32,157 nt of DNA from positions 1-32,157 of the forward strand of contig CADDZL010000009.1 of NCBI GenBank assembly GCA_902812335.1. The letters are read 5' to 3'. Source of the stretch: Chloroflexota bacterium. Lineage in GTDB: Bacteria; Chloroflexota; Anaerolineae; DSLN01. Both the position numbers and the translations under genes were made by a program. Positions 1-32,157 of this stretch are shown piece after piece; within the stretch, counting starts at the first letter, position 1; each line of letters starts with the position of its first letter. The notes beneath the pieces were generated by a model, which searched no databases, was not told where the DNA came from, and saw nothing but the letters and a program-made list of their open reading frames with translations.

Positions 1-55
1 TTCTTCCTCCGAATTGTCCAACGAACCGTAGTGAACGCTTCGCCTAACCCTCTAC

Positions 56-358
56 TTACGCGCTGGCAGCCAGACTCTTTGACTTGGCCTCAGTCATCCT
101 CAGCCGGTTTGCCAGCCCCTGCCGACATCCCAGTTGTATGAGCCAACGGGGAGTCAACTTCCATAAGCCCGGCAATCGGCAGCGCAAGGCGAAGTGGAAG
201 CGGGTGCTGCCGCGTTCTGGCGTAAGCACGACCGTCGCCTGCGTCTCCCAGCCGGAGATGGCCCGGTAGGCGATGCGTTCGTTGTCCACCCACTCGGTCA
301 CCACCTCATCGGAGCGAAAGCTCAGGCCGAGGGAAGGGTTGAAAGCCCAGCAATACAT
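56..358 (-). pseudogene. SRPBCC/polyketide-cyclase-like protein, N-terminally truncated
   Basis: This 100-residue reading frame resembles the C-terminal two thirds of an SRPBCC (START-like) domain. It has the strand pattern around EVVTEWVDNERIAYR, then a Thr-Val-rich strand, and a final amphipathic helix. Family members are usually 140-160 residues, so about 50 N-terminal residues (first strand and helices) are missing. The ATG follows the hlyD TGA directly, in the same frame, with no room for a ribosome site of its own. I read it as the relic of a deletion that joined the tail of the exporter operon to the rest of an SRPBCC gene. A short translationally coupled protein is the alternative. 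The family call is from sequence pattern only. Confidence 0.55.
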
Positions 359-1747
359 TCATTGCCCGAACTCCACATCCGCGATCATTCCCGGCTTGAG
401 TGCCAGGTCGGGATTGTCCAGACCGATGACCACTGCATACACCAGCCGCGTCCGATCTTCCTTGGTTTGCACATTGGTCGGTGTAAATTCGGCCTGCTCA
501 GCTAGGCGTAGAACCGTCCCTGAAAAGGCGCGATTGGGGTAAGCATCCACCTGGATACGCGCCGTCTGACCCTGGGTGATAAGCCCGAAACGCTCTTCCG
601 GCAGATAGACGGTCAGTTCCAGCCGGTCCAGCCGGCCGATCTTCAACAGCGTCCCGCCGGGCAACGCCGTCTGGCCAGGCTCGGCGCTCCGGATCAGGAC
701 GACCCCATCCCAGGGCGCGGTGATCGTCAGCTTCTGTAGCTGAAGGTCGAGCGCATCCAACTGGGCCTGTGCGGCGTCTACCTGGGCCTGGGCCGCGGCG
801 ATTTCTTCCGGACGCGCCCCGGCCCTGGTCAGGTCGAGCTGGGCCTGAGCGCGCCGCACCTCCGCTTCGGCGGCGGTGATGTCCTCGGCGGATGCTCCCT
901 TCTTAATCTGGGTGAGCGCGGCTTCTGCCTGGCGCAACTGCGCCTGAGCAGTCGCCAACTGGCCGAGGGCCTGCTGCACTTGCGCTTGGGCTGCCGCGAC
1001 ATCCTCCTCATGCGCACCGCGTTGCATATGCTGTAACGCCAGTTCTGCGATCCGTACCTCTTCGTCTGCGCTCTGGACCGCAGCCTTCGCGGCGTCGCAG
1101 TCGGCCTCGGTCGCGCCTCTCCCCACCAGCCCACAGACGCCATCCCGCTGGGCTTGCGCGCCCCACAGCACATTCTTCGCCTGTTCCACCCGCCGCTGTG
1201 CGATGGCGATATCCTCCGCTGGGGCGCCTGCTCTGGCGCGGGCCAGGCTGGCCTGGGCGGCAGCCACGCCCCCGTTCGCCGTCTGCACACCCGCACGCGC
1301 GCTCTCGACGGTGGCCTCGGCGACGGCGATCTCCTCCGGCTGAGCGCCCCGCCGGGCTTTAGCCAACTGCGCCCTGGCGGCCTCGACCGCAGCTTGCGCC
1401 GCTTCGATCTCCTGCGGGCGGGCGCCGGCCTTGAGTTCATCCAGGCGGGCCTGAGCCAGCCGTAGGTCCGCTTCAGCCTGCGCGCGCTGGGCGACGAGCA
1501 GCGCATCGTCCAGCCGCACCAGAGGCTGCCCGACGGTGACACGCTCACCTTCCTCAACCAGAACTTCGATGATCTTGCCACCGATTTCGGGCGCAAGGCT
1601 GACCTGGCGCGCCTCGATCGTGCCTGTGGCTTCGAGCGCCGGTTCGCTCGACGTTCGTTGGGTTTGTGATAACCATGTCCACGCGCCTCCTCCGATCACC
1701 ATCAGAAGGAGCACAGCGCCAATGATGAGCTTTCTGGTGTTCATCAT
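359..1747 (-). CDS. HlyD-family membrane fusion protein of an ABC-2 exporter
   Basis: This is the periplasmic or extracytoplasmic adaptor that works with the ABC permeases encoded just upstream. The 462 residues start with a membrane anchor (about 7-26), then a first lipoyl half-motif (about 40-82, containing APEIGGKIIEVLVEEGERV). A very long Ala/Gln-rich coiled coil follows (about 84-340), then the second lipoyl half (TITAPWDGVVLIRSAEPGQ, about 341-360) and a beta-barrel region. The coiled coil carries seven copies of a GAxxEDI-like motif near residues 108, 134, 174, 211, 244, 284 and 310. AGGAG lies 3 nt before the first ATG and 6 nt before the second, so the start could be 1744. It is the last intact gene of the exporter operon. 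The organisation resembles E. coli YbhG/YhiI proteins; the substrate is unknown. Confidence 0.93.
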   Translation of the reverse strand: MMNTRKLIIGAVLLLMVIGGGAWTWLSQTQRTSSEPALEATGTIEARQVSLAPEIGGKIIEVLVEEGERVTVGQPLVRLDDALLVAQRAQAEADLRLAQARLDELKAGARPQEIEAAQAAVEAARAQLAKARRGAQPEEIAVAEATVESARAGVQTANGGVAAAQASLARARAGAPAEDIAIAQRRVEQAKNVLWGAQAQRDGVCGLVGRGATEADCDAAKAAVQSADEEVRIAELALQHMQRGAHEEDVAAAQAQVQQALGQLATAQAQLRQAEAALTQIKKGASAEDITAAEAEVRRAQAQLDLTRAGARPEEIAAAQAQVDAAQAQLDALDLQLQKLTITAPWDGVVLIRSAEPGQTALPGGTLLKIGRLDRLELTVYLPEERFGLITQGQTARIQVDAYPNRAFSGTVLRLAEQAEFTPTNVQTKEDRTRLVYAVVIGLDNPDLALKPGMIADVEFGQ

Positions 1748-1796
1748 CTTCTCCTATTCACCCAGTAGGGTGCTAAAATCTCCATGATGTCCATCA

Positions 1797-2930
1797 CTAC
1801 GCCAGCGTGCGACGAAACCGCGCCAGTCCGACCCACAGAATCGCTCCGGTAAACGCGGTGAGCACCGCGACGTGCGGCCAGACCACGCTCATGCCTCCCC
1901 CTTTCAGCACCACGTTCAGTGCAATCGTCAGGTAGTGCCGCACCGGGCTGGCGAACGAGATCGTCTGTAGCCACTCTGGCATAGACGTCACCGGCACGAT
2001 GGTGCCGGAGAGGTACGTGACCGGGAAGAGAATAAAGAACGCGAGCAAGAGCGTCTGCTGCAGGTTGTGGGCGACGGTCGCGATCCAGATGCCCACACCC
2101 GCGCTGGCGAGAAAGGCGAGCGTGGAGAGCGCGAAGAACAAGACCAGGTCGCCGCGCGGCACCAGGCCGAAGATGAAATACGAGAGCGCCAGGCCCAGCG
2201 CCAGGCCGATGATCTCCAGCATGACCATCGGCGTGATCTTGGCGATGATCAACTCAAATGGACGGATGGGCGTGACCATCAGTTGCTCAAGTGTGCCGGC
2301 CTCCTTCTCGCGCACGATGGCCGCCGCGGCCAGCAATACGCCCAGCATCACGACGGCGATCGTCACCATCGCCACCATGTTGAAATGCACATAGGTGAGT
2401 TCGGGCAGGTACCACGCCCGAATGCGATTGATCACTGCTGGGAAGCTCCCTGCCACTTGCACTAGACCCGAGCCATCCAGGCGGGCGACCTCGATCTCGG
2501 ACGAGTAGCGGCGCGCGATCTGCGTCACGTAGCTAAGCGAGAGCAGCGCCGCGTTCGACTGTGTCCCGTCGGCGATAGCCTGAATCGTCGCCGATTCGCC
2601 CCGCGCCAGGTCACGGCCCAGCCCTGGTGGGATGACCAGGCCGAGCGTCGCCTGCCCCGAGTCAAGCAGGCGGTTGAGCGCGGCCTCATCCGCCGGATAG
2701 TATTCCACGTTGAACGAGTCCGCCTGGCGAAAGCGATCCAGGAGGGTGCGACTCGCAGGCGACTGGTCACGGTCGAGCACCGCCGTTGGGATGTGCTTGA
2801 CGTCCATCGTCAACGCCCAGCCGCACAGGACAATCTCAGCGAAGGTGTACAGCACCAGGACGACGATCGGAATGTCGCGGAGGGTCTGGATGAACTCCTT
2901 GCGGATAAGTGAGCGCAGCCGGGTGATCAT
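1797..2930 (-). CDS. ABC-2 type transporter permease (YbhR/YhhJ-like)
   Basis: This inner-membrane permease subunit has 377 residues. It has the classic ABC-2 layout: an N-terminal membrane helix (about 21-42), a large extracytoplasmic domain (about 43-180), then five hydrophobic segments from about 185 to the end. The coupling-helix region IVREKEAGTLEQLMVTPIRP sits after the second membrane helix, as in ABC2_membrane_3 proteins, and would contact the ATPase. It follows the other permease with a 3-nt gap, so the pair very likely forms a heterodimer. No substrate can be read from the sequence. The start at 2930 agrees with the usual family N-terminus (RLRSLIRKEFIQTLRD). Confidence 0.92.
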   Translation of the reverse strand: MITRLRSLIRKEFIQTLRDIPIVVLVLYTFAEIVLCGWALTMDVKHIPTAVLDRDQSPASRTLLDRFRQADSFNVEYYPADEAALNRLLDSGQATLGLVIPPGLGRDLARGESATIQAIADGTQSNAALLSLSYVTQIARRYSSEIEVARLDGSGLVQVAGSFPAVINRIRAWYLPELTYVHFNMVAMVTIAVVMLGVLLAAAAIVREKEAGTLEQLMVTPIRPFELIIAKITPMVMLEIIGLALGLALSYFIFGLVPRGDLVLFFALSTLAFLASAGVGIWIATVAHNLQQTLLLAFFILFPVTYLSGTIVPVTSMPEWLQTISFASPVRHYLTIALNVVLKGGGMSVVWPHVAVLTAFTGAILWVGLARFRRTLA

Positions 2931-2933
2931 GGT

Positions 2934-4070
2934 TTATCCGATCCGCTTCTTAAAGCGCAACGCCGACAGGAGAATGAGTCCCACTGCATAGGCCGCCAGA
3001 AAGGCCATCGCCGGGCCGACGGTCTCTAGCCCCTGTCCCTTCAAGGTAATCGCCCGCGACAGATCGGCGAAATAGCGGGTTGGGAACGAGTTGGCATATG
3101 TCTGCATCGCCGTCGGCATGGTATGAACTGGGAAGAGGAAACCGGAGAACAGCATCGCGGGCATGAGCGTCAGCACAAAGGCCAGGAGCATGGCCGCCAC
3201 TTGCGTGCGCGTGACGGTCGAAACCAACAGTCCGATGCCGACGGTACAGGCGACGTACAGCGCCGAGGCGGCGAGGAACAGCGGCAGGCTGCCCCGGAAA
3301 GGCACGCCAAACCAGACCACGCCGCCCACCAGGATGATCAGCATCTCGATATAGGCAATGACGGCGTATGGAATCAACTTGCCGAGCATTAGTTCCGCCG
3401 GGCGGATAGGCGAAATGAAGATCTGCTGGATCGAGCCGCGCTCCTTCTCACGGACAATGGCCATCGCCGACAGGAGCGGCGGGAAAGCCATGAGGATCAC
3501 GCCAAATAGCCCGGGAACGATGGAATTCACGCTCTTGAGGCCTGGGTTGTAGAAGACGCGCGAACTGACCGTGAGGGCGATAGCGCCTTCCAGTGATTGC
3601 CCGGTCCGCTGCTCGAGGAAGCCAGCCAACTCCTGCCCGCTGTAGGCAGCGTTGATCGCGTTGACGTAGGAGATTGTGACCTGAGCGAAGGGCGTGTAGG
3701 AACCATCGAGCAGGGTCTGGACTTGCGCCGTCCGGCCCGCGCTCAGCGCCTCGCCGAAACCGTTCGGAATGATGAGCGCGACCTCGGCAATGTCGCGGTC
3801 GAGGTCATCCTCGATCTCGTCATAGTTGTTTACCGCGCCGACGAAGCGGAAATAGCCGGAACTGACGAAGGCCTGCACGTAGTCCCGGCTGGCCGCCGTC
3901 CGGTCGAGATCGAGCACGATCATCTCGATGTTCTTCACATCCGTATTGAGCGCATAGGCAAACAGGAAGAGCATGACGAGTGGCAGGATCAGCGCGATGC
4001 CCAACGTGTAGGGGTCACGCAGGATCTCGCGCGTCTCTTTGCGCAGCACGGGGATGATGCGCGTGCCCAT
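2934..4070 (-). CDS. ABC-2 type transporter permease (YbhS-like)
   Basis: This 378-residue permease is paralogous to its downstream neighbour. It has an N-terminal membrane helix (about 24-44, LGIALILPLVMLFLFAYAL), an extracytoplasmic domain (about 45-180), and a block of five or six hydrophobic helices from about 185. The conserved cytoplasmic loop reads AIVREKERGSIQQIFISPIRP, matching the ABC-2 coupling element. It starts 3 nt after the methyltransferase stop, within a tightly packed operon. Together with the tandem ATPase and HlyD protein it makes a complete YbhFSRG-like exporter. Such systems move drugs, lipids or other hydrophobic compounds, but the cargo here cannot be inferred. Confidence 0.92.
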   Translation of the reverse strand: MGTRIIPVLRKETREILRDPYTLGIALILPLVMLFLFAYALNTDVKNIEMIVLDLDRTAASRDYVQAFVSSGYFRFVGAVNNYDEIEDDLDRDIAEVALIIPNGFGEALSAGRTAQVQTLLDGSYTPFAQVTISYVNAINAAYSGQELAGFLEQRTGQSLEGAIALTVSSRVFYNPGLKSVNSIVPGLFGVILMAFPPLLSAMAIVREKERGSIQQIFISPIRPAELMLGKLIPYAVIAYIEMLIILVGGVVWFGVPFRGSLPLFLAASALYVACTVGIGLLVSTVTRTQVAAMLLAFVLTLMPAMLFSGFLFPVHTMPTAMQTYANSFPTRYFADLSRAITLKGQGLETVGPAMAFLAAYAVGLILLSALRFKKRIG

Positions 4071-4073
4071 CAG

Positions 4074-4679
4074 CTATCCCTTCACCGCCACTGCGATGTA
4101 GATCAACCCAACCCAGCGCCAGCGCACCTCGACGTCGGCAAACGTGCGGCGCAGTTCCGTGATAGAGTCATGTCCTAACTCGACAGCGCAGGTGCGTGCG
4201 AACCGGCTGAGTCGTCGTGCGAATCTGTTGCCCGGCAGGTTCAGATCGAGCACGACCAGCCGTCCACCGGGGACGAGCACACGCCAGGCCTCTACGATGG
4301 CCTCGGCATAATCAGGGATAATGTTCATCGCGAACGCGCAGATAGCGCGATCAAAGGACGCAGCGGGGAAGGGCAACTGCGCGGCGTCCGCTGTGTGCAC
4401 TTCGACGTTCTCCCACCCATGCCGCACGATCTTCGCCCGTGCGATGTTGAGCATGGCAGGGGTCAGGTCCACACCCGTGACTCGCCCGGCCTCGCCGACG
4501 AGTTCGGACAGGTGTTTGAAATTCGCGCCGGTACCACAGGCGATGTCGAGCACCCGGTCGCCGGGCTGTACACCAAGCGCCAGCCGTGCCTCGCGGCGGT
4601 TTGGCAAACTCCAGCTATGCGTCGCATCGTAGTGCGGCGCCCAATCCGTAAAGGTCTGGCGAATGGTCTCAAGTGTCAT
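4074..4679 (-). CDS. Class I SAM-dependent methyltransferase
   Basis: This protein of about 201 residues belongs to the Methyltransf_11/UbiE-like group. Motif I is VLDIACGTGANF (about residues 43-54). The acidic end of strand 2 lies in GVDLTPAMLNIARAK, and the motif around HTADAAQLPFPAASFD matches the third SAM-contact region. The post-motif strand reads LVPGGRLVVLDLNLPG. The start at 4679 gives a standard N-terminus and a 4-nt ATGA overlap with the end of the ATPase gene, so the two are probably translationally coupled. A methyltransferase between the ATPase and the permeases is unusual for a ybhGFSR-like operon. It suggests that the exported compound, or a lipid partner, is methylated. The substrate is unknown. 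Confidence 0.88.
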   Translation of the reverse strand: MTLETIRQTFTDWAPHYDATHSWSLPNRREARLALGVQPGDRVLDIACGTGANFKHLSELVGEAGRVTGVDLTPAMLNIARAKIVRHGWENVEVHTADAAQLPFPAASFDRAICAFAMNIIPDYAEAIVEAWRVLVPGGRLVVLDLNLPGNRFARRLSRFARTCAVELGHDSITELRRTFADVEVRWRWVGLIYIAVAVKG

Positions 4680-5077
4680 AGCTGGCCTCCCAGTTCCCGG
4701 GCACGCTTCCCTTGCTCTTCCATCTCGATGAATGTCACGAACAGGTCTTCGAGCGAGAAGGGGATCGGCTCGACGCGGTATGCCGCGAGGCCTTCGGCGG
4801 CGAAGGCTGCCCGGATATCGGGCGCCTGGCGAGGCACGTCTTCGACGAGCACATGGACTCGGTCGCCGAACAGGCCGGCGCTGAGCACGCCGTCCATTCC
4901 CTGCACCCGGCGCAGCGCGCGCACAGGCTCCGGGCAAACCACTTCCAGCATCTCGCCAGCGCGCATGTTCGCGCGTAGCTCTGTCGGACTGCCGAACGCG
5001 ATCAACCGACCGTTGTAGATCAGCCCAAGCGTATTGCAGTGTTCGGCCTCGTCCATATAGTGGGTCGTCACGAACAC
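4676..5077 (-). pseudogene. C-terminal part of the tandem ABC ATPase, after a frameshift
   Basis: These 133 codons continue the second nucleotide-binding domain of the ATPase encoded at 5068-6675. They begin at the switch (H-loop) histidine: FVTTHYMDEAEHCN. They run through the usual C-terminal regulatory part, ending near a SLEDLFVTFIEMEE motif typical of CcmA/YbhF-type ATPases. The preceding frame ends GQGVT-Cys-Ser-stop, where the family has GVTxFVTTH, so one base is missing in the stretch GTGACGTGTTCGTGA around 5071-5085. A GTG could in principle restart translation at 5077, but no ribosome site is visible there. A true mutation and a sequencing or assembly error are both possible. The family continuity across the break is clear. 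Confidence 0.8.
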
Positions 5078-6675
5078 GTCACGCCCTGCCCGGCCAGGTT
5101 GTAGATCAAGTCCCAGAAGGCCCGCCGCGAAATTGGGTCCACGCCAGAGGTTGGCTCATCGAGGAATAGCACGCGCGGCTCGTGCAGAATGGCACAGCCA
5201 AGCGCGAGGCGCTGCTTCCAGCCTCCGGAGAGGGCGCGGGTTAATATCCGTTCCCGGCCCACAAGCCCGGCCATCTCCAACACCCAGCGTTTACGGTCAG
5301 CGCGTTTGGCCTGCGGCACCTTATACACGCCGGCGTAAAAGTCCAGATTCTCTTCGACCGTCAGATCGTGATAGAGCGAGAACTTCTGCGACATGTAGCC
5401 AATGTGGGGCTTGATGCGGCTCTGCTCACGCAGAATGTCGTACCCGGCTACCGTGCCTGTTCCCGCTGTCGGCGGCAGCAGGCCGCACAATATGCGGATC
5501 GTCGTCGTCTTGCCGCTGCCGTTTGGGCCGAGAAAGCCAAAGACCTCGCCTTCGCGCACACTGAACGAGAGGTTATCCACCGCCGTAAAGTCCCCGAACT
5601 TCTTGGTGAGGCCGGCGACAGAGACGACAAGAGAGTCACGACGGAGGACGGAGGACGGAGAACTGAGGACTGAGGTGTCCGTCATCCGTCCCTTCGCTTC
5701 GCTCAAGAGCAGGCGTCCGTCGTCCGTTGTCTTTTCCAGCATCGCCACGAAGACATCCTCCAGCCCCGGCGTGGTGCGGCGCACGTCGGACAGCCGGATG
5801 CCGCTGGTGCGCATGTCGTTTTCAAGCGCAGACAAATCGCGGTCGCCACCAGAGGTATCCGGCGGCTGGACGAGCAGATGCACGCGCTCGCCGAATACCT
5901 GCACGTGCGAAACCCCTGGCTGAGCGCGCAGTTGGGTCACCGCTTGGCGTTGGGGTTCGGCCAGCAGGTCAAGCATCTCACCCTGCAGGCTGGCTCTGAG
6001 CGCGGCCGGCGGGTCGCAGGCGACGATCTCGCCCTGGTGCATGAGGGCCACGCGGTGAAACCGTTCCGCTTCGTCCATGTATGGCGTCGAAACAAAAATG
6101 GTGATCCCCTGCGCCAGGAAGTCCTTCAGCAGCAGCCAGAAGTCGCGGCGGCTCACCGGGTCAACCCCGGTCGTCGGCTCGTCGAGGAACAGCACCTGCG
6201 GCGCATACACCAGGGCACAGGCCAGGGCGAGTTTCTTCTTCATCCCACCGGAGAGATGCTCGGCGCGACGGTCGGCGGCGCGGTCGAGCCGAGCGAAGCG
6301 GAGCAAATCGCCGATGCGGCGCTCCCGTTTATCGGGCGGAATGCGATACAGGTCGGCAAAGAAGTCGAGGTTTTCTCGAACGCTGAGCGAGCCGTACAAT
6401 GTAAAGCCCTCGGACATGTAGCCGATACGCCCGCCGAGGGCAGAGGGGTGCGCCACCACGTCCACCCCGGCGACCATGGCGTGGCCGGCGCTGGGGCGTA
6501 AGATGCCACAGAGCATCTGCATCGTCGTCGTCTTGCCCGCGCCATCGGGCCCGACCAGGCCGAAGAGTTCGCCCTGCTGGACCGCCAGGTCAATGCCGCG
6601 CACGGCTTCGACTTTCTTCCAGCGGTTGCCGTAGGTCTTCGCCAATTTCTGTGTTGCGATCACGATGTCGACCAT
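5068..6675 (-). CDS. Tandem two-domain ABC transporter ATPase (YbhF-like), frameshifted near its end
   Basis: This protein energises the exporter. The first NBD has Walker A GPDGAGKTT, signature LSGGMKKKLALA and Walker B VLFLDEPTTGVDP. Its switch region reads VSTPYMDEAE, with Pro where the catalytic His belongs. The second NBD has GPNGSGKTT, LSGGWKQRLALG and VLFLDEPTSGVDP, and its switch His lies beyond the frameshift in the 4676-5077 piece. This asymmetry suggests one degenerate and one full ATP site. The interdomain linker contains residues encoded by a short heptameric DNA repeat (5641-5675). I prefer ATG 6675, with GGGGA just upstream. A GTG at 6696, only 3 nt after the preceding stop, would add seven residues. 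Intact YbhF-type proteins are about 580-670 residues, matching the sum of both pieces. Confidence 0.88.
   Translation of the reverse strand: MVDIVIATQKLAKTYGNRWKKVEAVRGIDLAVQQGELFGLVGPDGAGKTTTMQMLCGILRPSAGHAMVAGVDVVAHPSALGGRIGYMSEGFTLYGSLSVRENLDFFADLYRIPPDKRERRIGDLLRFARLDRAADRRAEHLSGGMKKKLALACALVYAPQVLFLDEPTTGVDPVSRRDFWLLLKDFLAQGITIFVSTPYMDEAERFHRVALMHQGEIVACDPPAALRASLQGEMLDLLAEPQRQAVTQLRAQPGVSHVQVFGERVHLLVQPPDTSGGDRDLSALENDMRTSGIRLSDVRRTTPGLEDVFVAMLEKTTDDGRLLLSEAKGRMTDTSVLSSPSSVLRRDSLVVSVAGLTKKFGDFTAVDNLSFSVREGEVFGFLGPNGSGKTTTIRILCGLLPPTAGTGTVAGYDILREQSRIKPHIGYMSQKFSLYHDLTVEENLDFYAGVYKVPQAKRADRKRWVLEMAGLVGRERILTRALSGGWKQRLALGCAILHEPRVLFLDEPTSGVDPISRRAFWDLIYNLAGQGVTCS
5641..5675. repeat. Heptameric short tandem repeat inside the ATPase gene
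   Basis: Five 7-nt units follow one another: ACGGAGG, ACGGAGG, ACGGAGA, ACTGAGG, ACTGAGG. They fall in the linker between the two ABC domains and are read through in frame as a Ser/Leu-rich stretch. Related but diverged 7-nt units occur between genes at 8546-8566. This resembles the heptameric short tandem repeats known from cyanobacteria and other filamentous phyla. Confidence 0.75.
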
Positions 6676-6699
6676 AGAGTTCCCCAGCGCATCCACCGG

Positions 6700-7341
6700 T
6701 CACAGATGACGGTAATCCACCAGTTCCACATCAGGCGCACGACGCAGGTCGTGGATCAGCCAGTGGCTGCGACGGCAGTCTACCGTCACCAGCACCCGTC
6801 GTCCAGGGTCACGCCGGACTGCAGCCAGGATGTTGTCTAAGAGCGCCCGGTTGGCTTCACTCCAGGCTTGTTGTGCCTCTGGACCGCTCAACCAGGCGAT
6901 CAGGGTGCAGATGCTGTGGCATGTGACTCCAAAGAGCGCGGAGTTGATCGCTCGTGGTCCACTGGCCAGTCGCTGTATCCGTCGTAACAGGCTGTTCAGC
7001 AGGCGAACTATGAGGCGACGTAGACCGAGCAGGGTTCCGCCCTTGGGGGCGATGAGTTCACTGCCTTTTGAGCTACGCACCGGAACAATCACAATATCCG
7101 TCTGTCGCGATAAGGGCACCAACACCTCACGGTATTCGGGCAACGCTGTGCTCAGGTCGCCCGACTGCCAATCCTCCGGGCGGATCTCCGCGCACAGCAG
7201 GTCCGGCTGCAGGTCTTTGACCAGGCGGCGCAGCGTTTTCAGGTCGTATTTGATCGGCTCCTGGTGCAGTTCGGCCAGCGTGCCCAATACCGCAATCCGA
7301 GTCCTGACTCCAGGTGTTTCTTCAGCGTCGGTCATGCTCAT
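6700..7341 (-). CDS. Protein of unknown function, first gene of the exporter operon
   Basis: I do not recognise this 213-residue protein with confidence. It starts with a strand-like IAVLGTLAELH segment, then helices, then LQPDLLCAEIRPEDW. That order recalls the TraB/ChaN-type 'GT-H ... PD-hydrophobic-E' pattern, but the match is loose. The middle (about 100-150) is basic and moderately hydrophobic (GLRRLIVRLLNSLLRRIQRL) and may be an amphipathic membrane-surface helix. The C-terminus (RRVLVTVDCRRSHWLIHDL) looks like another alpha/beta strand-helix unit. GGAGGG sits 8 nt before ATG 7341. The gene ends 3 nt before a possible GTG start of the ATPase, so it is operonic with the exporter. Confidence 0.7.
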   Translation of the reverse strand: MSMTDAEETPGVRTRIAVLGTLAELHQEPIKYDLKTLRRLVKDLQPDLLCAEIRPEDWQSGDLSTALPEYREVLVPLSRQTDIVIVPVRSSKGSELIAPKGGTLLGLRRLIVRLLNSLLRRIQRLASGPRAINSALFGVTCHSICTLIAWLSGPEAQQAWSEANRALLDNILAAVRRDPGRRVLVTVDCRRSHWLIHDLRRAPDVELVDYRHL

Positions 7342-7392
7342 ACTGTAGGCCCTCCCTCATGCCGTCACAAGCGTAAAGCTACGCATTTGCAT

Positions 7393-7410
7393 ATCCGTAA
7401 GATTACGGAT
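7393..7410. promoter_or_regulatory. Perfect palindrome, candidate operator of the exporter operon
   Basis: ATCCGTAA and TTACGGAT form a perfect 8-bp inverted repeat with a 2-bp spacer, about 52 nt upstream of the first gene of the exporter operon (start 7341). The size and symmetry suit a dimeric repressor such as a TetR- or MarR-type protein. No such regulator is encoded in this window, so the binding factor is unknown. A weaker inverted repeat (GCGTA, 4-nt spacer, TACGC) lies at 7371-7384. Confidence 0.6.
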
Positions 7411-7473
7411 TTCTCTGTGAAAAGGAGAAGAGGATGAACGATACAAGATGGATGATCGTCCGTCGTCGGTCAG

Positions 7474-8139
7474 CTATGAGGACAGCCAGCCCTCTCGCAC
7501 AGCGATCACGGCGGCCTCGGTGCGCGAATGAATGCCCAGTTTTTCGTAGATATTGGCCAGATGGCTCTGCACGGTGCGGACGCTGATGAAAAGCGCCTGG
7601 GCGATGTCCCGGTCGCTCAGGCCGCGTGCCAGATAGGTCAGCACTTCCCGTTCTCGGGCTGTAAAATCCTTAAGGCTCGGGCCGGGCTCCTTGGTAGCGT
7701 GGCCAGCCAGACGGGCGACGAGGCCTGGAACAATCGCCGGGTGCAGGGTTAACTCACCCCGGCCAACGGTATGCACTGCGCGCACCAGTTCGTCTGGGTC
7801 GGCATCGAGGGGCAGGTAGCCAATGGCGCCGGCGGCCAGTGCGGCCTGAACGCGCTCCGGGCGGGTATCCGGCGACACGACCAGCACGGGGATGTCTGGC
7901 CGGGCAGACCTCAGGCGCTGCACTCCAGAGGCACAATCCTGGCTCGCCGTGCTATCGCTGCTGATCACCACATCCGGTTGAAGTCGTAACAGCAGTGCCA
8001 GCGCCTGGTCTACATCTGCGGTCAGCCCCACGATGTACAGGTCCTCGTCTCGGGCCAGCAGCAGTCGCAGCCCTTCAAGGGCCAGCTTGTGTGGGCAGAC
8101 GATCAGAATACGAAGCTGCTGTCTGGGGGTGGGTTCCAT
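7474..8139 (-). CDS. LuxR/NarL-type DNA-binding regulator with degenerate receiver domain
   Basis: The 221 residues comprise an N-terminal receiver-like domain (about 10-125) and a clear C-terminal LuxR helix-turn-helix (about 157-214), with FTAREREVLTYLARGLSDRDIA and VRTVQSHLANIYEKL. The receiver lacks the phosphorylation chemistry. The acidic pair after strand 1 is Cys15-Pro16. The expected phospho-Asp is Ser61, with Asp62 one place later. The conserved Lys after strand 5 is Leu111. It is therefore probably an atypical regulator, controlled by a ligand, redox state or partner rather than by phosphotransfer. The gene lies 32 nt after the HMA-like gene on the same strand and likely shares its promoter with the 11-bp repeat array. 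Confidence 0.88.
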   Translation of the reverse strand: MEPTPRQQLRILIVCPHKLALEGLRLLLARDEDLYIVGLTADVDQALALLLRLQPDVVISSDSTASQDCASGVQRLRSARPDIPVLVVSPDTRPERVQAALAAGAIGYLPLDADPDELVRAVHTVGRGELTLHPAIVPGLVARLAGHATKEPGPSLKDFTAREREVLTYLARGLSDRDIAQALFISVRTVQSHLANIYEKLGIHSRTEAAVIAVREGWLSS

Positions 8140-8171
8140 TAGCCATGCATCAATCGGTCAGCGGCCCGATC

Positions 8172-8426
8172 TTACCGCACACTGGGCGGGCCGGCTTTGA
8201 AGCCGGCGCGTTCGACCACGGCGACGAGTTGGTCCGGATTCGTCCGTCTGGGGTCATACTCGATGTACGCCATCTCGATGACCGGATTGACGTAAACCCG
8301 CACCACCCCGGGAGCGCGTGTCAGAACGCGCTCGATAATCAGCCCCCCGCCACAGGCAAGATCGTAGATGGGCAGCGTAATGCGTTGGTTCTTCACGCTC
8401 GTTTCCATTTCAGGTCGTGTGTTCAT
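8172..8426 (-). CDS. Heavy-metal-associated (HMA)-like domain protein with one cysteine
   Basis: This 84-residue protein has the ferredoxin-like HMA pattern: a first strand (RITLPIYDLAC), a helix (IIERVLTRAPGV), strands (VVRVYVNPVIEMAYIEYDP), then a second helix ending VERAGF. Metal-binding members have GMxCxxC. Here only Cys25 remains, in LACGGG, and the second Cys is Gly. It may bind metal weakly as a dimer, or serve another role such as sensing. AGGAGG stands 6 nt before the ATG at 8426. It is the first gene downstream of the CTGAGG direct-repeat promoter and is followed by the LuxR-type regulator. Confidence 0.8.
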   Translation of the reverse strand: MNTRPEMETSVKNQRITLPIYDLACGGGLIIERVLTRAPGVVRVYVNPVIEMAYIEYDPRRTNPDQLVAVVERAGFKAGPPSVR

Positions 8427-8467
8427 CGCTACCTCCTATCCCAGCAGGTACCCACCTCTGTAGTTCT

Positions 8468-8522
8468 AGAATAGCCCCATTCCCTGAGGCACAACTGAGG
8501 CAAATCTGAAGGTTTGCTGAGG
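8468..8522 (-). promoter_or_regulatory. Four direct repeats at 11-bp period plus -10 element, promoter of the HMA/LuxR operon
   Basis: On the plus strand CTGAGG occurs at 8484, 8495 and 8517, with CTGAAG at 8506: four half-sites exactly 11 bp apart. Read on the transcribed minus strand these are CCTCAG-type repeats. They end 10 bp before a TATTCT -10 candidate (8468-8473), so the last unit overlaps the -35 position. OmpR/PhoB-family response regulators bind such tandem direct repeats with 11-bp spacing and activate from this position. An almost identical array precedes the amidase gene. Confidence 0.75.
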
Positions 8523-8545
8523 ATTTACGAAATCAGTCGGCAGCA

Positions 8546-8566
8546 GCCAGTGGTCAGTAGTCAGAC
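8546..8566. repeat. Short heptameric repeat in intergenic DNA
   Basis: Three diverged 7-nt units (GCCAGTG, GTCAGTA, GTCAGAC) lie between the HMA promoter and the amidase terminator. They are of the same general class as the units inside the ABC ATPase gene. No gene is visible in 8523-8664. Confidence 0.45.
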
Positions 8567-8664
8567 TGATCACAGGGCTCTTCACGCTGGCGATTATGAA
8601 GGCTCATCGTAGAGCACGCCCTGTTTTGCCGCATATCCATAATCGAAGGTGTGCTGCGCATGGA

Positions 8665-8704
8665 ATCCACCCTAGCCGATACCAAAGTATCGGCTAGGGT
8701 GGAT
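8665..8704 (-). terminator. Perfect 18-bp hairpin after the amidase gene
   Basis: Two 18-nt arms (8665-8682 and 8687-8704) are perfect reverse complements around a 4-nt loop, beginning 7 nt downstream of the amidase stop codon. The position suits a transcription terminator for the minus-strand amidase gene. No run of T follows on the transcribed strand, so a processed 3' end or an inserted palindromic repeat are alternatives. Confidence 0.6.
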
Positions 8705-8711
8705 TGGGGAA

Positions 8712-10844
8712 CTATGAGGACAGACAGACTGTTAGGGAGGCGTCATCGATCCAAAGCGAGGTGACGCCGTCGCGACCGTTGTTATATGAGCCAAAGCGGA
8801 TAGTGACCGTTTGCCCGGCAAACGCGGTGAGGTCAAACTCAGCCTGCTGCCATGTCCCGGCATTGCTATGCTCCATGAGGAGCGTATGCCACGTCCCACT
8901 CTCGTCCCGCATCACGACATACTGTGAGTCATTTACTGGGTCATCGGTGAGAGGCAGCCACCCAAAGCGCAGAATAGCGCTGGTCGCCTGGGCGGGGATG
9001 CTCACGCTCTGCTCGATGGATGAATAGCTGTCCATGTTCCAGCCACCGGGCGGGACGCCGGTGAGTATAGACCGACGGCCACCGTCGTGGCGCAGGTCGG
9101 TGTATGTAGCCACGCGTTCGGTGACGTTGATGGTCCAGCCGCCATCGCTCTCGAAATCGCCATTGGTGAATAACTCCTGGCAAGCGCTCGGGGGCGGCGT
9201 CGCGCCCGAATCGGGGGTGGTCCCCGGCTTGGGAGTAGGTGGTGCAGGCGTGGGTGATGCACCCTGCCCGACCGTCACCGTTACATCCAGCGTCGGGCTG
9301 CCCCGATCCGCGAACCAGGTGACGTTCTCCTGGACCATATCCCATTTGAGCATATAGACGCCTGGCTTGCCTGGCGCCGTGAGCCGGATATTAAGGCTGA
9401 CCTCCTCAGAGGGGCCCAGATCACGCGGCAATGCTTTGCGGTGGTCGTCCTCTGGCGGCTGGATGACCTGCTGGCTATTCTGGTCATACCAACGGTAGCC
9501 CAGGTGAACAGGGTGATCGCCGCTGGCGGGCCAGGTCATCGAGCCGGTGTTGCGGACCGTGACATTGACCCGGACGGTCTGGTGAGGAGCGATGGTCATG
9601 GGGGTAGTGTGCGCGCCGAACTGGGCGCGCCGCGCTGGCAGCGTGCCCTGCTGCATGAGCTGCCGCGTCGCCTGGCGAATTGGGTCGAGATCGACATAGA
9701 GATAATCGCCGGGGCAGGAGGTGATGTCATAGTCACGGTGCCCGGCGATATTGGGCGCCGTCACATCTATGAAGAGGCTCTGGCCCAGCGGGTCAATGCC
9801 GTTGCGCGCCGCCACCCAGGCGCAGAGCTTCGCGATGGCGTTGACGAGTGTGGATGAGGGGTCCGTACTACCGGAAGCATTGCCGAAGGTGCCCAGCACG
9901 CCGATGCCGACACTACCGACGTTGTAGGAGGTCGTGTGGCCGCCGACGACATTAGCACCGCCAGCGCGTCCTTCGTAGATGTTGCCGTAGCGGTCTACCA
10001 GGTAGTTATAGGCGATGTCGCCCCAGCCGCGGACGACGGCATGGTAGTAGTAAATCGCGCGGACTATCGCGGCTGGATCGGCCTCATCATTGCCGGTAAC
10101 GGTATGGTGGATGATAATCTTCCGCACCGGGCTGTACTCCGGCGGCCAGGTCATCCAATCCTCGTTCGCGCCCCACTCTGCTCGCGAAATGATGGTTGGC
10201 TGGGGGACGTTCTGAGCTTCTATCGGTGCACTGAGACCCGCACTACGAGCAGACCTCGACTGGCGGGTCTGTGCCGATCCCATGATCTGAGCGGTGCTCG
10301 GTCCGCGTGAGGCATCAATGGGGACGAGGCTGAGTGCTCTGAGCGTCGGTAGGTGATTGTTTGGGCCTCTGAAACGGACGCGGGCCTGTGCCCAGCGTTC
10401 GCCCGGTGCGGCGGTGATCAGGTTCTCAAAGGACCGGCGGCCATCGCCGTCGAGTCCCGGCGTATACAAGGGTGCCCAGGGCGACCAGTGTTCGGTGTCC
10501 GCCCCGCTGCGCACTTCGATCACCAGATCGGTGTCTTGCGGAATATCGGCATCCAGGCGCACGGCCAGAGCAGTGGGAGATAGACTCAGGAAAGTTGGGG
10601 CGGACCAGGCTCTCATGTCCCCTCCCCCGCCCTGCCTGACGTTCCCCGGCGGGCCTTCCTTCAACTTCGAGGCGTCTGCTATGCCGGCGATGATTTCAGA
10701 AGAGGCCTTCTCTGAACGCATGATCAGGCCGTAATAAGGCAGAAGGATAGGGATCCCTGTCGCGACTGCCGCCCCAGCGGCGATGCGCAAGAAGTCGCGG
10801 CGGCTGAGCAATTTAGGATCATCTGAAATGACGCCAATGTTCAT
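8712..10844 (-). CDS. Tat-exported PGRP-type N-acetylmuramoyl-L-alanine amidase with Ig-like and C-terminal binding domains
   Basis: This secreted peptidoglycan amidase of about 710 residues starts with a Tat signal (SRRDFLR, then a hydrophobic core to about 42). After a spacer domain comes the PGRP/amidase_2 domain (about 213-400). Its zinc ligands are His246 or His247 in IIIHHT, His369 in AGHRDYD and Cys377 in TSCPGD, with Tyr279 in the DIAYNYLVD region. Residues about 405-525 form an NBR1-like Ig domain (TVRNTGSMTWPASG). A Pro/Thr linker leads to a jelly-roll-like C-terminus (about 555-708, NGDFESDGGW). GAGGAG lies 7 nt before ATG 10844. The upstream in-frame ATG at 10859 falls in that ribosome site and is rejected. 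Its promoter has the 11-bp repeat array, implying control by the adjacent two-component system. Confidence 0.92.
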   Translation of the reverse strand: MNIGVISDDPKLLSRRDFLRIAAGAAVATGIPILLPYYGLIMRSEKASSEIIAGIADASKLKEGPPGNVRQGGGGDMRAWSAPTFLSLSPTALAVRLDADIPQDTDLVIEVRSGADTEHWSPWAPLYTPGLDGDGRRSFENLITAAPGERWAQARVRFRGPNNHLPTLRALSLVPIDASRGPSTAQIMGSAQTRQSRSARSAGLSAPIEAQNVPQPTIISRAEWGANEDWMTWPPEYSPVRKIIIHHTVTGNDEADPAAIVRAIYYYHAVVRGWGDIAYNYLVDRYGNIYEGRAGGANVVGGHTTSYNVGSVGIGVLGTFGNASGSTDPSSTLVNAIAKLCAWVAARNGIDPLGQSLFIDVTAPNIAGHRDYDITSCPGDYLYVDLDPIRQATRQLMQQGTLPARRAQFGAHTTPMTIAPHQTVRVNVTVRNTGSMTWPASGDHPVHLGYRWYDQNSQQVIQPPEDDHRKALPRDLGPSEEVSLNIRLTAPGKPGVYMLKWDMVQENVTWFADRGSPTLDVTVTVGQGASPTPAPPTPKPGTTPDSGATPPPSACQELFTNGDFESDGGWTINVTERVATYTDLRHDGGRRSILTGVPPGGWNMDSYSSIEQSVSIPAQATSAILRFGWLPLTDDPVNDSQYVVMRDESGTWHTLLMEHSNAGTWQQAEFDLTAFAGQTVTIRFGSYNNGRDGVTSLWIDDASLTVCLSS

Positions 10845-10981
10845 GTCGGTTCTCCTCATTGCCTGTTACCAACGTTGGATAATCCCAATGGTGAGCCTGC
10901 CTAACCCTTAATGGAGCTCAGGCACGGGTTGTGGCTGTACATAGGGCTGATCCTCGCCAACCACTTGCCGACATGCTGCAG

Positions 10982-11035
10982 GATCTATGCCCTTTCCTGA
11001 GGGCGAGCTGAGGCTCACTTGAGGATTAGCTGAGG
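10982..11035 (-). promoter_or_regulatory. Four direct repeats at 11-bp period plus -10 element, promoter of the amidase gene
   Basis: CTGAGG occurs on the plus strand at 10997, 11008 and 11030, with TTGAGG at 11019: again four half-sites at exactly 11 bp. The array ends 9 bp before a TAGATC -10 candidate (10982-10987) for the minus-strand amidase gene, copying the layout at 8468-8522. The array sits immediately downstream of the kinase gene of the OmpR-type two-component pair. Confidence 0.75.
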
Positions 11036-11069
11036 ATTTGGAGCCGAACTGGGAAGCTCAGTAGTGAGT

Positions 11070-12494
11070 TCAGGCGTTGACTGGGAGCGAAACTACGGCG
11101 GTCGTGCCACGGCCCGGCTCGCTGGTGAGACTGATGTGACCGCCGTGCTCCTCGACAATCCAGTGGGCGATGGATAGACCGAGTCCTGTGCCGCCCGGAT
11201 CACGGCTGCGAGCCGGGTCGGCACGATAGAAGCGCTCGAAGACATGCGGCAGGTCTTCCGGGGGGATGCCAACGCCGGTGTCGCGGACGATGATTTCGGC
11301 GCTGCCATCGTGGCGCTGCAGCCCGAGCGTCACTTGTCCTCCAGCAGGGGTGTATTTGAGCGCGTTGTCCAGGAGGATCAGCACCAGTTGCTTGAGACGG
11401 TCCTCATCGGCCATAACCTTGACCGGCTCGAATGGCTCGAGGATAAGCGTCTGCCCCTGGGCAAGCTGGCGTGCCTCGCGGAAGGCATCCAACACAACTG
11501 CGTCAAGGTCAACGGGCCGACGCTTAAGGTGAAGGCCGGCATCGGCCCGCGCCAACGCCAGCAGGTCGGCGACGAGGCGGGTCAGACGGCCGGCCTCGCG
11601 TTCCGCCTCAGCCAGCGCCTCGGCTCGATCCGCTTCCGACATGTCCTGCTGGCGGCGCAAGAGTTCCAGGTTGCCCTGGATGGCGGTCAAGGGGGCGCGC
11701 AGTTCGTGGGAGGCATCCGAGACAAAACGCTGCTGCAGGCGGTAGGCCGTTTCAAGGCTCGCCAGCATTTCATTGAACGTCTCGGCCAGGCGACCGAGTT
11801 CATCACGGGAGGGTGGTGCTTCGATACGGCGTGAGAAATCGCGTGACAACGCAATGGCCCGTGCCGTCTGGATCATCCGGCTGATCGGCCCGAGCGCCCG
11901 CTTAGCGACTGCCCAGCTCCCGACGAGTGCTGCGGCCAAGCCGGCCACTCCCATCAGGAGCAAGATGGCGCGCAGCCGCGCCATCGAGGCATCCAGCCGA
12001 CCCAGGGGGGCCAGTGCCTCGATATACCCGGCGACGATCCCATCACGCTGGAGGGGCAGGATGTAGACACGCCAACGCTGTTCAGCCGTGCTCAGCAGGC
12101 CAAAAGCCCCGCTACCGGGCGCGGGTGGGGGGCCGGTCAGCGGCGGTACGAGCCCGGCCAGGGCGTCGAAGGCCGGGCCGGCTGGCGTCCTGAGCACGGC
12201 CTGAGGGTCAATAGGTGGTAGTATCCCCGCACCAGGTGAGGCTTCTCGTAAGACGCCCGTGGGGTCGTAGAGGCGCAAAGCGACCTCAAGGCCGCCACTC
12301 CCTTCAACGAGGTGAGGCTCGGCGGTCAGGAGGGCGGTCTCGGCAACGGCGTGGCTGGCGCTCGTCACGAGCGCGCGGTCGAGGTCATCGTAATGCCCGC
12401 GGGCGTGGAAGGCATAGCTCAGCAGCCCAACGAGCAGGAGCACCAAGGCAAAGAGGCCCCCATACCACAGGGCCAGGCGCAGGCGGATTGACAC
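11070..12494 (-). CDS. Membrane sensor histidine kinase (HAMP-HisKA-HATPase)
   Basis: This 474-residue kinase has two membrane helices (about 10-29 and 174-194) enclosing an extracytoplasmic sensor region of about 145 residues with Pro-rich loops. A HAMP domain follows (about 195-250). The dimerisation/phosphoacceptor domain has SDASHELRAPLTAI, with His263 as the phosphorylated residue. The ATPase domain has N-box LLDNALKYT (Asn377), G1 DTGVGIP (Asp405) and G2 GGTGLGLSI (435-442), all intact. It lies 38 nt downstream of the OmpR-type regulator gene. The sensor region has no recognisable motif, so the stimulus is unknown. The putative targets suggest cell-envelope or metal stress. Confidence 0.94.
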   Translation of the reverse strand: MSIRLRLALWYGGLFALVLLLVGLLSYAFHARGHYDDLDRALVTSASHAVAETALLTAEPHLVEGSGGLEVALRLYDPTGVLREASPGAGILPPIDPQAVLRTPAGPAFDALAGLVPPLTGPPPAPGSGAFGLLSTAEQRWRVYILPLQRDGIVAGYIEALAPLGRLDASMARLRAILLLMGVAGLAAALVGSWAVAKRALGPISRMIQTARAIALSRDFSRRIEAPPSRDELGRLAETFNEMLASLETAYRLQQRFVSDASHELRAPLTAIQGNLELLRRQQDMSEADRAEALAEAEREAGRLTRLVADLLALARADAGLHLKRRPVDLDAVVLDAFREARQLAQGQTLILEPFEPVKVMADEDRLKQLVLILLDNALKYTPAGGQVTLGLQRHDGSAEIIVRDTGVGIPPEDLPHVFERFYRADPARSRDPGGTGLGLSIAHWIVEEHGGHISLTSEPGRGTTAVVSLPVNA

Positions 12495-12532
12495 TGGTTA
12501 CCTTGATCCCTCTGAATAATCCGTCGAGTCCC

Positions 12533-13207
12533 TTATTCCTCGCGCAGCGCGTAGCCCGCGCCCCGGATCGTGTGAAGCAGTCGTGGTTCACCTTCCGCCT
12601 CAAGCTTCTGGCGCAACTGCTTCACATACACCTCCACGACGTTCGCGTTGCCGCCGAAGTCATAGCCCCAGATCCGGTCGAGCAAGACCTCCTTCGAGAG
12701 CACCTGCCGGGGGTGTAAGAGGAACTCTTGAAGCAGCTTGAACTCCAGGCTCGTCAGAGGGATGTCGCGCCCACCACGACGGACGGTATGGCTGCCGGTA
12801 TCAAGTGTGAGGTCGGAGAAGCGCAGCACCGGCGGCTGCTCGGCGTCTCGCCGCCGCAGGAGAGCGCGCACGCGCGCCAGGAGGACCTCAAAGGTGAAGG
12901 GCTTGACAACGTAATCATCTGCGCCGGACTCCAGCCCCTGCACCTGGTCGGCTGGGGCATCCTTCGCCGTCAATAGAAGCACGGGCAGCCGTAGGTCGGC
13001 GGTACGCAGGCGCTTAAGCACGTCCAGGCCGCTCAGCCCTGGCATCATGATGTCCAGGATGACGAGGTCTGGGGGGCGTTCGCGGGCGATCGCCAGCCCG
13101 GCCTCACCCGATCCCGCTGTGTCAACCGTAAAGCCCTCATAAGACAGGCCGCGCTTGAGCAAGCTGGTCACAGCGGGATCGTCGTCAATCACCAGGATAC
13201 GCTGCAC
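12533..13207 (-). CDS. OmpR-family response regulator
   Basis: This 224-residue regulator has an intact receiver: acidic pocket VIDDD (8-10), phosphoacceptor Asp52 in VILDIMMPG, Thr80 and Lys102 in VVKPF. A winged helix-turn-helix fills about 127-222 (LTSLEFKLLQEFLLHPRQVLS, and VVEVYVKQLRQKL followed by the RGAGY wing). It is the partner of the kinase encoded next. Members of this family bind head-to-tail half-sites 11 bp apart. That is precisely the geometry of the arrays at 8484-8522 and 10997-11035, so I infer that this protein controls the amidase and the HMA/LuxR operon. No such array precedes its own gene. Confidence 0.95.
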   Translation of the reverse strand: MQRILVIDDDPAVTSLLKRGLSYEGFTVDTAGSGEAGLAIARERPPDLVILDIMMPGLSGLDVLKRLRTADLRLPVLLLTAKDAPADQVQGLESGADDYVVKPFTFEVLLARVRALLRRRDAEQPPVLRFSDLTLDTGSHTVRRGGRDIPLTSLEFKLLQEFLLHPRQVLSKEVLLDRIWGYDFGGNANVVEVYVKQLRQKLEAEGEPRLLHTIRGAGYALREE

Positions 13208-13296
13208 GGGGGATTCCCTCCTTCCCTCACAGGATGCCTGCTGGCAGACATGCGGTGTATTGCGTCTCTCGTGATATGCTCGGCATCTGACAGAAG

Positions 13297-13324
13297 ACTA
13301 TCACAATTTATATCTCACTGCCAA
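13297..13324 (-). promoter_or_regulatory. Putative promoter of the two-component operon
   Basis: On the minus strand TTGGCA (13319-13324) and GATAGT (13297-13302) are separated by 16 bp, within an AT-richer segment about 90 nt upstream of the response-regulator start. The rest of 13208-13440 shows no gene. Confidence 0.4.
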
Positions 13325-13440
13325 ATGCTAACAGAATACCCTCCAGCCGGTGACCCAGGTCGGAGAGGCGGCGCATCTCCTCTGGGCTATGGGAGCCTAC
13401 ACGATGCCGTTTCATCTAAAAGGGATGGGCCTCCTTCTGC

Positions 13441-13938
13441 TCATTTCTCGTTCTGGCTGATCCCGGCCTGGATCGCGCGCGTCTCGGCTGGCCAGGTGCT
13501 CTTGATATAGGCCAGTACTGCCCAGATCTCTTCATTGCTCAGGACATCCCCAAAAGCGGGCATGGTGTTCGGCGCATCGGGCGCATACGCCTGGCTGCCC
13601 TTCGTGACGATCTCAAACAGCAGCCCATCGGCGTGGTGCCAGGTATGCCCGGAGGCATCGTGAGGTGGAGCAGGCATAGCGCCGGAAGGCAGCGGCTTCT
13701 TCCAGTCCGGCTGGCCCTCCAGGTTTGCGCCGTGGCAACGGGCACATTGCGCGGTGTACACCTGCTGCCCCAAGGCCACCTGCGCCGGATCCTCCGGGTT
13801 GGCGGGCGAGGCGCTGGCCCGGTCGCGAAGCGTAGTCGCGATCCACACAATCGCCAGGAGGCTGGCAAGACTGAGGGCGAAAACGGATACGCGGCGCCAC
13901 GATAGTCGAGAGATGCCAGGATGCGCGACCGGATGCAT
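13441..13938 (-). CDS. Membrane-anchored monohaem c-type cytochrome
   Basis: These 165 residues begin with an uncleaved signal anchor (about 17-36). A single class I cytochrome c domain follows. The haem motif is CARCH (Cys65, Cys68, His69), followed by GANLEG. The likely axial Met126 lies in NTMPAFG, and the terminal helix in LSNEEIWAVLAYIKSTW is typical of the family. It would carry electrons on the outer face of the membrane. It follows the small membrane protein gene by about 11 nt and ends the redox block. No strong ribosome site is visible before ATG 13938, so coupling to the upstream gene is possible. Confidence 0.92.
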   Translation of the reverse strand: MHPVAHPGISRLSWRRVSVFALSLASLLAIVWIATTLRDRASASPANPEDPAQVALGQQVYTAQCARCHGANLEGQPDWKKPLPSGAMPAPPHDASGHTWHHADGLLFEIVTKGSQAYAPDAPNTMPAFGDVLSNEEIWAVLAYIKSTWPAETRAIQAGISQNEK

Positions 13939-13949
13939 GGGGACCAGAA

Positions 13950-14192
13950 CTAGAGCACGTCACCCCGGCTGCGCTTCCACGTCCACCCGATGACGTAGCC
14001 TCCGATCGCGCCGCCGAGTGCAGCCAACCAGTGCACGAAATGCGGACGCGCGATCAGGGTCGCCTCGGCGACGAGATAAGTCCCGATTGTCATGCCTGCT
14101 GTCCATAAAAGTTCAATGATCGCCATCCCTTGCGACTTGTCTCTGGACTTGTCATGGGCGCTTGCGGGTTTGATGATCCGATATTTGCTCAT
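13950..14192 (-). CDS. Small membrane protein of unknown function
   Basis: This 80-residue protein has a charged N-terminus (Lys/Asp/Arg rich, 1-22) and two hydrophobic segments (about 24-42 and 53-70, the latter Gly-rich: ALGGAIGGYVIGW), then a basic tail. GGAGG lies 7 nt before ATG 14192. It is followed within 11 nt by the cytochrome c gene, so the two are probably co-transcribed. I cannot assign a family. Its size and position suggest an accessory or assembly factor for the cytochrome. Confidence 0.65.
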   Translation of the reverse strand: MSKYRIIKPASAHDKSRDKSQGMAIIELLWTAGMTIGTYLVAEATLIARPHFVHWLAALGGAIGGYVIGWTWKRSRGDVL

Positions 14193-14263
14193 GCTGCACC
14201 TCCGGTCTCTCAGTCAATGTGTCAGCCATCTCTTTACTCTTGAGTTTCCTCAATTCCCGGCGC

Positions 14264-14734
14264 CTACTGTGCTGGCTTCACGTAGAAGGTGAAGCGCACT
14301 TCGGCCTGCTCGCCACCCTTGCTCAATCGGACACGCATCCACCAGTCGCCGACATCGGGAAAGCGCGCGTTCCCCATGAATATCGCCATGCCGCTGCTGT
14401 CGGACATCGGCTCTCCCTGGCCGGAGCCAACCGGCCGGTCGTCGCCTTTCCGGCCATACTCGAACCGCAGACTGTCGAGCGTCACCGGGCGTTGCCGCGT
14501 GGTACTCATCGTCATGAAGCTCAAACCCACTACACCGGTGGGCAGGGGCGGGTCCGGATTGGTAGAGAAGCGCACGGTGACCAGGCCATATGAGCCGAGG
14601 TCGGCAACGGCGTCGCGGTTGGGGGCGTTTTGAATGATTGCCCGCGTGCCCGAAACCATCAAGGCGAGTATGGCCCCGCTGACAACCAGGTACAGCAGCC
14701 AGAGGGGTTTGTGCTTGGGGTGCGCAGCCGTCAT
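14264..14734 (-). CDS. YtkA/FixH-like membrane-anchored Ig-fold protein
   Basis: Using ATG 14734, the protein is 156 residues: a single membrane anchor (about 11-28) and an extracytoplasmic beta-sandwich. The spacing of LVTVRFSTNPDPPLPTGVV, a central Met-containing strand (MSDSSGMAIFMG) and the closing GDWWMRVRLSKGGEQAEVRF fits the YtkA-like family, which occurs in cytochrome oxidase and copper-handling contexts. The start overlaps the stop of the Lgt-like gene as ATGA, indicating translational coupling. A longer in-frame ATG at 14818 lies inside that gene and is rejected. A small inverted repeat (TTGAG/CTCAA, 14240-14253) follows the stop. The family call is from fold pattern and context. 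Confidence 0.65.
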   Translation of the reverse strand: MTAAHPKHKPLWLLYLVVSGAILALMVSGTRAIIQNAPNRDAVADLGSYGLVTVRFSTNPDPPLPTGVVGLSFMTMSTTRQRPVTLDSLRFEYGRKGDDRPVGSGQGEPMSDSSGMAIFMGNARFPDVGDWWMRVRLSKGGEQAEVRFTFYVKPAQ

Positions 14735-15510
14735 GGTGCAGTCTCTACAATGGGGATGCCTTCCATTTCCGCTTCGACCGGCGCTGCAGCGGGCCGTGAC
14801 CAGATCCTCATCAACCATAAAGCGGCCGCCAGGATCAGGAGGCCGATGACTTGCGCAGCACGGAAGCCTCCGACCCAGATCACGCTATCGCCGCGGAAGG
14901 CTTCGAGAAAGATGCGCGCGGCGGCGGAAAGAGCGACTGCCAAAAGGAAATTCAGCCCTGCCCCCGGCCGGCCCAGGGGCCGCTTCCATACGACGACCAA
15001 CGCCGCTAGGGCCATCAGTGTCTCATAGATTTGCGATGGATGGCGGTAATCGTCCCAGAGATAGATGGCCCAGGGCAGTTGCGCCGGCGCGCCGAAGGCA
15101 TCGCCGCTCAGGATGTGTGCGGCCCCAAGAGCCACCATGAACACCGCCAGCCCCGGTGCGAGTGCGTCGAGCGTGGGGCGGAGCGGAAGCTGCTTGCGCC
15201 AGCCAACCAACGCAGCGGCGGCAATGCCGATGGCCAGACCGGCGTCGGGTGAAAGCGTGCCGGGCGTGAGCGCGAACAGGCTGAGCGGGTTCCCCAGGTA
15301 AACGCTCAGGTATCGAGCGGCATAGGCCAGACGCGCGCCAATAATCCCGGCGACCAGACCGTAGAAGATCAGGTTATAGATGGCGGCAACGTCGAGTCTG
15401 AGGCGGGCGGCTTCTTTTTCGGCCAGGGACGATCCGATCCAGAGGCCGGCGAGCAAGGCCAGACCGGGTAGTTGTACCAGGAAGGGTCCGAGGCGCACAA
15501 AAGGCAACAT
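14731..15510 (-). CDS. Lgt-like (prolipoprotein diacylglyceryl transferase family) membrane protein
   Basis: This polytopic 259-residue protein has about seven hydrophobic segments. Lgt-family features include the second membrane region (YGLVAGIIGARLAYA, 50-64), the HPSQIYE motif (157-163) and the following RIFLEAFRGDS segment. However, the conserved GRxxNFxNxExxG stretch of true Lgt is replaced by GAAHILSGDAFGAP (129-142). The His-Gly-Gly region appears as LSPDAGLAIG. It may therefore be a divergent paralogue rather than the housekeeping Lgt. It overlaps the TlpA gene by one base (TAATG) and the YtkA-like gene by four, so it sits firmly in the redox operon. Confidence 0.75.
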   Translation of the reverse strand: MLPFVRLGPFLVQLPGLALLAGLWIGSSLAEKEAARLRLDVAAIYNLIFYGLVAGIIGARLAYAARYLSVYLGNPLSLFALTPGTLSPDAGLAIGIAAAALVGWRKQLPLRPTLDALAPGLAVFMVALGAAHILSGDAFGAPAQLPWAIYLWDDYRHPSQIYETLMALAALVVVWKRPLGRPGAGLNFLLAVALSAAARIFLEAFRGDSVIWVGGFRAAQVIGLLILAAALWLMRIWSRPAAAPVEAEMEGIPIVETAP

Positions 15511-16085
15511 TACGGCGACTCCTGAAGCAGGTCTTCGACTTTGGACTGGATCGTGGCCTCGTTCATCGGCCCGCCCACGACGACCGTGCGGATGACGCCT
15601 CGACGGTCCACAAAGAACGTGGTGGGCAGGCCGCGCAGCAGGTAGCGCGCACTCACCGCACCGGTGCGGTCGAGCGGAACAGGGAAGGTCAGGCCGAAGT
15701 TCTGAACGAAGGCGGCTGCGTCCGCCTCGCTGTCTTGAAAGGTAGTGTTGACGCCGAGCACTACCAGCCCCTGGTCTTTGTACACCCGGTACACGTTCTC
15801 AATCGCCGGCATCTCGGCCCGGCAGGGCGGGCACCAAGAGGCCCACAGATTGACTACCACCACCTTGCCGCGCAGGTCGGAGAGCGTCACCTGGCCGCCG
15901 CCCAGTACGTCGAGTGTGAAGTCCGGGGCCGAGAAGCCTTCGCGCGGGCTGGGGGGCGGCGCGCCGCCGGAAGTGGCCGCTGGCGGGACGCGCGAGAGCA
16001 ATGTCCAGCCCACACCCAGGGCAAGGACGATGATCGTCAATATCGTCCAGCGGCGGGAGGATGGCAGGAGCGTCGCCTCAGTCAT
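15510..16085 (-). CDS. TlpA/ResA-like membrane-anchored thioredoxin
   Basis: This 191-residue protein has one N-terminal membrane helix (about 13-30), a Pro-rich spacer, and a TlpA-type thioredoxin domain (about 50-190). The active site is WASWCPPCRAE, preceded by APDFTLDVLGG and the GKVVVVNLWA strand; the cis-Pro region is LRGLPTTFFVDRRGV. It should act outside the membrane as a thiol-disulfide reductant, for example for cytochrome c maturation or copper-site assembly. It starts 3 nt after the CcdA-like remnant. A CcdA would normally supply its electrons, and GGAGAA before the ATG serves as ribosome site. Confidence 0.92.
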   Translation of the reverse strand: MTEATLLPSSRRWTILTIIVLALGVGWTLLSRVPPAATSGGAPPPSPREGFSAPDFTLDVLGGGQVTLSDLRGKVVVVNLWASWCPPCRAEMPAIENVYRVYKDQGLVVLGVNTTFQDSEADAAAFVQNFGLTFPVPLDRTGAVSARYLLRGLPTTFFVDRRGVIRTVVVGGPMNEATIQSKVEDLLQESP

Positions 16086-16088
16086 CGG

Positions 16089-16682
16089 TCAATTCTCCAC
16101 GTGCCTCAACCCGCCGATGGCGTGCCCGCTGAGATAGCTGATATAGGCCGGGACGAGCGGCAGCACACAAAGGGAGAGAAACGAGAGCAGCCCGGCCGCC
16201 ATCGCAATCAGATAGGTCGGCGTCGCCGTCCCACCGAACGGCAGGTCGAAGTATAGACGGTTGCGCTGCGCCCAGATCGCGATCAGCGCCATCTGATTCG
16301 TCAGCATCATCAGGCCAATGACGATCAGGAACAGCCCGCTGATCCTCTCCGACGTGCGCAGGTGACGGCGAAAGCGGCGCACAAAACGGGCCGCACGGTC
16401 CACAGTGCTGGCGGCCTCACGTCCTGCGGGTCGCCGTTCGCGCTCTCTGCCCCCGTCGTCGAGGACCGAGGAATGAGTGTCGGCGGCGAGGACAACCGGA
16501 GTCGGCACCAGGGTGCCTGCCGGCTCACGCACAAGCACCTGGATCGGCTCAGGCAGGCGGGCAACATAACGCGGCGGCAATGCGCGTAGGATGCCCGGCA
16601 GAACTGCCCAGCCCACTGCTACTAAGACAACCAGCGCGATGACGGAGACAGAGATCAGCCTCTGGCGACGGTCCACATTCAT
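16089..16682 (-). pseudogene. Scrambled CcdA (DsbD-type electron transporter) remnant
   Basis: The 197-residue frame is a mosaic. Residues 1-65 are an unrelated signal-anchor start (membrane helix 10-30, then a Pro-rich spacer). Residues about 108-140 (SERISGLFLIVIGLMMLTNQ) look like the last transmembrane helix of CcdA. Residues about 157-191 (LLSFLSLCVLPLVPAYISYL) look like the first transmembrane helix of CcdA with its redox Cys (Cys172). The family's Ser-Pro-Cys reads Ser-Leu-Cys. The middle helices with the second redox Cys are absent, and the TlpA gene begins 3 nt after the stop. The order C-terminus then N-terminus suggests collapse of a duplicated gene. A novel three-helix protein is the alternative. 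Confidence 0.6.
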
Positions 16683-16683
16683 A

Positions 16684-16700
16684 TCTTACCACATGTAAGA
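16684..16700. promoter_or_regulatory. Palindrome upstream of the redox operon, candidate BlaI-type operator
   Basis: TCTTAC and GTAAGA are perfect 6-bp arms around a 5-bp centre, starting 2 nt upstream of the ATG at 16682. The TTAC/GTAA halves recall BlaI/MecI-family operators, and a BlaI-type gene lies upstream at 17693-18115. Binding there would block the redox genes. This is inference from symmetry and position. Confidence 0.45.
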
Positions 16701-16728
16701 CCCCCACGCAAATAAAGGGTCGGCGTCC

Positions 16729-17700
16729 CTACCATCCCAGTAGCAGGGCGGTCCCGGCCATCGTCCGCCTGGCGCACTCGTCGAACGATGGCAGGTGCCC
16801 GGCCGCTGGCGCGAAGGCGATGACCAGCAGGACGATGAGCCAGGTCAGGCTTACCCCCAGCCTCGGCAGGGGAAAGAGGGGCTGGGGGCGTGCGGGATCG
16901 AGGAGCGCCAGCAGCCGCGCCTCAGTCACACTGAGTTGGCCTATGAGGGTGAACTCCGGCAGGGGAGCTGGATGGACAGCGAGCAACTTGCGTAGCGCGC
17001 GTGCCAGCGGCAGGGCGTCGCCCATAGTGTGCACCGCGTGGTCATCGGCCGCGATCTCTTTGGCGACGCAATAGCCCCCCCCCAGATCGCGCGCCACCGG
17101 AACGAAGAACAATGCCCGGCTCAGACAGCGCACTACCAGGATCTTCAGCGGGTCATACGCACCCAGGTGATGCGCTTCGTGCCGCAGCACGGCCTCCAGT
17201 TCTTCATCCGTTAATACGCGCAGTAGTTCGGTCGAGAGCCAGACTTTCGGCCTAAATAGACCATGCGTGAAGACCAGTGGGCGGCCGGCGCAGGTGAGGA
17301 CCACGCTTTCGGTCAGACCGCACTTCTGTGCCAGACGGCGCAGGCGCGGCGTCGGTGCACAGCGGGTGACTGCAAGCGGCGCCATCCACCGCCGCGTCAT
17401 CAGCGTGAGGCGTAGAGCCTCGCCAACTGCTAAGATAAGACCAAGGCCCAGCGGCAGGAGGAACGACAGGCGGCCTAAGTCCCCACCGTGCGCTACCATC
17501 TCATCCAGCGTCCGGCGGCAAACCGTCACAACCAGCGCCAGCGTCGCTTCCGACCCCCGTTCCGATAAAGCCAACCCGAGGACGACGGCCAGCGTCGCCA
17601 GTGCGGTGAGCAGCGCCAACGCCACATCGGCGCGACGCCAGAGCTTGCCCTGAGCTTGCGAAGGAAGGGGCGCGCCCTGAACTGTCGAAGGGTCAGGCAC
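16729..17700 (-). CDS. M56-family membrane metallopeptidase (BlaR1/MecR1-like), without sensor domain
   Basis: This 323-residue protein has hydrophobic segments at about 25-46, 77-97, 185-200 and 290-310. The zinc protease motif HEAHH (His174, Glu175, His178) comes after LTDEELEAVLR, and the third ligand is likely Glu215 in AKEIAADDHAV. Full BlaR1 proteins are near 580 residues with a penicillin-binding sensor domain, which is absent here. It is therefore a short M56 protein that probably cleaves the BlaI-type repressor encoded just before it. The GTG start at 17700 overlaps the blaI stop by 8 nt. Residues 2-19 are encoded by a small dispersed repeat (17648-17692), so the native N-terminus may have been shorter. 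Confidence 0.88.
   Translation of the reverse strand: MPDPSTVQGAPLPSQAQGKLWRRADVALALLTALATLAVVLGLALSERGSEATLALVVTVCRRTLDEMVAHGGDLGRLSFLLPLGLGLILAVGEALRLTLMTRRWMAPLAVTRCAPTPRLRRLAQKCGLTESVVLTCAGRPLVFTHGLFRPKVWLSTELLRVLTDEELEAVLRHEAHHLGAYDPLKILVVRCLSRALFFVPVARDLGGGYCVAKEIAADDHAVHTMGDALPLARALRKLLAVHPAPLPEFTLIGQLSVTEARLLALLDPARPQPLFPLPRLGVSLTWLIVLLVIAFAPAAGHLPSFDECARRTMAGTALLLGW
17648..17692. repeat. Paired small repeat at the blaI/M56 junction
   Basis: Two related 18-nt units, CCCTGAGCTTGCGAAGGA (17648-17665) and CCCTGAACTGTCGAAGGG (17675-17692), are direct repeats 27 nt apart. They form the first codons of the M56 gene and stop just before the blaI stop codon. The CCTGAGC...CGAAGG core also appears in the repeat at 21340-21407, which points to a dispersed repeat family. 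Confidence 0.6.
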
Positions 17701-18115
17701 GGCGACTTTTACCTTCGACCAGTTTGCGTTCGACCAGTGTCGCCAGGTCGCTCAAGCGGGCACGGTCGCTTTCGGCGACGGCGTCCACAAACTGCGCGAT
17801 CACCGCCGGACCGAAATCGGCGATCAGGCCATTGAGCACCTGCCGTGACAGGTGCTCGAACAGTTCTTCGCGAGTGAAGCGCGCCTTATAGACGAAGGCG
17901 CGTGAGACCTTGCGGCGTTCGAGGAAGCCCTTGGTCACGAGGCGGTTCATCACGGTCATCACCGTTTTGTAGTTGGCGTGGCCGCCCAGGTGATCCACCA
18001 CGTCTTGCACAGTCGGTTCGTCCAGGGCCCAGATTGCGTTCATGACCCTGGCTTCGAGTTCACCGAAGAGCCGCGAGAGGCCGTGTTGGTTTAGGCGAAA
18101 GGCACGGAGGTGCAT
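17693..18115 (-). CDS. BlaI/MecI-family transcriptional repressor
   Basis: With ATG 18115 the protein is 140 residues, the usual BlaI length. The winged helix region has LEARVMNAIWALDEPTVQDVVDHL, the recognition helix NYKTVMTVMNRLVTKGFLERRK, and the wing RAFVYKARFTREE. The C-terminal dimerisation helices cover about 75-135. AGGAG lies 6 nt before the start. An upstream ATG at 18175 is rejected because it lies beyond the promoter. It is followed, with 8 nt overlap, by the M56 protease that would cleave it. A palindrome covering its own -10 (18132-18152) implies autorepression. The target could be metal, redox or antibiotic stress; the neighbouring genes favour redox. Confidence 0.93.
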   Translation of the reverse strand: MHLRAFRLNQHGLSRLFGELEARVMNAIWALDEPTVQDVVDHLGGHANYKTVMTVMNRLVTKGFLERRKVSRAFVYKARFTREELFEHLSRQVLNGLIADFGPAVIAQFVDAVAESDRARLSDLATLVERKLVEGKSRRA

Positions 18116-18131
18116 CGTAGGCTCCTGATCG

Positions 18132-18152
18132 GGATTATATACTATATTATCC
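18132..18152 (-). promoter_or_regulatory. blaI promoter with overlapping palindromic operator
   Basis: A 21-bp near-perfect palindrome (nine of ten paired positions) starts GGATTATATAC on the plus strand. Its minus strand contains a consensus TATAAT (18135-18140), preceded after 18 bp by TTGGTT. The palindrome ends 16 nt upstream of the blaI start, so a bound dimer would occlude RNA polymerase. Confidence 0.65.
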
Positions 18153-18171
18153 ATCAGAACCAATGGCGTCC

Positions 18172-18489
18172 TCACATGATTACGCCCACGCCCACGAGTG
18201 CGATGGTCGCGCCCATCAGATCAAAGCGGTCAAGGCGCCAGCGCTCGAATACCATTCCCCACAAGATCGAAAACACGACGAAAATGCCGCCATAGGCCGC
18301 GTAGATGTGCCCGAATGCGGCTTCACTTTGGAATGTGGGAATCACACCGTAGAGAAACAGAACCGCACCGCCCAGGATGCCGAGTAAAATTCCCCTACCC
18401 TCGCGCAGTCATTGCCACACGAGGTGCCCACCACCCATCTCCGCCAGGCTCGCGGCAACGAACAGGGCGAGACCACGAATGATTTCCAT
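18172..18489 (-). pseudogene. ynfA: ynfA (UPF0060) family membrane protein, interrupted by an in-frame TGA
   Basis: Reading from ATG 18489 gives MEIIRGLALFVAASLAEMGG, the start of the four-helix UPF0060/YnfA family (small multidrug transporter-like). At 18409-18411 a TGA occurs where relatives have Trp (VWQ-stop-LREGRG). The frame then continues perfectly through LYGVIPTFQSEAAFG, HIYAAYGGIFVVFSILWG and FDLMGATIALVGVGVIM to a TGA at 18172, totalling about 105 codons against a family norm near 108. AAGGAG sits 7 nt before the start. TGA ends many other genes here, so recoding to Trp is unlikely. A TGG-to-TGA nonsense change or a base error explains it. It lies upstream of blaI on the same strand. 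Confidence 0.88.
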
Positions 18490-18500
18490 CTTCTACTCCT

Positions 18501-18731
18501 TCACTCCTCTAAGGCGGATGCGCCCCTACTCCAGGTGACGCTGTCGCTACGCCAGTTGTACACCGTCGCTGGACTGACAGCCATGACTTCCGCCACCTCT
18601 TCTGGACGTTTACCCAGATGGAGCAAGCGGATGGCAGTGGCGCGTTGGTGCACTTCGGGTCGCTTACCGGTGCGGCTCGCTCGTTCCGGGCCTGCCTGTT
18701 GTTCCTTTGTCCGTTCGAGCTTCGCGGCCAT
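18501..18731 (-). pseudogene. Transposase-type helix-turn-helix fragment
   Basis: The 76-residue frame contains one recognisable element, a homeodomain-like helix-turn-helix (RATAIRLLHLGKRPEEVAEVM followed by VSPATVYNWR). This element opens IS630-type and related transposases. The basic N-terminus leads into it. After it the frame ends in a short unrelated tail, so the catalytic DDE domain is absent. Its stop codon lies 12 nt before the ynfA start. I read it as the remnant of an insertion sequence. A free-standing small DNA-binding protein cannot be excluded. No terminal inverted repeats were identified. Confidence 0.5.
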
Positions 18732-19125
18732 GTCCCCGGTTTACCACGATTCGACCGCCGGTCTAAACTCTTTCGAGTGACTACTCAGCACTCTAGTTTA
18801 AGCAAGCTTGCAGAGCTAATACTCGATTATTTGCGTACGGTGATTGTTGTTGCTTTGGTAATTGGGCAAAGCAAGAGTGGTTATATTCCGCTTATTGACG
18901 ACGTTCTGGTTTCTGAAGGCAAACGCAATGAGTTGATCGAACTGCGTATAAGAGCAAAAGCATTGTTGTAAAGCGGATGAGCAAAAATGAGATCCTGGCG
19001 TTCGGGGACGAGAACAGCCAACGGCTACAGGAACAAGGGCAGAACCTATTCAGTGCATTGTCTGCTGATTTATAGCTTGCGTGTAGAGCCTATCCAGGCC
19101 AATGCGGCATGACTGGGACCAACGC
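18732..19125. other. AT-richer gene-free patch, probable remnant DNA
   Basis: This stretch has no convincing gene. Its middle (about 18775-18985) is clearly AT-richer than the surroundings. One plus-strand frame there ends in LILDYLRTVIVVALVIGQ and ELIELRIRAKALL, which looks protein-like, but it has no start signal of its own and joins onto shadow sequence of the transposase fragment. It may be the end of a foreign gene brought in with the insertion remnant. I see no RNA gene. Confidence 0.4.
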
Positions 19126-19209
19126 ACGAGCGGCCGCTCGTAAACTGCCCACTGTCCCCTGCGGTTAGTACTAATCGGCCTTGCGAAGCGCCCTGGATTG
19201 TGCTACAGT
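19126..19209 (+). promoter_or_regulatory. Palindrome and promoter upstream of the receiver-ParA gene
   Basis: A perfect 16-bp palindrome ACGAGCGGCCGCTCGT lies at 19126-19141. Further on, TTGCGA (19181-19186) and TACAGT (19204-19209) are spaced by 17 bp, 33 nt before the start of the downstream gene. The palindrome is a possible operator about 40 bp upstream of the -35. A second, short palindrome TTAGTACTAA is at 19165-19174. Confidence 0.5.
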
Positions 19210-19241
19210 AGGAATCTGAGATAGGCCCACAGGGAGCATGC

Positions 19242-20492
19242 ATGGCCGAAAGAATCCTGATTGTAGACGATGACCGCGATAGCCTGACCTTGATCGGTCT
19301 GATGTTGCAGCGCCAGGGGTACGAGATCGCCTCAGCCCAGAGCGGTAGCCAGGCGCTGCAGATGGCCGACATCCATCCGCCCGACCTGATTCTGCTGGAC
19401 GTGATGATGCCTGACATGGACGGGTTTGAAGTGTGTCGCCGGCTACGCACCATGCCGCGCCTGGCGCAAATCCCGGTGATTATGTTCACCGCCAAGACAT
19501 TGGTCGAGGACAAGGTGGCCGGCTTTGAGGCCGGCGCCGACGACTATCTCACCAAACCTACCCATCCCCAGGAACTGGCGTCGCGTGTGAAGGCCATGCT
19601 CAGCCGGGCGAAAAGCCAGCCGCAGCCGACAGCGACGATAGCCACAGCCAGCCGCCGCGCCAGCGTCGTCGCTGTCATGGGCGTGCGCGGTGGCCTGGGA
19701 ACAACTACCGTTGCGCTCAACCTGGCAACAGCCCTCTTGCAGAGCGGCCAGGAAGTCATCTTCGCCGAATTCCGACCCGGCGCAGGCACCGCCGCACTCC
19801 AGCTTGGACTCAATAAGACGTATGGCCTGACCGCGCTGATGGGCAAGCCCCTCATGGACTTGCACTCGGCCACGGTCGAAAGCGAACTGGCCACCCATAC
19901 CAGCCATCTGCGCCTCCTGCTCGCCTCACACCAGCCGCTGCAAACCGCGCTGAGCCTGTCACCGGAGTACGCGGAGGCCATTTTGAAGTCGCTCAGCAAG
20001 CTGAGCGATATTGTCGTCGTGGATATCGGCACCGGCCTGCCCGAAGCGAACCGCCGCGTGCTTATGGCCGCCGATGAGATCGTGGTCTGCCTGGAGCCGG
20101 AGCGGGTCTCCGTCAGCCTGGCTCAAGCCCTCCTGGCCGAACTGGAGCAGCTCGGGGTGGCGCTGCCGCGCGTGCGCCTGGTTCTGGTCAACCGGTCGGC
20201 CGCGGGCACGGCCCTGGCTACCCCGGTCGTCGAGGACGCACTGCGGCATCAGATCACCCAGATCATCTCACCGGCGGCTGAGCTGGCCGATCAGGCCGTT
20301 GAGCAAGGCATGCCCATGATCCTGGTTCAGCCGGAGAGCGCGACCGCGCAACAGTTCCGCGATCTGGCCCTGAGCCTGGCTGTTGTCCAGCCCAAGAGCG
20401 CCACCGAGCAGCAGTTCCACGACCTGGCTCTGGACCCATCTGTCGCCAACTACGATAGAGCGCGCACGGGCGATGGAGCTGCGCCGGTGTGA
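19242..20492 (+). CDS. CpaE/TadZ-like protein: receiver domain fused to a MinD/ParA-type domain
   Basis: The 416 residues begin with an intact response-regulator receiver (1-122: acidic pocket VDDD at 8-11, Asp53, Thr83, Lys105). A MinD/ParA-like domain follows (about 140-380), with P-loop GVRGGLGTTTVALNLA (147-162). That loop lacks the usual Lys residues, as in CpaE/TadZ proteins that localise pilus machinery. VVVDIGTGLPEANRR matches the switch II region. The C-terminus carries a 20-residue tandem duplication (362-381 and 382-401). AGGGAG lies 5 nt before ATG 19242. No tad pilus genes are nearby. The 3' end overlaps the endonuclease V start by 4 nt, an odd functional pairing. Confidence 0.88.
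   Translation: MAERILIVDDDRDSLTLIGLMLQRQGYEIASAQSGSQALQMADIHPPDLILLDVMMPDMDGFEVCRRLRTMPRLAQIPVIMFTAKTLVEDKVAGFEAGADDYLTKPTHPQELASRVKAMLSRAKSQPQPTATIATASRRASVVAVMGVRGGLGTTTVALNLATALLQSGQEVIFAEFRPGAGTAALQLGLNKTYGLTALMGKPLMDLHSATVESELATHTSHLRLLLASHQPLQTALSLSPEYAEAILKSLSKLSDIVVVDIGTGLPEANRRVLMAADEIVVCLEPERVSVSLAQALLAELEQLGVALPRVRLVLVNRSAAGTALATPVVEDALRHQITQIISPAAELADQAVEQGMPMILVQPESATAQQFRDLALSLAVVQPKSATEQQFHDLALDPSVANYDRARTGDGAAPV
20325..20444. repeat. 60-bp tandem duplication at the end of the receiver-ParA gene
   Basis: Two consecutive 60-nt units encode VQPESATAQQFRDLALSLAV and VQPKSATEQQFHDLALDPSV. Twelve or more of the 20 residues are identical, and the DNA is diverged at many third positions, so the duplication is not recent. 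Confidence 0.85.
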
Positions 20493-21217
20493 CGGGGCCG
20501 GCGCGGCCGCCATTGCACCGCTGGGACCTCTCACCCGCAGAGGCCCAGGCGCTCCAGCGCACGCTGGCAGCCCGCATCATTGAAGGACCGCCTCTAGAAG
20601 TAGGGGCACAGCGTGCTGTGCCCCTGCTCGTCGCCGGTGTGGACGTCGGCATCCAGGGGGAGGTAGCCCGCGCCGCCGTAGTCGTCCTCACCCATCCTGA
20701 CCTCCGCCCAATCGAGCAGGCTACCTATGAGGCACCCGTAACTTTCCCCTATATCCCCGGCCTGCTGGCTTTCCGCGAAACGCCGGTCATCCTGGGCGCG
20801 GTCGCCCGACTTAAGCGACAGCCGGACGTGCTGATCATTGATGGTCAGGGGCGGGCACACCCGCGCCGCTTCGGCATCGCCTGCCATGTCGGCCTGTGGT
20901 TGGACCGGCCGACCATCGGCTGTGCCAAGTCGCGGCTGTACGGCTACCACAGTGAGCCCGGGCCGAACACCGGGGACTGGGTTCCGCTGACTGCGGACCA
21001 CGATGTTATCGGCGCTGTCGTGCGCACCCGGCCGGGGACCAAGCCGCTGTATGTCTCCATCGGCCACCGGATTGACCTGGACTCGGCCGTGCACCTCGTC
21101 CTGACATGCCTGAAGGGGTACAGGCTGCCGGAGCCGACGCGCCTGGCACACCAGGCTGCCGCCGGCGAGCATGTCGTTCCCACCGCTGAACAACCTTCGC
21201 TTTTTGATCCGCTGTAG
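20489..21217 (+). CDS. nfi: Endonuclease V (deoxyinosine 3' endonuclease)
   Basis: This DNA repair enzyme cleaves the strand next to deaminated adenine. The 242 residues show the family signatures: AGVDVG with catalytic Asp52, FPYIPGLLAFRE with Glu97, and IIDGQGRAHPRRFG with Asp118, followed by HVGLWLDRPTIGCAKSRLYG. The GTG start overlaps the preceding TGA as GTGA, so expression is coupled to the receiver-ParA gene. Residues about 38-46 are encoded by a perfect palindromic repeat (20602-20625). It lies just before the first catalytic strand and lengthens the loop without breaking the frame. The tail PSLFDPL resembles a clamp-binding QxxLF peptide (QPSLFDPL), an inference only. Confidence 0.93.
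   Translation: MTGPARPPLHRWDLSPAEAQALQRTLAARIIEGPPLEVGAQRAVPLLVAGVDVGIQGEVARAAVVVLTHPDLRPIEQATYEAPVTFPYIPGLLAFRETPVILGAVARLKRQPDVLIIDGQGRAHPRRFGIACHVGLWLDRPTIGCAKSRLYGYHSEPGPNTGDWVPLTADHDVIGAVVRTRPGTKPLYVSIGHRIDLDSAVHLVLTCLKGYRLPEPTRLAHQAAAGEHVVPTAEQPSLFDPL
20602..20625. repeat. Palindromic repeat within the endonuclease V gene
   Basis: AGGGGCACAGC and GCTGTGCCCCT are perfect 11-nt arms around GT. Palindromes of the TAGGGGC...GCCCCT type are common between genes in Chloroflexota and cyanobacteria. Here one is inside a coding region and read in frame. Confidence 0.75.
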
Positions 21218-21339
21218 CTCTTTCTCACTGCAAGGAACGCGGAAAAATACCACCGTTTTGCGCAGATTCTGATCTTCACTATCATATCAGTATCTCAGCG
21301 TTCTCTACGAACTCTGCGAAAGTCATCTCATCAATGCCT

Positions 21340-21407
21340 GTCACCCTGAGCGAAGCGAAGGGTCTCGGCCTGATGAGGCTGAGAGGCTTCGCTTTGTTCA
21401 GAATGAC
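21340..21407. repeat. Imperfect inverted repeat between endonuclease V and sir2
   Basis: The left arm begins GTCACCCTGAGCGAAGCGAA. The right arm, read on the other strand, begins GTCATTCTGAACAAAGCGAA. The arms surround a short loop. This is a typical dispersed intergenic repeat and shares its CCTGAGC/CGAAGG core with 17648-17692. The rest of 21218-21473 holds no gene. Confidence 0.65.
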
Positions 21408-21473
21408 CGGATGATGGCCCCTGGCTATGAGATGGCTTCTGGGAGGAGCAAACGGATACTCAGGCCGGTAGCG

Positions 21474-22238
21474 ATGGATGATGAGCCACTCAGCCGGGCC
21501 GCGCAACTGTTGCGGGAAGCGCACTACGTCATCGCCCTGACCGGCGCTGGCATCAGCACGCCCTCCGGCGTACCCGATTTCCGCAGCCCCGGCTCCGGCC
21601 TATGGGAACGGGTCGATCCGATGGAGGTCGCCTCCATTTACAGCTTCCGACGTGAACCGCAGCGCTTCTATGACTGGATCCGCCCCCTGGCCGGGTTGAT
21701 GACCCTGGCGCAGCCCAACCCGGCTCACCGCGCGCTGGCCGACCTGGAAGCGCGTGGCCATCTCATGGCCGTCATCACCCAGAATATTGATGGTCTGCAT
21801 CAGGCAGCGGGATCAAAGCATGTCATCGAGGTGCATGGCAGTCTGCGCCAGGCGACCTGTTTGCAGTGCTACCGGCGCATCCCGGCCCGCCCGGTCATCG
21901 AGCAGTTCATCCGCGATGGCGAGGTGCCGCACTGCCCGGCCTGTGGTGGCGTGCTCAAGCCCGACATCATCCTGTTCGGTGAGCAACTGCCGGTGCAGGC
22001 GTTATACCAGGCACGACAGGAAGCATATCGCTGCGATCTGATGCTCATCGCCGGTTCCTCGCTCGAAGTCGCCCCGGCGGGCGATCTCCCCCTGCTGGCG
22101 CACAGCAACGGCGCACGCCTGATCCTGGTCAACCTGGAGCCGACGCTGCTCGACCCGCTGGCCGACGCCGTCTTCCACGCCGACGTGGCCGACATCTTGC
22201 CTCGGCTGGTGGCACAGGTTGTGGGCCCGCTCGCCTGA
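21474..22238 (+). CDS. Sir2-family NAD-dependent protein deacylase
   Basis: This sirtuin of about 254 residues removes acyl groups from lysines using NAD. It has TGAGISTPSGVPDFRS for NAD binding (23-38), TQNIDGLH (102-109), and catalytic His121 in EVHGS. A Cys4 zinc site is formed by Cys129, Cys132, Cys154 and Cys157. GSSLEVAPAGDLP and LILVNLEPT are the later NAD contacts. I chose ATG 21474 by family length. The ribosome site there is weak, and GGAGGAG about 26 nt upstream is too distant. An in-frame ATG at 21411 would add 21 residues of unlikely sequence. It stands alone between a repeat element and a hairpin. Confidence 0.92.
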   Translation: MDDEPLSRAAQLLREAHYVIALTGAGISTPSGVPDFRSPGSGLWERVDPMEVASIYSFRREPQRFYDWIRPLAGLMTLAQPNPAHRALADLEARGHLMAVITQNIDGLHQAAGSKHVIEVHGSLRQATCLQCYRRIPARPVIEQFIRDGEVPHCPACGGVLKPDIILFGEQLPVQALYQARQEAYRCDLMLIAGSSLEVAPAGDLPLLAHSNGARLILVNLEPTLLDPLADAVFHADVADILPRLVAQVVGPLA

Positions 22239-22274
22239 CCCGCGCCAGGGCGATTTCAAGTTGCGGCATCTGGC

Positions 22275-22784
22275 TTGCTGGCCGTCGCCCTCTACCTGGC
22301 TATCGGCCCGGACAGGCCGGATAGCCAGGTAGAAGCCTACACTGTGCTGTTCACCATTCCTCGACCGGTCCTCTATGAGTTGAATGAGCCTGCCCAGGTT
22401 AACGATGGCGTCCGCTTCGAGGTCGAAGCGCAAGGAGAGGGCGTTTACGTCGTGCGCAAGACGATTGGCGCGAGTGGCCAGGCATGGCTCCGCGACGACC
22501 CGGAGCGCAGGCTGCCCGCCGTTGTGGACGATGGCGATATCCTGCTCCCTGGTGGATATATGGTCCCACTCGGCACCAGTGTCAGTGATAGCAAGGTCTA
22601 TGTGGTGTACAAGGACCTCAACGAGGCTGCCCCAAGCCCTGACCCCTTAGCTGGAAGACGATGCTACGATGGGACAACCAGCGATCCTTTCCAGAAAATT
22701 GCCTCCAACATGGCCGGTGGGGGTATACATCTGGGGGATGTTGCCAGTGGCCATCGGCAACGTAGTCCATGTGATGGACATTAG
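22275..22784 (+). CDS. Hypothetical protein, possibly membrane-anchored
   Basis: This frame of about 169 residues is not recognised. It begins (TTG start) with a short hydrophobic stretch LAVALYLAIG, whose codons lie partly in a strong hairpin (22292-22332). A strand-rich, acidic segment follows (VLFTIPRPVLYELNEPAQVN, then VYVVRKTIGASGQAW). Codon use looks coding up to about residue 125. The tail after LNEAAPSPDP looks less protein-like, which may mean that the original gene ended elsewhere. No good ribosome site is seen. It could be a decayed secreted protein. Confidence 0.45.
   Translation: MLAVALYLAIGPDRPDSQVEAYTVLFTIPRPVLYELNEPAQVNDGVRFEVEAQGEGVYVVRKTIGASGQAWLRDDPERRLPAVVDDGDILLPGGYMVPLGTSVSDSKVYVVYKDLNEAAPSPDPLAGRRCYDGTTSDPFQKIASNMAGGGIHLGDVASGHRQRSPCDGH
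22292..22332 (+). terminator. Strong hairpin downstream of sir2
   Basis: CTACCTGGCTATC-GGCC pairs with GGCCGGATAGCCAGGTAG with one bulged base and a 6-nt loop. It lies 54 nt after the sir2 stop. No T-tract follows, so it may be a repeat element rather than a simple terminator. It overlaps the start of the hypothetical gene. Confidence 0.5.
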
Positions 22785-22832
22785 ATCGTCAACCTGACAC
22801 CGCCCTGACCCACGTCACTTCCTTAGAAGTTA

Positions 22833-22841
22833 TGGTATAAT
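22833..22841 (+). promoter_or_regulatory. Extended -10 promoter of the yebC-ruvCA operon
   Basis: TGGTATAAT is a consensus extended -10 element (TGnTATAAT), 53 nt upstream of the yebC start. No clear -35 hexamer stands at 17 bp, as is common for extended -10 promoters. Confidence 0.6.
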
Positions 22842-22894
22842 GGGGGTTGAGCAGCCAGCAAGCCCCGCTGAGGGCGGCTGCCAGGAGTGGAGGT

Positions 22895-23653
22895 ATGTCC
22901 GGACATAGTAAGTGGTCAACCATCAAGCGCAAGAAGGGTGCCGCCGACGCCAAGCGCGGCCAGCTCTTTACCCGTCTGGGACGCGAGATCGCCATCGCGG
23001 CCCGTGAGGGGGGTGGCGACCCCGAATCCAACTTCAAGCTGCGCCTGGCGGTGGACAAAGCCCGCGCCAATAACATGCCCAAGGAAAACATCGAACGCGC
23101 TATTCTGCGCGGCACCGGCGGGCTTAAAGGCGAGGACCTGGCCGAGGTCTGGTATGAGGGCTATGCTCCACATGGCGTGGCCCTAATGATCCAGGCGCTG
23201 ACCGATAACCGCAACCGCACCATCTCGGAAGTGCGCCGCGCCCTGACCCGCGCCGGCGGCAACATGGCCGAGAGTGGAGCCGTATCCTGGCAATTCCAGC
23301 GCAAGGGCTACCTCAGTGTGCCCAGTGACAACGTGGACCCTGACACTTTGTTCGAGACGGCTGTCGAGGCCGGCGCCGATGATGTCATCATCGGCGATGA
23401 CTCCATCGAGATCTATACCCCGATGGAGAGCTTCCAGGCAGTGCGCCAGAAGCTGCTGGAGGCGGGCATTGAGCCCAGCGAGGCCGACCTGACTATGGTC
23501 CCGACCACCACGATTGAACTCGACCCCAAAGATGCCTTGCAGGTCATGGGGGTCATCGAGGCCATCGAAGAACTCGACGATGTGCAGCAGGTGTTCTCCA
23601 ACCTGAACATCACCGACGAGGCGATGGCCCAGTACGAAGCGGCTGCCGCATAG
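22895..23653 (+). CDS. yebC: YebC/PmpR-family transcriptional/translational regulator
   Basis: The 252-residue protein begins with the hallmark MSGHSKWSTIKRKKGAADAK. It continues with GRDI-like REIAIAAREGG, NFKLRLAVDKARANNMPKEN, YEGYAPHG and DNRNRTISEVR. The acidic C-terminal half ends in a ferredoxin-like domain (DVQQVFSNLNITDE). YebC proteins bind DNA, and some relieve ribosome stalling at proline stretches. AGGAG stands 7 nt before ATG 22895. The earlier in-frame start at 22847 is rejected because it would bury that ribosome site. The gene heads the conserved yebC-ruvC-ruvA operon, with 19 nt to ruvC. Confidence 0.96.
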   Translation: MSGHSKWSTIKRKKGAADAKRGQLFTRLGREIAIAAREGGGDPESNFKLRLAVDKARANNMPKENIERAILRGTGGLKGEDLAEVWYEGYAPHGVALMIQALTDNRNRTISEVRRALTRAGGNMAESGAVSWQFQRKGYLSVPSDNVDPDTLFETAVEAGADDVIIGDDSIEIYTPMESFQAVRQKLLEAGIEPSEADLTMVPTTTIELDPKDALQVMGVIEAIEELDDVQQVFSNLNITDEAMAQYEAAAA

Positions 23654-23672
23654 TCGCCGTCGGATTCATCCG

Positions 23673-24164
23673 ATGGTTTTGGTCCTGGGGATCGATCCCG
23701 GCACAGCCACAACCGGCTACGGTCTGGTCCGCGAGGAGGGCGATACGTTGCAGGCCGTCGCCTTCGGTGTGATCCGCACCGAGGCCGGGGAACCGCTGGC
23801 AGAACGCCTGGGGACGCTCTATGCGCAACTCAGCGAGCTGGTACGCACGTATAACCCCGCCGCCGCGGCCGTCGAGGAACTCTTTTTCAGCCGCAACGTG
23901 CGCACAGCCATGGCCGTCGGCCAGGCGCGGGGCGTCGCCCTCCTGGCCCTGGTGCACGCCCATATCCCGGTGGACGAGTACACCCCGCGTGAGGTCAAGC
24001 AGGCTGTGGCCGGTTATGGCAACGCCAGCAAGGAACAGGTTCAAGAGATGGTGCGGCTATTGCTCAATCTGTCCGACGTCCCCCAACCGGACGATGCCGC
24101 CGACGCCCTGGCGATTGCCATCTGCCACCTGCACTCCATCCGCATGAAAACGCTGTTGGGATAA
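23673..24164 (+). CDS. ruvC: Holliday junction resolvase RuvC
   Basis: This 163-residue endonuclease resolves Holliday junctions together with RuvAB. The RNase H-like active site is complete: Asp8 in LGIDPGTATTGYG, Glu68 or Glu69 in AVEELFFSRN, and Asp141/Asp144 in PDDAADALAIAICH. NVRTAMAVGQARGVAL and YTPREVKQAVAGYGNASKEQV are the family helices. The length is normal. It is followed by ruvA after 4 nt. Confidence 0.96.
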   Translation: MVLVLGIDPGTATTGYGLVREEGDTLQAVAFGVIRTEAGEPLAERLGTLYAQLSELVRTYNPAAAAVEELFFSRNVRTAMAVGQARGVALLALVHAHIPVDEYTPREVKQAVAGYGNASKEQVQEMVRLLLNLSDVPQPDDAADALAIAICHLHSIRMKTLLG

Positions 24165-24168
24165 CGCC

Positions 24169-24759
24169 GTGATCGCCAGCCTCAAGGGCCTCATTCAAGC
24201 TATCGGGCCGGACCATTGGATCATCGAAGTCGGCGGCGTCGGGCTGCGCGTCAATGTCCCGAGCACCCTGGGCGACGAACTGGGAAATCCAGGCGTCGGC
24301 CGGCCGGTGCACCTCTACACCTACCTGCATGTGCGCGAGAACGAGCTGGCGCTCTATGGGTTTGCCAGCGAAGAGGGGCGGGCGCTGTTTGAGATGCTCC
24401 TGGGCGTAAACGGCGTCGGGCCGCGCACGGCGCTCTCCATGGTATCCACCCTCTCACCTGAACTGCTCCACCGCGCCGTCATTCACGACGAGCCGGAGGT
24501 ACTCCAGCGGGTGCCGGGCATTGGGCGGAAGACGGCTGAGCGCATCATCTTTCATCTGAAAGATCGGTTGAAGCGCGCTGCCGTGCCTGCGGCGTTGGGC
24601 ACGATCAGCGACACCGACGCCGACGTGATCGCCGCACTGACCGGGCTGGGCTATAGCCTCATCGAGGCCCAATCCGCACTGCAATCACTGCCCCGCGACC
24701 CGGCTCTGCCCCTCGAAGAGCGCATCCGTCTGGCGTTGGGCTACCTGGCACCACGCTGA
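24169..24759 (+). CDS. ruvA: Holliday junction branch migration protein RuvA
   Basis: This 196-residue protein, starting at GTG, has the RuvA N-terminal OB fold (MIASLKGLIQAIG and YTYLHVRENELALYGF). Tandem helix-hairpin-helix motifs contact junction DNA (LLGVNGVGPRTALSM and RVPGIGRKTAERII). The C-terminal domain III (DVIAALTGLGYSLIEAQSAL) binds RuvB. No ruvB follows. The next gene is convergent, so ruvB must lie elsewhere, which is common. The 3' intergenic space (24760-24798) is short and shows no terminator. Confidence 0.96.
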   Translation: MIASLKGLIQAIGPDHWIIEVGGVGLRVNVPSTLGDELGNPGVGRPVHLYTYLHVRENELALYGFASEEGRALFEMLLGVNGVGPRTALSMVSTLSPELLHRAVIHDEPEVLQRVPGIGRKTAERIIFHLKDRLKRAAVPAALGTISDTDADVIAALTGLGYSLIEAQSALQSLPRDPALPLEERIRLALGYLAPR

Positions 24760-24798
24760 CCGGCTTTAAGAGGATGCTGACAGACACAGATGCCATCA

Positions 24799-26250
24799 TC
24801 AGGGCGTTGCCGTTGGAGTCGGTGTCAGCAGGAGTGGGACGCTGGAGCTGGCGCAGACGTTGAAGTCGCGGCCGATGATCACCCGGTAAGGGATCGGGCT
24901 TCCTGGCGCTGGCTGGCGAATGACCTGCCCAGGAGCCACATGGAATAGCTGGCGCAACCGCTGAAGCCAGGCGTTGTTGCTGCTGAAGTCTATGATGATC
25001 GTCTGAGCATAGTCCCGGCGGTCGGCATCGCTCAGGATGGCGGCAAAGCCCTCCTCGGCCAGCCGGTCGGCAGCCACCAGGGGCCAATCGGCCACCTGCG
25101 TGCCGTTCCACACCTCCACCGGCACTGAGACCCGCTCGACAGGCGGTGCCGGCGTGAAAGCATCGCGCAGGACGGGCTCGATGCGTTCCCAGTTCGGCAG
25201 GAGCACCCATTGGTGATCGGGCGTGGTCCAGACGGTGCCGTCGCTTTCGCTGATCGCCCGGCTCTTGATGCGGCCACTATCCAACCGTGCCCCAATAGCC
25301 GCCAGCCGGATGACATCAGTCAGGCCCAGGTCAGTCTGTACGGCGTCATGCAGGGCATTCCATAATTCGGGGACCTTGGGGATGACGTCAAGCCGCAGCG
25401 CCTGTTGCCAGGCGGCTCGCAAGACCTTCCGTTGCCGTCGGTCGCGGTCGAAGGCCGTGGTGGTGTAACGCGAGCGCACATACCATAGCGCCAGGTCGCC
25501 GTCCATATGGCGTATTCCCGGCTCCAGGGCGAAAGGCGCATAGCCGCCGGGGGCCTGTGGGTCGGCGCGCCAGTCTTCCAGATGACAATCCACCGACACA
25601 TCAATGCCACCGAGGGCATCTACAATGCGTTTGAAGCCATCGAAGTCCGTCCGGATGTAATAGTCTACACGCAGACCCAGGTTGTAGCGCAGCGTTGCTT
25701 TGAGCAGTTCGGCCCCGCCATAAGCGTCCGCCGTGTTGATGCGGCTCATGCCCCTGCCGGGCACGAAAACGAACAGGTCTCGCGGGATACTCAGCAGGCT
25801 CACGGCGGGCACGTCGGGAAAAATGATCGCCAGGATAATGGCGTCAGCCCGGCCGCTATGCTCATCCTCACGCCGGTCACTGCCCAGGAGCAACAGGTTG
25901 ATCGTCCTGACCGATGCTCTGATATCGGGCACCGGCGTGGGAATCGGTATCGTCGGCGTGGGAGTCACCGAACCCTCGAGGCCGGGCGTCCCTGTGATGG
26001 GCACAGCAACAGGCGTAGGCCATACCGCCACGGGCGGGCGACTCGGCAAGGCCGGCCAGGTGGGCAGCGGTGTCCCCGTCGGCGATGGTACAAACTGGGG
26101 CGTCGGCTTATCGCCAGGGTCGGACCAGCTCTGTACCGCCGGGGCTGCGCTCGCCCAGGCCAATGCCAGAACGGCGACCCCCAGAGCAGCCAGAGCCACC
26201 CAGCCGAAGTGTTTCTGGCGCGTACCTTTTCGCCCTCTGTGATCCATCAT
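24799..26250 (-). CDS. LytR-CpsA-Psr (LCP) family protein with LytR_C domain
   Basis: This 483-residue membrane protein has an N-terminal helix (about 16-38) and a Pro/Thr-rich stalk (about 45-110). The LCP domain (about 115-330) has INLLLLGSDRR, a GRADAIILA motif with Arg134 and Asp136, SIPRDLFVFVPG with Arg157/Asp158, and ALWYVRSRYTTTAFDRDRRQR. A LytR_C domain follows (about 375-470: VPVEVWNGTQVADWPLVA). LCP enzymes transfer lipid-linked glycopolymers to the cell wall or another acceptor. In organisms with an unusual envelope, the polymer is uncertain. The start overlaps the LysM gene stop by 4 nt (ATGA). Confidence 0.93.
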   Translation of the reverse strand: MMDHRGRKGTRQKHFGWVALAALGVAVLALAWASAAPAVQSWSDPGDKPTPQFVPSPTGTPLPTWPALPSRPPVAVWPTPVAVPITGTPGLEGSVTPTPTIPIPTPVPDIRASVRTINLLLLGSDRREDEHSGRADAIILAIIFPDVPAVSLLSIPRDLFVFVPGRGMSRINTADAYGGAELLKATLRYNLGLRVDYYIRTDFDGFKRIVDALGGIDVSVDCHLEDWRADPQAPGGYAPFALEPGIRHMDGDLALWYVRSRYTTTAFDRDRRQRKVLRAAWQQALRLDVIPKVPELWNALHDAVQTDLGLTDVIRLAAIGARLDSGRIKSRAISESDGTVWTTPDHQWVLLPNWERIEPVLRDAFTPAPPVERVSVPVEVWNGTQVADWPLVAADRLAEEGFAAILSDADRRDYAQTIIIDFSSNNAWLQRLRQLFHVAPGQVIRQPAPGSPIPYRVIIGRDFNVCASSSVPLLLTPTPTATP

Positions 26251-26789
26251 CGATCCGGCGTCGGCGTCGGTGAGATCACCATCACCGGTGGCACCCAGAA
26301 CAACTGATAGTCAAGGAGAATCGTTGAGCTGCCCATACAGTTGGCCTGCTGAAGCCGTGCAATTGTTGTGCCATAGCGCACCGCCAGCCGGTACAGCGTC
26401 TCGCCCGGCAATAGCCTCACCTGGACCCAATTGGCCGGTGGGCCGCAGGCTCGCGGGGTGCGGGCTGGTGTCGCCGTTGGTGTGGGCGTGACGCTGGCCG
26501 TTGCCGTGGGCGAGGACGTGGGGCCAGGCGTCCGGGTGACACTTGGGCTGGGCATCGCACTCGGCGATGGGGTCGGAGTCGGGGTAGCCGTCGGGGCTCG
26601 GGACGTGGGCGATGCCACGGCGATAACGGCAGCGGTGGCGGTAAGCGAAGGGGCAGGCCTGGGCTGCGGACCGGTTGCCAGCCGGTCCCACGCGGCTAGC
26701 ACCACTGCGGCCAGCACACTGAGGATCACTGCCAGGGCAATCACGGCGCCGGCGAGAACCGTTTGCCACTGGCCGGAGGATCTCATCAC
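26247..26789 (-). CDS. Membrane-anchored LysM-domain protein
   Basis: The 180 residues comprise a signal anchor (about 12-34), a low-complexity Pro/Thr/Ser stalk (about 45-112), and one LysM module (about 120-167: VRLLPGETLYRLAVRYGTT, then IARLQQAN). LysM modules bind N-acetylglucosamine polymers, so this protein probably tethers to peptidoglycan. Its stop overlaps the LCP start, so both envelope genes are co-translated. The Pro/Thr stalk resembles that of the LCP protein. It ends shortly after the LysM module with a PTPTPD tail. Confidence 0.9.
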   Translation of the reverse strand: MMRSSGQWQTVLAGAVIALAVILSVLAAVVLAAWDRLATGPQPRPAPSLTATAAVIAVASPTSRAPTATPTPTPSPSAMPSPSVTRTPGPTSSPTATASVTPTPTATPARTPRACGPPANWVQVRLLPGETLYRLAVRYGTTIARLQQANCMGSSTILLDYQLFWVPPVMVISPTPTPDR

Positions 26790-26813
26790 AGGGCCTCCCG
26801 CTGAACGAGCACC

Positions 26814-29045
26814 CTATAGCGCCAGAGACGAATTGGGAACCTCGGTGGCTTGATGGGAACCATTCAATGGGAGCAAGACGCTGGCCACCCGCGCGCCGGC
26901 CTCATCCTCCAGCCACATGCGCCCGCCATGTTGCTCGACCAGTTCTCGAACGGCAGACAGGTCGTGCTCGACCTCCACTTGGGAGCGGACCCGGATCAGC
27001 AGGCCGATGGACTCACCATCGTTCTGCTCAGCGGCCCGGTGTTCCGGGCGGGCTATCAGCCCAACCTCGCCGTTAGCAGGAGAAGCGGCACAGGCATGGC
27101 TGAGAAGCTGGGCAACGATCTCCGACAACACCTGATGATCGGCCTGAGGCATAGGCAGGCTGTCCGCGATCTCCATCTTGAGTGTCAGGCGCTTCTCACG
27201 CATATCCGGCCCAGCACGGCTGATGGCGGTCTCGATAGCCTCGACGGCGCTGGCAGGCCCGCTCGCCGGCTCTGCCGCTGCACTCGCCGGTGTCACCACC
27301 CGTATCAGATCGTCGAGCAAAGAGGTCAGCCGTGCCACGCTCTCTTCAGTCCGCTCGAGAAAGCGCTTCTGGCGGGGGTCGAGCGACCCCAGGCTCTCAT
27401 TTGCCATCAGGTGGGTATAGCCGGCGATGACGGCGAGCGGCTGGCGCAACTGCTGCGCCATTTGCGCCACCGCCAGCAGGTTGGGGGGGCCGGGTGGCGG
27501 GGCCTCGCCCGCCGGACTCCCTTCGCGCTGGCGATCATATTGCGCCAGCCGTTCGCGCAATTGAGCCAGCTCGACCTCGCGCTGTGCCAGGCGCTCCCGC
27601 AGTTGGGCCAGTTCGCTCTCGGCCTGGGCAGGGGGCAGGGACAGTTGCGTTTCCAGCAGCGTCCCCATTTCCAGCAGAAGCTGGCGGTCACGGTTAGCGC
27701 GTTCATCGAGTTCATGCAGGTGCGTGGCCAGATCGCGCACTTCAGCACGGGCTCGTTCCAGTTCCGCTTCAAGCTGGGCGGTGCGTTCCGCGGCCTCCAA
27801 TGGCACCTGGTGTAGGGCCACCTGAACCTGGCGCGCGGCGTTGAGCGCGACCGCTATCTGCCCGGCCAACGTTTCCACCAGACTACGCTGAGCCGGCGTC
27901 CATTCCTGGGAAGCGCGCGGCGCGCCGACCAACAGAGCACCTGGCGGGGCGTCCTCGACCGTCAGAGGTGTGATCAGGGCCGGGGCCAGGTTGCCCATAT
28001 TGAGAGCCTCCGCCAGCGCGTCCAGCACGGGCGCAAGCGATTCCGCCCCTTCGTTCCCGTCACCGGCCTTGAATATCAGCGTTTCTTTCCGCTCCAGCGC
28101 CTGCCAAAGTGGTGCCAGGCTCTCCCCTTCTTCTCCCTGCCCGAAAGGGACGGTCAGGGGGCCACGGTTGCGCCAGGTGCCGGCCTCAGCCTCATACACT
28201 GCCGCCACGACTTGCGGCGGTTCGCCGGGCAAGATCACGGCACATACACCTGCCCGCAGCACACGCGCCCCGGTTACGGTGGCCTCTTGCAATACCCGTT
28301 CCGGATCAAGCCAGGCACCGATCCGGCCAGCCGCCTCCAATAACTCGACCGCCGCGGGGATCGTAAGTTCTGCCTGAGGCGCAGTGGCGGCTGGTGGTAG
28401 GGGCACGGCGACCGCCCGGCGGATGGCGATGAGAGCCAGCAGGGGCAGCGCAATCAATTGGGCCAGGCGCAAGACCGCGACCGGTTGGGGTGATGCCGGT
28501 GGCGTCAACAGGCGGACCAGATGCGCTGCCAGCAACACCAGGATGAGACCGAGGCCGAGAACCCAGTCGGCCGGCCGGCGCGAGAGCAGCGCCAATACCG
28601 CCCACCCCAGCAAGAGGACCTGCCAGCCAGACCACCAGACGGTCTGGAGGGCAAAGGGCACATCTGGCTTCAGAAGGACCAGGGCCGCCATGCTCGCGCC
28701 GAAGAGCACTACAGCCGATATAAATAGCTGATCACTTACCACCAGTGCCCAGACGATCAAGGCCACCCCAATGGCTTCGACGCTGTTCTCAACGACCGCC
28801 AACACTGTGTTGGCCGCAACCGTCGGGCCGCGCAGGAATACGATGAGCACGGCCAGGGCGTAAACAGCGCGGATGAGAAGCAGACCTCCCGTGGCGAGCA
28901 CCAGGCGACGGCTGGCCGTGCCCCGTCGGGCGGCACTATAGGCCGCCAGGAGCGCAACCAGCAGCGATAGGTTGAGGACCCAGTGGTAGTACAGGCTGCC
29001 TGTTGGATCGGTAAGCGTCAATAGGGAATCGCTGAAGGAAGGCAT
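26814..29045 (-). CDS. Membrane histidine-kinase-like protein with degenerate catalytic core
   Basis: With ATG 29045 this is 743 residues. Six or seven membrane helices occupy about 20-212. A GAF-like domain covers about 225-410 and a Glu/Gln/Leu coiled coil about 412-505, with the repeat LAQLRERLAQ. A HisKA-like domain follows (about 525-590): MAQQLRQPLAVIAGYTHLM, where the phosphoacceptor His is Gln531. The HATPase-like part (about 630-735) has LLSHACAASP in place of the Asn-containing N-box and no DxGxG motif. It keeps the final strand-helix VRELVEQHGGRMWLEDEAG. I infer a pseudokinase or scaffold that senses through its membrane and GAF parts. GGGGTGAGG lies upstream of the start. The longer frame from 29138 would cross the promoter. 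Confidence 0.8.
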   Translation of the reverse strand: MPSFSDSLLTLTDPTGSLYYHWVLNLSLLVALLAAYSAARRGTASRRLVLATGGLLLIRAVYALAVLIVFLRGPTVAANTVLAVVENSVEAIGVALIVWALVVSDQLFISAVVLFGASMAALVLLKPDVPFALQTVWWSGWQVLLLGWAVLALLSRRPADWVLGLGLILVLLAAHLVRLLTPPASPQPVAVLRLAQLIALPLLALIAIRRAVAVPLPPAATAPQAELTIPAAVELLEAAGRIGAWLDPERVLQEATVTGARVLRAGVCAVILPGEPPQVVAAVYEAEAGTWRNRGPLTVPFGQGEEGESLAPLWQALERKETLIFKAGDGNEGAESLAPVLDALAEALNMGNLAPALITPLTVEDAPPGALLVGAPRASQEWTPAQRSLVETLAGQIAVALNAARQVQVALHQVPLEAAERTAQLEAELERARAEVRDLATHLHELDERANRDRQLLLEMGTLLETQLSLPPAQAESELAQLRERLAQREVELAQLRERLAQYDRQREGSPAGEAPPPGPPNLLAVAQMAQQLRQPLAVIAGYTHLMANESLGSLDPRQKRFLERTEESVARLTSLLDDLIRVVTPASAAAEPASGPASAVEAIETAISRAGPDMREKRLTLKMEIADSLPMPQADHQVLSEIVAQLLSHACAASPANGEVGLIARPEHRAAEQNDGESIGLLIRVRSQVEVEHDLSAVRELVEQHGGRMWLEDEAGARVASVLLPLNGSHQATEVPNSSLAL

Positions 29046-29082
29046 CTGATCGAGCCTCACCCCTTGGCCGGCATCAGATGTG

Positions 29083-29110
29083 ATTATATCACGCTTTGGC
29101 CTTGTGGCAA
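29083..29110 (-). promoter_or_regulatory. Promoter of the pseudokinase gene
   Basis: On the minus strand TTGCCA (29105-29110) and a consensus TATAAT (29083-29088) are 16 bp apart, about 37 nt before ATG 29045. The region 29046-29250 between the two divergent genes holds only promoters. Confidence 0.6.
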
Positions 29111-29118
29111 TCGTGCCG

Positions 29119-29148
29119 TTTGCATTTCTACCTACCACGAAGTATACT
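29119..29148 (+). promoter_or_regulatory. Promoter of the subtilisin gene
   Basis: TTTGCA (29119-29124) and TATACT (29143-29148) are 18 bp apart on the plus strand. This would leave a leader of about 95 nt before the subtilisin start, with GGGAGGGAG as ribosome site close to ATG 29251. Confidence 0.5.
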
Positions 29149-29250
29149 GAGCCGCACGCGGGCGATCCCCATCTCCACCTTTCCCTTGGCTTCTTCTCCG
29201 GCGGTGAAGAGGGAAACAGGGCAGAGATATTCTATGGGAGGGAGACTACT

Positions 29251-30795
29251 ATGACCATCTTCTCGCTGGCCCGCCCCTTGCGGTGGGCGGTTCACCTGGT
29301 CGTCCTGAGCGGATTGCTTCTGATTCCCCTGGGTGCCCCCAGCGCAGGCAGGACGAGCGGAACCGTCGGCTCACTGGCCGCGTTCTCGGACAAGATCGAT
29401 CCGGCGGTGCTCGCAGCCGCGGCGAAATCCCCTGACGGCCAGGCTTATGCCCTGGTGTTCTTTAAGGAGCAGGCCGATCTGTCCTTCGCCAGGCATATGA
29501 ACGACTGGAATGCACGCGGCTGGGCCGTATATCGTGCGCTCAAAGGTGTGGCCGACCGGACCCAAAAAGACGTTCTGGCCGGGCTGGCGGCCCGCAAGAC
29601 CGACGGCGCGGTCGCTGACTATCACAGCTACTGGATCGTCAACCTGGTGACCGTTCGCGCTGACGCCGATACCTTGCGCTGGCTGGCCGCGCGCCCGGAG
29701 GTGGCTCGCATCTACCCGGAGCTGAAAATCGAAGCGCCCAAGCCCCAGCCGGTCAGCGCCGGGCCAGGCTCACCTGGCACGATTGAGTGGAACATCAGCA
29801 AGATCGGGGCACCGGACGTGTGGGCCACCTACAATGTGACCGGGACCGGCACGGTTGTCGCCAATGTGGATACAGGCGTGCAGTACGACCATCCGGCCCT
29901 GGTCAACCAATACCGTGGCAACCTGGGTGGCGGCAACTTCGACCACAACTACAACTGGTGGGACCCAACTCACGTCTACACCTATCCTTTCCCGATTGAG
30001 GATGGACACGGCACCCATGTCATGGGCACGGAGGTCGGCGATGATGGTGCCGGGAACCAGATCGGCGTCGCCCCTGGGGCCAAGTGGATCGCAGCTTATG
30101 GCTGCTGCCCCGACAACGATGCCCTGCTCTCGGCCGAGCAATTTATGATCGCGCCGACGGACCTCAACGGCAACAACCCCGATCCCGGCAAGCGCCCCAA
30201 CGTCGTCAACAATTCGTGGGGCGGCCCCGGCGGCAGCCTGATCTTTAACGGGCTCATCGAAGCGCAACGCGCCGCCGGTGTCTTCCCGGCCTACGCCGCC
30301 GCCAACAGCGGCTCGGCCTGTGGCACGATGGGCTCGCCCGGCGACAACCCCGCGGTAGGTCTGAGCGTCGGTGCGACCGATAGCAACGACGCCATTGCCT
30401 ACTTCTCCAGCCGTGGCTCGAATCCTTTCGGCGGCATCGGGCCGGATGTGAGCGCCCCTGGCGTGAGCATCCGCTCCGCCTGGCCCCCCGCTACCTATGC
30501 CGTCCTAAGTGGCACCTCAATGGCTACGCCCCATGTCGCCGGCTCGGTGGCGCTGATCATCTCGGCCGAGCCGATGATGGCCGGCAAGATCGATCAGCTT
30601 GAGGAATTGCTGCGGCGGACGGCCGTCGGGCTCACCTCCAGCCAGACCTGCGGCGGCGTGCCCGGCAGCCAGGTGCCCAACAACACCTACGGTTGGGGTC
30701 GCATTGACCTCAAGGCCGCCGTGGATATGGTCTGGCACGCCGGCACGCTCTCCGGTCAGGTGACCGACGCCGGCCGGTCGCAGGCGCAACCGTGA
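29251..30795 (+). CDS. Secreted S8 (subtilisin-like) serine protease, frameshifted at the end of the catalytic domain
   Basis: This 514-residue frame has a signal peptide (about 1-32) and an I9-like propeptide (about 60-160: YALVFFKEQADLSFARHM and YWIVNLVTVRADADTL). A complete peptidase S8 domain follows. The triad is Asp207 (VVANVDTGVQYDHP), His253 (DGHGTHVMGT) and Ser423 (LSGTSMATPHVAG), with oxyanion Asn352 in AANSGS. After the protease domain LSGQVTDAG opens a carboxypeptidase-regulatory-like domain. The frame is lost there (about 30770-30778), ending RSQAQP-stop. The continuation is in the next frame at 30792-31874. I place the start at ATG 29251, after GGGAGGGAG. Confidence 0.93.
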   Translation: MTIFSLARPLRWAVHLVVLSGLLLIPLGAPSAGRTSGTVGSLAAFSDKIDPAVLAAAAKSPDGQAYALVFFKEQADLSFARHMNDWNARGWAVYRALKGVADRTQKDVLAGLAARKTDGAVADYHSYWIVNLVTVRADADTLRWLAARPEVARIYPELKIEAPKPQPVSAGPGSPGTIEWNISKIGAPDVWATYNVTGTGTVVANVDTGVQYDHPALVNQYRGNLGGGNFDHNYNWWDPTHVYTYPFPIEDGHGTHVMGTEVGDDGAGNQIGVAPGAKWIAAYGCCPDNDALLSAEQFMIAPTDLNGNNPDPGKRPNVVNNSWGGPGGSLIFNGLIEAQRAAGVFPAYAAANSGSACGTMGSPGDNPAVGLSVGATDSNDAIAYFSSRGSNPFGGIGPDVSAPGVSIRSAWPPATYAVLSGTSMATPHVAGSVALIISAEPMMAGKIDQLEELLRRTAVGLTSSQTCGGVPGSQVPNNTYGWGRIDLKAAVDMVWHAGTLSGQVTDAGRSQAQP

Positions 30796-31874
30796 GTATC
30801 AGCCGCCAACTCACCAGCGGGCGCACGATTACCCTGACCCAGACGACCGACGCCAACGGCAACTACAGCTTCGTCGCCGGCGAGGGCACATACAATGTGC
30901 GCGTGGATGCCTATGGCTATAACGCGATGACAACCACGGGCGTCATCGTGGCCTGGGGGCAGGCCACGACGCAGGTCTTCAGCCTGACCGCCCTGCCGGT
31001 TTACACCGTCAGCGGCCAGGTGGGAGATGCCACGCTCCCTATCTATCTCTCCGCCAAGGTCGAGGCTCTCAACGTCCCCGGCGCGGTGGCGATCACCAAC
31101 CCGACGGACGGGCAGTATAGCCTGGCGCTGGCACCAGGCACGTATACCCTACGGGCATCGAGTGAACCGGGGTATGCACCCGTGACCCAGGTGGTCACCG
31201 TCACCGGCAACCTGACCGGCGTCAATTTTGGGCTGCCCCCGCGCGACGATTACGTCTGGAGCGACAGCCGCCAGCCCGGCGGGCCGACCTACGAATGGAT
31301 TGACATCACCGGCAGCGGCACTGTGTGGAACGCGCCGGACGATGGGCAACTATCCGTCAGCATCCCTGGCGGCTTCACCTACTACGGCACCAACTACGCC
31401 ACGCTGTATATCAACTCCAATGGCTGGGTGGGATTCTCAGCCATCTCCCCGCCCAGCTTCATTGGCGGTGGTAACAAGATGATCCCGTTCGAGGGCCCTC
31501 CCAATAACGCCATCTACGGCCTGTCCGAGGACCTGAATGCGAGTAACGGCGCCCAGGGCCGGGTCTACTACCAGTATCTCTCTGACCAGAACCTGTATGT
31601 TATCGAATACTATCAGGTTCAGCACTGGGCCAGTGGCTTCCCGGAGACGTTCGAGATCATCCTGAACCAGACGGACAACACGGTCAAAGTGCAATATGAG
31701 ACCGTAAGCTGGCCCGACTTCACCACCGTGGGTGTTGAGAGTAGCGATGGTAGCTACGCCACCGTCTACTCTTACGCTAACTCGGCCAGGCTGGAGGCTG
31801 GACGGGCGGTCCTGTTCACGCCGAAACGGGGCACGCTGATGAATTCCTTGTATCTGCCTATTGCCCTGCAGTAA
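30792..31874 (+). pseudogene. C-terminal extension of the subtilisin, after a one-base frameshift
   Basis: This frame extends upstream in phase as PVAGATVSISRQ, exactly what should follow LSGQVTDAG in a carboxypeptidase-regulatory (CNA-B-like) domain. One missing base near GCCGGCCGG therefore splits the gene. The piece holds two such beta-sandwich repeats (TTDANGNYSFVAGEGTYNV and PTDGQYSLALAPGTYTL). A larger beta-rich domain follows (FTYYGTNYATLYINSNGWVG), of the kind found at the end of secreted proteases. It ends in NSLYLPIALQ, which recalls short C-terminal tails of Chloroflexota exported proteins. Restored, the protein would be about 875 residues. Independent expression from GTG 30792 is unlikely. 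Confidence 0.8.
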
Positions 31875-31918
31875 CCAGCGGACATACCGCCTGGGGGAGC
31901 GGAAGAGAAGGGGATGTC

Positions 31919-31950
31919 AGAAGGGCCGCCATGTTGGTGGCGGCCCTTCT
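31919..31950 (+). terminator. Terminator hairpin after the subtilisin gene
   Basis: AGAAGGGCCGCC and GGCGGCCCTTCT form a perfect 12-bp stem around an 8-nt loop, 45 nt after the stop codon. Only a short T-containing tail follows. Confidence 0.7.
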
Positions 31951-31971
31951 TCGCGCCAACTGGATGTATGC

Positions 31972-32088
31972 GCCCCCTTGGGGGCAACGGGCGCGACGCT
32001 TCAGCGTTGCGCTGAGAGAGCGAAGCCCCTGCGGGGCCGAGGAAGACCTAACCCCCCCTATAAGGGGAGGGGCAGGGGGAGAGGTTAG
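31972..32088. repeat. Cluster of small palindromes at the right edge
   Basis: Several short perfect inverted repeats follow one another: GCCCCC/GGGGGC (31972-31985), ACGCT/AGCGT (31996-32007) and GCCCC/GGGGC (32025-32037). A larger unit is bounded by CTAACC and GGTTAG (32048-32088), with C- and G-rich interior arms. No gene is visible from 31951 to the end. This looks like an accumulation of dispersed intergenic repeats. Confidence 0.6.
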
Positions 32089-32157
32089 CCCCACCGGCGG
32101 CGGGCGCGGCGCGCTACGGCCTAACACCAGGGCCGGATGGCCACCAGAGCAGGAGAT

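Follow-up and report, generated by a model that had tools for sequence, protein, structure and literature searches.

What are two short arrays of direct repeats doing in this window, by which we mean the whole 32,157-bp stretch of Chloroflexota DNA that was analysed, and which protein reads them? A preliminary description had proposed a local regulon of two promoters under the OmpR-type regulator encoded next door. Our analysis suggests a broader answer. We consider it likely that the arrays are operators of that OmpR-family two-component system (11070-13207), which would respond to copper and would activate a copper-defence regulon by tandem binding.

The arrays and their promoters

We scanned the window for four CTGAGG units at an 11-bp period, tolerating up to three mismatches over the four units. 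Exactly two arrays were found, at 8484-8522 and 10997-11035, with one mismatch each. The deviating units are CTGAAG at 8506 in the former and TTGAGG at 11019 in the latter. The identical pattern had no match in 100 shuffled versions of the window, so that the four half-sites and their exact 11-bp period stand as first described, with a chance expectation of zero. The half-site itself needed revision: the repeated CTGAGG unit is real, but its true core is the 5-mer CTCAG (CTGAG on the plus strand) and the sixth base is not fixed. The spacers vary within and between the arrays, and are unconstrained except that C or G is slightly favoured following CTCAG.

The arrays are rare in the source genome. 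A scan of the assembly (3.52 Mb in 370 contigs, 94% complete with 7% contamination) revealed five arrays in total, all in one shared strand sense, while the reversed control motif had no match in the same 3.52 Mb. Relaxed genome scans, with either four units and three mismatches or three units and one mismatch, added nothing to these five. The five arrays are confined to two contigs, both of which carry copper and redox genes. Two lie in the window (contig C9) and three on C12, a contig of 29 kb. A comparison of C9 and C12 found no overlap, and the contigs are unjoined in the assembly.

Table 1. Features around the two arrays of the window, all on the minus strand.
Feature	Position	Strand	Basis or remark
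LuxR/NarL-type response regulator	7474..8139	-	Pfam GerE and Response_reg; follows the HMA-like gene after 32 bp
84-aa HMA-like protein with one Cys (LACGGG), encoded first past the array	8172..8426	-	Pfam HMA 22.0 bits, cut-off 24.8
-10 hexamer TATTCT	8468..8473	-	Sequence; +11 from the last half-site (10-bp gap), register as in 46/53
Four-unit CTCAG-N6 array, candidate operator of the HMA-like/LuxR-type promoter	8484..8522	-	Pattern scan; units at 8484, 8495, 8506 (CTTCAG variant) and 8517
Tat-type secreted peptidoglycan amidase, predicted target of the second array	8712..10859	-	Pfam Amidase_2 72.4 bits
Weak -10 candidate TAGATC	10982..10987	-	Exception list; one base nearer than the usual register
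Four-unit CTCAG-N6 array between the kinase and amidase genes	10997..11035	-	Pattern scan; units at 10997, 11008, 11019 (CTCAA variant) and 11030
Sensor histidine kinase, predicted copper sensor	11070..12494	-	HAMP, HisKA, HATPase_c
OmpR-family response regulator, predicted array binder	12533..13207	-	Pfam Response_reg and Trans_reg_C; tree; PhoP alignment

A -10 element had been suggested 9-10 bp from each array. It is clear for the array at 8484, whereas the array at 10997 has only a weak candidate (Table 1). To place these promoters in context, 53 arrays from genomes with the two-component pair were aligned at their last half-site; the -10 played no part in their selection. A NANNNT hexamer begins exactly 11 bp past the last half-site in 46 of the 53, and no other single offset has one in more than six. 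The seven exceptions include the amidase array. With the -10 hexamer set at -12 to -7, the last half-site spans about -27 to -23 and the third about -38 to -34, so bound protein would cover the -35 region. Class II activation by OmpR-family proteins uses such a layout.

Genes behind the arrays

Two of the C12 arrays, at 13154 and 21811, are directly upstream (52 and 60 bp) of P-type ATPase genes. The first of these ATPases (copA1), which starts 52 bp from its array, passes the copper-translocating model TIGR01511 (595 vs 397 bits). The second is split across two reading frames; TIGR01511 matches the N-terminal portion, below the cut-off. This split (C12 19131-21750, L006/L007) reflects a frameshift or an assembly error. 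The third C12 array, at 2119, precedes a short IS-interrupted gene that is followed by a transposase gene (region 729-2281, L006), which appears to truncate it. Other genes of C12 encode Lgt, a cupredoxin and another OmpR-type pair. Two further copper ATPase genes in the genome (on C173 and C43) have no array. Cu+ P-type ATPases are among the array targets, as in a copper regulon, and arrays likewise precede copA in G707 and G544.

Across the genomes that carry the pair, the first genes behind arrays include those for YHS-HMA copper ATPases, the single-cysteine HMA-like protein (in the source genome and, as orthologues, in G168, G676 and G453), Lgt, cupredoxin, DUF305-like and beta-propeller proteins. 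The regulator gene is among them too. The longest ORFs were taken as genes here, and for relatives many of the names were assigned by eye. In the HMA-like family, a single-cysteine L.CGG replaces CxxC. The family recurs behind arrays (8172-8426; L127:3549-4103, L163, L208) and matches no curated family above the cut-off. Also recurrent behind arrays is a lipoprotein family with the pattern DTHSVDL..GGHHR (L006:9330-9881, L168, L169, L172, L174, L209), which has no Pfam or NCBIfam match and whose copy in the source genome lies downstream of copA1.

In the window, the HMA-like and LuxR/NarL-type genes are probably co-transcribed, judging from the short distance between them. The receiver domain of the LuxR/NarL-type regulator is atypical near the expected phospho-acceptor (DVVISSDSTAS), and the protein may therefore not be phosphorylated in the usual manner. 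The amidase has a TAT_signal match of 21.1 bits, below the cut-off of that model. Elsewhere in the window, a BlaI-type repressor gene and an M56-type peptidase gene form a pair (16729-18175).

These targets change the picture of the proposed regulon. Both window promoters belong to it, but with five arrays genome-wide it is larger than two promoters and centred on copper. The metal- or redox-type signal proposed at first is retained as a metal signal, which the target genes narrow to copper as the likely inducer. The proposed link to envelope remodelling through the amidase is weaker than first suggested: it is not conserved, as no array was found at the amidase homologues of relatives, and the -10 is poor. 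The amidase would be a lineage-specific regulon member with a weak -10.

Candidate binders of the arrays

The OmpR-type regulator and kinase described next to the arrays were confirmed. The regulator gene (receiver and Trans_reg_C) adjoins that of a HAMP-HisKA-HATPase kinase and every domain scores above its Pfam cut-off, as in an OmpR/PhoB-family two-component system. Regulators of this family read direct repeats in tandem with a period of about one turn (10-11 bp), and repeats of that kind are found at the predicted targets of the window regulator and near its orthologues. No array was found upstream of the window's own regulator gene, and autoregulation is thus unsupported in the window.

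Conservation of the arrays beside this pair was assessed in relatives, with orthology based on identity, synteny and one tree. In G168, an Anaerolineae metagenome assembly, one array immediately precedes a regulator and a kinase orthologous to those of the window, with 79% and 63% identity respectively, the latter including the sensor. The HMA-like orthologue (45%) also has an array immediately before it, in a neighbourhood with a further regulator of the window regulator's clade and a multicopper-oxidase-like gene. With the kinase sensor as query for orthologues across 400 genomes of the phylum, 18 orthologous kinase loci were fetched and contained 20 arrays (four CTCAG units, at most two mismatches), compared to 0-1 for permuted motifs, from which register shifts of the array were excluded. 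Arrays directly after the orthologous kinase gene were also found in G666, G458, G509, G516 and G507, while no nearby array was found at the orthologous loci in G648, G403 and G407.

Whole-genome scans revealed arrays in 15 of 15 genomes, 13 of them chosen by kinase and two (G168 and G134) by arrays, and control matches in none of the 15. The 12 array matches of G453 all fall in a stretch of roughly 40 kb of a single contig. Across the 400 genomes searched with the kinase sensor, arrays with at most one mismatch occurred in 8 of the 14 with the kinase (E <1e-29) vs 24 of the 386 without it (p 1.5e-6; the test assumes independent genomes, which holds only in part). Several of these 24 are cases of simple repeats, and in G447 (L241) a kinase with 52% identity lies beside the array. 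A scan of named genomes yielded only one kinase orthologue. The array is conserved beside orthologous regulators of distant relatives, being directly upstream of the pair in G168 and near it in most of the phylum genomes that carry it.

The source genome encodes 32 OmpR-type DNA-binding domains. Among 57 regulators placed in a tree, that of the window belongs to an 18-row clade (100/99). One supported group (100/98) unites this clade with a nine-row clade (100/99), whose regulators are found at CTCAG arrays with MacAB-like efflux genes. The array and the kind of regulator are nearly all that these two sets of targets have in common, from which we argue that the regulator reads the array. The sister operons of regulator and kinase have CTCAG arrays before their own genes and before MacA/MacB-like efflux operons, forming a second, non-copper regulon (L040, L046 and L111-L118; G031, G002, G303, G230, G389, G186, G342, G310, G173). 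In 18 of the 24 sister-group arrays the -10 is at +11, the same register as in the copper-type arrays.

A different OmpR-type regulator of the source genome, with or without cross-regulation, would be an unlikely main binder of the arrays. One such candidate is a paralogue on C63. The tree places it in the supported group of the window regulator (100/98), its recognition helix is similar, and in the DNA-binding domain it shares 66% identity with an array-adjacent regulator of G031. The genome scans found no array near it, however, and it is a possible second binder. The other candidate is the BaeR-like regulator of C12. It sits between the two array-led copA genes but falls outside the array-adjacent group in the tree, and was ranked second as the cognate regulator by tree and neighbourhood. 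In relatives, it is the window-type pair that is the conserved neighbour of the arrays.

It is far less probable that the arrays are bound by another kind of protein or are non-functional repeats. The window does contain a BlaI/CopY-type gene (17693-18175), and a few other genomes have matches that were set aside as simple repeats (G047, G646, G561 and G664). Against this, the spacers vary, the chance expectation is zero, permuted controls are nearly empty and the distance to the -10 is fixed, while two unrelated target sets have the arrays and the regulator group in common. As the array binder, an OmpR-type protein is favoured over the BlaI/CopY-type repressor by the tandem direct repeats and the conserved neighbour.

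The best solved structural relative of the window regulator is PhoP of Mycobacterium tuberculosis (PDB 5ed4, 3r0j). On TCACAGC-N4 repeats, PhoP forms a tandem dimer, extendable to a trimer and tetramer (PMC4832192). The present arrays would be read in a similar tandem manner through the half-site nCTCAGc, which equals TCACAGC except for A to T at one base. PhoP controls the PhoP regulon, whereas the present arrays precede copper targets. The recognition helix resembles that of PhoP: in the alignment, Asn212, Val213, Glu215 and Tyr217 of PhoP are kept, Ser216 is replaced by Val and Tyr220 by Gln. The base at the A/T position is contacted in PhoP through water by Asn212 and Ser216, and the pairing of Ser216 to Val with A to T in the half-site is suggestive.

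Signal, mechanism and known systems

Two histidines of the kinase, His30 and His48 in window numbering, occur in all of the 14 copper-type kinases compared, whereas the five MacAB-type kinases aligned lack them. They are a candidate metal site, consistent with copper as the signal of the kinase. The window pair could also control the arrays in response to envelope or redox stress, with the copper genes only part of its regulon. This resembles the MacAB-type sister systems, in which MacAB-like efflux genes and the operon of the system itself are under regulators at CTCAG arrays, and one window target is a peptidoglycan amidase. Yet the targets of window-type pairs are mostly copper ATPases along with HMA-like, cupredoxin and multicopper-oxidase neighbours, and the two histidines are specific to the copper-type kinases. 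We regard an envelope or redox signal as slightly less probable still than a different OmpR-type binder.

For the copper-responsive system, we propose that periplasmic copper, and perhaps silver too, would activate the kinase, which would phosphorylate the regulator. Each CTCAG half-site would be occupied by one regulator protomer in a head-to-tail row that covers the -35 region and the DNA before it, with a fixed 10-bp gap to the -10. The bound regulator would act as an activator rather than a repressor, recruiting RNA polymerase to the copper-defence promoters. The regulon would include two CopA-type ATPase genes, the HMA-like protein with the LuxR-type regulator, the transposase-cut gene and, in the present lineage, the peptidoglycan amidase.

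The closest parallels are partial. CopRS of Corynebacterium glutamicum is an OmpR-family pair with an 11-bp tandem repeat of 9-bp units and a 2-bp gap (PMC3353115, PMC3140484). As in the proposed system, a tandem direct repeat is the site from which it activates its own genes along with those for a copper ATPase and a multicopper oxidase. It has two units, TGAAGATTT, at one intergenic site, whereas four CTCAG units occur here at five separate promoters, and both its half-site and its phylum differ. CusRS/CopRS of Escherichia coli and Pseudomonas likewise place copper efflux and oxidase genes under two-component control (PMC11195947). Their operators are palindromic and single, e.g. TGACAAnnTTGTCAT (PMC11195947), unlike the four-unit direct repeats found here, and the window pair falls short of the heavy-metal models for the regulator (TIGR01387, 222.6 vs a cut-off of 279.2 bits) and the kinase (TIGR01386, 220.0 vs 292.55 bits).

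MtrAB/MprAB of Actinobacteria are alike in the general architecture of regulator and kinase, and MtrA is the top NCBIfam match. The pair scores below the MtrAB models as well (NF040689, 224.1 vs 300 bits; NF040691, 210.1 vs 450 bits). MtrA also reads an 11-bp tandem repeat, but with the sequence (A/G)TAACAAT and with different targets. The MprA motif of C. glutamicum, TKTTAAGAAM (PMC12113857), does not match CTCAG. Since the pair is below both the heavy-metal and the MtrAB cut-offs, we file it only as an OmpR-family system with a predicted copper function. Searches of a library of open-access papers returned no CTCAG operator, no Chloroflexota copper regulator and no copper two-component regulon in this phylum.

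The arrays and the pair very probably form a copper-response circuit that has not been described so far. The chances are evenly balanced that it represents a phylum-wide Chloroflexota copper regulon, with a four-protomer CTCAG operator, a two-histidine copper-site kinase, a single-cysteine HMA-like protein and a lineage-specific amidase. Compared with PhoP, the Ser-to-Val change in the recognition helix is paired with A to T in the half-site, which makes this element of the OmpR-family recognition code concrete and open to testing. Chloroflexota are a large and mostly uncultured phylum, and because the operator is nearly free of background and its -10 register is fixed, copper-linked genes, including unknown ones, can be listed from metagenome assemblies.
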